This document shows positions 1-54,735 of a DNA stretch of 54,735 nucleotides, piece by piece. Numbering within the stretch: the stretch's first letter is position 1; the number at the start of each line of letters is the position of its first letter. This stretch comes from Bacteroidia bacterium (GTDB lineage Bacteria > Bacteroidota > Bacteroidia > J057). A model generated the notes under the pieces. The model saw nothing but the letters and a program-made list of their open reading frames with translations, was not told the origin of the DNA and did no database searches. The stretch covers positions 1 through 54,735 of the forward strand of contig JAUIKF010000056.1 of assembly GCA_030430575.1 (NCBI GenBank), read 5' to 3'. The position numbers and the translations under genes were made by a program.

Positions 1-26
1 TAGCCCAGGCAATTCGCCTGAGCTAC
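1..26. repeat. Hairpin cut by the window edge
   Basis: Two arms of about 10 bases pair around the loop near 11-15, with one mismatch. The right foot is CTAC (23-26) and the left foot is TAG at the window edge, probably GTAG if the window extended one base. The foot matches the palindromes at 1633-1660, 30652-30680 and 42907-42935. It could also act as a terminator for a gene outside the window. Confidence 0.4.
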
Positions 27-147
27 ACAAGATAGAACAGCCAATGGCATGCCCTTCTTAAGTTTTAACAAATGTATCGAATTTTTCTCACTTTTTTCTT
101 GCATCGTAACACAGTACCTTGAACCCTGAACTCCGAACCCTCTTCCC

Positions 148-1428
148 CTACTCCTTCACCACCTTTTGTACAAACCCCCTACCCGCTTCATCTACAATCT
201 GAAGAAAATAAAATCCTTCTTGCAAGCCGCTGATATTCAGCTCAAGACGAGGCTCATTTGGCTTGATAATTTGCGTGGGGAGGACCAACTGGCCCATTGA
301 ATTGAGCAGGTTAAGTTTGGCGGCTCCATGCGCTTCTTCCCAACTAATCTGGAGGACGTCTTTCACAGGATTGGGAAAAACAGAGATAGGCAATTGAGAT
401 AATTCGCCGATGCTGGTAATGTCGACGCCCACCCCTACCCTGACGCAGGTCGTGTCATTGCTAGGGTCTTGATCTCCTGGCCAGTTGGACCAAAGACAGA
501 TATAATATACAGCATCACCTGAAGGGGCCTTCCACTGAATGGGGTGCGTAAACTGCATCGTATCATTGGGTGCGAGTAGCACTACTGTCGTGTCATCCAA
601 CAAGCGCGCCGTGACAGGCGCTTGGCCCGTCACTGCATAAGTGACTTCCAGTGAAGAGTCCAGCGTGATCGTATCCGCGCCAAAGTTGCGGATAGACGCT
701 TCAAAAAAGGTGGAATCACCTGCTGCTATGTCAAAATCTAGGACATCATAGGCTCCCACATCTTTGGATGCTACTTCTGCCAAACGGATGTCATCAAGTA
801 CAAGGATAAATTTATCGGTCGAAGTATGGCGAAAAGCGACTTGCACAGTCTGATTAGCATATATACCCCCAAGAACAGTTGCCAAATTGACTGAGCGATA
901 ACTCAGGAAAAAGCCTTCTGCTCCCACCGTCAGCACAGGTTCTGGCTCACTAAGAAACCCCATGCTATCAGGCGTTGCCTGCCCAGCCGTCACCCAGACT
1001 TCATAGCTCTCCGCAAAAAAGCGATCCTGCGAATACGCCACCCATGAAAGGCAAGTATTACTGCCTACTTGCAAAGGTGGTGAAACCAGCCAGTCGTCGC
1101 TAGGCGTGCTATCATTGGTGTACCATGAAGATGAGGCAACGGCGCCATTACGCCCATCCTTGAAGTCTGTAATCGGTGCCCACCCTGCCTCATAAATGGT
1201 ATCAATAGCAGGATGAAGGGCCTGACCATCCACATCATAAGCCGTCCAATCACCTGGCAGCGTATCAGCTGAAAATTTTTCTTCAAATAATTTCATCCCT
1301 CCACAAGGAAATAACCTCAAGGCATCACGGCTTTCTTGTGGCGCAGGAAAACCAGAACGGCTGGTGACTTGAGCAGAAAGGGAAAGGGTCAGAAATACGA
1401 GAAAAGAAAAGGAAAGAATGGCGCGCAT
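148..1428 (-). CDS. Secreted choice-of-anchor J-type protein with T9SS sorting domain
   Basis: A 426-residue exported protein. Residues 1-19 form a signal peptide ending SLSAQ. Residues about 48-217 look like a choice-of-anchor J/cleaved-adhesin beta-sandwich (start FEEKF, later DDWLVSPPL, then LDDIRLAEV). That fold occurs in surface adhesins and carbohydrate- or protein-binding modules of Bacteroidota. The middle third resembles an extracellular immunoglobulin-like domain. The last ~75 residues are a typical type A T9SS sorting domain (SVFPNP, then GFYFLQIVDEAGRGF, ending QKVVKE). The protein is therefore expected to cross the outer membrane and be anchored or released at the surface. No catalytic motif is visible, so binding is the likelier role. 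The ATG is directly followed by the signal peptide, which fixes the start. Confidence 0.75.
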   Translation of the reverse strand: MRAILSFSFLVFLTLSLSAQVTSRSGFPAPQESRDALRLFPCGGMKLFEEKFSADTLPGDWTAYDVDGQALHPAIDTIYEAGWAPITDFKDGRNGAVASSSWYTNDSTPSDDWLVSPPLQVGSNTCLSWVAYSQDRFFAESYEVWVTAGQATPDSMGFLSEPEPVLTVGAEGFFLSYRSVNLATVLGGIYANQTVQVAFRHTSTDKFILVLDDIRLAEVASKDVGAYDVLDFDIAAGDSTFFEASIRNFGADTITLDSSLEVTYAVTGQAPVTARLLDDTTVVLLAPNDTMQFTHPIQWKAPSGDAVYYICLWSNWPGDQDPSNDTTCVRVGVGVDITSIGELSQLPISVFPNPVKDVLQISWEEAHGAAKLNLLNSMGQLVLPTQIIKPNEPRLELNISGLQEGFYFLQIVDEAGRGFVQKVVKE

Positions 1429-1447
1429 ATAATAATTGAAGAATTGA

Positions 1448-1763
1448 TAATGGAAAATTAGGGGTGTTCACTCATTTTTCGAAATAAAAACTAGGATCCC
1501 TTTTTAAATGAAAAATATAAAAACAGAACGTCACCCCGGAATTTTTCGATGCTTTGGGAGAAAAATATCCGGGGACTCCCGCTCCAAAACGTTAAAAACG
1601 TTTTTTGGCGGGGATCGCGGATAAATTTGATTGTAGGGGCAGGACATGTCCTGTCCCTACAATCAAATTTTCCGCGAAGACGATTGGGGTGGGATGAGAT
1701 TTGTTCATTTTTGCCCTGAAATATTTATTTCGATTTTTGAGTGAACACTCCTAATGGAAAATT
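1448..1763. mobile_element. Candidate MITE-like element with inverted ends and 12-bp direct repeats
   Basis: An imperfect ~29-bp inverted repeat (1460-1488 against 1724-1752, sharing GTGTTCACTCA and CGAAATAAA) bounds about 290 bases with no reading frame. The 12-base word TAATGGAAAATT lies immediately outside each end (1448-1459 and 1752-1763), as a target duplication would. Inside are a hairpin with CCCCGGA/TCCGGGG arms (about 1534-1574) and a long near-perfect palindrome (1616-1676). Words resembling GAAAATT are common between genes here, so the duplication could be chance. The rest of this gene-free stretch (1764-1898) shows nothing I can name. Confidence 0.4.
1616..1676. repeat. Long near-perfect palindrome with GTAG/CTAC core
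   Basis: About 30 bases pair on each side of the centre at ACATGT. One G:T wobble and one bulged base interrupt the stem. The inner 28 bases (1633-1660) begin GTAG and end CTAC, like two other palindromes in this window. No T-run follows, so it is not a classical terminator. Confidence 0.7.
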
Positions 1764-1898
1764 GAAAATTGCTTTGCTTACTGGTCCCATGACGGCTCGT
1801 CTGGGGTTTCCGTTGCTTGTACAAATACAAAAAACTCAAATCACTAAGTAGCAATTTGAGCCATTGTTGGTTAATTACAAGTGCAAGGCAGTTGTATC

Positions 1899-2135
1899 TT
1901 AGTAGGAAATCCCTTTTTCCTTCATCTCCTTCAATACCGCCGCGAGTCCTCGCTTATTGATCGTGCGAAGCGCACTTGTGGTCAATTTGAGGGTGATCCA
2001 GCGGTCTTCTTCAGGGATATAGAAGCGCTTTTTCTGAAGGTTAGGATAAAATTTCCTTCTGGTTTTATTATTAGCTTTTGAGACATTATTGCCTGAAAGC
2101 GGTCTTTTTCCTGTTACTTGACAAACTCTAGCCAT
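1899..2135 (-). CDS. rpmB: 50S ribosomal protein L28
   Basis: A 78-residue protein of the usual length for Bacteroidota L28. It begins [20 protein letters not shown], the family signature, and contains [13 protein letters not shown] and the segment [17 protein letters not shown]. It is a structural protein of the large ribosomal subunit. In many Bacteroidota rpmB is followed by rpmG (L33); no L33-like frame follows here, where the downstream DNA is the candidate MITE. Upstream lies composite repeat A. A weak -7-like word reading toward the gene (GAACTTTGC on the minus strand, about 2175-2183) could mark its promoter. Confidence 0.95.
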
Positions 2136-2222
2136 TATTCCGTCGCTTAATATGGGTTGATTTCTAAATTAGGGTTGCAAAGTTCTGGATTTTGTGTGGA
2201 ATATGCAAGGGAAAAAAGAAGA

Positions 2223-2460
2223 GAGACCGCTCGGGCTCGAAGACTCACCCTCGCTGCGGGACCGGTCGCCCTGCGGGCTCCCTGCGAGATCGTTCGTCGC
2301 GAAGCTCCTCACTGCGAGACCGCTCGAAGACTCGCTCCGGGACTAAAGACACCTTTTTCTCTTATCTCGAAGCTCGGCGAGTCTTCGAGCCGAGCGGTCT
2401 CGCAGTGAGCGTCAGCGAACGGTCTCGGCTCTCGCAGCGAGCCCGCAGGGCGAGCGATCT
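2223..2460. repeat. GC-rich composite repeat element, copy A
   Basis: This element is built from short direct and inverted modules of the type CTCACTGCGAGACCGCTCG and its complement. The modules are separated by small self-complementary spacers such as CCCTGCGGG. The left half is oriented one way and the right half the other, so the whole can fold on itself. The element aligns end to end with the reverse complement of 39984-40262. One end is GAGACCGCTCGGG, the other CCCGCAGGGCGAGCGATCT. It fills most of the gap between rpmB and the hydrolase gene and touches the hydrolase stop codon. Frames reading through it are artefacts. Confidence 0.75.
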
Positions 2461-4312
2461 ACTTCACCCCCACCTCCACATAACTCCCACGGTACACCCG
2501 ATGGGTCGCTTTGACAAAATCGTTCTCCTCCGCATCTAAGTAGATGTTCTCCACATACTTCTGCGGATTGCGATCGACGAGGGGAAACCAAGTGCTTTGG
2601 ACTTGGATCATCAGGCGATGGCCTGGCTTAAGGGTGTGGAAGAGATCTTGGAGTTCGAGACGGACTTCTGTGGGGGTATCAGGCGAAAAAGGCTCGGGCT
2701 TTTCCCGGCTGTTGCGGAAGCGTCCGCGAATGACTTCTGAGCGCAACATGCGCTGATAGCCGCCCATCACCACGCCTTCGGCTTGGTCGGGATATTCTGG
2801 GTGGTCGGGCGGATAGACATCGATGACTTTCACAATCCAGTCAGCTGCTGTTTGGGAAGTGGAAACTGTCAGGACGGCCGTCACGGGGCCTGTGAGGGTC
2901 ATTTCCGCTGTCAATGGTTCTGTTTGGTACACCAATACATCAGGTCTTCGGGAAGCAAAGCGCTGGTCAGCCGTCATATAACTCCGCGGCATGCCCGTCG
3001 TGATGTCTTCGTGAGAAGGCACAGGCTTATCGGGATCACTCACAAATTCCTCAAAACTTTCTTTATCCCCTACTATTTGCCCTAATACACCCTTTTCTCC
3101 TAAATAAAACCGCTCCTGCTTCTTATCCTTCGGCGGCCACTGCTCAAACGTATGCCAGGTATTATGGCCCGTATCGAAGACATAGGCTTCAGGCAAATTA
3201 GGCGCTGGGCTGCCTTTGAGGTGATGCATGAAGAAGGGAAACTCAATCTGGTGCTGGTAATAGGTAGAAGGCGCAGGATCATCTCCAAAAAAGATATTGC
3301 CTAGTCTGGAACCATCATCTCTTGCCCAACCGCCATGACGCCAGGGACCCATCACGATAGCATTTGAGGTATTGGGGTTATTTTTTTCGATGGCTTGATA
3401 GATATGCAAGGGGCCATACAAATCTTCCGCATCGTACCATCCGCCTACCGTGAGGACAGCGCAGTTCACATTTTTGAGGTGAGGAAGCAGGTTATGGGCT
3501 TGCCAAAATTCGTCGTAATTGGGGTGAGCGACGAGGTCATTCCAGAATTTATTGCCTTCCATATAAGGCATCGCATTTTTCAACGGGCCTAGCTGGTTGA
3601 GGAAATAGTCATAGCCATCGGGCGTGCCATGATCGAAGCGGCTGCCCCACGTGGTGGTTAAGCCCTCCCTTGGCTGCCCAAAGACATAGACAAAATTGAA
3701 GCAATGAGGCAGGAAGAATGCACCTTGATGGTGAAAATCATCATACCACCAATCGGCGATCGGTGCCTGGGGAGAAGCACAAACCAGGTTGGGGTGCGAA
3801 TTGATGGCGCCAGCAGCAGTGTAGAATCCCGGATAGGAGATGCCATACATGCCCACTTTGCCATTGTGATGGCGGACATTTTTGATCAGCCAATCGATGG
3901 TGTCCCAGGTATCGGTGCTTTCGTCAATGGCTTTTTTGTCAGCATTGGTGCCTGGGAGCTGAGGGCGCATGTCCTCATAGACGCCTTCTGACATGAATTT
4001 GCCGCGCACATCTTGGTACACAAAGATGAAGTGCTCACGCATGAAGAGCTTAGAAGGCCCTAGGTTATTGGGAAAATGGGCTTCGCCATACGGCGCTACG
4101 CGGTAAGGCGTCCGCTTCAAGAGCATTGGGTAAGCTTGGCTAGTATCTTTGGGCACATACACCGAGGTAAATAGCTTGACGCCATCCCGCATCGGAATCT
4201 TGTATTCATATTTCACATAATGCCGCGCTATGTAGGCGGAGTCTGAATCAGCAGCCTGCACACCGACCAGCAGGCCCAAAGTAGCTATGAGGATAAGGTA
4301 TAGGTTTTTCAT
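2459..4312 (-). CDS. Secreted CocE/NonD (S15-type) serine hydrolase, alpha-amino acid ester hydrolase-like
   Basis: A 617-residue exported alpha/beta-hydrolase. I chose the ATG at 4312 because it starts a clear signal peptide (MKNLYLILIATLGLLVGVQA); the open frame extends 29 codons upstream without resembling protein. The hydrolase domain spans about 30-380. It contains MRDGVKLFT, the nucleophile elbow GMYGISYPG with Ser159, a likely catalytic Asp near 294 (GGWYDAEDLYG) and His326 (MGPWRHGGW). The jelly-roll PepX C-terminal domain covers about 395-617. Spacing and flanking motifs resemble alpha-amino acid ester hydrolases and glutaryl-7-ACA acylases more than X-Pro dipeptidyl peptidases. The likely role is hydrolysis of amino acid esters, amides or small peptides in the periplasm. 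Family assignment is firm; the substrate is not. Confidence 0.85.
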   Translation of the reverse strand: MKNLYLILIATLGLLVGVQAADSDSAYIARHYVKYEYKIPMRDGVKLFTSVYVPKDTSQAYPMLLKRTPYRVAPYGEAHFPNNLGPSKLFMREHFIFVYQDVRGKFMSEGVYEDMRPQLPGTNADKKAIDESTDTWDTIDWLIKNVRHHNGKVGMYGISYPGFYTAAGAINSHPNLVCASPQAPIADWWYDDFHHQGAFFLPHCFNFVYVFGQPREGLTTTWGSRFDHGTPDGYDYFLNQLGPLKNAMPYMEGNKFWNDLVAHPNYDEFWQAHNLLPHLKNVNCAVLTVGGWYDAEDLYGPLHIYQAIEKNNPNTSNAIVMGPWRHGGWARDDGSRLGNIFFGDDPAPSTYYQHQIEFPFFMHHLKGSPAPNLPEAYVFDTGHNTWHTFEQWPPKDKKQERFYLGEKGVLGQIVGDKESFEEFVSDPDKPVPSHEDITTGMPRSYMTADQRFASRRPDVLVYQTEPLTAEMTLTGPVTAVLTVSTSQTAADWIVKVIDVYPPDHPEYPDQAEGVVMGGYQRMLRSEVIRGRFRNSREKPEPFSPDTPTEVRLELQDLFHTLKPGHRLMIQVQSTWFPLVDRNPQKYVENIYLDAEENDFVKATHRVYRGSYVEVGVK

Positions 4313-4428
4313 GTGGGAAGATGGGAAATGGAAGGGAGAATTGCCACATTTGTTTACATTAAGAATTTTATTAATTTCGTATTGAACAAATCCGGGCAAA
4401 CATCTAATTCACACAATTACCTAGCTAC

Positions 4429-7400
4429 ATGACAAAAAGATCTTGTTTTTCCCTATGGGCATTAATCCTCTTAATGCCCTTCAACACCCATGCGCAGACG
4501 CTAGCACAATTAACTTCGGACTTAACCGAATACAGCCTGAACCTGGACTATGAGCAGGCTGCACGTGTCTGCCGAGAAGCGGCGGCGTGGGCTGAGGCGG
4601 AAGGGGATGTAGAGACGCAGGCGGAGATGTTGTCGCTGTTGTCGACTTGTTCGCTTCAAATGGGAGATCACAAACAGGCAAAAACCATTTTGTCTCAAAT
4701 TGATAGGCTTAATGAAAACCACTCGCTTTCGAAAAGAGCTGAAGGCATGTATCATTTGGGATTGGGGCAATATTACCTCAAGATTGGCCGCCCCGATAGC
4801 GCGCTGGGGTATGCCCAATCTGCGATGGGCCACGCATCTTTGATCGCCCAAAAATACCCTCCGATCCCTTCAGATATTCATATGCTTTTGGGAGGCTGCT
4901 ATACATGGGCTGGGGCACTACCGTTAGCGGTCAACGAAATGGAGGCTGCTCTGACAGTCGCGAAGCAAATAGGGGCTGAAAAGAGCCCTGCTTATGGCTT
5001 AATCCTTTCAGGAATGGGGTATATGCATGCGCAGCTTCAGCAATATACCCAAGCCGATCAAGAACTTTGGCGGGCGCTTGAATTGATTCAACATTCGCCT
5101 TCTCTGACTGATCGTGCCAATGTCTACAATCATTTTGCAAGCTATTTTCTCACTTATGGGGCGGGAAAGATATCTGAAAACCAAAAATCATTTGATCAAT
5201 ACACACCAGAAGTTCAAGAAATCTTTCACGATGCACAAAGCGTTTCAGAGAAATGTTTAGCCCTTCTCGAACTAGCGAATGACCCTATTTTGCTGGCGAT
5301 GGGATACATGCAATTGGCAGAGGGCCTAAGTGTAAAGGACGATCCTACCCTTACCCAAACGGCCTACCAATATTTAGAAAAGGCCAAAGACTTGATCGAA
5401 TCGCAATTGGGGAAAAATAACTACTACTATTTTATTGCCATGTTGAAACTGGGGCAGACAAAGGTGATGGAAGGTGCACCTTATTTTAATTCAGGCCAGT
5501 TGCCAGCAGCCTTAGCTGTTTATAGGGAAGCCCAACCTTTTCTCAACCAATCCATCGAATTAGCCAAGGAACTATTTGGAGATCGTAGTCCCGCAATAGG
5601 GTACCCTTTGAATATGCTGGCTACCTCGGAAGTGCAAATTGGGCTAGGGACTTATTTTCTGGGAAATGTGGAAAAAGGCATTTCAGTCCTACAACATGCC
5701 AAGGAACTATTTGATGAGACAGCCTATCATTTTGGCAAGTCAAAAGAAACGCTACCGCCTTACAATCAACCCAAAATTGACCGATTCACCCAATTCAATG
5801 CCATTCAATTTCCGCTGGATGTCAATGGAGATATATTTCGGCGGTTTCCATTTTTTGCCGAAGATACCGTGACAGCCTATAAGAACTCCCTGGCTTATTA
5901 CCTGGCAGAGTCATCCATGATTGACAGTTTTTTGCTGCGATATGGGGCACAAGCAGATCAGCTAAGCATTATCAGTTTTGCTCAAGGTGCTACTGCCGGT
6001 GCTATCGCAATGGGGCATGAACTATATCATCGAACGGGCGCATTTCATTACCTTGAAATGGCATTTGAGCAATGTGAGAAGAGTAAATCAAGCTTACTAT
6101 TGACAACGCTCAGACAAAGAAAAGCATTGAAATTCGCGGGGGTCCCGGATTCATTGATTGAATTAGAAAATCAATTGAGAGAATCATTGATTTCCAAACA
6201 GCAATTGACAGAGATCCACTTCTCTGACAGCACTAATATTGCCAATAATCAAGATTATTTGGCAACGCTGAAAGCGCATGAAAGATTGACCCAATCCATA
6301 AACGAGTCATATCCCCGCTATTACAATCAACGCCTAAACCTTAGCAAGGTACCTGCCCAAGAAGTACAATCTCGACTGGGAGTGGGCCAGGTTTTTATGG
6401 AGTTTTTTACGGTGGAAGGCGATATTTATATTTTTGCGCTGACACAGGATACCTTGATGGTAAACTATGTTCCTGGTCTAGCTGTACATTATCGCCTTGC
6501 AGACTCTCTGCTTAGCGCGATCCATCCCTCACCAAATGCAGATAGGACCGAATTATTTACCCAATACACTGATGTTGCATATTACCTGTACAAAGAATTC
6601 CTTCAACCTACCCTTAGTCAATTGGACACCGTTTCAGAACTAATCATTATTCCAGATGAAGGATTCGATGATTTTCCATTTGAATTACTGCTTACGGAGC
6701 TTCCCAGCAGCAACGAGGTAGACTATCGGCTACAGAATCTTTCTTATTTGATAGAAGAGGTTGCCATCACATATGGGTTTTCTGCAACTACTTTATTTAA
6801 TGATCTGAAACAGGCAAAAAAGGGTCATTTCTCTTATCCATTTTTTGGGCTTTCTCCAACGTTTGAGCGACATCCTTCTCAGAACAATCTCCCTGGTGCT
6901 CAGGAGGAAGTCGAAATGCTGACTGACCGCTTGGGGGGAAAAATACTGCAAAGGGAATCAGCCACACTCGATTCTTTTTTGGCCTATAGCCCACAATCTG
7001 CTATTCTCCACCTTGCTACCCATGCTGTGGCCAATAATGCAGACCCATTGTCAAGTGTCATTTATTTCTATGATACTGTGCTGACAGCAGCTCAATTGTA
7101 CGAAAAAGAGATTCCCGCTAACCTGGTAGTACTCAGTGCTTGCCAAACCCACAAAGGAGAAAATAGCGATGGAGAAGGCTTGATGAGCTTGGCTCGTGGA
7201 TTTGCTTATGCAGGGACTCCTAGCATTGTGACCACTATGTGGGATGTAGACGATGAAGAGGGGAAAAAATTGATGGAGCTATTTTATGAGCACCTACTTG
7301 ATGGAATGCCTAAACATCAAGCGCTCCGATTGGCAAAACTTAAATATTTAAGAAAAGCGGATAGGCTGCATTCACATCCAAGCAATTGGGCAACCTTGAT

Positions 7401-7515
7401 ACATATCGGGGATACCCAACCCCTAGAAAAAGACCATACAGAGGCATGGATTATTGGACTTATCATCTTTGCCGTTATTGGTATAGGGGTTTGGGTAGCT
7501 TTTGGGAAAGCTTAA
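4429..7515 (+). CDS. Exported TPR-CHAT (caspase-like) protein with C-terminal membrane anchor
   Basis: A 1028-residue protein. Residues 1-23 are a signal peptide. About 25-450 hold repeated helical hairpins of the tetratricopeptide type (for example AEGMYHLGLGQYYLKIGRPD). The C-terminal third is a CHAT domain, a relative of caspases and separases: His865 lies in LHLATHA and Cys905 in LVVLSACQT, followed by GEGLMSLARGFAYAG and VTTMWDVDD. A hydrophobic stretch near 1004-1025 precedes a short GKA tail. TPR and CHAT parts should therefore lie in the periplasm, tethered to the inner membrane. The His/Cys dyad is intact, so peptidase activity is plausible. It is convergent with the sigma/anti-sigma operon, with stop codons overlapping. 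Partner binding by the TPRs and cleavage by CHAT are inferred from family knowledge; the target is unknown. Confidence 0.85.
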   Translation: MTKRSCFSLWALILLMPFNTHAQTLAQLTSDLTEYSLNLDYEQAARVCREAAAWAEAEGDVETQAEMLSLLSTCSLQMGDHKQAKTILSQIDRLNENHSLSKRAEGMYHLGLGQYYLKIGRPDSALGYAQSAMGHASLIAQKYPPIPSDIHMLLGGCYTWAGALPLAVNEMEAALTVAKQIGAEKSPAYGLILSGMGYMHAQLQQYTQADQELWRALELIQHSPSLTDRANVYNHFASYFLTYGAGKISENQKSFDQYTPEVQEIFHDAQSVSEKCLALLELANDPILLAMGYMQLAEGLSVKDDPTLTQTAYQYLEKAKDLIESQLGKNNYYYFIAMLKLGQTKVMEGAPYFNSGQLPAALAVYREAQPFLNQSIELAKELFGDRSPAIGYPLNMLATSEVQIGLGTYFLGNVEKGISVLQHAKELFDETAYHFGKSKETLPPYNQPKIDRFTQFNAIQFPLDVNGDIFRRFPFFAEDTVTAYKNSLAYYLAESSMIDSFLLRYGAQADQLSIISFAQGATAGAIAMGHELYHRTGAFHYLEMAFEQCEKSKSSLLLTTLRQRKALKFAGVPDSLIELENQLRESLISKQQLTEIHFSDSTNIANNQDYLATLKAHERLTQSINESYPRYYNQRLNLSKVPAQEVQSRLGVGQVFMEFFTVEGDIYIFALTQDTLMVNYVPGLAVHYRLADSLLSAIHPSPNADRTELFTQYTDVAYYLYKEFLQPTLSQLDTVSELIIIPDEGFDDFPFELLLTELPSSNEVDYRLQNLSYLIEEVAITYGFSATTLFNDLKQAKKGHFSYPFFGLSPTFERHPSQNNLPGAQEEVEMLTDRLGGKILQRESATLDSFLAYSPQSAILHLATHAVANNADPLSSVIYFYDTVLTAAQLYEKEIPANLVVLSACQTHKGENSDGEGLMSLARGFAYAGTPSIVTTMWDVDDEEGKKLMELFYEHLLDGMPKHQALRLAKLKYLRKADRLHSHPSNWATLIHIGDTQPLEKDHTEAWIIGLIIFAVIGIGVWVAFGKA

Positions 7516-8351
7516 TCCTTCCTTTTCTCAATAAACATCCGATACAGCATTTCAACATCCGATTTATAAGAATCCGACACTTCTGAAGCAGCTAAATCAA
7601 CCAATAAGGCTTTACCTGTCTCCATAAGTGTTGGATCTTTGGTATGGAAGTAAATGATGATCAAGTAGAATCGGGTACGTTCGGGATAATCCCTTTGGAG
7701 GGTTGAATCTTGAAGGACGGCTATTGCATTTGGGGTGTCTTGGGCGAGGAAGTAACTTTTTGCCAATGCAAATTGTACCTTTTCATTAGTTGGATCAATG
7801 GAGGTGTATTGTTTAAAAAAATTACTTGCTGCTCGATAGTCTTTTCTATCAAACGCTTCTATTCCATTTTTTATCATATTATCCGCATCGCTCCTAGGCC
7901 TGATCCCCGGCTTCCCAAAATGTTTTTCCAAAATCACTGCTAACTCCTTCTGTGAATCCTGCCCATCCCCGCTCACCCACATCACCCCCACCAGCAGCAG
8001 CACCGCTGCTGCTACAGCCATCCACACCCACAGGTTCTGGCGTCGGCCAGTCCTAGGGCTTGTGGCATGTCCATCATCCCCCCCTCCATGGCCACTCTCA
8101 GCAGGAGGGGTCAGTCTTTCCCGCCGGAGCTTATCGAAAAGGGTGTTGAGTCTTTGAGCATCTTCCTCCTTCACAGGGGGAAGGTCTTTGGTGGAAAGGA
8201 AGTCTTCCATATCCTGGACCAGGTTATATTCCTGGGCCAGTTCTCGATCACGCGCCAAGTCCTGTAGGAAAGCTTCGCTTTCCTTTTCGCTCATCTGACC
8301 GCTGCGAAAGCGGTCGATGCGAGCCAGGTGATCGTTGGCGGGTTGACGCAT
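7512..8351 (-). CDS. Membrane anti-sigma-factor-like protein with C-terminal TPR domain
   Basis: A 279-residue single-pass membrane protein. Residues about 10-45 (RFRSGQMSEKESEAFLQDLA) match the N-terminal pattern of many ECF anti-sigma factors. A linker with a Gly/His-rich patch (SGHGGGDDGH, about 86-95) leads to a transmembrane helix at about 107-127. Residues about 155-270 form TPR-like hairpins (GIEAFDRKDYRAASNFFKQY; VQFALAKSYFLAQ). The N-terminus should be cytoplasmic and the TPR part periplasmic. The gene starts 3 bases after the sigma factor stop, so the two are surely co-transcribed, and this position is typical for an anti-sigma factor. Its stop overlaps that of the convergent TPR-CHAT gene. 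The regulatory role is inferred; no zinc-binding HxxxCxxC motif is present. Confidence 0.7.
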   Translation of the reverse strand: MRQPANDHLARIDRFRSGQMSEKESEAFLQDLARDRELAQEYNLVQDMEDFLSTKDLPPVKEEDAQRLNTLFDKLRRERLTPPAESGHGGGDDGHATSPRTGRRQNLWVWMAVAAAVLLLVGVMWVSGDGQDSQKELAVILEKHFGKPGIRPRSDADNMIKNGIEAFDRKDYRAASNFFKQYTSIDPTNEKVQFALAKSYFLAQDTPNAIAVLQDSTLQRDYPERTRFYLIIIYFHTKDPTLMETGKALLVDLAASEVSDSYKSDVEMLYRMFIEKRKD

Positions 8352-8354
8352 GTA

Positions 8355-8936
8355 TTACACTTCTATGAGTTTCAGGTATTCAGCATCATTTTTGACTAAA
8401 GTTCTCAGTTTATCCCGACAATTACTCAGCCTCTTTTTAATGTAATTGCCCTTTAACCCCATTTTTAACGCAATTTCTTTGATCGATAAGGTATGATAAT
8501 GCTTTAGCTCTAATAGTTCCTTACAATTGCCTTTCAGCTGCTGTAAGTGTTTCTCCATTACCTCAAATCGCCTTTCCTTTAACATCACTTCATCTAGACG
8601 TTTCTCATCTGGCAGCCTGTCATCCAGTGGTACATGAGTGGCTCGGCTCGCTTTTCGGATTCCATCAATGCACTTATTTCGAGCGATCGCATGTACACTA
8701 GCCATAATACTTCCTTGAAAAGGTTTTTCCGCCTTCAACTTTCGCCAAACTTCAGTTATCGCTATTTCTGCATAGTCTTCTGCGTCTTTTTGGGCACCTG
8801 GTCTTCCAGATAAATATTTGTGGACAAGCACATCGATTACCCGATTAAACAAATATTTAAACACTTCTTCCTCATCATTCAACAAGCCATTCCGGAGTTC
8901 ATCCTCTCCTAATTTGTCCTTAACCAAGTCAGCCAT
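8355..8936 (-). CDS. RNA polymerase sigma factor, sigma-70/ECF type
   Basis: A 193-residue protein with two conserved blocks. Region 2 (about 25-105) contains DAEDYAEIAITEVWRKL and MASVHAIARNKCIDGIRK, which contact core polymerase and the -10 element. Region 4 (about 135-190) contains LLELKHYHTLSIKEIALKMG, a helix-turn-helix for the -35 element. Region 3 and region 1.1 are absent, as in ECF factors. It is the first gene of a two-gene operon with the membrane anti-sigma-like protein. Upstream, a palindrome (8960-8979) with a partner copy (9021-9035) may control it. The regulon is unknown. Confidence 0.85.
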   Translation of the reverse strand: MADLVKDKLGEDELRNGLLNDEEEVFKYLFNRVIDVLVHKYLSGRPGAQKDAEDYAEIAITEVWRKLKAEKPFQGSIMASVHAIARNKCIDGIRKASRATHVPLDDRLPDEKRLDEVMLKERRFEVMEKHLQQLKGNCKELLELKHYHTLSIKEIALKMGLKGNYIKKRLSNCRDKLRTLVKNDAEYLKLIEV

Positions 8937-8959
8937 ATTTATGTATCATCGATGAAATA

Positions 8960-9035
8960 ACAAAAGGTTACCCTTTTGTATCCATAAAATTATAAAAAAA
9001 ATTTATTTCTCAAATTTTTCACAAAAAGGGTAACC
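8960..9035. promoter_or_regulatory. Palindrome pair upstream of the sigma factor gene
   Basis: ACAAAAGG and CCTTTTGT flank TTAC at 8960-8979. ACAAAAAGGGTAACC at 9021-9035 is a second, inverted occurrence of the right part of that site. The pair lies in the divergent region between the sigma gene and the secreted-protein gene at 9127. An operator, or the sigma factor's own promoter element, is possible; function is inferred. Confidence 0.4.
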
Positions 9036-9126
9036 AATCGCAAAAACAACGATGATGGGGTAGAAACCGCAAAACACCCCGGGGATCGCGGTTAATTTTT
9101 CTAACCATTAATTAACGCAATCCAAC

Positions 9127-9858
9127 ATGTTACAGCAACCCTTCTGGGCGACAGGCACCCTATGCCGTGCCCTCAGCATCGCTACGCTTATCCTTTTTGG
9201 TGCCATGAATCTCATGGCCCAAAGCCCTCCCGTGACGGTCACCATGATCCCATCGTCATTTGAAGATGGTGACACTGTCGCTATGGCTCTGGCCATTGGT
9301 ACGTATGATAGTCAGGTCTCAAACGCTCTGGAGATTGAGTTTGAAATTGAATGTGATGGCTTCACCATCGATCCGGCATCCATCATAGATGCCCTCATTG
9401 CTCAGTATTCCTTTTTTGCCGATGACAACAATTGGGATTATGAATACGAGCTCCGAGATGGAAATGCCACGTTGTGGTTTCGCATCTTCCGGACAGACAA
9501 TGATCCACGGAGTGGCTGGGGCTATACCGTAACAGTCACGGATATCATCATCACCATCGATGTAATTCAGCGCAGAGCAGCAGGACCATCTGCTACGGGT
9601 ACTGCACTTCTCCCTGAAGGCCCTAATCATCCGCTAGCCATGACCATGACAGGAGGATACATAGAACTGGATGTGACGTCTCCGGTCACAGTATTGAGCG
9701 CTAGCCTTATGACCATGGAAGGCCGACAAGTGACGCTGTCTGTGGGTAAAAGTCTTCCTGTACGGATTCCTGTTTCATCTCTGAAACCTGGCCTCTATGT
9801 CCTTGTCTTGCAGACGTCGGAAGGCAGGATTCAGCGGAAAGTGGTTTTGGGGGATTAA
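9127..9858 (+). CDS. Small secreted protein, probably T9SS-sorted
   Basis: A 243-residue protein with an N-terminal hydrophobic signal (about 12-32, ending LMAQS). The central part (about 35-155) is rich in beta-strands and acidic residues (FADDNNWDYEYEL) and has a cohesin-like feel (VTMIPSSFEDGDTVAMAL), but I cannot assign a family with confidence. The last ~60 residues resemble a T9SS sorting domain (SLKPGLYVLVLQTSEGRIQRK), though the usual YPNP motif is missing. The gene is divergent from the sigma operon across an operator-like palindrome, so a shared signal is possible but unproven. Confidence 0.6.
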   Translation: MLQQPFWATGTLCRALSIATLILFGAMNLMAQSPPVTVTMIPSSFEDGDTVAMALAIGTYDSQVSNALEIEFEIECDGFTIDPASIIDALIAQYSFFADDNNWDYEYELRDGNATLWFRIFRTDNDPRSGWGYTVTVTDIIITIDVIQRRAAGPSATGTALLPEGPNHPLAMTMTGGYIELDVTSPVTVLSASLMTMEGRQVTLSVGKSLPVRIPVSSLKPGLYVLVLQTSEGRIQRKVVLGD

Positions 9859-9951
9859 TGGTGAGTTTTGAATGTTGAATTTTGAATGTGAGCCTGTAAA
9901 TGAAGTATTCCATATTCAAAATTCATCATTCATTCATTCAAAATTACCTTC

Positions 9952-11481
9952 CTAGACTTCCAGTCTTTTCTCGATGAATCGCATGAGCCATTCGCGCTTG
10001 GTGAGGGGGAGATTGGGATTATCGATCGTCGCTTGAAGGTCTAAAAGCCTATCGTCTGTTCGAGCTTGCAGGATTCTTTGCAGGAGTTCAAATCGTTTGA
10101 GGAAACTGGCGCGCTGATTCTCAGGAAGCAGTGGGTCAGTTTTCTTTTTCAATTGCCTGACAAGGCTATTGGTGTCGAGTCTTGCAATTTTCAAGGCCTC
10201 CGCCAGAGGCGGATCAGCATCCAGAAAGCGAGCCAGAATCATATTGGAGGCGGCCTGCACTGCCAAAATAGGGTTACGGAAAGTCTGATAGGCAGCTAGT
10301 TCTTTACTGGCTTCTCCATATTTCTTTTCCTCTATGAGAATAATGCTTTTGCCTAAGGCAAGGCTTTCCCCTCGGACATCTTCTGGTAAGGACACTTCGT
10401 AGCTGTTCAAAACATCGTATGCCTTGGCGATGGCTTCCTGCTTATTGGGCAACCGCAGGGTGACATTAATGGCATTCAAATAGAAGGCCAAATTGAGAAA
10501 CCCTTCCACAAAAACAAGCTCCTGATCCATTCCATAGAGAATCCAGTCGTACAGTTTCTGGATCTCCTTTATCTTCTCATGAGAATTCGCCAGGAAGGAG
10601 TAATGGTTGAAGAGTCGGCCATAGATGTTAAATTGATCTACTGAGTTGAGCTGGTCTATATGCGCTTTAAAATAGGCTTCCACCTCGTCTAGTGCTGGAG
10701 TTGGAAAAATGGCACGGCAAGTCCCAAAGAACAAGCGTAACAATAAACTATAGCACCTAGCCGTCGGTTCTCCCTCGAAAGCCTCGTCCGACTCCACCCG
10801 TGTGACAATTTCTTCCACTACCAAGTGATCTTTGAGGTTGGAGGCAATCGCCAATTTCATTTTCTCAATCATCCACCATTTGTCAAATGCCACAGTATAA
10901 GCCCATACCTCTTCTTGTGAATGGATTTTCCCTCGATTTGCGGCGTAAGGCTGGGTCAGTTGCATCAGTTCATATTCACTCCGATGATATTTGCTATCTC
11001 TTACCTGCTCATCTTCGAGGATTCGCTTCACTTTTCTGACTTGCTCTTCAAAGAAGTGGTGCTGGTTTTTTGCAAAAGCCCGTTTTGCCAAGAGGAGTTC
11101 CTGGTCCAGTGAATGCTTCTTGATTTCTGCTAGCAGCAAGAAGTTCTCTACTTGTTCTGCCAAGGGGCTGCTGGCACTCCGGAGCTCTCCTCCATTGAAG
11201 GGAATTCCAGGCCTGAGTTGCTCCCAAATATCCTCCTGCATAGGCGGATCTATTGTGGGATCAGCTTGATGATCTTTGCGATAAGAGGCCCAAATGGAAA
11301 ACAGACTCTGGGTGCGGTCTCCCTTATGTGAAGCCACCTTCATCCATTTCTCAAACGCTTTCTGTTCCTTACTCGTCAGGCATTCCAGCAATTTCCAGAA
11401 CCGCAGCCTTGTGACGGGCTTCTTTTTCAATGTAGTTCGTTTTTGAAGTAAAAAAATGGCGTCATGACCTGTAAAGGGCAA
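9952..11481 (-). CDS. Unrecognised alpha-helical protein, 509 residues
   Basis: I do not recognise this protein. It has no signal peptide or membrane segment. It is rich in Leu, Glu, Lys and aromatic residues, with heptad-like stretches (for example VENFLLLAEIKKHSLDQELL). The middle and end look like helical repeats of the TPR/HEAT kind (YGEASKELAAYQTF). No catalytic motif is apparent, so a cytoplasmic scaffold or binding protein is likely. No ATG is available near the 5' end: TTG at 11481 or TTG about 17 codons later (before KKKPVTRLRFWKLLECL) must be used if the N-terminal block is translated. It stands alone, facing away from the membrane protein gene at 11913. Confidence 0.65.
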   Translation of the reverse strand: MPFTGHDAIFLLQKRTTLKKKPVTRLRFWKLLECLTSKEQKAFEKWMKVASHKGDRTQSLFSIWASYRKDHQADPTIDPPMQEDIWEQLRPGIPFNGGELRSASSPLAEQVENFLLLAEIKKHSLDQELLLAKRAFAKNQHHFFEEQVRKVKRILEDEQVRDSKYHRSEYELMQLTQPYAANRGKIHSQEEVWAYTVAFDKWWMIEKMKLAIASNLKDHLVVEEIVTRVESDEAFEGEPTARCYSLLLRLFFGTCRAIFPTPALDEVEAYFKAHIDQLNSVDQFNIYGRLFNHYSFLANSHEKIKEIQKLYDWILYGMDQELVFVEGFLNLAFYLNAINVTLRLPNKQEAIAKAYDVLNSYEVSLPEDVRGESLALGKSIILIEEKKYGEASKELAAYQTFRNPILAVQAASNMILARFLDADPPLAEALKIARLDTNSLVRQLKKKTDPLLPENQRASFLKRFELLQRILQARTDDRLLDLQATIDNPNLPLTKREWLMRFIEKRLEV

Positions 11482-11912
11482 TTTTCAAAAAAATAATGGA
11501 AAATAAAATAGTTCATTTTAGCCAAAAAGGTCAAAATTATTCTATGCAAAAAGGGAGGGGAGGTCTACCTTTGAAGTATTAGATCGCTTGCACACAATCA
11601 TCTACCACTATGTACTCAATACCTGCGCCACCCCCCAAACCATCCCTCATGCTGCCTGATTGGTAGCCATGAGATTACCCTCTTCTACACGAATAAGGAA
11701 AATGTTCCAAGTCCTCGGTGGGCCGCTTCTGGATAGGCTATCTATCTGAGAGATAGGCACGCCCCAACATTGCCAAGTTCCATATCAATTGATAGGGAAT
11801 GAGTAGGTACTCGCCTGCCAGCTTCTGATGCTTGGCGCAGGGGGAGTTGGATGGGCGAGGCCTACTCGATTTTTGGACTGAATTATGGCTTCACACGCAA
11901 TACCCAACGATT
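11482..11912. other. 431-base intergenic region with a possible promoter
   Basis: No convincing reading frame is visible here. TACCTTTG at 11566-11573 matches the Bacteroidota -7 consensus TAnnTTTG and reads toward the gene at 11913, which would give a leader of more than 300 bases. A clear -33 element is lacking. A small hairpin (CTATCT/AGATAG, about 11739-11757) lies within. A leader RNA is possible, but I do not recognise a riboswitch class. Confidence 0.3.
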
Positions 11913-13106
11913 ATGCGACATTCGTTTGAAATACCCTTATTGATAGCTGCAGGCTTAGGATTAGCTGTTTGTCTATTTACTATGCCTGTCTTTACCATCT
12001 TATTGGTAGGCGCTTGGGTAGGATTGTTTTTCTATTTGAACAAAAAAGTGTCACAGCACGGCACTTGGTTGACTGAAGAAAAAGCGTCCGAATTATATAC
12101 ATGGGTCAACCATCAATGCCAGCATACATGGATTGCGCCCCCCCTACAGGCCCTGCTAATAGATGATCAGTTGAGAAGGGATCGATTGATCCGGATAGTG
12201 CTGGCTGGTCAGTATTTATTTTTGGATAAATCCGTATTGGACGACACCACACAATTAGATGCAGCCAAAGCAGATTTACTCGTTCAAATAGGGGGGAAAT
12301 TGTCAGGCCACCATGCCTTAGGCAGGAAAATCCTGACGCTACTATTCAAGTTGCTTCCCATATTGGGGAATATGCTGGAGCAGTCGGAGACGATCTCTGC
12401 TCAGCAAAAAGCCGCCAGCGAATGTGATAAGGCTGATTCGCCTGATATTCACGAAAGTACTTTTGAGTTTTCCCTGGGCTTTTCGGCCTTTGCGAAAGCA
12501 CATTGGGCGGCGGCGACGCATCGCCTTTTCACTATTCCCCAACATGCAAATGGCCAAAGTCTACAAGCCAAAGGAGGGATCTTTATAGGAATCGCCATAT
12601 TCTGGTTTTTCATAGGAAGCAGGTTTCTTATTATCCCGCTACGACTCCTCCAAATCTTCCAAGACGAGACATCGGTATTCATCATTTACGCCCTATTAAG
12701 CTGGCTTCCAGTCATCATTTTGGTCGTCCTTGGTATCAAGTACCTGCGAGCAGGCACCAAGCGCAAGCAGGAAGAACCCAACAGGCCCGAAACAACAGAC
12801 CAAATCATTTTAACCCCACATATTATGGAAACTCCCACTCAAACTCTTACTGGCATCCGCGTGAATAAAATCATCAATGTCAACCTGACAGGCGGCATCA
12901 TTGGCCTATTAGGGGTCTCTCCTAAAAATGCCCTCAGTGCTGCCATAAAGAGAGAAAATCACCAGGGCTGGATGGTAAAGCAGATCATGCCTGCTGCCAG
13001 CGGCAACCTGTTTTTGCTGGTTTTACGACTCGTCATTTTGGTATGTACACTTGGGTTATATACTCTAAACTCAGGATACTATATCGTATTTGAGCGGGAG
13101 GGATAG
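11913..13106 (+). CDS. Polytopic membrane protein of unknown function
   Basis: A 397-residue protein starting at the ATG at 11913 (MRHSFEIPLL). The frame is open about 80 bases upstream from a TTG, but that extension is not protein-like. Two adjacent hydrophobic segments occupy about 7-43, two more about 229-275 (GIFIGIAIFWFFIGSRF; LLSWLPVIILVVLGIKYL), and one lies near the C-terminus (LFLLVLRLVILVCTLGLYT). The loop between about 45 and 225 is soluble and probably cytoplasmic. A second soluble stretch (about 276-365) precedes the last helix. I recognise no family motif. The following FG-GAP gene starts 30 bases downstream on the same strand, so co-transcription is possible. Confidence 0.65.
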   Translation: MRHSFEIPLLIAAGLGLAVCLFTMPVFTILLVGAWVGLFFYLNKKVSQHGTWLTEEKASELYTWVNHQCQHTWIAPPLQALLIDDQLRRDRLIRIVLAGQYLFLDKSVLDDTTQLDAAKADLLVQIGGKLSGHHALGRKILTLLFKLLPILGNMLEQSETISAQQKAASECDKADSPDIHESTFEFSLGFSAFAKAHWAAATHRLFTIPQHANGQSLQAKGGIFIGIAIFWFFIGSRFLIIPLRLLQIFQDETSVFIIYALLSWLPVIILVVLGIKYLRAGTKRKQEEPNRPETTDQIILTPHIMETPTQTLTGIRVNKIINVNLTGGIIGLLGVSPKNALSAAIKRENHQGWMVKQIMPAASGNLFLLVLRLVILVCTLGLYTLNSGYYIVFEREG

Positions 13107-13136
13107 GAAATAGATACACAATACCAATATTTAAAG

Positions 13137-15566
13137 ATGAAACATATGCAAGCATTTAAGTTCCTTCTCAGCTTTTATCTAAGCCTAACATTTATTACGT
13201 TTTCCTTTTCACAATCTGTGTCATTTGAGGACGCACAAATAATTAGTCCCATTGTTGAAGACCCTAGCTCACTATATTTGGCTGATCTTAACAATGATGG
13301 ATTACTTGATATTATATGTGCAGGAGGAGATTATCAAACAGGCCACAAGGTAGGTTGGTTTCAGAATATGGGAATGGATACATTCAGTCCCCTAAAGGTC
13401 CTTGCTTCAAATGGCTTATTCGATGCGGGAAGTGTAGTCGCAACCGATCTGGACGGAGACACGGACATGGATATTATTGCAACAATAATGGATACCATAG
13501 CCCGAAAAATAGTTTGGTTTGAGAATACAGATGGAGCAGGCTCATTTACTCCCCCTATTACCCTATCTACGACGGATTCTAGGGATTTATTTCCCATTGA
13601 CATTGACGGTGATGCTGATATAGATATTTTATCAGCAGAAGGTAATTTTGGCAACAGTCCACAAGTCGTATGGTATGAAAATTTAAATGGTCAAGGGAAC
13701 TTTTCTTCCCCTCATGCAATCACAAATATGGCCAATGGAGTCACAAGTGTTTATGCTTCTGATTTTGATGGCGATACAGATCCCGACGTATTTTCTGCTA
13801 CTTCATCAGGTCAGGTATCATGGTATGAGAATACCAATGGTCAAGGAAGTTTCGGCAATCAACAGGTTATTTCAAATACTGGGGCCTCTGATGTAAAGGT
13901 AATTGATCTGGATGGCGACAATGACAATGATGTTCTCGTAGGAGGGGCAAAAATAGGTTGGTTTGAAAATAATGGACAGGGTGGCTTTGGTCCTAAAATC
14001 CTCATCGGTAATTCTGGTGTTAACAGTATGCTTGCTTCCAATGTGGATGCTGATAACGATATTGATGTTCTATTCATCAATAATAAATACCTTGGTTTGT
14101 ATGAAAACCTGGGAGGGAATTTTAGTCCCATCCAAAAAATAGATAGTAGCGACTATCTCTGGAGGGGGAGAGATCTGGCTATAGGCGATTTTGATGGTAA
14201 TGGCCAAAAAGAAATTGTAGTATGCAATACGGAATTTGATGAAATAATTATATACTCCCTTGATACCCTCAATAGCCAATTTAAAAGGCTCAAATTATTA
14301 TCTGGAAGTTCCAATGGGGCATCAAAAATAATTTGTAGAGACCTCGACATGGATGGAGATTGTGATGCTATTTCTCTAAACAAAGCAGACGCTACCATTT
14401 CATGGTATGAAAATCGAGATGGAATGGGCACATTTGGCCCTCCTAAGATAATAGCAGTTAATGACACAGGTTCGAGTATATACGCTGCTGACATTGACGG
14501 GGACAATGACCTTGACATTATCTCTCCAAAAGCTTGGTACAAAAACACAGATAGTTTAGGCAATTATGTACTTGGAGGCACACTAGGAAGCGGACTCAGT
14601 ATCTATGCAGCAGATATCGATTCTGATGGAGATCAGGACATCTTTTCGGGTGGAGTAAATATTGGGTGGTATGAAAATATGGATGGAAACGGAAGCTTTG
14701 GCACTTACCAGGTATTTGATTTTGATCCAGACGATATCAATTCCATTATAGGAGGGGACATAGATGGAGACCTCGATATAGATATCGCTATTTCTACCCT
14801 TAATGGAACCGTAAGTTGGTATAAAAACACCAATGGGCAGGGAAATTTAGTGAAGCAGAGTAGCCTCAGTCCAGGATATGAAGCCAAAAGTGTAAAGTTG
14901 TCTGATATCGATACGGATGGAGACTTAGACATTATCTATGCCATAGGGCCCAAAGGGTTTGACTCCAGAATCATCTGGCACGAAAATCAGGATTCAAGGG
15001 GGACATTTGGTCCCGCTCAAACGATTGATATTGTGATCTCTTGGGATTTAGATATAAAGGACCTTGATAGGGATGGTGACCCTGACATTGTCACGACTAA
15101 TTCTGAGACGGATAGGGGTTCATTTCCTTATATCTCCTGGTATGAAAATATCGATGGCAAAGGAACCTTTAGTTCCGATCATGAAGTATCTTCAGATCTT
15201 GGAGGAAAGGGTGGTATATCTATTTCGGATGCAAACAGAGATGGGCGAGAAGATATTTTCTTTGCAAGGAACTTCCTTGCCTGGTATGAGAATGTCGTGG
15301 CATCGACATTCATTACCCCTGATTTATCTACCTCAAATATTTTTGCATATCCAAATCCATCAAATGGTATTCTACACATAAAAAATGCCTCAGTTGCTCG
15401 TATAGCATCTGTCAGTTTTTATGATGTGCTAGGTAGAGAAATAAAAATTGAGAAAATACCTAATGATCAACATATAAGCATTAAAGTCCCCGAATTTCAT
15501 GGGATAGGCTTCCTGGTAATAAGGACCTTTGACGGAATACTTACTCAAAAGATTAAGGTTAGATAA
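13137..15566 (+). CDS. Secreted FG-GAP/VCBS-repeat protein with T9SS sorting domain
   Basis: An 809-residue protein. A signal peptide covers about 1-26 (ending TFSFSQS). Residues about 35-725 hold a dozen or more repeats of the pattern DxDGDxDxD-I-x(n)-WYEN (for example DLDGDTDMDI, DIDGDADIDI and SWYENTNGQG). These acidic loops are the calcium-binding sites of FG-GAP/VCBS beta-propeller repeats. The last ~80 residues (AYPNPSNGILHI ... QKIKVR) form a type A T9SS sorting domain. It should be an exported, calcium-stabilised surface protein; adhesion is the usual suggestion for the family. No enzyme motif is seen. A nearby second ATG (13146) could also serve as start. Confidence 0.85.
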   Translation: MKHMQAFKFLLSFYLSLTFITFSFSQSVSFEDAQIISPIVEDPSSLYLADLNNDGLLDIICAGGDYQTGHKVGWFQNMGMDTFSPLKVLASNGLFDAGSVVATDLDGDTDMDIIATIMDTIARKIVWFENTDGAGSFTPPITLSTTDSRDLFPIDIDGDADIDILSAEGNFGNSPQVVWYENLNGQGNFSSPHAITNMANGVTSVYASDFDGDTDPDVFSATSSGQVSWYENTNGQGSFGNQQVISNTGASDVKVIDLDGDNDNDVLVGGAKIGWFENNGQGGFGPKILIGNSGVNSMLASNVDADNDIDVLFINNKYLGLYENLGGNFSPIQKIDSSDYLWRGRDLAIGDFDGNGQKEIVVCNTEFDEIIIYSLDTLNSQFKRLKLLSGSSNGASKIICRDLDMDGDCDAISLNKADATISWYENRDGMGTFGPPKIIAVNDTGSSIYAADIDGDNDLDIISPKAWYKNTDSLGNYVLGGTLGSGLSIYAADIDSDGDQDIFSGGVNIGWYENMDGNGSFGTYQVFDFDPDDINSIIGGDIDGDLDIDIAISTLNGTVSWYKNTNGQGNLVKQSSLSPGYEAKSVKLSDIDTDGDLDIIYAIGPKGFDSRIIWHENQDSRGTFGPAQTIDIVISWDLDIKDLDRDGDPDIVTTNSETDRGSFPYISWYENIDGKGTFSSDHEVSSDLGGKGGISISDANRDGREDIFFARNFLAWYENVVASTFITPDLSTSNIFAYPNPSNGILHIKNASVARIASVSFYDVLGREIKIEKIPNDQHISIKVPEFHGIGFLVIRTFDGILTQKIKVR

Positions 15567-15782
15567 CAAATTCTATGAACGAGACTAATTATTTCCAAAA
15601 GTGACCATCAGTATCTTTTACTAAATCCTTTGGATCTTCATTTCCGCAAAAAAGAAACGCCTTTGCATATCCGTGCTGAGGCATTTCTTTTTTACACATT
15701 GCTCTATTTCTTCTATCTTCGAGCAACTAATATGATAGGTAGTGGCAAACCCATTTTCCATTCTCCATTTTCAATTCTCTTC

Positions 15783-16721
15783 ATGACCCTCTCCGAATAC
15801 CGCCTCCTCCACCAGCGCATCCAGCCCTATATCCATCGCACCCCAGTGATGACGTCCCGCCTCCTGGATGAAATCTCAGGCACCCAAACCTTCTTCAAGT
15901 GTGAAAACTTCCAGCGCATGGGCGCCTTCAAAATGCGTGGCGCTACCAACGCCCTCCTCAACCTTACGGATGGACAGCGCGCCAATGGCGTCGTGGCCCA
16001 TTCCTCAGGGAACTTTGCCCAGGCCGTCGCCCTGGCAGCTAGGGAAATGGGCATAAAAGCCTACATCGTCATGCCCAATACGGCCACAGCTGTCAAGAAA
16101 CAAGCCGTCCTCGACTACGGCGCGGAGGTGATCGAAAGCTTGCCGACCCCTGAAGACAGGCAGGCCCATGCCGATCGCATCTCTCATGAGAAAGGCGTAC
16201 CCTTTCTCCACCCTTCCAATAATATGGACGTCATCTTGGGGCAAGGCACAGCGGCGATTGAGTTATTAGATGACTATCCAGATCTGGAGGTGGTGATCAC
16301 ACCTGTGGGTGGGGGCGGGCTACTGGCAGGCGCTTCCCTGGCAGTACATCTGATGGCCCCTCAGGCCATTACGATAGCCGGAGAACCCATGGAAGCAGAC
16401 GATGCCTATCGTTCGCTGCAAAGTGGTAAGATCGAGTCGAACGCCACAGCAAATACCATCGCTGACGGCCTCAGGACCCATTTGGGGCATCATAATTTCC
16501 CCATCATCCAGCAGCATGTCTCGGAGATCATTCGGGTGACGGAAGCGGAGATCATCGAGGCGATGCGCCTCATCTGGGAACGGATGAAGATCGTTGTGGA
16601 GCCGTCAAGTGCCGTGGCATTTGCTGCATTGCTGCAGGAGAAATCACGCTTTCAAGGCAAAAGGATCGGTATGATCCTGACGGGGGGAAATGTGGATGTG
16701 ACGGCGTTGCCGTTTGGGTGA
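15783..16721 (+). CDS. PLP-dependent threonine/serine dehydratase or serine racemase family enzyme
   Basis: A 312-residue fold-type II PLP enzyme. The ATG at 15783 (MTLSEYRLLHQRI) gives the family's normal length; the frame is open 51 codons upstream in hydrophobic, unrelated sequence. Lys50 in RMGAFKMRGA is the PLP Schiff-base lysine. SSGNFAQAVALAA (near 80-90) binds the cofactor carboxylate; the usual SGNH is SGNF here. The glycine loop VGGGGLLAG holds the phosphate, and TGGNVD closes the site. There is no C-terminal ACT domain, so it is the short catabolic or racemase-like form. The reaction is probably deamination of threonine/serine or hydroxyaspartate, or serine racemisation; sequence alone does not separate these. 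Confidence 0.85.
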   Translation: MTLSEYRLLHQRIQPYIHRTPVMTSRLLDEISGTQTFFKCENFQRMGAFKMRGATNALLNLTDGQRANGVVAHSSGNFAQAVALAAREMGIKAYIVMPNTATAVKKQAVLDYGAEVIESLPTPEDRQAHADRISHEKGVPFLHPSNNMDVILGQGTAAIELLDDYPDLEVVITPVGGGGLLAGASLAVHLMAPQAITIAGEPMEADDAYRSLQSGKIESNATANTIADGLRTHLGHHNFPIIQQHVSEIIRVTEAEIIEAMRLIWERMKIVVEPSSAVAFAALLQEKSRFQGKRIGMILTGGNVDVTALPFG

Positions 16722-16784
16722 GGGGAGAGTTCCTTCTTCTAGAGAAGTTTGGTAAAAAGCCCGATTATCGCGAATTTAGGGGCT

Positions 16785-17675
16785 ATGATTTTACAGGATA
16801 AATATATCAATCCTTTCACAGATTTTGGGTTTAAAAAGCTTTTTGGAGAAGAGCCAAATAAGGATTTATTGATTGATTTCCTAAATGAATTACTTCCCAA
16901 AAAACATACAATAGAAGACCTCACTTACAGTAAGAATGAATTTGTGGGAAATACTTCTGTTGACAGAAAGGCAATTTTTGACCTGTATTGTAAAAGTACA
17001 AATGGGGATCGGTTTTTAGTCGAGGTTCAAAAAGCAAAGCAAGACTTTTTCAAAGATAGAAGCATTTTTTACTCCTCCTTCCCTATCCAAGAACAAGCTC
17101 AAAAAGGCGACTGGGATTTTGAACTATCGGCTGTTTATACTATTGGTATTTTAGACTTCACATTCGCAGATCACAAAAATGAGGAAGATAAATTTTTCCA
17201 CCAGGTCCAATTGAAAGACCAAGACTGTAATGTTTTTTTTGACAAACTCTCTTATCTATACTTAGAGTTACCTAAATTCAAAAAGGAAGCACACCAGCTA
17301 GAAAACAAGTTTGAGAAATGGCTTTATGTATTTCGGTACCTACATAAGCTGCAAGAACGCCCTGTCGAGTTGCAAGATCGAATTTTTCAGCGGCTTTTTG
17401 AAGTTGCTGAGATTGCGAAGTTCTCCAGTGAAGAAAGGGAAGCATATAACGAATCGCTGAAAATCTACCGAGATATTAAGAATGTGGTAGATTCGGCGAA
17501 AAGAGAAGGGCGAGAAGAAGGGCGAGAAGAAGGTAGAGAAGAAGAAAGAGAGAAAGGCATTATCCGCCTCCTTCAGCAAGGAATTCTCTCTGACGAACAG
17601 ATTGCTGAAGTCTATGATGTTTCGGTAGCCTATGTGAGCAAGCTAAGAGCTGACAATCAAGATACTAGGTCCTAA
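16785..17675 (+). CDS. Rpn family PD-(D/E)XK nuclease / putative transposase-like protein
   Basis: A 296-residue protein starting at the ATG at 16785 (MILQDKYINPFTDFGFKKLF), the standard N-terminus of this family; a TTG 36 bases upstream is less likely. The nuclease core contains KAIFDLYC and FLVEVQK, the D...ExQ variant of the PD-(D/E)XK site seen in Rpn proteins. A run of REEGREEG-type codons (about 17503-17556) encodes a charged helical linker. After it comes a short helix-turn-helix-like end (LSDEQIAEVYDVSVAYVSKL). Relatives in E. coli promote RecA-independent recombination. No terminal inverted repeats flank it, so it is not a self-contained IS. Its stop overlaps that of the convergent gene at 17672. 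Confidence 0.8.
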   Translation: MILQDKYINPFTDFGFKKLFGEEPNKDLLIDFLNELLPKKHTIEDLTYSKNEFVGNTSVDRKAIFDLYCKSTNGDRFLVEVQKAKQDFFKDRSIFYSSFPIQEQAQKGDWDFELSAVYTIGILDFTFADHKNEEDKFFHQVQLKDQDCNVFFDKLSYLYLELPKFKKEAHQLENKFEKWLYVFRYLHKLQERPVELQDRIFQRLFEVAEIAKFSSEEREAYNESLKIYRDIKNVVDSAKREGREEGREEGREEEREKGIIRLLQQGILSDEQIAEVYDVSVAYVSKLRADNQDTRS

Positions 17676-18271
17676 TTGGGAGGCTCTTCCATTTCCTTTT
17701 TCACAGCCCTCCCCTCCAATATCTCCTGAATCCTATTCGTCAATCTTTTCAAATCAAAATCGGCGTATACCGTGCTAATAGCAATCGCAGAACCTGTCTT
17801 TTCTTTAGCTTGATTTACTGTCATTCGATTTCCCCCCTTTACCTTTTCCAAGATCCAATCATCATTTACCAAATGGATAACCATATGCTTCTTCCAACCC
17901 AATTTTTGGATGTCCACATGGGTTATATCTTCCCATCTCAATAATCCTGCTTTAGCTGGGCTGACATGGTCGATAATGCCATCTGAGGTGAGGATTAATG
18001 CTGGGCCTTTTTCCAGCAATTGCCTAACCGAATTATAAGTGATAAATAACAGCATTAGCGTCATAAAGCCCAGGAGAGCTAAAACCCCAATGGTCGGGAA
18101 AGGATTTTCTCCATAGGTAAAATGACTCCTCCCGAAAAAATATTTACCCATGTAAAAGACTCCAACAGCACTATAAATAGCGGTTCCCAGTGTTCGCATT
18201 TTCTTCCGCTTGATCGTTACCGTAGGTACTTCCATCGCAGGTTGATCAGAGGTTAAGGCTTCATTATTCAT
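17672..18271 (-). CDS. STM3941-type PH-like membrane protein
   Basis: A 199-residue protein with two predicted transmembrane helices (about 30-46 and 62-82, the second GVLALLGFMTLMLLFITY). They are followed by a PH-like beta domain (LILTSDGIIDHVSPAKAGLL, then IRWEDI-like and HMVIHL strands). This matches the layout of the STM3941 family of uncharacterised bacterial membrane proteins. Function is unknown; sensing at the cytoplasmic face is only a guess. It starts 9 bases below the stop of the aminotransferase gene on the same strand, so wait: it lies downstream of that gene and the two may share a transcript. Confidence 0.6.
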   Translation of the reverse strand: MNNEALTSDQPAMEVPTVTIKRKKMRTLGTAIYSAVGVFYMGKYFFGRSHFTYGENPFPTIGVLALLGFMTLMLLFITYNSVRQLLEKGPALILTSDGIIDHVSPAKAGLLRWEDITHVDIQKLGWKKHMVIHLVNDDWILEKVKGGNRMTVNQAKEKTGSAIAISTVYADFDLKRLTNRIQEILEGRAVKKEMEEPPN

Positions 18272-18280
18272 TTTTAATTC

Positions 18281-19567
18281 TTAATTTTTAATTCTCCCCA
18301 CCGCCTCCACAAACTTATCCAACTCCGCGATCCGCGTGTACAGATGTGGCGTCACACGCACCCCATTCACCTCATGCGAATTGATCGCAACTGTGAAGAT
18401 GCGATAGTCATCGTAAAAACGACGCGCCGTCTCATTTGGCGTCAAGCCCTCAATGGAGATATTGCCCAAAGCGCCGCATTGGTGGTCTGGCCATGGCGTA
18501 TTGATGGTCACGCCATCGATCTTGGCAGCGCGCTCTGCCCAGTAGTTCTTGAGGTAGCGCAAACGCTCCTCCTTGCGCTTGGCGCCGATGGCTTCGTGGA
18601 AGCGGATCGCATTGGCGATCATCAGGTAATTCGCCGGCGGAGACGTGCCGATGTGCTCAAATTTGCGGATGTCATCCTTCGCCTTGCCCTTGTCCCCAAA
18701 TAAGGGCCATATTTTCTCAATCTTCTCTTGTTTGATATACATAATCCCCGTTCCTAGCGGTGCTGAGAGCCATTTGTGTAGACTTGCCCCTAAATAGTCG
18801 CAGCCCAAATCCGAAATTTTGAAATCCAGATGCGCAAAAGAATGCGCCGCATCCACCATCACCTCCACGCCGCGTGCATGGGCCATATCGCAGATTTTCT
18901 TGGCGGGAAGGACCTGACCGCTCAGATTGATCAGGTGGGTCGCAAGGATAAGTTTGGTTTTAGGGGTAATGGCTTCTTCAAACAATCCTACCACTTCCTC
19001 ATCATTTTTAGGATGCAAAGGCAGCGAAATACGCTTTGGCACAATCCCCACTCGCCGCGATTGCTGGTCAAAGGCTTCCAGCATACTGCCATAATCCTGA
19101 TGGGTTGTGATTACTTCGTCTCCCTTCTTTAAATCCAGCCCATGGATGATCGTATCCAGCGACTCCGTTGTATTGCGCGTGATGACGAGTTCCTCAGGAC
19201 TACAGCCCGCAAAGTCTGCGAGCAATCGTTTGAGCGCCGTGTGCTCCTCTGTCATGTGCCTTCTCATATAGAGAGAAGTAATGCGATTGACCATCTGCTG
19301 ATTGTCAGCCAGGGCCTCCAAAGTCGTTTTGGGTTGGGGGCTGAAATACCCGTTTTCGAGGTTGATGAAATGGGGAGATGGGTCAAAAGCGGCTTGTATG
19401 GGCCGCCAGAATTCTTCGTCGCGTGCGACCGTCTTGGGATCGACATCGCTTCGGGCCTTGGCAGCAATTTCGATCTGGTCTATGGTATCGGCCTGAAGGT
19501 AGGGAAATGCCAGCCCAGCAGCGGAAAAGGCGGCAGCTTTTTTGAGGAAATGCCTGCGAGTAGCCAT
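18281..19567 (-). CDS. Tat-exported class V aminotransferase-fold enzyme (isopenicillin N epimerase-like)
   Basis: A 428-residue PLP enzyme. Residues 1-26 are a twin-arginine signal (MATRRHFLKKAAAFSAAGLA), so it should be exported folded with its cofactor. Class V features follow: TRNTTESLDTIIHG (substrate and phosphate loop, about 130-143), VDAAHSFAH with Asp239 contacting the pyridine nitrogen, and Lys265 in GASLHKWLSAP as the Schiff-base lysine. The architecture fits isopenicillin N epimerase and cysteine desulfurase relatives. Export points away from Fe-S assembly and toward an unknown periplasmic amino acid or amine reaction. Ahead of the ATG is low-complexity DNA with repeated GAATTAAGAATG-type words. 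Confidence 0.85.
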   Translation of the reverse strand: MATRRHFLKKAAAFSAAGLAFPYLQADTIDQIEIAAKARSDVDPKTVARDEEFWRPIQAAFDPSPHFINLENGYFSPQPKTTLEALADNQQMVNRITSLYMRRHMTEEHTALKRLLADFAGCSPEELVITRNTTESLDTIIHGLDLKKGDEVITTHQDYGSMLEAFDQQSRRVGIVPKRISLPLHPKNDEEVVGLFEEAITPKTKLILATHLINLSGQVLPAKKICDMAHARGVEVMVDAAHSFAHLDFKISDLGCDYLGASLHKWLSAPLGTGIMYIKQEKIEKIWPLFGDKGKAKDDIRKFEHIGTSPPANYLMIANAIRFHEAIGAKRKEERLRYLKNYWAERAAKIDGVTINTPWPDHQCGALGNISIEGLTPNETARRFYDDYRIFTVAINSHEVNGVRVTPHLYTRIAELDKFVEAVGRIKN

Positions 19568-19675
19568 CTAAGAGAATTAAGAATGAAAAATTGAGAATTA
19601 AGAATGTCCAATCATTTTCTGAAATATAATGTATTTTTAAGGGAAATATAGCTGCACGAATAAATAAAAATATTG

Positions 19676-20416
19676 ATGAATAAGCTGCTTCTATTCTGGC
19701 TAGTCATAATTCTTCCTACTCCATTCCTTTTTGCCGAACGCATAGATGGCCCTGCCAATGTGCGGGATAAGCCTAATGGGAAAGCGCTATTTTCTCTGAA
19801 TGATAGTGTAAAAGTGATCTGTAATTCCTTTGAAAATGGGTGGTACCATATAGGCGTATATGTTTACTTTCCTGCGAAATCATTGCAACAGCAGACATTA
19901 GCCAAAGGGACCGTTTTACTTGATAAAAATGGCAATGAAATAGGTCATTTACTTTCGTCTATGGAGCTTAATTATCATGAGCCTGACCCTTCAGGTGAAA
20001 CATGGGGAACCTACCTCACTGCCTATACTTATAAAGGAAATATTCGGCCCGATTCTTTTCAAGAATATCAAATAGAACAATTGCTCAATTCACCTGAATA
20101 TCTCAAAATAAGCGATTTTAATGCCTTTTTGGCCGAACATGAGGGGCAACAAGATGAAGACTGGGAGGATGGGATTAAAACATTTACCACCTTAGAAAAT
20201 TGGTATTCAGATCGTGAAAGAGTTCGGCTTTTATTTGAAAACAACACCCTTGTGGCCATTTTTCATTTACGCCCCATCGATTCAAATAACTATTTTCAAG
20301 AATCCTTTAAACTCAACAATGTAAACGTCCATTTGTCTTATCCTAAATACCTTTCCCTATTCAAAAAAGACGCTTATAAACAAGCCTATATGGAAAAATT
20401 GAAAGGAGAATTTTAA
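19676..20416 (+). CDS. Exported SH3-like domain protein
   Basis: A 246-residue protein. Residues 1-21 are a signal peptide (ends FLFAE). About 22-75 resemble a bacterial SH3 domain (DGPANVRDKPNGKALFSL ... GWYHIGV), a fold often used for cell-wall or protein binding. The remaining ~170 residues match no family I recognise. I chose the ATG at 19676 over the preceding TTG. It diverges from the aminotransferase gene, and the TIGR02117 gene follows 51 bases later on the same strand. Periplasmic binding is the most that can be suggested. Confidence 0.65.
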   Translation: MNKLLLFWLVIILPTPFLFAERIDGPANVRDKPNGKALFSLNDSVKVICNSFENGWYHIGVYVYFPAKSLQQQTLAKGTVLLDKNGNEIGHLLSSMELNYHEPDPSGETWGTYLTAYTYKGNIRPDSFQEYQIEQLLNSPEYLKISDFNAFLAEHEGQQDEDWEDGIKTFTTLENWYSDRERVRLLFENNTLVAIFHLRPIDSNNYFQESFKLNNVNVHLSYPKYLSLFKKDAYKQAYMEKLKGEF

Positions 20417-20467
20417 GAAAAAACCTCCTTCTCTTATCCACACAGACCCCTTGGACGATTTGAACTT

Positions 20468-21172
20468 TTGAACGATTTGAACCTTCTTCACTACCTCAAA
20501 CGCATTTTCCTCTCCCTGATCGGCCTGATCCTCCTTTATGCACTCCTCGCATGGGTCCTTTCCCTCATGCAGACACATCCACCCGCCCACACTTGCGTGT
20601 CACAGGAGGAGGTTTTTGTCACGACCAATGGCGTGCATTTGGACATCGTCATACCGCTTGACGTCCTGCCAAGCCGCATTCGCCAGAAACTCCAACCCCA
20701 GGCGGATACTCGCTTCATCGCCTTCGGCTGGGGCGATAAAGGCTTCTTTATCAATACCCCTACGTGGGATGACCTGACCTTCTCCACCGCTGTCAATGCG
20801 ATGTTTCTCAAAAGCCCTTCCGTGATGCACGTCACCTATTACCCCAATGCTTACCGCAACTGGAAGCGCGTCGAGCTATGCCCCGCCCAATTGACCTCCC
20901 TCACACAATTCATCCACAACACCTTTCAACAAACTGACAATCAGCAATTTATCCTTGTAGATGCCCCAGGCTACACCCACCGAGACAGCTTCTACGAAGC
21001 CGTCGGCAGCTACAATTGCATCTACACCTGCAACGTCTGGGTCAATCAGGCCCTGAAGCAGGCCCATGTCCCAACGGCGATTTGGTCGCCACTGGATTGG
21101 GGAGTGATCAGGCACTTGGAAGAAAGCTCAAAGGTTCAGAGTTCGAACGTTCAGGGTTCGAGTGTTCGATAG
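20468..21172 (+). CDS. TIGR02117/DUF2459 family membrane-anchored protein
   Basis: A 234-residue protein with one N-terminal transmembrane segment (about 12-34, LSLIGLILLYALLAWVLSL). Family landmarks are TTNGVHLDIVIP, FIAFGWGDKGFFINTPTW, VMHVTYY and YNCIYTCNVWVN. The family's function is unknown; the conserved His, Asp and Cys residues suggest a hydrolase-like exterior domain. No ATG precedes the membrane segment: a TTG at 20468 or 20477 must be the start, both inside a TTGAACGATTTGAAC simple repeat. The last ~14 residues (SSKVQSSNVQGSSVR) are encoded by another GTTCAGAGTTCGAAC-type repeat, so repeats have apparently reshaped both ends. Confidence 0.75.
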   Translation: MNDLNLLHYLKRIFLSLIGLILLYALLAWVLSLMQTHPPAHTCVSQEEVFVTTNGVHLDIVIPLDVLPSRIRQKLQPQADTRFIAFGWGDKGFFINTPTWDDLTFSTAVNAMFLKSPSVMHVTYYPNAYRNWKRVELCPAQLTSLTQFIHNTFQQTDNQQFILVDAPGYTHRDSFYEAVGSYNCIYTCNVWVNQALKQAHVPTAIWSPLDWGVIRHLEESSKVQSSNVQGSSVR

Positions 21173-21215
21173 TACGCCCCTCAACTTTCGAACCCTGAAC
21201 CCTGAACGCTCAAAC
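21130..21215. repeat. Simple TTCGAACC/CCTGAACG repeat forming a loose hairpin
   Basis: Short words GTTCAGAGTTCGAACGTTC and CCTGAACCCTGAACGCTC occur on both sides of the stop codon at 21172 and are partly self-complementary. Similar words occur at about 121-145 and 23028-23107. They may end transcription, but no T-run follows. Confidence 0.5.
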
Positions 21216-21297
21216 TTTCCTGTAACCCTTTCTCCTTTTTGATTTTCATCTGATAAAATCTTTTCCCGTACTTCCATCATCCGGGCAATCATTTTCC

Positions 21298-21333
21298 AAG
21301 ACACAACAGATTTTCTTCAATCTGTTGTGTCTT
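21298..21333. repeat. Perfect 15-bp hairpin of a recurring type
   Basis: Arms AAGACACAACAGATT and AATCTGTTGTGTCTT enclose the loop TTCTTC. The hairpin at 29866-29901 has the same inner stem and nearly the same loop, and its two outer-stem differences are compensatory. It lies in front of the TPR gene at 21399. It could be a terminator or an RNA element. Confidence 0.8.
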
Positions 21334-21398
21334 CAGCCAACATTTGCTGATCAGTATTCCTCCATTTTTATGGATTCATTCAACAAATACCTACTCCT

Positions 21399-23012
21399 AT
21401 GAAATGCCCGTACATCCTTTCCTTACTCCTTTTGTTTGTTATGGGAAACCTGCATTCCCAAGAAGCTCCTGATTTCCCATACATCCTTCTCATGCTAGAT
21501 GTGGAAGACACCATTCAGGCCCAAGAAGCCATTACCAAAATTCTGACCTATCGCCCCAATGACCCAGAAGGCAATTACCTACAAGGCCGTCTTTATCTTG
21601 CAAAAAAAGCCTATAAAAATGCCCTCGATGCCTTTGAAAAGGGCATTAAACACCAAAAGCGTTTCGCATTCAACCATATCGGGGCGGCTATTGCTTCCCA
21701 TCATTTGTCAAATGAATACCAGCGTGATCAGCATATTTCTCAGGCGCTGAAATATGCTACTAAGCAATTAGATTTTATGTTGGTAATGGTTGATGCCTAT
21801 ATTGAAATGGAGATGATTTCTGAAGGAAAAGTACTGCTCTACCAACTTCGTGATGCCTATCCAACAGAAGGCCGTATCCCCTCCAAAATCGGCGACCAAG
21901 CATGGGTAAAAGGCCACCTTGAGGTCGCGGTTAACGCCTATGAAGAAGCCTATAATTTGGGCGAAATAAGCCTCTCAAGTCAGTATCAATTAGCAGAAAT
22001 ATATCGAAAAAAAGGAAAGTACAAGCTCGCAGAGAAGCATTATCGAGAGGTTTTGGCTAAAAATCCCGATTTTGTTCCTGCCCACAAAGGCTTGGGAGAA
22101 TTATGGCTGCTGGCCAAAAACTATGAGCAAGCACGCACATCCTATGAGCAATATGTCGCTGTAATCTCAGACGACCCAAAAGCACGCATGCGCTATGCCA
22201 GCATTTGCTACTTGACAGGAGACTACCAACGGTGTCTCAGCGAAATGAAGGCGGTAGACAACACCAGCCTGGTGAAACGCTGGTTGACGGCTTATTGCCA
22301 ACTGGAATTGGGGCAGGTAGAGGAAGCTTACACAGGCATGCAGACTTATTTCCAAACCACGAAAGTGGGTTCCATCATCTCTGAAGACCATGAAGTAATG
22401 GGGCGTATCTTCCTCAAAAAAGGCCAGGACAGCCTTGCAGTGCAGCATTTTGATCAAATGATAGCCCTGGATGGTGATCAGGAATTCCAAGATTATTACC
22501 AGCAATTGGCGCGTAAGTTTAAGGAAAGGAAGGCGCACAAAAGAGAAGCATTTTTTCGAAAAAAGGCTTTGGAACACCTCCCCTACCCCACCACCAAAGA
22601 CTACTATTTTTATGGCATATCGGCACGCAAAGCAGCTTTATTCCCTCAAGCCCAGTGGGCCTATCAACAAGCCATACGGGGGGATTCTACCTTTGCGAAC
22701 GCGCATTTCTGGCTGGGATATGTAGTGGAGAAAATGGCCGAAAACGATTCATCGCTTTCAGGGCAAACGCATTACCAAAATGCCTAGAACCTACTTTCTG
22801 CCCTACCCAACGAAGACCTCAGTGACATGCAGCGCTTTTGCCTAAAAAACAGCGGATTATACCTGGTATTCAGGGAATGGGAACAACATCAAGCCATGGG
22901 ATGTGATGCGATTTTGCCCTATATACAACGGCTGTTCGAACTGGACTCTGCACTTGCAGAAACGGCTGAAGGGGAAGATTTACGAAAAATGAGGGTGTAT
23001 TGTGCGGATTGA
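21399..23012 (+). pseudogene. TPR protein gene interrupted by an in-frame amber codon
   Basis: The reading frame runs 462 codons from the ATG at 21399, then meets TAG at 22785-22787, then stays open in the same frame to TGA ending at 23012. Without the TAG it would encode 537 residues. The first part has a signal peptide (about 1-20, ends NLHSQ) and at least seven TPR-like hairpins (for example GKYKLAEKHYREVLAKNPDF). Directly before the TAG is a TPR-like stretch (AHFWLGYVVEKMAEND). After it, ordinary protein-like sequence continues (NLLSALPNEDLSDMQRFCLK ... SALAETAEGEDL). A point mutation that shortens the protein is most likely; sequencing error or readthrough are alternatives. Upstream is the 21298 hairpin. 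It was probably a periplasmic or surface scaffold protein. Confidence 0.75.
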
Positions 23013-23027
23013 AGAGAAGTTCAAAAG

Positions 23028-23107
23028 CAGGTTCAGAGTTTAGGGTTCAGAGTTCAAGGGCTCTTTAACCCTAAATCGATTTGACCCTGAACCCAAAACC
23101 CTAAACG
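23028..23107. repeat. Low-complexity GGTTCAGAGTTTAGGG repeat with self-complementary arms
   Basis: The left part (GGTTCAGAGTTTAGGGTTC) and right part (CCTGAACCCAAAACCCTAAA) can pair. The block separates the broken TPR gene from the convergent helicase gene, so it may end transcription from both sides. Related words occur near 21130-21215. Confidence 0.5.
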
Positions 23108-24568
23108 CTAAACGCTCTTCCCCTTCTTCCGATCCTGAAGCAGTTTCTTCACGGCCTTGGCGCGCTTGACTTCCTCGTCGAGGGAGTATTTGCGGACTTT
23201 GACGGTCTTACCCTTTAGTTTGAGGGTCATGTCCAAGGCTGCTAATTGGTCAAATCCTTTGGCTGGCATGTCCACGATGGCGTAGCTATCATAAATGGTG
23301 ATCGTCCCGATCTCATGGGCCTCCAGCCCCGCCTGTTGGGTCAGGAAGCCCACGATGTCTCCTTTTCGGACCTTGTCCTTTTTGCCACGAGAGAGGTGAA
23401 ATTTGGTCCATTTCTCCTCCTCAGTGGCTTTTTGCTGCTTGGCAGCCAGCGGATCGACCGTATAAGACCGGATGGGCAATTCTATGTCCTCATGATGGTT
23501 TTTCAGATAAATGAGGTCTATCTCACTGCGGATCAGGTTGTAAACCATTCCCTTACGGCCGGCACGGCCTGTACGGCCTACGCGGTGCAGGTAGTATTCA
23601 AATTCCTTCGGAACGGAGATATTAACGACTGCTGGCAAGTACTCGATGTCCAGGCCACGCGCAGCGAGGTCGGAGGCTACGAGGTAGTCGATATGGCCTT
23701 CTTTGAAGCGCTGGAGGATATTGGCGCGCTCCCGTTGTTCGAGCATCCCGTAGTAGGACGCCGCTTTTTTGCCATAATTCCGCAAAAATCCCGTCACCGC
23801 ATGAATCTCCTCTCTTCGAGAACAGAAGATCAACGCTTTAGAGATATTGCGCTGCTCCAGGAGGCCAGCCAGGTAGGCAGCTTGTTTACCCTTTTTGATC
23901 TTGACATACCCAAATTTGATGTTTTTGAGCATCTCGCGCGGGCTGAGGCGCACGACCTTGACTGGCTTTATGCGTTCCTTCATCATGGCTTCGGCATCTT
24001 CAGAGATGGTAGCTGAGAAAAAGCCCATTTGCAAGCGGGAGCGCATGTTTTGGCGGAGTTGGTCAAAGTCCTTTTGGAAGCCAGACTCCAAAAGCTTATC
24101 GCCCTCATCCATGATCAAGTACTTGATGTCCCGCCAGAAGAAATCCAGCTTTGAATGGGCCATGATATCCTTCAGGCGGCCTGGCACCGCCACGATAATG
24201 TGTGCACTGGAACGGATCGCAGCAATGCTTTCTTTGAGGGTAGAACCGCCGTAAACGGCGTTTACTTTGAGCTGATCCCCTTCGTAGTAGGACCGCAAGG
24301 CAGCAGTCACTTGCAGCGCTAATTCGCGCGAAGGCACGAGCACCAGGGCTTGTGTACTACGCTTCAGCAGGTCTATCTGAGAGATCAGCGGGAAGCCGTA
24401 GGCGGCCGTTTTGCCAGTACCCGTAGGGGCCTCCACGATGAGATTGAGGTGTTGGAGAAATTGCGGAATGACCTTTTCCTGCACTAGCGTCGGCTTCTTG
24501 AAGCCCAAGGTTTCAATGGCCATGAGCACGCGCGGTTCAAACGGGTATTTGGCAAATGTCTTTTTCAT
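23108..24568 (-). CDS. DEAD-box-family RNA helicase with DbpA-type RNA-binding domain
   Basis: A 486-residue helicase starting at the ATG at 24568 (MKKTFAKYPFEPRVLMAIET); an ATG 13 codons upstream reads into a repeat and is less likely. Motifs are: Q motif (PTLVQEKVIP), Walker A APTGTGKT with Lys53, VPSRELALQ, motif II DEGD at 154-157 instead of DEAD, SAT in FFSATIS, ARGLDIEYLP and HRVGRTGRAGRKG. The C-terminal ~80 residues (KGDIVGFLTQQAGLEAHEIG ... YAIVDMP) resemble the RRM-like domain that targets DbpA to 23S rRNA. It probably acts in large-subunit assembly. The Ala-to-Gly change in motif II is small and likely tolerated. Confidence 0.88.
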   Translation of the reverse strand: MKKTFAKYPFEPRVLMAIETLGFKKPTLVQEKVIPQFLQHLNLIVEAPTGTGKTAAYGFPLISQIDLLKRSTQALVLVPSRELALQVTAALRSYYEGDQLKVNAVYGGSTLKESIAAIRSSAHIIVAVPGRLKDIMAHSKLDFFWRDIKYLIMDEGDKLLESGFQKDFDQLRQNMRSRLQMGFFSATISEDAEAMMKERIKPVKVVRLSPREMLKNIKFGYVKIKKGKQAAYLAGLLEQRNISKALIFCSRREEIHAVTGFLRNYGKKAASYYGMLEQRERANILQRFKEGHIDYLVASDLAARGLDIEYLPAVVNISVPKEFEYYLHRVGRTGRAGRKGMVYNLIRSEIDLIYLKNHHEDIELPIRSYTVDPLAAKQQKATEEEKWTKFHLSRGKKDKVRKGDIVGFLTQQAGLEAHEIGTITIYDSYAIVDMPAKGFDQLAALDMTLKLKGKTVKVRKYSLDEEVKRAKAVKKLLQDRKKGKSV

Positions 24569-24582
24569 GCGCTTATTTTTTG

Positions 24583-24658
24583 AACCATATAAGGCATTTA
24601 AGGGCATATAAGTTGAAAATAGCCTTCCCTTAAATGAACTTATATGCCTTATATGGTT
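24583..24658. terminator. Inverted repeat between the LamG gene and the helicase gene
   Basis: AACCATATAAGGCAT (24583-24597) and its exact complement (24644-24658) enclose AT-rich DNA. The structure lies just after the stop of the minus-strand LamG gene and could end its transcript. No clear T-run follows, so the terminator role is a guess. Confidence 0.45.
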
Positions 24659-24671
24659 ATTCTTTTTCTTC

Positions 24672-27452
24672 CTAATGGAAAATGACCATTTTTCTCAGAA
24701 TCGACTCTTTTTTATCCGTCAACTTCACAAAATAGACACCCGAAGCCACAGTCGGCAGAACGATCGTCAGCTGATCTTTCATTTCAGGGCGTGCAAAAGT
24801 ACGAGAAAAAACGGTACGTCCTACCTCATCCATGACATCTAACTGTAGATCATGAAGGGGCTGAGAAGAAAATTGTAGGGTAAAGGTGCCCGAATTGGGG
24901 TTGGGGAAAAGGTCAATGGCTTGTAAAACCGCTAGGTCTTCCAGCCCTACATTCATGACCGCAAAGAGGTCAGAAGGCTCCGACTCACAGCCCTCTGGCG
25001 TCGTCACAATGACATAGTAGGAGGCATTCGCAAGGGGCTGAAACTGTTTTCCTGTCGCGCCAGGAATCGCAACGTTACTGCTATTATACCACTGGTTTCC
25101 GCTCGATGCGCTGGACACTAGGGCACTGCCAAACTGCGTGACAGTGGGTTTGGGCGGAGTGAAATTGATCGTGATGCTCTGCGTCGTGAAGTCAGAACAT
25201 CCTAAGGCATCAGTGTATTGATAAGTAATGTTAAAGGTGCCAGGTGCAAGGAGATCGGGGTCAAAGACGCCATTGGAGACGGCTGGCCCTGCATAGCTTC
25301 CCCCTGCGGGCATGCCGCCAGAAAGGGTAATCGGCGGGTGGCCGTCGCAGATCGAATCAAATGGCGCAAGCGTGACATTGGGCTTTGCCGTCACAGGCAA
25401 TACTTGTGTGGCGGAATCGGCGCAGCCGATTGTGGTGGTAAAGACATAAGTGATCGAATGATTGCCGACACCCGCCATCGTCGCATCAAAGAATGCACCT
25501 GTCACCACGCCAGGGCCTTTGTAGGTCCCACCAGCGGGCTGCCCTCCTTGCAATTGAAAGGAAGCCGTGCCTTCGCAAACGCCAGAAAAGCCAGCCAGGC
25601 TGACCATAGGAACAGGATGCACCACCACATTACTGGTGGCCAAACCGGTACAGCCGTTCATGTCTGTATAGGTGTATGTCAACACCCTCGTACCAGGCCC
25701 TGCGACCTGGGGATCAAACATGCCACCACTCACCCCTGTACCTGTATAGGTGCCTCCTGTGGGGCTTCCCCCACTAAGTGTGACAGGGGGCGCACTCTCA
25801 CAATGATCTTTGGGAAAATTGAAGGAAACGACGGGTTCAGGGTGTACCAATATAGAGTCTACCGCCGAATTGGTACAGCCGTTCATATCCGTATAGCTAT
25901 AAGTCAAGTGGTGCACGCCAGCACCAGCCACTCCTGCGTTGAAGGTAGACCCCGTCACTCCACTTCCCGAAAAACTTCCTCCCGCAGGCAAGCCACTTAA
26001 CGATACAGGCGTTCCATTTTCACAAACTGGCAGGGAGGCTGCCATGCTCACCATCGGCAGGGTGAAGACCTGCAGGGTCGTCACAGACGAGGTGTCTGCA
26101 CAACCTCCTGTACTTACGATTACTTGATAGTTTCCATCTTGGGTGGCCGCTAAGCTTGAATCAATTGCTCCCGTTAACGCCATGCCATTCAGTAACCACT
26201 GGTGGGTAACATTAGGAGCATTAGGGGCAATAAGCAAGCTCGAATCGCCCATACAGAAACTGGCAGGGCCCATTTGAGCAATCGTGGCTAGGCCACTACC
26301 AAAGCCCAAAATGTATTCCTGTGCAGACTGGCTCGCAATCCTGATTTCCTTTTGGGTAAGGTCCAGGGTTGCGTTAAGGTCCGTCCAGGTAGTAGCAGCA
26401 TTGTTAGGTCGTCCCACAAGTTTTAGCTTACACTCTGTGGCAGATGTGATGACGGGATTGCCGTCATAGCGATAAGCAAAATTGTAGGTAGGATTGGTGC
26501 CTCCGCCTACAAATACCCCAATATAGGTGGTGGTATCTAGCCGTGTGATGGATGAAGGAGGCGTTATGACATTAGGAGGACTGGGAATGTAATAAATGTG
26601 AATGGTCTTAGGGCTTCCCGTGACATTGCTCACGATGATGGAATCGCCGTTGAGGCCAGGGAGGATAAGCCCACTGGTAGGTGTATAGGTATATACACTT
26701 TCGTCACCTAGTGCGGCGCCAGACGTCACCCAGCTTGGACCGTTCAGGAAGGAACCCGTAAGGCCATTGCCACTCAGATCAGCTACGGTGGTACCCGTGC
26801 CCTCGTCAAAGCGCCAATAGCCTTGCAGATTGGTGTCTTGGGGATGGGTAGCGTTGAGGCGCTTACACATCCAGGTGCGGATTTCCGTTGCGCTGAGGGC
26901 TGTCTTCCAGATACGCACTTCGTCGATCTGCCCATCGAAGGGGCGATTGCCGCCTGAGGTGTAGGCGAAGTTTCCGATGCGTAGGGGAAAGGTAGAGTTG
27001 ACGATAGCAGGTGTAGAATTGAGGGTCGCCACTTGCTCCCCATTGATATAAATCCGCAAAACGGAGCCATTAAAGGTTCCCGCTACATGATACCAGGTAT
27101 TGAGCTTCATGAGCTGTGCCGAGAAGACCTCACGCCATCCTGGATTGGTACCGTAGAGGAAAGAAAGGCGGCCATTATTGCCACAGCGCAAGGCGAAGCC
27201 CTTTTCGCCTCCACCCCAACCATCTTTGCTGATGATGCTATTGCCCCATTGGGAGGCATGCCAGGAATCGGCCTTGATCCAGGCTTCGAGGGAGAACCCT
27301 CCGCTGAAGTTCAGCGCAGCGTTGTGGGGGATGTTGATCGATTTATTGATGCTAAAATCGAGGCAATTGCCTGAACCTGGGATTTGGGCTTGCAGCGTGG
27401 AGAGGCACAGGAAGAGTGCGAGGAGGAGGAGTGGGGTAGTTTTTTTTGTCAT
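24672..27452 (-). CDS. Large secreted LamG-domain protein with Ig-like repeats and T9SS sorting domain
   Basis: A 926-residue protein. The ATG at 27452 starts a clear signal peptide (MTKKTTPLLLLALFLCLSTL, then QAQ); 63 open codons upstream do not fit and overlap the promoter region of the toxin-antitoxin genes. Residues about 25-235 form a LamG/concanavalin-like jelly roll (LDFSINKSINIPHNAALNFS; GFSLEAWIKADSW; GQIDEVRIWKTALSATEI). A beta-rich linker and one Ig-like domain follow. Then come four repeats of about 65 residues carrying GGxxxGxGVxxxxFxP and YTYTDMNGC, each with a pair of Cys. The end (LFPNPNSGTFTLQF ... LRKMVIFH) is a T9SS sorting domain. It is probably a glycan- or protein-binding surface protein. 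Confidence 0.85.
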   Translation of the reverse strand: MTKKTTPLLLLALFLCLSTLQAQIPGSGNCLDFSINKSINIPHNAALNFSGGFSLEAWIKADSWHASQWGNSIISKDGWGGGEKGFALRCGNNGRLSFLYGTNPGWREVFSAQLMKLNTWYHVAGTFNGSVLRIYINGEQVATLNSTPAIVNSTFPLRIGNFAYTSGGNRPFDGQIDEVRIWKTALSATEIRTWMCKRLNATHPQDTNLQGYWRFDEGTGTTVADLSGNGLTGSFLNGPSWVTSGAALGDESVYTYTPTSGLILPGLNGDSIIVSNVTGSPKTIHIYYIPSPPNVITPPSSITRLDTTTYIGVFVGGGTNPTYNFAYRYDGNPVITSATECKLKLVGRPNNAATTWTDLNATLDLTQKEIRIASQSAQEYILGFGSGLATIAQMGPASFCMGDSSLLIAPNAPNVTHQWLLNGMALTGAIDSSLAATQDGNYQVIVSTGGCADTSSVTTLQVFTLPMVSMAASLPVCENGTPVSLSGLPAGGSFSGSGVTGSTFNAGVAGAGVHHLTYSYTDMNGCTNSAVDSILVHPEPVVSFNFPKDHCESAPPVTLSGGSPTGGTYTGTGVSGGMFDPQVAGPGTRVLTYTYTDMNGCTGLATSNVVVHPVPMVSLAGFSGVCEGTASFQLQGGQPAGGTYKGPGVVTGAFFDATMAGVGNHSITYVFTTTIGCADSATQVLPVTAKPNVTLAPFDSICDGHPPITLSGGMPAGGSYAGPAVSNGVFDPDLLAPGTFNITYQYTDALGCSDFTTQSITINFTPPKPTVTQFGSALVSSASSGNQWYNSSNVAIPGATGKQFQPLANASYYVIVTTPEGCESEPSDLFAVMNVGLEDLAVLQAIDLFPNPNSGTFTLQFSSQPLHDLQLDVMDEVGRTVFSRTFARPEMKDQLTIVLPTVASGVYFVKLTDKKESILRKMVIFH

Positions 27453-27500
27453 GATGAAGTAAAATATTTGAATAATTTCCCTATCTTTACACGTATACAG

Positions 27501-27512
27501 CAATACGTATTG
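27501..27512. promoter_or_regulatory. 12-bp palindrome upstream of the antitoxin gene
   Basis: CAATACGTATTG is a perfect palindrome 19 bases ahead of the antitoxin ATG. TATCTTTA at 27482-27489 resembles a -7 box. Toxin-antitoxin operons usually repress themselves through such operators. Function here is inferred. Confidence 0.4.
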
Positions 27513-27531
27513 ATTAACTAATAATATTGTG

Positions 27532-27789
27532 ATGACTAAATTAACACTATCCATCCGCGACCCAGAACTAATTTCAAGGGCTAAAGAAAAGCTCAAAAGT
27601 GAAAATACTAGTATCTCAGAGTTTTTAGAGAAAGTGCTCAAGTTAATTGTAGATAAACCTCAACAATTGCCGACTCAACCTCAGATGCCTCCATGGGTTC
27701 AGGAGCTTGCAGGGTCCTTGCCAATGCCTGAGGAAACCGATTTTCGCAAAGAATTTACTAAAAAAATGACTGATAAGTATGGGACTTGA
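27532..27789 (+). CDS. Antitoxin, DUF6364-like
   Basis: An 85-residue protein beginning MTKLTLSIRDPELISRAKEK. This matches small DUF6364-type proteins with a ribbon-helix-helix start (SISEFLEKVLKLIVD), which act as DNA-binding antitoxins. The second half is Pro-rich (QQLPTQPQMPPWVQEL) and probably wraps the toxin. ATG at 27532 is preferred to the GTG one codon upstream. The toxin gene overlaps its last 11 bases, so the two are translationally coupled. Confidence 0.75.
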   Translation: MTKLTLSIRDPELISRAKEKLKSENTSISEFLEKVLKLIVDKPQQLPTQPQMPPWVQELAGSLPMPEETDFRKEFTKKMTDKYGT

Positions 27790-28204
27790 TTTAAATATTA
27801 AAAGAGTCTTTCTAGATACTGATGTACTCTGGGATTTTTTTTCAGGTAGTGGTGATAGATTACAGGTAGCTGGTATGATGTTCAGTATGGCAGAAAGCTA
27901 CAAACTTACGTTAATCGCTAGTCCCTTAAGTTTTGTCATTTTAGAATCTGCCATTAAGGCCCCTCGATCTGTTATTGATGAAAAATTAGGCAAGCTTGCA
28001 GAAAGAATTGAGATTTCAACTGTTGGAAAAAATGAAGTGCTTTTTGCATTAAATAAAACCTTTTCTGATTTCGAAGATGCTATTCAGGCAAAGTCAGCTT
28101 TAGAGGCAAAAGCAGATATTATTATTACCCGAAATATAGGCCATTATAAGAAAAGTGAAATACCTACTTTCACGCCAGTTGATTTTATCCAGTTGATGAT
28201 TTAG
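27779..28204 (+). CDS. PIN-domain toxin (VapC-like ribonuclease)
   Basis: A 141-residue PIN protein. Acidic metal-site residues are visible in VFLDTDVLWDFF (Asp near 13-15), LESAIKA (Glu), SDFEDAIQAKSA and the late IITRNIGHYKKSEI. These are the usual four-acid layout for Mg-dependent RNA cleavage. It overlaps the antitoxin by 11 bases, a classical type II toxin-antitoxin arrangement. Likely targets are tRNA or rRNA, which is family inference. The membrane protein gene starts 19 bases downstream. Confidence 0.8.
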   Translation: MGLDLNIKRVFLDTDVLWDFFSGSGDRLQVAGMMFSMAESYKLTLIASPLSFVILESAIKAPRSVIDEKLGKLAERIEISTVGKNEVLFALNKTFSDFEDAIQAKSALEAKADIIITRNIGHYKKSEIPTFTPVDFIQLMI

Positions 28205-28223
28205 TTTCTTCACCCCAACTCCA

Positions 28224-29822
28224 TTGAAGCGCATACACCCATTTATCTCCAATCTCGTCCGTGAAGGCAGTCTGCTATTTGCCATTTTGATGTATGGCCT
28301 GTTGCTGCTTCGCTTAGGCTATACTTTTGGCCGAGATGACCATATTGAAGTCATTCCCTATGCGCTTTTGCTGAATGACGCATCGCTTTTTCCCCATGAC
28401 CTCTTCCTCCAAGGCATCGCCGCCATCCTGCCCAATGAGCGGCTGGTTGTGTCTAGCATTTTTGCATTGTTTGGTGCGCAAATGGAGCCTATGACCTTGG
28501 TGATACATGCGCTGGTGAGCCTGGTGCTCCTCCTGGGGATGGAACGCGTAGCGAGGCAGTTGGTGGGGAATAAATACCTCGCCTGGGCGGCCGTATTTCT
28601 GAGTTTGATTCCCTTCTACTATTGGAACCCTGGAGGAAACGAATTGTATTACAACCTCCTGGGTGCGGCCAGTTTTGCCAAAGCCATCGGCATTTGGGCG
28701 ATATTTTATTTCCTCAAACGGCGATTCCGAACGTCCATTCTCCTGATTGCTACAGCTACTTTTTTTCACCCAATTGTAGGTATTCAACTAGCGATACTTC
28801 TGTTTGGAGTGATGGCGTGTGAGGTGATTTTTGGTCATGGTATCAGCGAGGATGAGCCGTTTTTGAAAATGAGCTTGCGCATTCGCGGCATCAAAGAAAT
28901 TTTTGCCTGCCTACTGCGCTTCTTACCAACTGGGTTTTTGTATGTATTATTGATCAAAATGGCCTATGGCGACGCCTCTACTCCTATTTCCTCCGAAACC
29001 TTCTTCGACATCATCTTTGACTTTCGCAATAAACACCACTTCCTCCCCTCTAACTATCCGTTGAAAAGTTTCTTCCTGGCTGGTATTTGCTGGATAGCGG
29101 CCTTTGGAGTATTTCGAAAAAATGCCTTGCTCAAATGGATGCTTCTCATCATGCTGACTGGCTACCTCCTCTACCCCATCGCAACAGAAGTTTTGCGAAG
29201 CCCCACGCTTGTCCCCTTCCAGTGGTTTAAAACCACGGTCTGGCTCAAGTTCCTTGGCATGATTGCCTTCATGAATCTCCTTCATTATTACGGCCCTTCC
29301 TGGTCACAGGTAAAAGAAATCCGTTGGGAAAAATGGGGGCTTACAGGTGCCATTGCCCTGACTTTCAGCGTGTTGCTTTTCTTCCCTCACAAGCTGCCCT
29401 GGCAGCTAGAGACGGACTTCGGCCAACAACATCAGACCGACAAGCTGGTCCAGATATGTGAACAAGTGCAAACCCTTACGCCTGTGGACGCTACGTTCAT
29501 CTACCCCTACGAAGTCAGCGAATTGCAGTCCTACGCCCGCCGCTCCGGCTGGGTAGACTACAAAGCCAACCTCAAGCAGCCCGCTGGCGCGGCCATCTGG
29601 ATGGAGCGTATCTCGCAAGTGTATGGGTTTGACTATAAGCATCCACCTGATGACTATGCAAAGGCCGCCAAGACATATTTTCTTTCGCTAAATACATCTG
29701 CGATGCAAACTTTCGCCCAACAAGGAGTTACCCATATTCTGACCTATCCGTCCCATGATTTAGCTGGGCTGAAGGAAGTTGTGAGAAATGCGGAATGGGT
29801 GGTGTATGAAATAACGTTCTAA
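28224..29822 (+). CDS. Polytopic membrane protein, DUF6798/GT-C-like
   Basis: A 532-residue protein with about ten hydrophobic segments between residues 15 and 400 (for example SLLFAILMYGLLLLRLGYTF and ALVSLVLLLG). A soluble C-terminal domain of ~130 residues follows (VDATFIYPYEVSELQSYARR ... VTHILTYPSHDL). The layout resembles DUF6798 proteins and GT-C glycosyltransferases, which use lipid-linked sugars. GRDDHIEVIPY in the first outer loop could hold the acidic site of such enzymes. No ATG precedes the first helix: TTG at 28224 is the probable start, else ATG at 28290. The enzyme role is only suggested. Confidence 0.6.
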   Translation: MKRIHPFISNLVREGSLLFAILMYGLLLLRLGYTFGRDDHIEVIPYALLLNDASLFPHDLFLQGIAAILPNERLVVSSIFALFGAQMEPMTLVIHALVSLVLLLGMERVARQLVGNKYLAWAAVFLSLIPFYYWNPGGNELYYNLLGAASFAKAIGIWAIFYFLKRRFRTSILLIATATFFHPIVGIQLAILLFGVMACEVIFGHGISEDEPFLKMSLRIRGIKEIFACLLRFLPTGFLYVLLIKMAYGDASTPISSETFFDIIFDFRNKHHFLPSNYPLKSFFLAGICWIAAFGVFRKNALLKWMLLIMLTGYLLYPIATEVLRSPTLVPFQWFKTTVWLKFLGMIAFMNLLHYYGPSWSQVKEIRWEKWGLTGAIALTFSVLLFFPHKLPWQLETDFGQQHQTDKLVQICEQVQTLTPVDATFIYPYEVSELQSYARRSGWVDYKANLKQPAGAAIWMERISQVYGFDYKHPPDDYAKAAKTYFLSLNTSAMQTFAQQGVTHILTYPSHDLAGLKEVVRNAEWVVYEITF

Positions 29823-29865
29823 GTTCTATGTTTGGGGTTTGAAGTTGGCAAACTGCCTAGCCCTA

Positions 29866-29901
29866 AATACCCAACAGATTTTCCTCAATCTGTTGGGTAT
29901 T
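29866..29901. terminator. Perfect 15-bp hairpin, partner of the one at 21298
   Basis: AATACCCAACAGATT and AATCTGTTGGGTATT enclose TTCCTC. It lies downstream of the membrane protein gene and is followed by a short T-rich stretch, so transcription termination is plausible. Compared with 21298-21333, the stem differs at two base pairs, each kept paired by matching changes on both arms. Confidence 0.6.
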
Positions 29902-29971
29902 CGACTCTTTCACAGTGGTAAAAAAGTACCCATCTTTGCCTCGACACTTCCACACACCAATCTGACTACCA

Positions 29972-30619
29972 ATGCATTACACCACATCTCCTGAAAAATT
30001 CCTCCTCCTCCTCCTTCTCTCCATAAGTCTTGCTTGGCACCCTTCCTCACCTCCTTTTTCCATCACCTTGACAGAAGCCATAACAGTGAATTTTGAAGGG
30101 ATAAAAGGCGGTGGAAAAATCTTATATAATGGGCTGGAGAAACAAGATTCCATTTCTATAGCTATCAGTTCTAGCCCTGATAACATTTCCTTCCAACTAT
30201 CAAGTGAGGACTCATCCTTAGTAGAAATCAAGGTGTATCAACGCTACCGTACGACCTTGGCCATTCAAGACGACGACAGCTATATGGAATTGACTGATTG
30301 GAAGCATTTTGAAGGAAATTGGGAACAATTGACGTGGGGCAATGATCTAAAGATTCCTTTAAAAAAGTACACTGAGGAAGATCGGGCCATGTTCCCAGCT
30401 TATACAGCAGAAGAGCTATTGGCGGCGGTGATAGCCCACGAACAAGCCTATATGTCTGGATCGATCACGCCATTCAGTAAGTATTTGTCTAATCCCCTAT
30501 ATAACGCTGGCCATTTTCTATGGAGCTATATTTCTACCATTGACCTCCATTTCCAACTGATCTATCAGAACCATACGTGTAACAAATTCATTGCGATTCA
30601 GATGATGGGGGGGTGTTGA
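29972..30619 (+). CDS. Exported protein of unknown function
   Basis: A 215-residue protein. An N-terminal hydrophobic segment (about 8-25, EKFLLLLLLSISLAWHP) suggests a signal peptide. The rest (TEAITVNFEGIKGGGKILYN; then ELTDWKHFEGNWEQL) is unrecognised, with an all-beta first half and a helical second half (YTAEELLAAVIAHEQAYM). Two Cys lie near the C-terminus. It is followed by a strong hairpin terminator at 30652. No partner is obvious. Confidence 0.5.
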   Translation: MHYTTSPEKFLLLLLLSISLAWHPSSPPFSITLTEAITVNFEGIKGGGKILYNGLEKQDSISIAISSSPDNISFQLSSEDSSLVEIKVYQRYRTTLAIQDDDSYMELTDWKHFEGNWEQLTWGNDLKIPLKKYTEEDRAMFPAYTAEELLAAVIAHEQAYMSGSITPFSKYLSNPLYNAGHFLWSYISTIDLHFQLIYQNHTCNKFIAIQMMGGC

Positions 30620-30651
30620 GGATAATAAATCGCAAGAGACGCGATATACTC

Positions 30652-30688
30652 GTAGAGACGCGATAAATCGACGTCTCTACTTTTTTTT
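30652..30688 (+). terminator. Rho-independent terminator of the GTAG-footed palindrome type
   Basis: GTAGAGACG and CGTCTCTAC pair around a 10-11 base loop, followed directly by eight T. This gives a strong intrinsic terminator for the gene ending at 30619. The foot and arms match the palindrome at 42907-42935. Confidence 0.75.
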
Positions 30689-30760
30689 GGAACTAGAATT
30701 GCTTTCTATTGGCATCCACCAAGTCGCGGGTTCCCTCGAAAATTTTGTATATTTAATTTC

Positions 30761-33700
30761 ATGAAAACACTTCTACTTTCGATCTCTTTTTCCCTCTTCT
30801 TATCAGCCCTTTTTGCCCAAACAACTATCATCACTGATCCTGTCCAGCAGGCCAAGCTTAAGGACGCAAAGCAGGAACGGATTCAACCTTGGTCTGAAAA
30901 TGCCAAGGCTGTCTACAAAGAGAATGCTACCATCTTTGTGGATGCGCCTAAGTCGCTCCCCAGGCCAGAAGGGCATCCGACAGGTTTTTTTGGTCAGAAA
31001 ATGCTGAATAAGGCTACCCATACCGTACTGGGAGCACCCCATACCGACACAAGGAACCTCCCTCTGAATTCGGAAGGCAAGCTGCTCAACCCCGATGGGA
31101 TCGAGGTGGACTTTGTGGTGCCAAGGGGCAACCTCCGTCATGGCTGGTGTGGGACACCTGTACCTGTCGTCGCAGGCAGCGCCAGCGGTAGCCGCGCCAA
31201 TTGCCCCATAGAGGTGCCCTGTGACAGTGCCACGAACCGCGACGCCAATATCCCTGGAATGAGTGCTCCCTTGACCTACTTCAAGGTCCGCTGGGTGGTC
31301 GTAGACGATGGTACTGCCAATAGCAATATAGATCAGTCTGATATCAATAACCTTATGGCTGAGTTGAATGCCGACTTTGCCTCAGCCAGAATCAATTTCT
31401 GTACTGAAGGGGCTAGATTTGTGACAGATTTGACGCACTACGGGCTCAATGCAGACACAGAAGATGGAAGCCTCAAGACGACGCATGGCGATAGTACGGC
31501 ACAACTGATCAATATTTATGTGGTAGGAACGATCAGTATTCCTTCAGCTGGGGGAAATGCAGGTGGCTACGCCCGTTTCCCTTACGATCCGCTTGGCGGG
31601 ACCAATATCAGAGGCGGCATCGTCTTGGCACGTAGCAATACGGCCATCGGGACGCATTCGCTTTCCCATGAAATGGGCCATGTCTTTGCCTTGCACCATA
31701 CCTTTCACGGCGTAGACGAGGTTTCGACTTGCAACGCCTGCTACGAGCGTGTGACCGCTGTTGACGGCTCTGGATCCAATGGCGACACCGAAGGTGACTG
31801 GTGCAGCGATACCAATCCGCACCCCGCCAATGTCGGCGTGTGTGCAGACCCTACAGCTTCCAATAATGTATGTGATGCTTTCCCTTGGAATAATGTACCT
31901 GTAGACAACCACATGTCTTATTCCTTTTGTACCAATACTTTCACTTCCCAACAAGCGGGGAGAATGTTGTGTATGATCAATACTTACTTGGGAAGTTGGA
32001 CGGTATTTGGGGCCAGCACCTGTGGCAACTTACCCCCTGTGGCGAACTTCAGCGGTACACCTACCATCTATACGGCTCCTGCCTCAGTGACCTTCACAGA
32101 CCTCTCACAGCCCGCAGGGCTGGTTACGACATGGACCTGGGACTTTGATGTCACCAATGTAGGGGGAGGCACGGTTTCACCTGCTACCTTCAGCGGGCAG
32201 ACACCTCCCACAGTCTCTTATCCCAATCCTGGCCTGTATACCGTTCGCCTCACGGCGACAAATGCCAATGGGTCTACCATTGAGACTAAGACGGACTATA
32301 TCAATGTGCTTGCCCCTACCACTGACTGTGACACCCTATATACCCAATTATTGAGTCCTAGCCTTACCCTCATTGGCGGTTACCTATTGGGGCCCAATAA
32401 TTATGTGAATGGGGTTCCTAATTCCTTTGCATGGGATGGAGTGAATACGACTACCAATACGGACTTCTATGAGCGCTTTCCTAATCCTTCTCCTGGGAGT
32501 GCTACGGTAGGCGCCGTCCAACTAGGATTGATCAATTTTTCAGATACGGATAGCAGCATGGTACTGGACGTCGTCATTTACAATGACGATGGCTTTGGGG
32601 CACCTGACTTAGTTTCTGGACCTATAGGGTCAGTGGTAAATATCGAGCCAGGGGGAGACTTGGGCGTACCAGGAGGCGGGTTTAGTTTTGTGACGCCTTG
32701 GATTGTGTTTAATACGCCTGTCACGCCTTCTACAGCTACTTTTCATGCGGGAGTCCATATTCGAAATAATAGTGCAAATGATCGCTTGATCATTTTGAGT
32801 TCTTGTGCCGCCTTGGGCGGCGATTGTGCGATCGCTGAAGGCGAAAATGATGGATCCAACCATGCTGGCCCTACCCTATTTAACTACTTAAACAATGGTG
32901 GCGTAGACTTCGACTTATTCATTGTCCCCATGTTGGGGGAATGGCAAGCTACTGTCCAAGCCACAGGCTTGGGCCAGGTGGCAGGCTGTGATTCTACGCT
33001 GGTATTGTTGACAGATACAATCTTGTTTAGCAGTACCATGGCGAGTGCTACTTTCAGCTTGGACGATGGGACCAATCTTTCGGTAAACACAGCTGCAGAA
33101 ATAGACTCTATTTTCCTCCTTTTCACTGACCCTGGCCCTAAAACGGGCTTTATCGCTACAGTAAATGGCTGCGGCAGGGTAGATACCTTAAAGTTCACCC
33201 TCAATTATGTTTTTGTTGAATCGCCTACGGCTGATTTCACGAAAACTCAAGCCAACCCCGTCTGCATCGGAGCGCCTGGGGTTGACTTCACAGGAAGCCC
33301 TGTTCCAGGCCCCTCCATCACTAGCTATACCTGGGATTTTGGAGATGGAGGCTCGGCAGGACCACTTGCAGGCAATACCACCAACCATCAATATACTGCG
33401 AATGGCCTCTACTACGTCTCCCTCACGGTGACAGACACCGCGGGATGTTCGGATACTGAACAGAAGCTAGATTTCGTCGAGGCAGTAGATTGTAGTGTAA
33501 ATGCTGCTGCCGCAGCGTTTTCATTTGCCCCTATGTCAGCGTGTCCATTCCAGACGATTACCTTTACTGATGCCAGTATGGCAGTTCCCGATCCACCTAC
33601 TAGTTGGTTGTGGAATTTTGGCGATGGCAACTTTTCTACCCTGCAAAACCCTACGCATAACTACACGACCAATGGGTCCTTTACGGTTACCCTTACCGCT

Positions 33701-34297
33701 ACTAATGCTGGCGGTTCTTCTGTGACGACTAGCGTCGTTACTGTTAATTGTCCCCTTGCCCCAGCAGTGACGCTTACCGGCATGGCCATGGGCCAGGATG
33801 TGGGGCTTTTCTGGGAAACGACTACCCCTGCTGTAATAGACCAGTTTTCTCTCTATAGAAGTAAGGATGGGCTTCAATTTGATCCTGTGACAACAGTAGC
33901 TGCTACAGGCAGTGAGCAATACACTTTTGTTGATCCCCAGCCCGGCGTACCACGCCTTTTTTATCGCCTCACAATGCTAGACCTTGATGGGAATCTTTCT
34001 ACTTCCAATACGGTGGAAATATCCCTTGGTGGAGATAGCCCCTGGATTCAAGCATTCCCCAATCCTTTGGCACCTGACCAGCCGCTTACGCTCTCTGGCC
34101 TTCTTCCAGAAGATGCGACGGTCACTTTTCGGGTGATTGATATGCTGGGTAAGAAGGCGTGGGCTTCACAGGCCCATTTCGAAAAAGGACTGATGGTGCA
34201 TCAATTGCCGATAGGTGAGCTGGCGAGAGGGGTATACCTCGTTCAAGTCGTGACGGATCGAGGGGCGCGGTCTGTGATGAAGCTGGTGAAACGGTGA
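30761..34297 (+). CDS. Secreted M43-type (pappalysin-like) metalloprotease with PKD domains and T9SS sorting domain
   Basis: An 1178-residue protein. Signal peptide 1-19; propeptide-like region to about 165; catalytic domain about 165-430. The metzincin site is HEMGHVFALHH (His303, Glu304, His307, His313), with Ala where most M43 enzymes have Gly. The Met-turn is VDNHMSYSF. Cys-rich loops (CNACYERV) fit the family. Three PKD-like domains follow (about 427-530, 820-905 and 915-1000; WDFGDGG and WNFGDGN mark two of them). The end (AFPNPLAPDQPLTL ... ARSVMKLVKR) is a T9SS sorting domain. It should digest proteins outside the cell; the substrate is unknown. The Ala substitution probably does not abolish zinc binding. 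Confidence 0.88.
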   Translation: MKTLLLSISFSLFLSALFAQTTIITDPVQQAKLKDAKQERIQPWSENAKAVYKENATIFVDAPKSLPRPEGHPTGFFGQKMLNKATHTVLGAPHTDTRNLPLNSEGKLLNPDGIEVDFVVPRGNLRHGWCGTPVPVVAGSASGSRANCPIEVPCDSATNRDANIPGMSAPLTYFKVRWVVVDDGTANSNIDQSDINNLMAELNADFASARINFCTEGARFVTDLTHYGLNADTEDGSLKTTHGDSTAQLINIYVVGTISIPSAGGNAGGYARFPYDPLGGTNIRGGIVLARSNTAIGTHSLSHEMGHVFALHHTFHGVDEVSTCNACYERVTAVDGSGSNGDTEGDWCSDTNPHPANVGVCADPTASNNVCDAFPWNNVPVDNHMSYSFCTNTFTSQQAGRMLCMINTYLGSWTVFGASTCGNLPPVANFSGTPTIYTAPASVTFTDLSQPAGLVTTWTWDFDVTNVGGGTVSPATFSGQTPPTVSYPNPGLYTVRLTATNANGSTIETKTDYINVLAPTTDCDTLYTQLLSPSLTLIGGYLLGPNNYVNGVPNSFAWDGVNTTTNTDFYERFPNPSPGSATVGAVQLGLINFSDTDSSMVLDVVIYNDDGFGAPDLVSGPIGSVVNIEPGGDLGVPGGGFSFVTPWIVFNTPVTPSTATFHAGVHIRNNSANDRLIILSSCAALGGDCAIAEGENDGSNHAGPTLFNYLNNGGVDFDLFIVPMLGEWQATVQATGLGQVAGCDSTLVLLTDTILFSSTMASATFSLDDGTNLSVNTAAEIDSIFLLFTDPGPKTGFIATVNGCGRVDTLKFTLNYVFVESPTADFTKTQANPVCIGAPGVDFTGSPVPGPSITSYTWDFGDGGSAGPLAGNTTNHQYTANGLYYVSLTVTDTAGCSDTEQKLDFVEAVDCSVNAAAAAFSFAPMSACPFQTITFTDASMAVPDPPTSWLWNFGDGNFSTLQNPTHNYTTNGSFTVTLTATNAGGSSVTTSVVTVNCPLAPAVTLTGMAMGQDVGLFWETTTPAVIDQFSLYRSKDGLQFDPVTTVAATGSEQYTFVDPQPGVPRLFYRLTMLDLDGNLSTSNTVEISLGGDSPWIQAFPNPLAPDQPLTLSGLLPEDATVTFRVIDMLGKKAWASQAHFEKGLMVHQLPIGELARGVYLVQVVTDRGARSVMKLVKR

Positions 34298-34311
34298 GAG
34301 TGGAAATATTT

Positions 34312-34376
34312 GCCACGAATTACACGGATTTACATAGATAAAGAAACAATCCGTGCTAATCCGTGTAATCCGTGGC
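34312..34376. repeat. 19-bp inverted repeat between convergent genes
   Basis: GCCACGAATTACACGGATT (34312-34330) pairs with 34358-34376, with one mismatch. It lies between the stop codons of the protease and the ATP-grasp gene. A shared terminator is likely. The word AATCCGTGTAATCCGTGG is familiar from intergenic repeats in other bacteria. Confidence 0.65.
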
Positions 34377-35444
34377 CTATTCTTCTGCCATCATTAAAGC
34401 ACTATAATTCTTCAACGCCTCCTTCTTATACCGCTTCACTGCAAAAAATTCCCTTAACCCCTCAAATAAGCCCAAAGGCCGAAACCCCAAACGCATATTG
34501 GCCTTGCTCAGGGCATACACCGTATTCCACTGTCGGAACAGGACACGATAGGCTTCCAGCATAGAAAAGCCAGGCTGGTAGATATGGGTCGGCTCTGCCT
34601 TTGCCCCGTTAAACTCCAAGATGGCAAAATCTCGCCCTTCTTTGAGGGCTTGCATGCTTTGACATTTGATGTCATAGCGGCCAAAGAAGACCCCTTCCAT
34701 TTGATGGCTGAGCTGATCAAAAGTATCGATCAATTGCGCATCGATCTGGTCATTGCCGTCCAGGAACATCGCGCCTCGGCAGTGATTGCCATAAGGGACA
34801 AGTTCGAGTTCCTCGCCTTTGAGGGGAATGGTATCGAGCAATTCTGGGTGACGAGATTCGAGGGTAGGCAATTGCAAATAAGCGCGTGGATATGCCTCCA
34901 CCAATTCTCTCACCGTTGAGGTACCATCCCCTGTCACGCTAAGGTATTTTTTGAGGGTAATAGAGGTAATATGGCCAGAAGTTTCGTGAGGGAAACGATA
35001 GTATAGCACACTGATTTCTTCGGGGTAAGCGACAAAGTCTTGAATGATCAGGTCCATCGGAGCCTTTTCTAAATAAGCTTTAAGGGCTGCTTCATCCGCC
35101 AATTTTTCCACCAAAAATCCGCGTTCTCCAATATCAGGCTTTGCGATGATGGGATAGGAAATACCCTTTTCAGCAATAGTGGCGACGATTTTTGGGAGAG
35201 GCTGCCCTTTAGGGACAAAGATCGTCCGAGGCAGATAGGCTTCTGGGATCAATGCTAATATATCTTTCTTAGAATCGCCGTATAGGCCGCCGTGCTTAAT
35301 CCCTGGATTCAACGCTTCGAAGAACATCAGCGTCCCCGCTTTGGCTCCTAGCCACAACCAATACAAGTAGATGGGGGTGTAAACCACATTCAGCGGCCAG
35401 TACTCCCAGCTCCTTAGCTTGATCCAAAAGCGTGAGTTTTTCAT
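34377..35444 (-). CDS. ATP-grasp domain protein
   Basis: A 355-residue protein. Residues about 13-35 are hydrophobic but lack a signal-peptide pattern. The ATP-grasp core is visible: the nucleotide-binding strand SYPIIAKPDIGERGFLVEK (about 95-113), DLIIQDFV (about 132), and the metal-binding end DIKC ... FAILEFNGAKAEPTHIYQ (about 256-285). Such enzymes join a carboxylate to an amine using ATP, as in D-Ala-D-Ala ligase, but this one is not close enough to name the product. The DinB gene stop and this ATG share a base (TGATG), so translation is coupled. The start at 35444 is preferred to a TTG one codon earlier. Confidence 0.75.
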   Translation of the reverse strand: MKNSRFWIKLRSWEYWPLNVVYTPIYLYWLWLGAKAGTLMFFEALNPGIKHGGLYGDSKKDILALIPEAYLPRTIFVPKGQPLPKIVATIAEKGISYPIIAKPDIGERGFLVEKLADEAALKAYLEKAPMDLIIQDFVAYPEEISVLYYRFPHETSGHITSITLKKYLSVTGDGTSTVRELVEAYPRAYLQLPTLESRHPELLDTIPLKGEELELVPYGNHCRGAMFLDGNDQIDAQLIDTFDQLSHQMEGVFFGRYDIKCQSMQALKEGRDFAILEFNGAKAEPTHIYQPGFSMLEAYRVLFRQWNTVYALSKANMRLGFRPLGLFEGLREFFAVKRYKKEALKNYSALMMAEE

Positions 35445-35953
35445 CAATTCTTCATTTGCTCCTCATGACGAATCGTAGAAGGTGCCACGCCAAATCCCTT
35501 TGGCAAGGTCAGCTCAGGTGCTATTTCGCGCAAGCCGATCTTAATGATGGCCAGGTGGTGAATCGCATGCTCGATATTGTAGACTAGTTCCCGTGCAAAA
35601 GTTGTAATCACCCGGATTGAGCCCGATCCTTCAGAGCCATATTCCTGCTCTAATTCCATCGGGGTATCGAGGTCAACCGTTTTAACTTTTTCAAGCAATT
35701 GATCGAGAACCAATCGCGCAAAGGCAGTATCTTCCTCGATTTGACAATTTCTCAACCGCAAATCGTAATTGACACACCCTTGCGCTGTCTGGCGGATCAA
35801 ACAATCAAAAAACTCTATAACATGGCGGGTATGTTGTCCCAGGCTAGACCCAGAAAACACATCCAAAGGTTGTTTATATCGCTCATTATCAATGTCTGCT
35901 AGGTAAATATGCAATTGGGAAAAGGTAGAAGCTACCACTTGAGTAAGGTCCAT
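35444..35953 (-). CDS. DinB-superfamily protein
   Basis: A 169-residue four-helix-bundle protein. SSLGQHTRHVIEFFDCLIR (about 36-54) supplies the first His, and NIEHAIHHLAIIKIGL (about 125-140) the other two. This is the metal-binding His triad of DinB/YfiT proteins. Members act as metal-dependent thiol transferases or hydrolases, or have no known role. Its stop overlaps the start of the ATP-grasp gene, so the two form an operon and may act on the same small molecule. Confidence 0.75.
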   Translation of the reverse strand: MDLTQVVASTFSQLHIYLADIDNERYKQPLDVFSGSSLGQHTRHVIEFFDCLIRQTAQGCVNYDLRLRNCQIEEDTAFARLVLDQLLEKVKTVDLDTPMELEQEYGSEGSGSIRVITTFARELVYNIEHAIHHLAIIKIGLREIAPELTLPKGFGVAPSTIRHEEQMKN

Positions 35954-36079
35954 GGAAGTGTGTTTAAGATCAATAATGAATCAATTTATCAATCATTCAT
36001 TCTTCCGCCAAGTTAAAGGCATTTGAATTGTTATAAAACTTTTTCGACCTGAATATAAGGAGAATGAAAAAATGAATAG

Positions 36080-36123
36080 ATGAGTAAATGATAAAATAAG
36101 GGCTCCTTTTATCATTTACTCAT
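36080..36123 (-). terminator. Perfect 17-bp hairpin after the beta-propeller gene
   Basis: ATGAGTAAATGATAAAA (36080-36096) and its exact complement (36107-36123) enclose TAAGGGCTCC. The hairpin lies just beyond the stop of the minus-strand gene at 36150. It is AT-rich, and the T-run is part of the stem, so efficiency is uncertain. Confidence 0.6.
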
Positions 36124-36149
36124 TTTATCATCTAATCATTTCTTATTCC

Positions 36150-39100
36150 TCACCGCTTCACCAGCTTTACAATAGCTTGCCGATCACCTTGCTCCACAAT
36201 CAATACATAAATGCCTGATGGCTGATCCCTGAGGTCCAGAGTGACAGTTTTTCCTTCGATCAATTCCCTGGGGCGGATGGGCTGCCCAAGCAGGGTATAA
36301 ATCCCAAAGCCCGTTTTGGGTTTTCCAGAAGTCTGCAGGGAAAGGGTAAATAGTCCTTGACTGGGATTAGGGTAGACTTGGAGGCCGATTTCAGCAGCTA
36401 ATTCGGAAGCAATACTGCTATTCAGCAACTCAAAGAAGAAGCCATCAGAAGTGGCCGAACAGCCATCTCCATTAGTCACAACCACATAATACGTCCCGTT
36501 CTTGGGCGGTTGCCAGTCCTGTTGATTGGCACCAGTAATAGCCCCATGTCTGTCAAACCATTGATAATGCGCTGCTGCGCTAGCTGACAGGGTATCTCCT
36601 CGCTGGACGATGGAAGGGGTGCCTGGATTGGGAGATAAGGCTACCACTACAGGAGTTGCTGGTTGGCTGACACACCCTGCAGCGGAGAATCCTTGAAGGG
36701 TAATCGTATCTGCTTGGGTCACCCACGTCTGAAACTGGGTGCTGCCGTTGGACCACTGATAGTGGCTGTAGTGCTGCGCACTGAACAGCAGTACACTATC
36801 TCCTTCGCAGATAGTCAGTGGTCCCTGTGGCATGATCACAGGCGTGGCAGGAATGCTATCGCGCTGGATCAGTACCTGATCAGTTGAAGAAAGGTCGCAC
36901 AGGTGCGTCCGCCATGTCAAAATCGTCTGCCCAAAGGGAAGCCCAGATGCCCAGCTCGTAGCTAGGTGTATACTGTCAATATGTGCAGCACCATTTAGGA
37001 TCGACCAGCTTCCTTGCCCACGTTGGGGGGCCATTGCGTTTAATTGCACACTGTCAGCTCCACAGAGAAAATGGTCTAGCCCAGCCATCGCTACGCTTGG
37101 GCCATTTGTACAGTCCGTCACACGACTAGCTTGCCATTTCACGAGGTTCTCAGCACCGATGGTATGGGTATACACCAGCGTGGGAGTCGCAGGACGGACT
37201 TCCTTCCACATCCAAAAACGATTGGAGAGGCTGGTACCATTGGGAAGCCCTGCTTGCGGCTTTATGCTAAATTGAAGGCTGAGGAAGGCTTGAGGAGCTA
37301 GCTTGATGTGATCAAAGGTCCATTTGATGACTGCCTGGCCTTTACCAGTCACGTCCAGTTCATAAGGATGGCTGGCAGCTTCCCAGCGAAGGGTCCGCAG
37401 ATCGTGTGCCGCTGACAGCGTATCCACGACTGTGAGGGTCTGGAGGGTATCGGTTCCTGTATGTTGGTAGATAAATTGGTAATGAATGCGCGTCTCTGGG
37501 CGAATAAGATGCATAGCACCTCGTCCTTCTGGCAGGGCCCGAAGGGTCACGGGCAATGGCGTCACATCCAGCGCCAGGTCTTGCTGGTCACGGTCTAAGC
37601 GATAATCATCCGCCGAAGGGAAATGGCGATAGACAGTCGGATGAATAGGCCCATTGCACGCCTCCACAGTTTTGCTGAGCCACCGCTCATCTGGATGAGC
37701 GAGTATTTGTGCCGTTTCTAGGCGGAGCGTCTGCCCTTGGGCCGCCACCCACAGGCGCAGGCTATCGCCTGCGTCGAGGCGCAGTTGGGCTGCATAGCCC
37801 AAGCTGTCGCCAAAGTAAATTTGGTACGCTACTGAATCCTGCATGTGGTTTTTCCCCACATTTTTTACCCTAAATTCTACCGTATCATTTCCCAAACAAA
37901 TCCCCTCCACCGCTAAAGAAGTCTGAATCCAGGCGGGATCTATCGGACGACAGGTATTGGTAGGAGAGATAGAGACGCGGGTGGAAAGATTGGCCCCCAC
38001 CATCAAAGGCGTCGAACAATCCACCGAGTCAATCACCTGTATCTCTCGGTATTCCATGGGGTGAACGGTTCCTACCTGAAATTGAATATGACCATTGCCT
38101 AAGGTCGTGAAAGGCATATCCGCTTGCAGGAGGAAGGTATTTGCGGGAAGGTACAGATCTATGACGGCATTGTTTGCTGGGCTAATCCCGCGATTGCTAT
38201 AGCGAATGCTCGTATGGCTGCGCTGACAGCGCACGCGCTGGGTAGAAGAAACGCTCACAGCCAGCATGGGACAGACATCAACGTCTATCGCAAAATCTTG
38301 GGAAACGGCAGTTTGTGCCAGCGTATCAAATCGCACTTTGAGGCTGCCAGGCCCAAGTGGGCAAAGCGGCGTAGCCATAAAGTCCAAATCAGATGGAATC
38401 AGGGGTTGCACCGCAAAGGTGCCTGAATCTGTTGCCAATTGATAGGCGCCTGCTTTGTCTGTCAGTCCATAATAACCGCCAGGTGTGGCCTCCATGATCC
38501 ATCGCTCTACTAGGCGGTCAGGCGGACTCACCACACAATCCTGATCATCATCATGAAATACTTGACCTTTTACCAAATTATAAGGGCGGTCAGGAATATA
38601 GGTACTGTCGAGGTCACGGATATTGGCAAGGAAGGCATCCTCATAGCCCGCGCTATAGAGTTGTGTATTGTCAAAGGTGGCACTGTCACGAAAATGCCCT
38701 GTAAGATAGATTTCCCCACTTTTATTGGTGCATAGGGCATACCCTTGGTCGGATTCCATACTGCCTGCACTTTGTACCCAAAGGGGTTTTCCTGTCACAT
38801 CGTATTTAGCTAAAAATATATCGCTATTACCCGCACTTGAGAGTGTAGAATTTCCACAATTAAACTGGTCACTATAGTCTCCAATCATATACACATTGCC
38901 CAAACGATCGCCGTCTAGGTTCCAAGCTTGGTCTGCGCCCAAGCCACCTGCGGCCTTCGCCCAGATCATATGGCCCGTAGAGTCATACTTTGCCAAGACA
39001 AAATCATAGCTCCCCTGGCTGGTCATCAGGGCACTGTCCAGGGACAAACTGGCGCTAAAGCGACCCGCCATATAGAGATAGCGTGTAGGGCTGAGGTAAA

Positions 39101-39959
39101 GGGCCTGACCCGATTCAACTCCAGCACCTGCTCCATGGCGCACCCACTGCAAAACACCAGCGGTATCGTATTGAGCGATAAACATATCTGCGCCGCTCTG
39201 CGCCTGTAAATTATTGCCGTCAAAAGACGCATTGCCCTGAAAAGACCCTGTCACGTAAATACGGTCCCGCCCGTCCGTCTGAATGGCATTGCCGATCGCA
39301 AATGCAGAAGTCCCCGCCTGCTGTGCCCAGCAGGGATTGCCCATCGGATCAAGCTTGGCAATGAGCAGATCGCCACGGCCTTGGGTATATAAGGTTTGTG
39401 AACCAAATGACAAGCTATCGCTGAAAAAGGTCCCTGTCAGGAAGATATTACCACGTTTATCTACCGCAATGCTTTGGCCGAAATCGCTTTTATTGCCCCC
39501 AATGGCACGCCCCCAGAGGGCCTGCCCGCTGCTGTCGTATTTGGCGATAAATAGATCGCGATTCGCACTCCATAGCGAGTCAGGGCCAATTACGAGCCAG
39601 TCGCTGAAGCCGCCAATCAGGTAGATATTGCTCTGAGCATCGATGCCGATGTCCATGACGCGGTCGAGATTGATTCCGCCTAGACTTTGCAGCCATTGAC
39701 GGGTTCCATTTGGGCTATATTTACAAACAAATACATCCGCACTCCCAGCACTGATGAGGGTATCCCCATCAAAATTCACCTGGTCTTCGAAGATACCAGT
39801 ATAGTAGAGGTTGCCATAGGAGTCGTTGATCGCCCCACGCCCGATTTCTGTGGAAGGGCCTTGAGATTGGCTGACCCAATTCCAGACTTGAGCGGAAAGG
39901 GGAAAGGAACTTAAGAGAAAAGTGAGCAGGAAAAAAATGTTAACGATAGGGTTCGTCAT
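36150..39959 (-). CDS. Secreted SBBP beta-propeller protein with T9SS sorting domain
   Basis: A 1269-residue protein. Signal peptide about 1-23 (ends FPLSAQ). Residues about 25-455 hold eight or nine SBBP-type repeats (for example GNIFLTGTFFSDSLSFG and DVFVCKYSPNGTRQWLQSLG), expected to form a beta-propeller. A carboxypeptidase-regulatory-like domain follows (VKGQVFHDDDQDCVVSPPD, about 465-545). Beyond it are beta-sandwich segments of the conserved-repeat type up to about 960 and Ig-like repeats ending near 1185. The last ~80 residues (VYPNPSQGLFTLSLQ ... QAIVKLVKR) form a T9SS sorting domain. A surface or extracellular adhesin or scaffold is likely. It is divergent from tgt, with repeat B in between. 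Confidence 0.85.
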   Translation of the reverse strand: MTNPIVNIFFLLTFLLSSFPLSAQVWNWVSQSQGPSTEIGRGAINDSYGNLYYTGIFEDQVNFDGDTLISAGSADVFVCKYSPNGTRQWLQSLGGINLDRVMDIGIDAQSNIYLIGGFSDWLVIGPDSLWSANRDLFIAKYDSSGQALWGRAIGGNKSDFGQSIAVDKRGNIFLTGTFFSDSLSFGSQTLYTQGRGDLLIAKLDPMGNPCWAQQAGTSAFAIGNAIQTDGRDRIYVTGSFQGNASFDGNNLQAQSGADMFIAQYDTAGVLQWVRHGAGAGVESGQALYLSPTRYLYMAGRFSASLSLDSALMTSQGSYDFVLAKYDSTGHMIWAKAAGGLGADQAWNLDGDRLGNVYMIGDYSDQFNCGNSTLSSAGNSDIFLAKYDVTGKPLWVQSAGSMESDQGYALCTNKSGEIYLTGHFRDSATFDNTQLYSAGYEDAFLANIRDLDSTYIPDRPYNLVKGQVFHDDDQDCVVSPPDRLVERWIMEATPGGYYGLTDKAGAYQLATDSGTFAVQPLIPSDLDFMATPLCPLGPGSLKVRFDTLAQTAVSQDFAIDVDVCPMLAVSVSSTQRVRCQRSHTSIRYSNRGISPANNAVIDLYLPANTFLLQADMPFTTLGNGHIQFQVGTVHPMEYREIQVIDSVDCSTPLMVGANLSTRVSISPTNTCRPIDPAWIQTSLAVEGICLGNDTVEFRVKNVGKNHMQDSVAYQIYFGDSLGYAAQLRLDAGDSLRLWVAAQGQTLRLETAQILAHPDERWLSKTVEACNGPIHPTVYRHFPSADDYRLDRDQQDLALDVTPLPVTLRALPEGRGAMHLIRPETRIHYQFIYQHTGTDTLQTLTVVDTLSAAHDLRTLRWEAASHPYELDVTGKGQAVIKWTFDHIKLAPQAFLSLQFSIKPQAGLPNGTSLSNRFWMWKEVRPATPTLVYTHTIGAENLVKWQASRVTDCTNGPSVAMAGLDHFLCGADSVQLNAMAPQRGQGSWSILNGAAHIDSIHLATSWASGLPFGQTILTWRTHLCDLSSTDQVLIQRDSIPATPVIMPQGPLTICEGDSVLLFSAQHYSHYQWSNGSTQFQTWVTQADTITLQGFSAAGCVSQPATPVVVALSPNPGTPSIVQRGDTLSASAAAHYQWFDRHGAITGANQQDWQPPKNGTYYVVVTNGDGCSATSDGFFFELLNSSIASELAAEIGLQVYPNPSQGLFTLSLQTSGKPKTGFGIYTLLGQPIRPRELIEGKTVTLDLRDQPSGIYVLIVEQGDRQAIVKLVKR

Positions 39960-39983
39960 TAGCTAAGGGGTGAAGAATGAAAT

Positions 39984-40262
39984 AGATCGCTCGCCCTGCG
40001 GGCTCGCTGCGAGACCGTTCGGGCCTAAGAAGGCCCTCACTGCGGGATCGTTCGGCCAAGGGGCCTCACTGCGAGACCGCTCAGTCTCGAAGACTCGCCT
40101 TCGCTGCGAGACTAAAGGCAGGTCATTTTGTCTTTAGTCTCGTAGCGAGCCTGAAAGGCGAGCGGTCTCGCAGTGAGGAGCGCAGCGACGAACGATCTCG
40201 TAGGGAGCCCGCAGGGCGACCGGTCTCGCAGCGAGGGCCGTCTTCGGCCCGAGCGGTCTCTC
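39984..40262. repeat. GC-rich composite repeat element, copy B (inverted relative to copy A)
   Basis: This is the same element as 2223-2460 in reverse orientation: the ends and module order match after reverse complementing. Modules such as CTCGCTGCGAGACCGTTCG are separated by hairpin spacers, for example CCCTGCGGG, GGCCTAAGAAGGCC and GGCCGTCTTCGGCC. A central fold (GACTAAAG ... CTTTAGTC) joins the halves. B carries about one module more than A. It lies between divergent genes, and the leftover DNA to 40433 is AT-rich with no clear frame. An RNA or DNA structure is certain; its role is not. Confidence 0.75.
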
Positions 40263-40433
40263 CTGGAATTACACTATATAAGACAACAAGACAAGAATCG
40301 TGCGAAATCAAAATATTCACTCAAACATTTTTTCCATGCGAAGAGAAGTATTGTCGAAAAAAACGTTTTTGTAAATTACTGAATAGGAAAGAAATATCCA
40401 ATTTTGATTTTTCCATCGTATCTTCGCCGTCCA

Positions 40434-41564
40434 ATGAAATTTAGCTTAACTCATACAGATTCTGGCTCCAAAGCCCGTGCAGGCACGATCACGACTGATC
40501 ATGGCGAAATACAGACGCCGATTTTTATGCCAGTAGGCACCGTCGGCACAGTGAAAGCAGTGAGTCAACAGGCACTTGTTCGTGATATAGATGCCCAAAT
40601 TATTCTGGGAAATACGTATCATTTATATCTTCGCCCAGGGATGGAGGTGATGGAAATGGCAGGCGGTTTGCACCGCTTTATGGGCTGGGATCGACCGATC
40701 CTCACAGACAGTGGTGGCTATCAGGTGTATAGCCTGGCTCACCGCCGCAAACTCACCGAAGAAGGCGCCGCCTTCAGCTCTCATATCGATGGCTCCAAGC
40801 ATCTTTTTACCCCCGAGAAAGTCGTAGACATCCAGCGGACTATCGGGTCAGATATCATGATGGTGTTGGATGAATGTCCTCCCTACCCTTGCACCCATGA
40901 ATATGCCAAGAACTCGCTTGGTCTGACCATGCGCTGGGCAGAACGCGCCAAGGCGCATCATCTCTCTCAGCCCCCTATGTACGGCCATAGCCAGGCCCTC
41001 TTCCCCATCGTGCAAGGCAGTACCTACCGTGACTTGCGGATTCAGTCTTCCGAGGCTGTCGCAGCGCTGGACTTGCCTGGAAATGCCATCGGCGGGCTCT
41101 CTGTCGGAGAACCCCACGAACTCATGTATGAAATGACGGAGCTGTGCTGTGGCATCTTGCCTGCCGACAAACCGCGGTACCTCATGGGCGTAGGGACGCC
41201 AGAAAATCTGCTGGAGTGCATCGCCTTAGGCGTCGACATGTTCGATTGTGTCCTGCCGACGCGGAACGCGCGACATGGCCTGATCTATACCCGACAGGGG
41301 ATTCGGAACATGAAAAATGCGAAATATGCGGACGATTTTTCGCCGATTGACCCAGAAAGTGATTGCCCCATAGATTTGCACTACTCCAAAGCTTATCTCA
41401 GGCATCTATTCAAAGCAGAAGAGTATTTAGCCCTGATGATCGCTAGTGTTCACAATTTGCACTTCTTTTTGTGGCTTGTAGGGGAAGCCAGAAAGCATAT
41501 CATAGCTGGTGATTTTACAAGCTGGAAAACAAGCATAACAAAACAGCTAATGGTGCGTTTGTAG
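40434..41564 (+). CDS. tgt: Queuine/preQ1 tRNA-guanine transglycosylase
   Basis: A 376-residue enzyme that exchanges guanine 34 of GUN-anticodon tRNAs for preQ1. The ATG at 40434 starts MKFSLTHTDSGSKARAGTI; a TTG 30 bases upstream is not needed. Landmarks are ILTDSGGYQVYSL (general base Asp), MMVLDECPPYP, GGLSVGEP and DMFDCVLPTRNARHG (nucleophile Asp). In the C-terminal metal site the usual C-x-C-x2-C reads SDCPID, so only one Cys remains, although the His in SVHNLHF persists. Several Bacteroidota relatives may share this loss, but I cannot verify that here. A Tgt role in queuosine synthesis is firm; zinc binding is doubtful. No other queuosine gene is nearby. Confidence 0.93.
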   Translation: MKFSLTHTDSGSKARAGTITTDHGEIQTPIFMPVGTVGTVKAVSQQALVRDIDAQIILGNTYHLYLRPGMEVMEMAGGLHRFMGWDRPILTDSGGYQVYSLAHRRKLTEEGAAFSSHIDGSKHLFTPEKVVDIQRTIGSDIMMVLDECPPYPCTHEYAKNSLGLTMRWAERAKAHHLSQPPMYGHSQALFPIVQGSTYRDLRIQSSEAVAALDLPGNAIGGLSVGEPHELMYEMTELCCGILPADKPRYLMGVGTPENLLECIALGVDMFDCVLPTRNARHGLIYTRQGIRNMKNAKYADDFSPIDPESDCPIDLHYSKAYLRHLFKAEEYLALMIASVHNLHFFLWLVGEARKHIIAGDFTSWKTSITKQLMVRL

Positions 41565-41641
41565 GGAAATTTGAAACGCGGCATGTCATAAAGTCATTCA
41601 TCAAATCGTAATCTACATCGTTTTAAGTCCCTAGAAATTGC

Positions 41642-41649
41642 TATCTTTG
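41642..41649 (+). promoter_or_regulatory. Predicted promoter of the desaturase gene
   Basis: TATCTTTG fits the Bacteroidota -7 consensus TAnnTTTG. TTTT at 41621-41624 sits 17 bases upstream, near the -33 spacing. Transcription from here would give a leader of about 135 bases. Confidence 0.5.
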
Positions 41650-41669
41650 CGCGTTCAAATTGAAATGCA

Positions 41670-41760
41670 TTATTAATTGATTGATTATTGATTGATTAAT
41701 TTTTTACACCTGAAAACCAATTATTGAATTAATAATCAGTTAATCAATAATTTTTTTTAG
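41670..41760 (+). promoter_or_regulatory. AT-rich structured leader of the desaturase gene
   Basis: The leader contains direct ATTGATTGATT-type repeats and a later segment (41719-41752) with AATTATTGA pairing with TCAATAATT, followed by eight T at 41751-41758. A terminator-like hairpin 30 bases before the ATG suggests attenuation or a temperature-sensitive fold. This is inference from sequence only. Confidence 0.35.
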
Positions 41761-41789
41761 TCTTACCTACACAACAATAATTCTTTGCT

Positions 41790-42890
41790 ATGAAGCAGAA
41801 AGCAGTTAAGTTTTCCAAAACAAATAAGCCTGAATTTATCAAAGAACTCCGATCTAGGGTATTTGCCTACTTTGAAGAAAATAATATCTCGAAACATGCC
41901 AATGGCTGGATGGTCCTTAAGTCTGTCTGTATGGTTGCCATGTTCTTGATTCCTTATTTTCTCCTAGTTACAGGTGTTTGTGACAATATTTGGACCGTAT
42001 TTGCCGCTTGGATGGTCATGGGCCTTGGCGTTGCCGGTATTGGCCTTTCGATCATGCACGATGCAAATCACGGCGCCTATTCTGCCAATAAGAGAGTAAA
42101 TACCCTGATGAGTTACTGGATCAACTTTGTCGGCGGTGATGCCCTCAACTGGCGCATCCAGCACAATGTACTCCACCATTCATTTACCAATATCGACGGA
42201 CACGACGAAGACATCGACCCAGGAGGCCTGATGCGCTTCTCTCCTCATAAAGAACGCGCCAAATTCCATCGCTTCCAGCATATCTATGCATGGTTCCTTT
42301 ATGGGCTGATGACCCTTCTTTGGATTACCTTCAAAGACTTTAAACAGCTCAATCGCTATAAAGAAAAAGGCCTGCTCCGCGGCGAGAAAAAGTCCTATAA
42401 TCGTCTCCTTTCTGAGATCATAATTTCAAAGGTGCTTTATTATGCATTTGCGTTGGGCATACCTTTGTTGACTGTTACTGCTGTAGCTTGGTGGCAAACA
42501 ATCCTTTTCTTTATCGCCATGCACTACCTTGCAGGGCTTATCCTGGCATTGGTATTCCAGCCTGCCCACGTCATCCCTGAGATAGAGTATCCTTTGCCGG
42601 ATGAGAATGGAAAAATGGACAACAACTGGGCGATGCACCAGCTTTACACCACCGCAAACTTTGCGCCTGGTAACAAAATTCTATCCTGGTATGTCGGTGG
42701 CCTCAACTATCAAGTAGAGCATCACCTCTTCCCGCAGATTTGCCATATCCATTATGCCAAAATCGCGAAGATCGTAAAAGCCACTGCCGAGGAATATGGC
42801 TTGCCTTATCACAGCCAAAAGCATTTTAGAGGAGCGATCTATAAGCATGCTCAGATGCTGTATAAACTAGGCCATTACGATATGGTATAA
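41790..42890 (+). CDS. Membrane fatty acid desaturase (acyl-CoA/acyl-lipid type)
   Basis: A 366-residue integral membrane diiron enzyme. The three His boxes are HDANH (90-94), HNVLHH (125-130) and QVEHH (308-312), the layout of front-end or acyl-lipid desaturases. Four hydrophobic segments surround them (about 45-63, 68-88, 170-190 and 215-250). It adds a double bond to membrane fatty acids, using ferredoxin or a similar electron donor; no N-terminal cytochrome b5 domain is present. The gene has its own promoter and structured leader, and its stop codon is the first part of a long palindrome. Regulation by temperature is plausible but unproven. Confidence 0.9.
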   Translation: MKQKAVKFSKTNKPEFIKELRSRVFAYFEENNISKHANGWMVLKSVCMVAMFLIPYFLLVTGVCDNIWTVFAAWMVMGLGVAGIGLSIMHDANHGAYSANKRVNTLMSYWINFVGGDALNWRIQHNVLHHSFTNIDGHDEDIDPGGLMRFSPHKERAKFHRFQHIYAWFLYGLMTLLWITFKDFKQLNRYKEKGLLRGEKKSYNRLLSEIIISKVLYYAFALGIPLLTVTAVAWWQTILFFIAMHYLAGLILALVFQPAHVIPEIEYPLPDENGKMDNNWAMHQLYTTANFAPGNKILSWYVGGLNYQVEHHLFPQICHIHYAKIAKIVKATAEEYGLPYHSQKHFRGAIYKHAQMLYKLGHYDMV

Positions 42891-42953
42891 TTTTTTGCGA
42901 AATTTCGTAGAGACGTAGCAGTGCTACGTCTCTACGAAATTTCGCAAAAAATT
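42889..42953. repeat. Perfect 32-bp inverted repeat at the desaturase stop codon
   Basis: The arms 42889-42920 and 42922-42953 are exact complements. The core 42907-42935 starts GTAG and ends CTAC and shares GTAGAGACG/CGTCTCTAC with the terminator at 30652. The left arm begins within the TAA stop. The transcript would fold into a very stable hairpin that can end transcription or protect the mRNA. Confidence 0.85.
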
Positions 42954-42961
42954 AATACAAG

Positions 42962-43027
42962 AACCCCCACAATTCCTTGGAGTTGTGGGGGTTTTGGGTT
43001 TTGGGTTTTGGGTTTTGGGTTTTGGGT
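42962..43027 (+). terminator. Hairpin followed by TTTTGGG tandem repeats
   Basis: AACCCCCACAA (42962-42972) pairs with TTGTGGGGGTT (42983-42993). After it come five copies of TTTTGGG up to 43027. The hairpin probably stops the desaturase transcript. The G-runs could form a G-quadruplex on the plus strand. The convergent SprB gene ends at 43061. Confidence 0.65.
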
Positions 43028-43060
43028 AAAATTTGGACTCAAAACCTAAAACTCAAAACT

Positions 43061-46000
43061 TTATCTTATCAGCGTGATCGTCCCGCTCCGCTCTACTTTG
43101 GTCCCATTGTTAAAGGTCGCTCTGATCACATAAACATAGACGCCTTCAGGCACAGACTCGCCCGTGTTTTTGTAGCGGCCATTCCATCCTGTGTTGGGAT
43201 CCTGGATGAGAGCGATTTGCTTGCCCCAGCGATTGAAGATCTGGGCTTCCATTTGCACCATCCCTTCTCCGACAAAGAAAAACTCATCGTTGATCCCATC
43301 ATCATTAGGAGAAAAAGCATTGGCAAAATAAAGCGAGCCATCAGGGATAATATGAAGGGTGATGGTGGTATCGGCGGGGCATTCAAAATATTTATTGTAA
43401 GCCGTAAGTGTCACAGGATAATCCCCCGGTTGGGAATAGGTATACACAGGGTTCTCCTCTTGTGAACCGCCCAATTCGTCGCCGAAGTTCCACACATAGG
43501 CTGAAGCACCTTGAGAGGCATTCAGAAACAGAATTGTCGCATCCGAAAGAAGGATGGGATCTGCATATGAAGGTTCTGAGAAAAAATTAGGATCGGCAGG
43601 AGGCGTATTAAAAATCTCTACCGATAGGGTATCTGTACAGCCATTATCATCAGCCACTACTACTGTGTATTCCCCTTCTAGCAAGTTGGTGATGTTTTGT
43701 TCGGCCAAAGGTGGATCGGTGTCCCAGATGTATTGATAATTGGGAGAGACACCGCCAGAGGCCTGTACAGAGATGGAACCATTCGCCCAATCACAATAAG
43801 GATGCACACTATCCACTAAGGCCAGCTCCAGCAGTGGCGGATGGTCGATAAAGACCGACGAGGTATCCGTACATCCCTGCGCATCAATGATGCTCACCGC
43901 ATACAAGCCCCTGGCCAGTCCAGTCACACTTTGTGTTACCTGTACGGGATCGGTGTCCCATGAGATATCGTAAGGGGTCGTACCGCCCACCACGTCCGCA
44001 AATACAGAGCCGTCCATCCCTTCAAAACAGCGGACGTCGATGCCACGCGCAGTCACAACCAGGGTATCGGGTTCCATCAAGGTAATGTCCAGCGTCTGGG
44101 TACAACTGCTGTCGTCACGAATTGTGAGGGTATAGAGGCCCGCTCCCAACTGCGCAAAAGCGCTGTCAGGCCCAAAATTGATACCGTCAATGGAATAACT
44201 ATAGGCAGGCGTACCGCCGCCGCCCACGACGGAGAAATCCCCCGTCAGATTGCCAAAGCAGTCAATATCCGTTTGGTCAACGAGGCCTACGGTCAGCAAA
44301 GGTGGTTCTGTGACGGTCACAGACAACTGATCTGTACAACTGCTGTCATCACTCACAGTGAAAGTATATGTGCCCACGCTTAAGCCACCAAAAACGGGCG
44401 AAGGCCCAAAAACACCACCATTGACGGAATAGACATGGGGTGTCCACCCGCCTGTATGTGCCAACGTTATTTGGCCTGTCGCCTCGCCGTTACAGGCTAC
44501 ATTGATCTGCTCCACCAACGACAAGACCAGCGTATCAGGCTCCAAAATCACAAAAGGCACATCCACTGTACATGCACTATCGTCTTGTACCGTAATGGTA
44601 TAATTGCCTGGTCCAAAATTGGAGAAAGTGCTATCCGGACTGGGCGTGCCCCCATCCAAAGAGAAGCCGTATGGCGTCACGCCGCCATTGGTGGTTAGGG
44701 AAACCCTCCCGTCATTTAACCCAAAACAACTCACATGTTCCAATGTCTGAACCGATGACACCAGCAAAGGAGGTTCTGAAATCGTCACAGGAACAGAAAC
44801 ACTGCAACTCGAATCATCTAAAATAACAGCGGTATAAGCCCCAGCTGTCAAATTGAATAGCACAGAGTCGCTGGAAAAGTTCACATTGTCTACCGTAAAG
44901 CGGAAATTGCCATGGCCGCCTGAGGCATTTAAGGCAATGTATCCTGTATTATCCCCAAAACACGCCACATCTCGTTGCCACTTTAATCCCCCCACAACGG
45001 CGCTCGGCTCGCTAATAGAAAGACTAAACCCAGCAATACAGCCTTGGGCATCACGCACCAGCATAGGATAGTTGCCAGCCGGAAGGCCTGTCAGGAGTTG
45101 GATTGGGCCATAGGTCATTCCCGCATCTAAGCTGACTTCATAAGGCGCTGTACCGCCTGCTGGCGTTATGCCGATTTTCCCTGTGCTATCGCCATTGCAC
45201 CCTATATGAATGACCGAATCGATATTCACTGTAAGGCCTGTCGGCGTAGTAATCGACACAGAAATGGTATCTGTACACAGCTGGGAATCTTGCACCACCA
45301 CGAAAAAATTCGTAGGCGCCAATTGGGAGAAGGTTCCGCTTGTCTGGAACGTCGTGACATTGGCAAGGGCGTACTGGTAGGGCACAGTTCCGCCTGTGGC
45401 GGAAACGGTCAGGGAGCCGTTGGCATTTCCAAAACAGTCTACATCTGTTTTGCCTACCAGCATTTCTACTAGCGGCGTCGGCTCCGTGATCGTCACAGGA
45501 ACGGTCGTCAGACAACTGCTGTCGTCTTGAATGGTGATGGTATAACTGCCTGCTGCTAGACCTGTGAAAGTAGAATCCGTCACAAACGTCACGCCATCAA
45601 TGGCAAATTGATAAGGCGCCGTTCCACCATTTGCCCGAATCGTCACCTCCCCTGTGCTGTTTCCATTACAATCTACATCTGTAAGCGAAGCGATACTACC
45701 TGTAAGGACTGGCGGTTCTGTAATCGTCACTGCATGCGTAGCCGTACATAGGCTATCATCCCGAATAGTCACCGTATAAGGCCCAGCCGCCAAATTGGAA
45801 ATCACATGATTTGCCCCAAAATTCACTCCATCTATCGAATACATATAGCCAGGATGTCCGCCACTTCCCTGCAAAAACACGCTACCCGTGCTATTTCCAT
45901 TGCAGTCTACATTGGACTGGAAAGTGTCTATCACAGCTAATGGAATCGGTTGGGTCAGGGTAATGGTATCTGACAGGGTCTGGCACAAGCTATCATCTTG

Positions 46001-48103
46001 AATCGTGACAAAGTACATGCCTGCGGCCAGATTGGAAAAAGTCGCCGAAGGCTGGAAGTTCACCCCATTCAGCGAATAGCTGTAATTGGGATTGCCCCCA
46101 TTTCCTGCTACTGTGATCACCCCCGTATTGTCCCCAAAACAATTTACATCCACCTGATTGGCGAGCGCAACAGACAAAGGAGGAGACTCCGTGATCGTCA
46201 CCGTCACAAAGGCATTACAGCCATTGGCATCACTGATCTGCACCTGGTGCATACCCGCCCATAAGCCTGTGAAGGTATTGTTTGTCGTAAATGGACCCGC
46301 ATTGATACTAAACAAATAGCCAGGGTTTCCTCCCGCCCCAAGAATCGTCGCATAGCCCGTACTATCCCCTGCGCAAGGCACATTGCGCTGAAAATCGACA
46401 TTCGCTGAGAGCGCTGGCGGCTCAGTGAGCATCACCTGCAGGGTTTCCTGACAGCCATTAGCGTCTTCCACGACCACGGTATGGGTACCAGCCATAAGGC
46501 CTGTGAAGTTAATTTGCGGACCAAAATTGCCACCATTGAGGGAATAGCGGTAACTAGGCGTGCCGCCAGCAGCGATGACAGAAAACTGGCCGGTGGCAGC
46601 CCCATTGCAAAGGATATGCGTTGAGGTCCCCAGCGAAAGCGACAAAGGGGCCGCAGGCTGGTTGATCGTAAAGCTCAATGTCGTGTCACAGCCATGTACA
46701 TCGGAGATGGTCACGGTATAGGTCCCCGGCCCAAGATTTGTCACCGTATCTACCCCTATCGGCGTATTCACGGCATTTCGCAATAAAATACCGCTGCTAT
46801 TTCTCCACGAAAAATCATAGGGTCCAGTCCCTTGAATGCCTGCAATGCCGATCCCATTGGCAGCGCCAAAGCAGTCGATGTCATTGCCCAGCACCGCAGG
46901 CACAAAAGGAAAGACATTCACATTGATGGTATCCTTGGAAAAACAGCCGATGGTATCCACGGCGACCACAGAATAGGAAATGCTCGTCGGTGAAAAGCTT
47001 CTGGGGGTAGGGGTCCCCACACCTTGCAAGAAGGTATTGGGGTTCCATGCATAGGAACTCCCTCCAGGAATCGTCGCATCTAACTGCACATATTCATTAG
47101 GACATTTGTTGATGTCAGGGCCGAGATCCACCACAGGGGGTGGGAAGACGTCAATCGTTTTGGTCACAGAATCCTTGCAACCATTGATGTCTGTAATGAC
47201 CAGTTTGACATTTTTGGGGCCAGGCGTAGTGTAAATATGGTTGGGATTGATCTGAGTAGAAGTAGTTCCATCCCCAAAGTCCCAAAACCAAGACGCAATA
47301 TTCGAAATCGCCGAGGCTGAGCCTGCACAGGTAGAGTCAGTGAAGTTCATTTTGGTACGAACCCCCTCACACACCTGGTAGTCTTCTGGTTCAAAATTAG
47401 AAATCAGTTTATAGGAAAAATTGCTGTAGTTGACATCGGATTGGGAGTAGTTATAAAAGCCAAAACGCCCCCGCTCATAGCAGCCAGGCACATCAAAAAT
47501 AACCTGGTTGTCAATGGCGATGGTGATACGCGTAGGGGTATATAAAAGGGTAAAAGTATAAGTGGTAAAGGAGTTCCACCCCGCAGTATTGCTATAATTG
47601 GTGCCCAGCACTTCGTACTTATTGGCGGTATTGAGGTTGCCCCAAAGGTAGAGCAAAATGTCATTGGCAGAACTGATATTCCCTGATACCTTGGCAAGGG
47701 TCATCCCCTCTTGGGCCGTGGTATTGATACCTGTGGTGGTGAATTTGGTCTGAGTCAAATTCTTCCAAGAGAAGAGGTAGGTATCGTAATTGGTCGAATT
47801 TCCCGTCGGGTCATTAAATCCAAATACAAAGCCGACATAGTCATCGTCAAAGCTGGTATTTACCCGAAAAGACCCTTGTATCAGGACATTGATAAAAGTG
47901 TCAGGACTGACGTAAAAGGTCGGGTCTCCATTGATCGTCTGGTTGACAGAAGTTCCGCCCCCTGCCACGGTCCAGTTTCCATTGATAGTCAGACCTTCTT
48001 GACGCCAAGTATTGAAATCGACATTGGTCTGGCACTGACTATGGAGGAGATGAGGAAATAAACTAAATAGGAGAAGAAAAAAGCTTACAAATGATGTTTT
48101 CAT
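43061..48103 (-). CDS. Giant SprB-repeat surface protein with gliding-motility-type C-terminal domain
   Basis: A 1680-residue protein. The ATG at 48103 starts a signal peptide (MKTSFVSFFLLLFSLFPHLL, then HSQC); 27 open codons upstream are low-complexity. Residues about 25-245 resemble a thrombospondin-C-like jelly roll (DDDYVGFVFGFND). A PKD domain (WFWDFGDGT) and an Ig-like domain follow. About 14 SprB repeats of ~78 residues then fill about 425-1500, each with a motif like VDCNGNSTGSVFL and a VTIRDDSLC end. A final PKD domain precedes the C-terminal domain (FANAFSPNDDGINDEFFF; RWGKQIALI; GVYVYVIRATF), a type B T9SS sorting module. SprB-like proteins act as mobile surface adhesins in gliding. 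A role in adhesion is likely; gliding is unproven without other genes. Confidence 0.88.
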   Translation of the reverse strand: MKTSFVSFFLLLFSLFPHLLHSQCQTNVDFNTWRQEGLTINGNWTVAGGGTSVNQTINGDPTFYVSPDTFINVLIQGSFRVNTSFDDDYVGFVFGFNDPTGNSTNYDTYLFSWKNLTQTKFTTTGINTTAQEGMTLAKVSGNISSANDILLYLWGNLNTANKYEVLGTNYSNTAGWNSFTTYTFTLLYTPTRITIAIDNQVIFDVPGCYERGRFGFYNYSQSDVNYSNFSYKLISNFEPEDYQVCEGVRTKMNFTDSTCAGSASAISNIASWFWDFGDGTTSTQINPNHIYTTPGPKNVKLVITDINGCKDSVTKTIDVFPPPVVDLGPDINKCPNEYVQLDATIPGGSSYAWNPNTFLQGVGTPTPRSFSPTSISYSVVAVDTIGCFSKDTINVNVFPFVPAVLGNDIDCFGAANGIGIAGIQGTGPYDFSWRNSSGILLRNAVNTPIGVDTVTNLGPGTYTVTISDVHGCDTTLSFTINQPAAPLSLSLGTSTHILCNGAATGQFSVIAAGGTPSYRYSLNGGNFGPQINFTGLMAGTHTVVVEDANGCQETLQVMLTEPPALSANVDFQRNVPCAGDSTGYATILGAGGNPGYLFSINAGPFTTNNTFTGLWAGMHQVQISDANGCNAFVTVTITESPPLSVALANQVDVNCFGDNTGVITVAGNGGNPNYSYSLNGVNFQPSATFSNLAAGMYFVTIQDDSLCQTLSDTITLTQPIPLAVIDTFQSNVDCNGNSTGSVFLQGSGGHPGYMYSIDGVNFGANHVISNLAAGPYTVTIRDDSLCTATHAVTITEPPVLTGSIASLTDVDCNGNSTGEVTIRANGGTAPYQFAIDGVTFVTDSTFTGLAAGSYTITIQDDSSCLTTVPVTITEPTPLVEMLVGKTDVDCFGNANGSLTVSATGGTVPYQYALANVTTFQTSGTFSQLAPTNFFVVVQDSQLCTDTISVSITTPTGLTVNIDSVIHIGCNGDSTGKIGITPAGGTAPYEVSLDAGMTYGPIQLLTGLPAGNYPMLVRDAQGCIAGFSLSISEPSAVVGGLKWQRDVACFGDNTGYIALNASGGHGNFRFTVDNVNFSSDSVLFNLTAGAYTAVILDDSSCSVSVPVTISEPPLLVSSVQTLEHVSCFGLNDGRVSLTTNGGVTPYGFSLDGGTPSPDSTFSNFGPGNYTITVQDDSACTVDVPFVILEPDTLVLSLVEQINVACNGEATGQITLAHTGGWTPHVYSVNGGVFGPSPVFGGLSVGTYTFTVSDDSSCTDQLSVTVTEPPLLTVGLVDQTDIDCFGNLTGDFSVVGGGGTPAYSYSIDGINFGPDSAFAQLGAGLYTLTIRDDSSCTQTLDITLMEPDTLVVTARGIDVRCFEGMDGSVFADVVGGTTPYDISWDTDPVQVTQSVTGLARGLYAVSIIDAQGCTDTSSVFIDHPPLLELALVDSVHPYCDWANGSISVQASGGVSPNYQYIWDTDPPLAEQNITNLLEGEYTVVVADDNGCTDTLSVEIFNTPPADPNFFSEPSYADPILLSDATILFLNASQGASAYVWNFGDELGGSQEENPVYTYSQPGDYPVTLTAYNKYFECPADTTITLHIIPDGSLYFANAFSPNDDGINDEFFFVGEGMVQMEAQIFNRWGKQIALIQDPNTGWNGRYKNTGESVPEGVYVYVIRATFNNGTKVERSGTITLIR

Positions 48104-48375
48104 AGGATTCACTAAGGGGAGAATCAAAATTAAAATCAAAATGAAAATGAAAAGCGTCGATTCTTGAAGGCTTATAAAAAGCAAATCGTCACTTTATCTA
48201 CTCATCATTCTGAAAGGATTGGACTTACGAGACACCCAAATAACGCTAATTCCCCTACCAAAAGTCAGTAGAGGGGATAAATTGCTGATTTTTTCAGGTG
48301 AATGGTGGGGTTCCTTCGTTGTTAGATGCTTTTTGTATAAAAACCAGCGTTCCAGATTTTTCCTATCTTTACTAA

Positions 48376-49932
48376 ATGAAAAAGTATCCTATAGGCCTGC
48401 AAGATTTTCAGGAATTGTTAAAAGGGGGATATCTATATGTCGATAAGACAGAAAGTATATTCAAGTTAGTTGAAGCTGGGAAATATTATTTCCTTTCTCG
48501 CCCAAGACGGTTTGGCAAGTCCTTATTGCTATCTACGCTCAAGTATCTTTTTCTAGGTAAAAAAGACCTTTTTGAAGGCTTATGGATTGATGGGAAATAT
48601 GATTTTGAACCCCATCCTGTACTTCACTTCTCCTTTAGCACCTTGGGCTATAGAGAAATAGGGCTACAGGCCGGTCTTCTGCAAGCCCTCAATAATAAGG
48701 CGCGCGAAGCGGGTTTTGAATTGACTCAACAAGGTCTCGGACCTCGTTTCCAAGAATTGATCCAGAAATTGGCAAAAGATGGCCAAAAGGTCGTCTTGCT
48801 CATAGATGAGTATGATAAGCCCTTGGTAGATTATATAGAAAAGCAAGATCAAGCAGAAGAGAACAGAGAAATCCTTAAATCATTCTTTTCTATCCTTAAA
48901 GATGCTGACGCTTATCTGCGCTTTTTCCTCATCACTGGGGTTTCCAAGTTCAGCAAAGTATCGCTTTTTTCAGATCTGAATAACTTAGAAGACCTTACCT
49001 TGGCACCTGCAAGTACCACGCTTACGGGATATACCCAAAAGGAATTGGAAGATTATTTTGAAGAACCGCTTCGAGAATTGGCAAAGGAAGAAAACTTATC
49101 TTATGAAAGCCTACTCGATAAAGTACGCTTATGGTATAATGGCTATCGGTGGTCTGGAGAAAATACGCTGTATAACCCTTTTTCTATCCTGAATTTAGTT
49201 AAACAACAGCGGTTTAGTAATTTTTGGTGGGAGACAGGTACGCCTACCTTTTTGATCAAAAAACTCCGAGAAGGCTTTCATTATGACCTTACTCAACTTG
49301 AAGCTAGTCAGGTAATGTTCGAAAGCTTCACAATAGATAATACAAATTGGTTGGCACTATTATTTCAAACGGGTTATCTGACACTTGTTAACTATGAGCC
49401 TGAAGATCAATTATATACACTTGACTACCCCAATTTAGAGGTAAAAAATACGATGCACCAGCACTTGCTTGCAGCGTTCCGATCTACTCAAAACACGGAT
49501 AGTTTACCTTTATTGATAAAGATCAAAAAGTCGCTTGAAAGAGGAGAGGTAGAACAAATGATCGAACAAGTTAATATCCTTTTTTCTTCCGTTCCCTATC
49601 AGCTTTTTCAACAAAAACAAGAAGCTTTTTTTCACGCCATCCTTCACCTGAGTTTTTCGGGTGTTGGCCTATTCGTAGAATCAGAGGTAAGTACTGCCAA
49701 AGGAAGGGTGGATACTGTGGTGCATACAAAAGAACGAATCTATGTAATTGAATTTAAACTAGATGGCTCCTCAGCTGCAGCCCTTTCACAAATTCGTGAG
49801 AAGCGATATGGAAGTCCCTTTTTAGGTAAAGGAAAAGCGGTAATAGCGCTAGGCGTGAATTTCAGTTCAGAGAAAAAGGAAGTTACCGAATGGGAGGCAA
49901 TCTCCTATGAATCTCTCCTAGTAGGCGGCTAA
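48376..49932 (+). CDS. AAA-ATPase-like / PD-(D/E)XK nuclease superfamily protein
   Basis: A 518-residue protein of the family with an N-terminal AAA-ATPase-like domain and a C-terminal PD-(D/E)XK nuclease domain. The start MKKYPIGLQDFQELLKGGYL is diagnostic. A Walker A-like loop is RPRRFGKSLLLSTL (about 43-56) and Walker B is VVLLIDEYDKPL (about 138-149). The nuclease site near the end reads ESEVSTAKGRVDTVV and YVIEFKLDG. These genes are numerous in Bacteroidota; their function is unknown, and defence or mobile-element roles are proposed. TATCTTTA at 48364-48371 lies almost at the ATG, which would give an almost leaderless transcript. Confidence 0.85.
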   Translation: MKKYPIGLQDFQELLKGGYLYVDKTESIFKLVEAGKYYFLSRPRRFGKSLLLSTLKYLFLGKKDLFEGLWIDGKYDFEPHPVLHFSFSTLGYREIGLQAGLLQALNNKAREAGFELTQQGLGPRFQELIQKLAKDGQKVVLLIDEYDKPLVDYIEKQDQAEENREILKSFFSILKDADAYLRFFLITGVSKFSKVSLFSDLNNLEDLTLAPASTTLTGYTQKELEDYFEEPLRELAKEENLSYESLLDKVRLWYNGYRWSGENTLYNPFSILNLVKQQRFSNFWWETGTPTFLIKKLREGFHYDLTQLEASQVMFESFTIDNTNWLALLFQTGYLTLVNYEPEDQLYTLDYPNLEVKNTMHQHLLAAFRSTQNTDSLPLLIKIKKSLERGEVEQMIEQVNILFSSVPYQLFQQKQEAFFHAILHLSFSGVGLFVESEVSTAKGRVDTVVHTKERIYVIEFKLDGSSAAALSQIREKRYGSPFLGKGKAVIALGVNFSSEKKEVTEWEAISYESLLVGG

Positions 49933-49970
49933 ATCCACCGTAAATAAATCCAAAAACCACCATTTCACCG

Positions 49971-50005
49971 TAGGTAGAGAAATTTTTTAAAAAATTCACT
50001 ACCTA
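49971..50005 (+). promoter_or_regulatory. Hairpin ending at the start codon of the first DUF4331 gene
   Basis: TAGGTAG (49971-49977) pairs with CTACCTA (49999-50005), whose last base is the A of the ATG. Between them lies the palindrome AATTTTTTAAAAAATT (49981-49996). A fold here would cover the initiation region and could control translation. Confidence 0.5.
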
Positions 50006-51759
50006 TGTTTTACCATTTTTCAAAATCCCCACTCCCCTTTTGGGGTGCCATCACCTTGTTGTTGGCACTTGCAATTGGGCCGCAGGCGCTCCTGGCTTCC
50101 AGCCATCGCGAGGCGCCGATGATCGCCAATGACCCCCTGGCAGACAATACCGATTTGTATGCCTTTAGGAGTCCTGATGACCCGAATACGGTCACCATTA
50201 TCGCTAATTATATCCCTGCTGAGCTACCTTATGGTGGTCCCAATTATCATTCGTTTGGCGAAGACATTCGCTACGAGATACACATTGACAATGATGTATC
50301 TACGACGGGGGATGACATTATCTATCGCGCTACCTTCCAGAAGACCAATGAGGACCCTACCACGTTCTTCAACATTCGCCTCGGTCTACAAAACCTAAAG
50401 ACAACTTATACCTTGGAACGCAGTATCGATGGCGGTATGTCCTTCCAGACCATCGTCACGAATGGCATGGTACCTCCACCCAATATCGGGCCTCGCTCGA
50501 TCGAAGACCCTGTTGTAGGCCTTGGCGCTACCGACTATGATGCTCTGATGGCACAAGCCATTACGACTGCTATGACGGGTGAAACCGTCTTTTGTGGGCC
50601 GGTAGATGATCCATTTTTTGTGGATTTGGGCGGCATCTTTGATTTGGGAAACTCCCCTCGCCAAGGCACCAATATCATGCGTGACGGCCTGGGAAGAGCC
50701 AATACGCATGCGATTGCCCTTCAGATTCCCATTTCCACCCTCCAGAAAGACGGCAAAGACGTCAACCAAGCGGCTGATATCCTCGATGGCGACTTTGTCA
50801 TCGGTGTATGGGCATCAGCCAGTCGTCAGCAGCTTCAGACGCTCAACGGCAATGGGACGGTCACTAATAGTGGCAACTGGGTACAGGTATCTCGCTTGGG
50901 CATGCCGCTGACCAATGAAGCGGTGATTCCCGTTGGGTTCAAAGACGAGTGGAATAGCCGCACGCCTTACAATGAAAATCCAGCACATTTTGAGTTTTTC
51001 TACAACCCCGAACTGGCATTGTATATGGATGATGACTTGTTTGGTGGGGCTGTGCCTGCCTTCAAAGGGCTTCGCATCCAGCGCAATTCCCTCGGCGCTT
51101 TTGACTTTGGCAATACGCAAAATGGACTGTATGGCCTCAAGGGAAATGCTGCGCTTGCAGGCACCGCCCTTGACGATGCCGTCTTTGGTACGCTCCTACT
51201 CCCTGATACCAATAAACCACGCTCGGTAGACCTCTGGCCTGCCTTTCATACGGGCGTACCCAATGTGCGGCCTTATCAGTTGGCGACGGGCAAAAATGGC
51301 GATCCACTCGCAGCAGGCAAGCCTTTTGTCAACAATTTCCTCCCTAATGGCGGAGACATGCTTCGCCTGAATATGGCTACGCCAGTGACGGACCGCTCCG
51401 CCCCAGAATTTAGCTCAATGGGACTGATCAATGCGGCCGTTCTCGGCCTTACAGACCCGGCATACAATGCTAATAGCAATTTGGAATTCATTCCCAATAT
51501 GGACGGATTTCCCAACGGTAGGCGCTTGGAAGATGACGTAACACGCATAGAGCTGCAAGCCGTTGGAGGCGTTGTACTCGCTGCAATTGGTCTTTGGTAC
51601 GATGACTTTGATGCCAATGACCCTAATGCTTCCCCTGTAACGAACATGCTACTCAATAATTTGCAGTATTCAACTGGGGTAGAAAAAAACGATACAACGT
51701 TTAGGACTTCTTTCCCTTATGTACAGGCCCCTTGGAGAGGAACGGAAGTAGGGAAATGA
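50005..51759 (+). CDS. Exported DUF4331 protein without sorting domain
   Basis: A 584-residue protein. Signal peptide about 1-31 (ends QALLASS). The DUF4331 signature follows at once: SSHREAPMIANDPLADNTDL, then FRSPDDPNTV and DIRYEIHIDND. The family is thought to form an all-beta fold of unknown function, often in cell-envelope or extracellular proteins. The protein ends at YVQAPWRGTEVGK, just where the paralogue continues into a linker and T9SS domain, so this one may stay in the periplasm. The next gene starts 32 bases downstream. A hairpin covers the start codon. Confidence 0.85.
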   Translation: MFYHFSKSPLPFWGAITLLLALAIGPQALLASSHREAPMIANDPLADNTDLYAFRSPDDPNTVTIIANYIPAELPYGGPNYHSFGEDIRYEIHIDNDVSTTGDDIIYRATFQKTNEDPTTFFNIRLGLQNLKTTYTLERSIDGGMSFQTIVTNGMVPPPNIGPRSIEDPVVGLGATDYDALMAQAITTAMTGETVFCGPVDDPFFVDLGGIFDLGNSPRQGTNIMRDGLGRANTHAIALQIPISTLQKDGKDVNQAADILDGDFVIGVWASASRQQLQTLNGNGTVTNSGNWVQVSRLGMPLTNEAVIPVGFKDEWNSRTPYNENPAHFEFFYNPELALYMDDDLFGGAVPAFKGLRIQRNSLGAFDFGNTQNGLYGLKGNAALAGTALDDAVFGTLLLPDTNKPRSVDLWPAFHTGVPNVRPYQLATGKNGDPLAAGKPFVNNFLPNGGDMLRLNMATPVTDRSAPEFSSMGLINAAVLGLTDPAYNANSNLEFIPNMDGFPNGRRLEDDVTRIELQAVGGVVLAAIGLWYDDFDANDPNASPVTNMLLNNLQYSTGVEKNDTTFRTSFPYVQAPWRGTEVGK

Positions 51760-51791
51760 AAATTAGCATAAAAATAAAAGTTAAAATCAAC

Positions 51792-53834
51792 ATGAAATCT
51801 TTTATCTATAAATACCTGGCAGCGAGCGTATTATGCTTTGCATTAGTTGCCAATACCACATGGGCTTCCAGCCACCGCGAGGCCCCGTTCATCGCCAATG
51901 ACCCCTTGGCGGACAACACAGACGTCTATGCCTTTCGCAGCCCAGACGATCCTAATATGGTGACCCTAATCGCAAATTATGTTCCCTTGCAATTGCCGCA
52001 GGGCGGACCCAATTATTACCAATTTGGGGAAGACATTCGCTATGAAATTCATATCGATAACGATATAAATACCACTGGTGATGACATCATCTACCGTTTT
52101 ACCTTCGACCGAGTCAATGATGATCCCACTACTTTTTTCAACATTCGCCTCGGTCAGCAAAACATCAAGACAACCTACACCTTGGAGCGTAGCATCAACG
52201 GTGGTGCCAATTTCTCTACCATCGTTACAAACGGCATCGTACCTCCGCCGAATATCGGGCCTCGCTCTATCCAGGGAGGTGCTGGACTCAACGCAGTAGA
52301 CTATGAAACCCTGATGATGAGCGCCATCATGACTGCCACAACCAACCAGGAAAAGGTATTTTGTGGCCCTGCTGACGATCCTTTTTTTGTAGATCTAGGC
52401 GGAATCTTTGATTTGGGTGATTCGCCTCGCCAAAACGGCGCTGCACAAGACGGCTTGCGTGGCAAAAATGTAAGCACAATTGCCATTCAAGTACCCATCT
52501 CAGTGTTGCAAAAAGATGGCAAGGACGTGTCTCAGGCGACTGATATTCTCGACGGGGACTTCGTCATCGGGGTATGGGCTTCTGCCAGCCGTCAGGCTAT
52601 GCGCACGCTTAATACAGATGGTTCTACTAGCTACTCAGGCAACTGGGTACAGGTATCCCGTCTAGGCATGCCGCTCACCAATGAGGCCGTCATTCCGATA
52701 GGTGCCAAAGACGAGTGGAATTCTCGTACCCCATATAATGAGAATCCAGCTCATTACGAATACTTCTACAACCCAGAATTGGCTTTGTATATGGATGACA
52801 CGCTCTTTGGTGGTGCTGTACCTGCATTTTCGCCCCTGCGTATCCAGCGCATGTCATTAGGCGGATTTAATTTTACCAATGGAAATGATGGGCTGTATAT
52901 CCTGAAAAATACGCCTTTTGTGACTGGGACGGCCTTAGATGACACCATTTTTGGCTCCGTACTCCTTCCAGATTCTCTGAAACCACGTTCCGCGGACCTC
53001 TGGCCCATCTTCCATACAGGCGTGCCGAATATGGCCCCCTATCATTTGGAGACGGGCAAAGGAGGAAATCCCTTCTTCGATGGGAAACCCTTTATCAACA
53101 ACTTCCTCCCCAACGGCGGCGACATGCTCCGCCTCAATATGGCAACGCCTGTGACAGATCGCAATTCCCCCGATTTCAGCCCCTTGGGCCTGATCCAGGC
53201 AGCAGTCTTGGGACTGACTGATACGAACTACAACCAATCAAAAACACTGGAAATGATCCCCAATATGGACGGTTTTCCCAATGGGCGGCGCTTGGAAGAC
53301 GACGTGACACGCATAGAATTGCAAGCTGTAAGCGGGGTTGTGCTCGCTGCGATAGGACTATGGTATGATGATTTTAATGGGTTTAATTCGCCCATTACGC
53401 AGGACTTATTGGATGTATTGTCTTATTCGACAGGCGTAGAGGAAAATGATACGACATTTAAACCTACTTTCCCTTATGTCCAGACCCCTTGGGCAGGCAG
53501 CGGTGAATGTGGAGGCCTAGAAGTCATATACAATCAGCCTATGATTTTGATCCCTACCGCCATCGAAAAGGATCAAGTCTATAAGCCATTAACAGTCTAT
53601 CCTCAGCCTGCCAAAGAGGCGCTCAACATCAGTTTCACGGCTGAAAATAGCCGTGAGGTACAAGTGGAAGTATATGCTGTGACAGGTGCGGTGGTTCATC
53701 GCGAATCTTATCAGATGGCTCCAGGAGACAATCAGCTTCGCCTGCGCGTACAGCAATTGCCTACTGGGACTTACTTCGTCAAGATGAGTAGTGAGGATGA
53801 TGTCCTTGGCAGCGCCAAGTTCATTAAGCAATAG
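51792..53834 (+). CDS. Secreted DUF4331 protein with T9SS sorting domain
   Basis: A 680-residue protein starting at the ATG at 51792 (MKSFIYKYLAASVLCFALVA); the frame is open 60 bases upstream through low-complexity AAAATN words. Signal peptide about 1-25. The DUF4331 part (ASSHREAPFIANDPLADNTD onward) is closely similar to the preceding gene along its whole length, so they arose by tandem duplication. Unlike it, this protein continues into a linker (GSGECGGLEVIYNQPMILI) and a T9SS sorting domain (TVYPQPAKEALNISF ... SAKFIKQ). It is expected at the cell surface. It is followed by a strong terminator at 53879. Confidence 0.88.
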   Translation: MKSFIYKYLAASVLCFALVANTTWASSHREAPFIANDPLADNTDVYAFRSPDDPNMVTLIANYVPLQLPQGGPNYYQFGEDIRYEIHIDNDINTTGDDIIYRFTFDRVNDDPTTFFNIRLGQQNIKTTYTLERSINGGANFSTIVTNGIVPPPNIGPRSIQGGAGLNAVDYETLMMSAIMTATTNQEKVFCGPADDPFFVDLGGIFDLGDSPRQNGAAQDGLRGKNVSTIAIQVPISVLQKDGKDVSQATDILDGDFVIGVWASASRQAMRTLNTDGSTSYSGNWVQVSRLGMPLTNEAVIPIGAKDEWNSRTPYNENPAHYEYFYNPELALYMDDTLFGGAVPAFSPLRIQRMSLGGFNFTNGNDGLYILKNTPFVTGTALDDTIFGSVLLPDSLKPRSADLWPIFHTGVPNMAPYHLETGKGGNPFFDGKPFINNFLPNGGDMLRLNMATPVTDRNSPDFSPLGLIQAAVLGLTDTNYNQSKTLEMIPNMDGFPNGRRLEDDVTRIELQAVSGVVLAAIGLWYDDFNGFNSPITQDLLDVLSYSTGVEENDTTFKPTFPYVQTPWAGSGECGGLEVIYNQPMILIPTAIEKDQVYKPLTVYPQPAKEALNISFTAENSREVQVEVYAVTGAVVHRESYQMAPGDNQLRLRVQQLPTGTYFVKMSSEDDVLGSAKFIKQ

Positions 53835-53878
53835 GTTAAGGTGGTTAGTTAGAAAGCTTTAGACAGCTTTTTAGGTGG

Positions 53879-53919
53879 AGGTCAATGCGCCGAGAGGCGC
53901 GTTGGCCTCGCTTTTTTTT
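53879..53919 (+). terminator. Rho-independent terminator after the DUF4331 pair
   Basis: AATGCGCC and GGCGCGTT pair around a GAGA loop (one T:G wobble), extend outward through further imperfect pairs, and are followed by eight T. It lies between the DUF4331 pair and the GIY-YIG gene. Confidence 0.85.
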
Positions 53920-53950
53920 GACTAAATTTATGCCCAAATCTACTATAAGA

Positions 53951-54340
53951 ATGAAAGGGTATATGTACATATTGCTATGTGCTGATGGGAGTTATTACAC
54001 AGGAAGTACTAAATATCTAGAACTTAGAATTACCCAACATCAAAATGGGGAAGGGGCTAATCATACCCGAAAACGTCTACCTGTTAAGCTTGTCTATTAT
54101 GAGGAATTTGATCGAATCGACATGGCTTTTTATCGTGAAAAGCAGGTACAAGGCTGGTCCAGGCGTAAAAAGGAGGCTTTAATCAATGGAGAATTTGAGC
54201 AACTTCCTACTTTATCTAGGAATTACACCGAATATGGGAAGCCTATTCTTCCCCCTCCGTCGCCTTCGCCCCCTTCGACCCCTTCGACAAGCTCAGGGGC
54301 CGAAGGGACCGAAGGCGACGGGAAAGACGAGCTTTCATAG
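53951..54340 (+). CDS. GIY-YIG domain protein (UPF0213-like endonuclease)
   Basis: A 129-residue protein. The ATG at 53951 (MKGYMYILLCADGSYYTGST) matches the family start; an earlier ATG lies inside the terminator. YILLC and YYTGST are the variant GIY-YIG strands, followed by LRITQHQNGEGANHTRKRLP and FYREKQVQGWSRRKKEALI. These are the usual UPF0213 landmarks, including the catalytic Tyr, Arg/His and Glu. The last ~30 residues (PPPSPSPPSTPSTSSGAEG) come from a repeat and are not part of the family. The domain is probably an endonuclease for DNA repair or branched structures; function is unproven. Confidence 0.8.
   Translation: MKGYMYILLCADGSYYTGSTKYLELRITQHQNGEGANHTRKRLPVKLVYYEEFDRIDMAFYREKQVQGWSRRKKEALINGEFEQLPTLSRNYTEYGKPILPPPSPSPPSTPSTSSGAEGTEGDGKDELS
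54257..54321. repeat. TTCGACAAGCTCAGG hairpin repeat, first copy
   Basis: CGTCGCCTTCG and CGAAGGCGACG arms enclose CCCTTCGACAAGCTCAGGGG and CCGAAGGG words. The repeat overlaps the 3' end of the GIY-YIG gene and supplies its C-terminal tail. A second copy lies at 54426-54487. Confidence 0.7.
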
Positions 54341-54425
54341 GTCATAATGCTTTATTAGGCTTCGGAGGCTGAGCTTGTCGAAGCCGAAGAAGCCAGAGCC
54401 ATCAAAGGCAAAGCCTCTGATAAGG

Positions 54426-54487
54426 CGCCGCCTGAGGCCCCTCCGCCCCCTTCGACAAGCTCAGGGGCCGAAGGGCCTCAGGCGACG
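54426..54487. repeat. TTCGACAAGCTCAGG hairpin repeat, second copy
   Basis: The same inner words (TTCGACAAGCTCAGGGGCC) recur inside outer arms CCGCCTGAGGCCC and GGGCCTCAGGCG. The stem differs from the first copy but remains paired. Such repeats are common between genes in many bacteria. Confidence 0.7.
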
Positions 54488-54521
54488 GAGAAGGCGAGCA
54501 TTCTTAAGGTATACTACCCTA

Positions 54522-54611
54522 TGTCCATTTTTAGCCAAAAATTGAACAAACACCCCAAATCTGTCTATTTTTCACAAAAAACTGGACACAATCAGGGATT
54601 GCGTCCAGTTT
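54522..54611. repeat. Imperfect 26-base direct repeats with GTCC/GGAC ends
   Basis: TGTCCATTTTTAGCCAAAAA at 54522 and TGTCTATTTTTCACAAAAAA at 54562 are diverged copies spaced 40 bases apart. A third, inverted partner (GCGTCCAGTTT) lies near 54600. They could be the end of a transposon or an operator array; the window ends too soon to tell. Confidence 0.35.
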
Positions 54612-54705
54612 AGGATTGTGTACGAAATAAGTTCGTAATTTAGCAAAAAGAGGTTATGTTGTTTTTTTGGGAGCTATTTTTTAGGAAAAAGATATCAGCG
54701 CAGCC

Positions 54706-54735
54706 ATGGGTTATTATTCGTCAGAGATAGAGGAT
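54706..54735 (+). CDS. Possible start of a gene cut by the window end
   Basis: ATG at 54706 opens a frame (MGYYSSEIED) running off the window. Only ten codons are visible, so this may be chance. The repeats just upstream would fit the end of a mobile element or a regulated promoter. Confidence 0.2.
   Translation, partial: MGYYSSEIED

Follow-up and report, generated by a model that had tools for sequence, protein, structure and literature searches.

The TPR-CHAT gene and the sigma/anti-sigma operon

In the stretch of DNA analysed here (54,735 nucleotides, hereafter the window), a TPR-CHAT gene and an operon encoding an ECF sigma factor and a single-pass anti-sigma-TPR protein lie tail to tail on opposite strands, with 3' ends that overlap by 4 bases (Table 1). 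Sigma and anti-sigma genes are spaced by 3 bases within the operon. Since the CHAT gene converges on this operon, it lies outside the operon's transcript.

Table 1. Features of the module in the window, with the basis of each assignment.
Feature	Position	Strand	Basis
TPR-CHAT protein, 1028 aa, predicted periplasmic protease	4429..7515	+	profile matches; model pLDDT 83.3; Foldseek
Signal-peptide-like N-terminus, about residues 1-22, ends AHA|Q	4429..4494	+	sequence
Helical TPR array, about residues 23-620	4495..6288	+	TPR_12 E 1e-17; model helices
CHAT (caspase/separase-like) domain, residues 717-995	6577..7413	+	PF12770 E 6e-54
Glu827, proposed P1-Arg reader	6907..6909	+	co-variation with anti-sigma linker residue
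Catalytic His865 (predicted)	7021..7023	+	invariant, 68 aligned sequences
Catalytic Cys905 (predicted)	7141..7143	+	invariant, 68 aligned sequences
C-terminal membrane helix, about residues 1004-1024, shortly past CHAT domain	7438..7500	+	hydropathy; model
Single-pass anti-sigma-TPR protein, 279 aa	7512..8351	-	profile matches; model pLDDT 80.6
Anti-sigma TPR domain, residues 155-279, predicted periplasmic	7515..7889	-	TPR_19 E 3e-7; model helices 155-278
Anti-sigma juxtamembrane linker, residues 127-154, holds candidate cleavage site	7890..7973	-	alignments
Anti-sigma membrane helix, about residues 107-126	7974..8033	-	sequence; model
Anti-sigma-like N-terminal domain, residues 1-80, presumably cytoplasmic	8112..8351	-	NF052375; model helices 4-80; conserved in A1
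ECF sigma factor, 193 aa	8355..8936	-	TIGR02937 E 1e-14, PF04542 E 1e-5

The CHAT domain belongs to PF12770 with 183.8 bits against a cut-off of 24. Of 88 CHAT matches, 8 were dropped (weak, other CHAT-like proteins, or the anti-sigma L069_5), and from the remaining 80 we left out 4 fragments or odd sequences; 68 of these 76 were aligned. The earlier note had described an intact dyad, a signal peptide and a C-terminal anchor, and all three held up: its numbering was correct, His865 and Cys905 are invariant in the 68 full-length members including the window's, and His and Cys are each present in 79 of the 80 domains. An N-terminal hydrophobic segment occurs in 72/76 full-length members and together with the C-terminal helix (residues 1004-1027 in the structure model) in 70/76, the window included, whereas only 7/103 other proteins >700 aa from those loci combine both, as called by simple hydropathy thresholds rather than a trained predictor. 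The same hydropathy topology predicts the CHAT domain outside the cytoplasm; a cytoplasmic location had been named beforehand as evidence against the idea.

The sigma factor is of ECF type (TIGR02937, 54.2 bits, cut-off 42.9), and the anti-sigma N-terminus matches NF052375 at E 2e-8 with 34.4 bits, under the cut-off of 100. With the TPR_19 match and the membrane helix, this bears out the claim that an operon of a sigma factor and a single-pass anti-sigma-like TPR protein lies beside the CHAT gene. A single helix and a gene position right after sigma are seen, as in a membrane anti-sigma factor; the N-terminal domain is a putative anti-sigma domain, and it may bind the sigma factor. The side before the helix is more positive than the side after it in 41/42 family members. 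An apparent CHAT-anti-sigma fusion at L069 was rejected; the 251-aa match is an ordinary anti-sigma with a TPR-like end.

Foldseek with the CHAT protein model returned type III-E TPR-CHAT and separase chains as its first 23 matches. The model superposes through its CHAT region on Csx29 (8eex, Z 30.4) and on the separase ctSPD (5fby, Z 25.3, 319 residues), and TPR-only proteins score like Csx29 over the whole model (8jal, Z 30.2). Among solved structures, TPR proteins crowded the sequence search made with the whole CHAT alignment, and a search with the CHAT domain alone gave 6 sequences, all type III-E CHAT proteins and all weak (E 0.012-0.027). In PADLOC only the CHAT protein was matched, twice and weakly (E 0.004 and 0.005); the sigma and anti-sigma proteins had no match. 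The fold search with the anti-sigma model returned TPR proteins, none at E <= 0.001, and a contig scan of genomes with P0001 alone found no relative. The transmembrane anti-sigma DdvA (PDB 8rot) matches the CHAT model in Foldseek at E 3e-11, presumably via TPR-like helices, and superposes poorly on it (TM 0.22); our literature search found no paper on DdvA (8rot).

Recurrence of the module across genomes

Modules of these three genes recur as paralogues in the window's taxonomic family (probably Saprospiraceae) and are seen in other Bacteroidota too; the genes described here make up one such copy. In 13 genomes of the family, a CHAT match lies within 8 kb (start to start) of 53/102 anti-sigmas, where 4.2 were expected and 200,000 simulations reached a maximum of 16, so that a chance neighbourhood is rejected. 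Conservation of the neighbourhood had been set beforehand as a test of the idea, which it thus passed. In the genome G010 (5 contigs) the association holds for 9/9 anti-sigmas. Seen from the other side, 52/136 CHAT matches have this anti-sigma type within 8 kb and more than half do not. Per-genome counts of both correlate at r=0.974 over these 13 genomes, the anti-sigma counts being lower bounds because not every candidate of a larger genome was scored at first look (121/196 in G000). Among named database records, the anti-sigma is present at 20/41 loci, 3 of these 20 coming from the assembly that matches G009. Of 9 further genomes in the order, 6 have CHAT and no genome has this anti-sigma at E 1e-25.

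Gene order varies between modules while the association persists: the convergent order of the window was found again in other modules, among them the triad of Flavisolibacter nicotianae (L268), whose sigma gene was identified by eye, and 30/58 CHAT/anti-sigma pairs are divergent. Neighbours of the module are often type IX-secreted proteins (4/8 sigma-linked neighbours tested). A divergent arrangement is common for a regulator and its target, and both observations would suit a CHAT gene that is an output or effector of the sigma factor, with other envelope proteins as possible substrates and no action on the anti-sigma. In view of the similar copy numbers (102 anti-sigmas, 136 CHATs) and of the reciprocal co-variation of Glu827 and linker described below, we consider this distinctly unlikely.

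Co-variation of the anti-sigma linker with CHAT residue 827

The sigma set comprised 53 matches. One of them (L061_0) lies at a contig edge without a next gene, and 10 sigma-next-gene pairs were excluded by eye (other anti-sigma type, weak or second sigma, or no CHAT of the window's CHAT family), leaving 42 triads. Over the 42 triads, the anti-sigma TPR domain co-varies with CHAT (r=0.455, p 0.0002), and sigma with the anti-sigma TPR domain (r=0.507). The TPR-CHAT correlation survives within-genome shuffling and the removal of close pairs; within the window's own genome alone, sigma versus CHAT gives p 0.055 and even sigma versus the anti-sigma N-terminal domain p 0.18.

A dipeptide between membrane helix and TPR domain, beginning with R, M or L in 53/59 linkers and continuing mostly with G/S, falls on one alignment column in 52/59 linkers, compared to <=7/59 in 25 shuffles. 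In the window the candidate site is Arg153-Ser154 by the linker alignment and Arg151 by the full-length alignment. After collapsing the identical sequences L239, L241 and L244 of the G009 assembly and omitting the 6/59 pairs without R, M or L, we used 53 pairs in the co-variation tests. CHAT residue 827 is Glu in 37/38 partners of R-type anti-sigmas and in 2/15 of M/L-type ones (family-wise p 0.001), and it is the top among well-filled CHAT columns; reciprocally, the linker position is the best of 239 anti-sigma columns for E827. Matching pairs number 50/53, against a mean of 36.4 after shuffling inside each of the four largest genome groups (p 0.00005); the mismatches are L061, L074 and L076. 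For 5 of the 6 omitted linkers the CHAT could be read. Four of these CHATs are absent from the list of non-E residues and hence carry E827 (linker K, E, V and gap), and one has His (linker A); the linkers V and E do not fit the 827 rule. One CHAT group that is not among the pairs carries Gln at this position.

Such patterns, like the neighbourhood itself, might be by-products of joint duplication without functional contact, and some triads have clearly descended together (the close sets L068/L103 and L062/L111). We regard this as highly improbable for the data as a whole: E827 stands out against 181 columns from sigma and 300 from the CHAT N-terminal part, all of the same history, and the association is kept while gene order varies. 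Tests that allow for shared descent point the same way, as 0/600 tree simulations reach the observed association and Pagel tests on four trees give p 6e-6 to 2e-4. The tree is weakly resolved (14/50 inner branches starred) and offers a single pair to the strict independent-pairs test, too few for a decision. Branches changing both traits number only 2 on the anti-sigma tree (p 0.016) and 3 on the sigma tree.

The CHAT protein might also bind the anti-sigma TPR domain as a clamp or cofactor, with another protease making the site-1 cut at the R/M/L-G/S linker. Whole-domain TPR-CHAT co-variation alone is no proof of cutting, and other site-1 proteases for anti-sigmas exist, for instance in DegS-RseA (cited in PMC10028731). 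We find such a division of labour rather unlikely, given that the dyad is invariant and that none of the sigma or CHAT-TPR columns tested is tied to the linker residue as strongly as one position of the CHAT domain is; a third protease would leave this link unexplained. The earlier note had left it at CHAT cleaving or gripping the anti-sigma TPR domain; the residue-to-residue co-variation argues for cleaving, and the candidate site lies in the linker and not in the TPR domain.

A proposed site-1 protease and its relatives

We favour, with a probability of about 0.74, a reading in which the CHAT protein is a site-1 protease that cuts the anti-sigma in the linker just outside the inner membrane, the three genes forming one signalling module. 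The N-terminal anti-sigma domain would hold the sigma factor at the inner membrane, while the TPR-CHAT protease would be exported and anchored by its C-terminal helix in the same membrane, which would keep the catalytic domain close above it. A periplasmic signal, probably read by the TPRs of the CHAT protein, would lead the dyad to cut the linker after the conserved Arg (Met/Leu in some paralogues), residue 827 matching the linker as Glu for Arg and as a mostly hydrophobic or neutral residue for Met/Leu. Once the periplasmic TPR domain is lost, the helix would become open to a site-2 protease of the M50/RseP type, and degradation completed by cytoplasmic proteases may free the sigma factor for its presumed regulon. 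M50 proteases are encoded in the window's genome, as in all 14 control genomes. Comparison supports the conservation of the module, its predicted topology, the putative dyad, the candidate site and the co-variation.

With Csx29, Csx30 and CASP-sigma the module shares the TPR-CHAT fold, a sigma inhibitor as substrate and an ECF sigma factor de-inhibited by cutting, as these sources describe it and as is predicted here (PMC10028731; PMC9729208). Csx29 is described as switched on by Cas7-11 and target RNA (PMC10028731; PMC9729208), and its substrate cut sites differ between orthologues, the D. ishimotonii enzyme cutting M|K (PMC11106740). Unlike Csx29, the window protease would by prediction be secreted and held in the membrane, and as putative substrate it has a single-pass anti-sigma whose linker site is conserved. 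Membership in type III-E (Csx29) was rejected (NF041237, 15.4 bits, cut-off 300). No Cas7-11-like gene was found beside the window module. Across the window's genome PF03787, which may not see Cas7-11, has 2 RAMP matches, and their frames (264 and 513 aa) share contig C98. A weak alignment puts a Glu of D. ishimotonii Csx29 close to position 827.

DegS-RseA-RseP (cited in PMC10028731) is a case of regulated intramembrane proteolysis. Like it, the module would involve a periplasmic site-1 cut of a single-pass anti-sigma near the membrane, with M50 genes available for the second cut. In place of DegS, the site-1 step would fall to a cysteine protease of caspase/separase-like type that carries a TPR array itself, and many modules encode such an enzyme of their own. 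Eukaryotic separase, apart from the common fold, cuts after Arg, as is proposed here, and reads the P1 Arg by D2151 (PMC9729208), a different residue from the co-varying E827. ECF54 sigma factors also have CHAT proteins in their context and proteolysis has been proposed (PMC8999054, citing Casas-Pastor 2021); as described there, the ECF54 model is actinobacterial (Geodermatophilus) and without an anti-sigma, unlike the window module.

In our literature search, no paper describing this CHAT/anti-sigma/sigma module was found. CHAT proteases are known mainly from cytoplasmic CRISPR (Csx29) and gasdermin defence. It seems to us an even prospect that as many as about 30 trans-membrane signalling channels operate side by side in a single cell, every one having a periplasmic separase-like protease, an anti-sigma and a sigma factor to itself. 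Such channels would be partly insulated by CHAT-TPR recognition and by the match between residue 827 and the site (Arg with Glu827, Met/Leu with a hydrophobic or neutral residue). Since a predicted cut residue and its proposed reader are named, the idea is testable by point mutants, and some 50 natural pairs offer a set for studying protease-substrate matching. If true, the caspase family would have its own counterpart to regulated intramembrane proteolysis, multiplied into a sensory array, and the separase/caspase-like fold would also trigger signalling at the envelope of Bacteroidota, where a genome can carry up to about 30 paralogues.

The module and its recurrence

The simplest reading of the sequence comparisons is that the TPR-CHAT protein of the window, predicted to be exported, would act as a site-1 protease of the anti-sigma factor encoded beside it. 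Its gene and the sigma/anti-sigma operon lie tail to tail with a 4-base overlap, and the CHAT dyad, His865 and Cys905, was confirmed at the positions that the earlier note had numbered. Divergent from the sigma gene lies a further gene, whose product looks exported and has a weak match to a type IX sorting tail; it is a possible target or partner.

Genes of the module and the divergent neighbour in the window
Feature	Position	Strand	Profile matches
TPR-CHAT protein, 1028 aa	4429-7515	+	CHAT E 6e-54; TPR_12 E 1e-17
Single-pass anti-sigma-like protein, 279 aa	7512-8351	-	NF052375 E 2e-8 (below its cut-off); TPR_19 E 3e-7
ECF sigma factor	8355-8936	-	TIGR02937 E 1e-14
Exported-looking protein, 243 aa	9127-9858		PF18962, 18.3 bits (below cut-off)

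The genome of the window contains 39 CHAT matches, 30 of these at E <= 1e-20, and for 14 of the 30 a sigma match lies no more than 7 kb away, where 3.3 would be expected (P 1e-6). Around CHAT genes of this and related genomes we repeatedly found an ECF sigma gene directly followed by a gene for a ~250-aa protein whose single membrane helix lies around residue 80-110. A profile (A1) was built from 42 of these CHAT-linked anti-sigmas. Across 13 genomes of the window's family, which is probably Saprospiraceae to judge by named relatives, we counted at least 102 anti-sigmas (E <= 1e-25) and 136 CHATs (E <= 1e-20), and the counts per genome are correlated (Pearson 0.974); genome size also correlates with both (Spearman 0.74 and 0.66). 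Conservation of the gene neighbourhood had been set as a test by the earlier note, and the neighbourhood proved to be conserved: a CHAT gene lies within 8 kb of 53 of the 102 anti-sigmas, compared with 4.2 expected and a maximum of 16 in 200,000 simulations. This applies to all nine anti-sigmas of G010, an assembly of 5 contigs, to 14/26 in the window's own genome (G000), and to 9/15 and 5/10 in the related genomes G009 and G007. Among 41 loci from named records (Saprospiraceae, Phaeodactylibacter, Chitinophagales, Chitinophagaceae, Fulvivirga and others), 20 include the anti-sigma, and several of those lacking it stop at contig ends. When 40 genomes drawn from the whole class were scanned, G000, G009 and a single one of the 38 others (G019, positions 5-227 of 252) gave matches at E <= 1e-40, those in the remaining genomes being weaker and mostly partial. 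The 58 anti-sigma/CHAT pairs are divergent (30), convergent (20) or co-directional (8), and among the 20 pairs that are at most 150 bp apart, 15 are convergent, as in the window.

Besides proximity, the three proteins also co-vary. Over 42 triads of sigma, anti-sigma and CHAT, the distance-matrix correlation was 0.507 for sigma and anti-sigma TPR domain, where a positive value is expected, 0.455 for anti-sigma TPR domain and CHAT, and 0.440 for sigma and CHAT (p 0.0002 each), and p stayed at 0.0002 in all nine comparisons made with within-genome shuffling. Removal of close pairs lowered the value for anti-sigma TPR and CHAT to 0.317-0.368 (p 0.0005); at the strictest close-pair cut, sigma and the CHAT protein's own TPR region were at 0.033 (p 0.29). 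Within the 17 triads of the window's own genome, the correlation was 0.384 (p 0.002) for anti-sigma TPR and CHAT, 0.232 (p 0.055) for sigma and CHAT, and just 0.118 (p 0.18) for sigma and the anti-sigma N-terminal domain.

Predicted topology and fold

Of the 76 full-length CHAT proteins, 72 carry a hydrophobic segment at the N-terminus, 74 carry a helix at the C-terminus and 70 show both features; the tail is net positive in 71. Among 103 other proteins of >700 aa from the same loci, 7 have both segments. The distance from the end of the CHAT domain to the C-terminal helix has a median of ~12 residues (10-90% range -21 to 16), which is a rough motif-based estimate. In 41 of 42 anti-sigmas, charge is more positive before than after the membrane helix. 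Based on these segments and this charge bias, the protease domain and the anti-sigma TPR domain are both predicted to lie outside the inner membrane and close to it; the location proposed earlier is thus borne out as a prediction. The CHAT proteins of L120, L121, L134, L138 and L139 have lipobox-like N-termini by eye (3/76 by pattern count), most of them together with a C-terminal helix, which suggests anchoring at both ends.

The model of the window's CHAT protein has a mean pLDDT of 83.3, and the first 23 PDB chains that Foldseek ranked against it are all type III-E TPR-CHAT or separase. VIA-align ranked Csx29 first (8eex; Z 30.4, 467 residues, 5.1 A, model 336-997), and the separase domain aligned with Z 25.3 (5fby; 319 residues, 3.8 A, model 534-1002). 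On the N-terminal part of the model, TPR-only proteins score about as high (8jal; Z 30.2, model 40-619).

Linker residue and CHAT position 827

The anti-sigmas share a short linker between helix and TPR domain, roughly [LI][FY]A..[FY]..P followed by a dipeptide, which is the candidate cleavage site. Of 59 anti-sigmas, 38 have R, 9 have M and 6 have L as its first residue, and the second is mostly G (32) or S (14). In one alignment column, 52/59 sequences have R, M or L ahead of a small residue, compared with at most 7 in 25 shuffles, and an alignment-free count of [RM][GS] gave 41/59 against a shuffled mean of 11.4. Of eight further A1-profile anti-sigmas, six (L080_2, L162, L168, L172, L173, L174) carry R/M followed by G, S or D; the two divergent ones from L093 lack this dipeptide. 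The window's linker residue is Arg153 in the linker alignment or Arg151 in the full-length alignment.

We classed 53 neighbouring pairs as R (38) or M/L (15) before the CHAT columns were inspected. Among well-filled CHAT-region columns, Glu827 showed the strongest association (0.404 nats, family-wise p 0.001), as Glu is present in 37/38 partners of R-type anti-sigmas versus 2/15 of M/L-type. The columns ranking next were Ser903, located two residues ahead of the catalytic Cys, Val901 and Asp942; none was family-wise significant (p 0.06 for Ser903). When the class was simulated along the CHAT tree, 0/600 runs reached the Glu827 value (family-wise p <= 0.0017; Ser903 0.15, Asp942 0.43). Pagel tests of dependent change, with fixed trees and few optimiser starts, gave p values between 6e-6 and 2e-4 across four trees, and class changes shared a branch with a change at 827 in 6/8 cases on the CHAT IQ-TREE (p 1e-7), 5/7 on the CHAT FastTree (p 1e-6), 3/5 on the sigma tree (p 6e-4) and 2/4 on the anti-sigma tree (p 0.016); a strict test of independent pairs, limited to supported branches, was left with a single usable pair. 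Residue and class agree in 50/53 pairs (shuffled mean 36.4, maximum 48, p 0.00005, with pairs permuted inside each of the four largest genome groups and all others fixed). In the reverse direction, the linker residue tops 239 anti-sigma columns in association with Glu827 (0.379; second 0.282). As controls for shared history, the best of 181 sigma columns reached 0.27, and the best of 300 CHAT N-terminal columns 0.322 versus 0.426 for Glu827 on the same 37 rows. The exceptions are L061 (linker L with E827; a second sigma at the contig edge adjoins this CHAT), L074 (linker M with E827; genes 5.9 kb apart) and L076 (linker R with S at 827).

Outside these pairs, the CHATs of L077, L080, L081, L086, L096, L097, L099 and L101 share NQPQ with Gln at 827 and apparently form a distinct group. 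For most of them, no sigma was detected in the surrounding DNA that was retrieved; in L080, an anti-sigma whose linker contains Met-Gly is encoded at a distance of ~4 kb.

Known systems and a possible mechanism

In type III-E CRISPR systems, an ECF sigma factor is inhibited by Csx30, which Csx29 cleaves (PMC10028731); the cut site varies from one orthologue to another (L|D, M|K, A|S; PMC11106740). In separase, the P1 Arg is read by D2151, which corresponds to Lys in one TPR-CHAT protein (PMC9729208). Since the window's CHAT protein falls below the cut-off of the Csx29 model, the module would work like a type III-E system and is not filed as one. ECF54 sigma factors, which are described as acting without an anti-sigma, were noted next to CHAT proteins (PMC8999054). 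In the portion of the open-licence literature covered, we found no description of exported CHAT proteases that are paired with membrane anti-sigmas, and earlier work is possible. Two RAMP genes (G000:C98:4186-7037) point to a possible ordinary type III CRISPR system in the window's genome, and none of the genome's CHAT matches lies on that contig.

Genes adjacent to or within the modules are often of surface type (PKD, DUF7619, subtilase, FGE-sulfatase-like, S74 chaperone, type IX tails; L066, L078, L079, L085, L117, L119, L088, L129). A Por_Secre_tail was found in 4/8 tested sigma-linked neighbours and in 2/2 tested neighbours of Gln827-type CHATs. The CHATs of L097 and L101 lie near type IX-secreted subtilases, which recalls the subtilase-CHAT context of ECF54. 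In L093, a short, cytosolic-looking CHAT-like protein (8009-11284; 599 aa, no signal peptide seen) is encoded directly divergent from a pair of sigma and single-helix anti-sigma.

A signal could be sought through the CHAT protein's TPR array and through the neighbours secreted by the type IX system. As site-1 protease, the CHAT protein would cut the anti-sigma outside the membrane but near it, with Arg (or Met/Leu) preceding the cut, and a second cut could be made by M50 proteases, which are encoded in the window's genome and likewise in all 14 control genomes.
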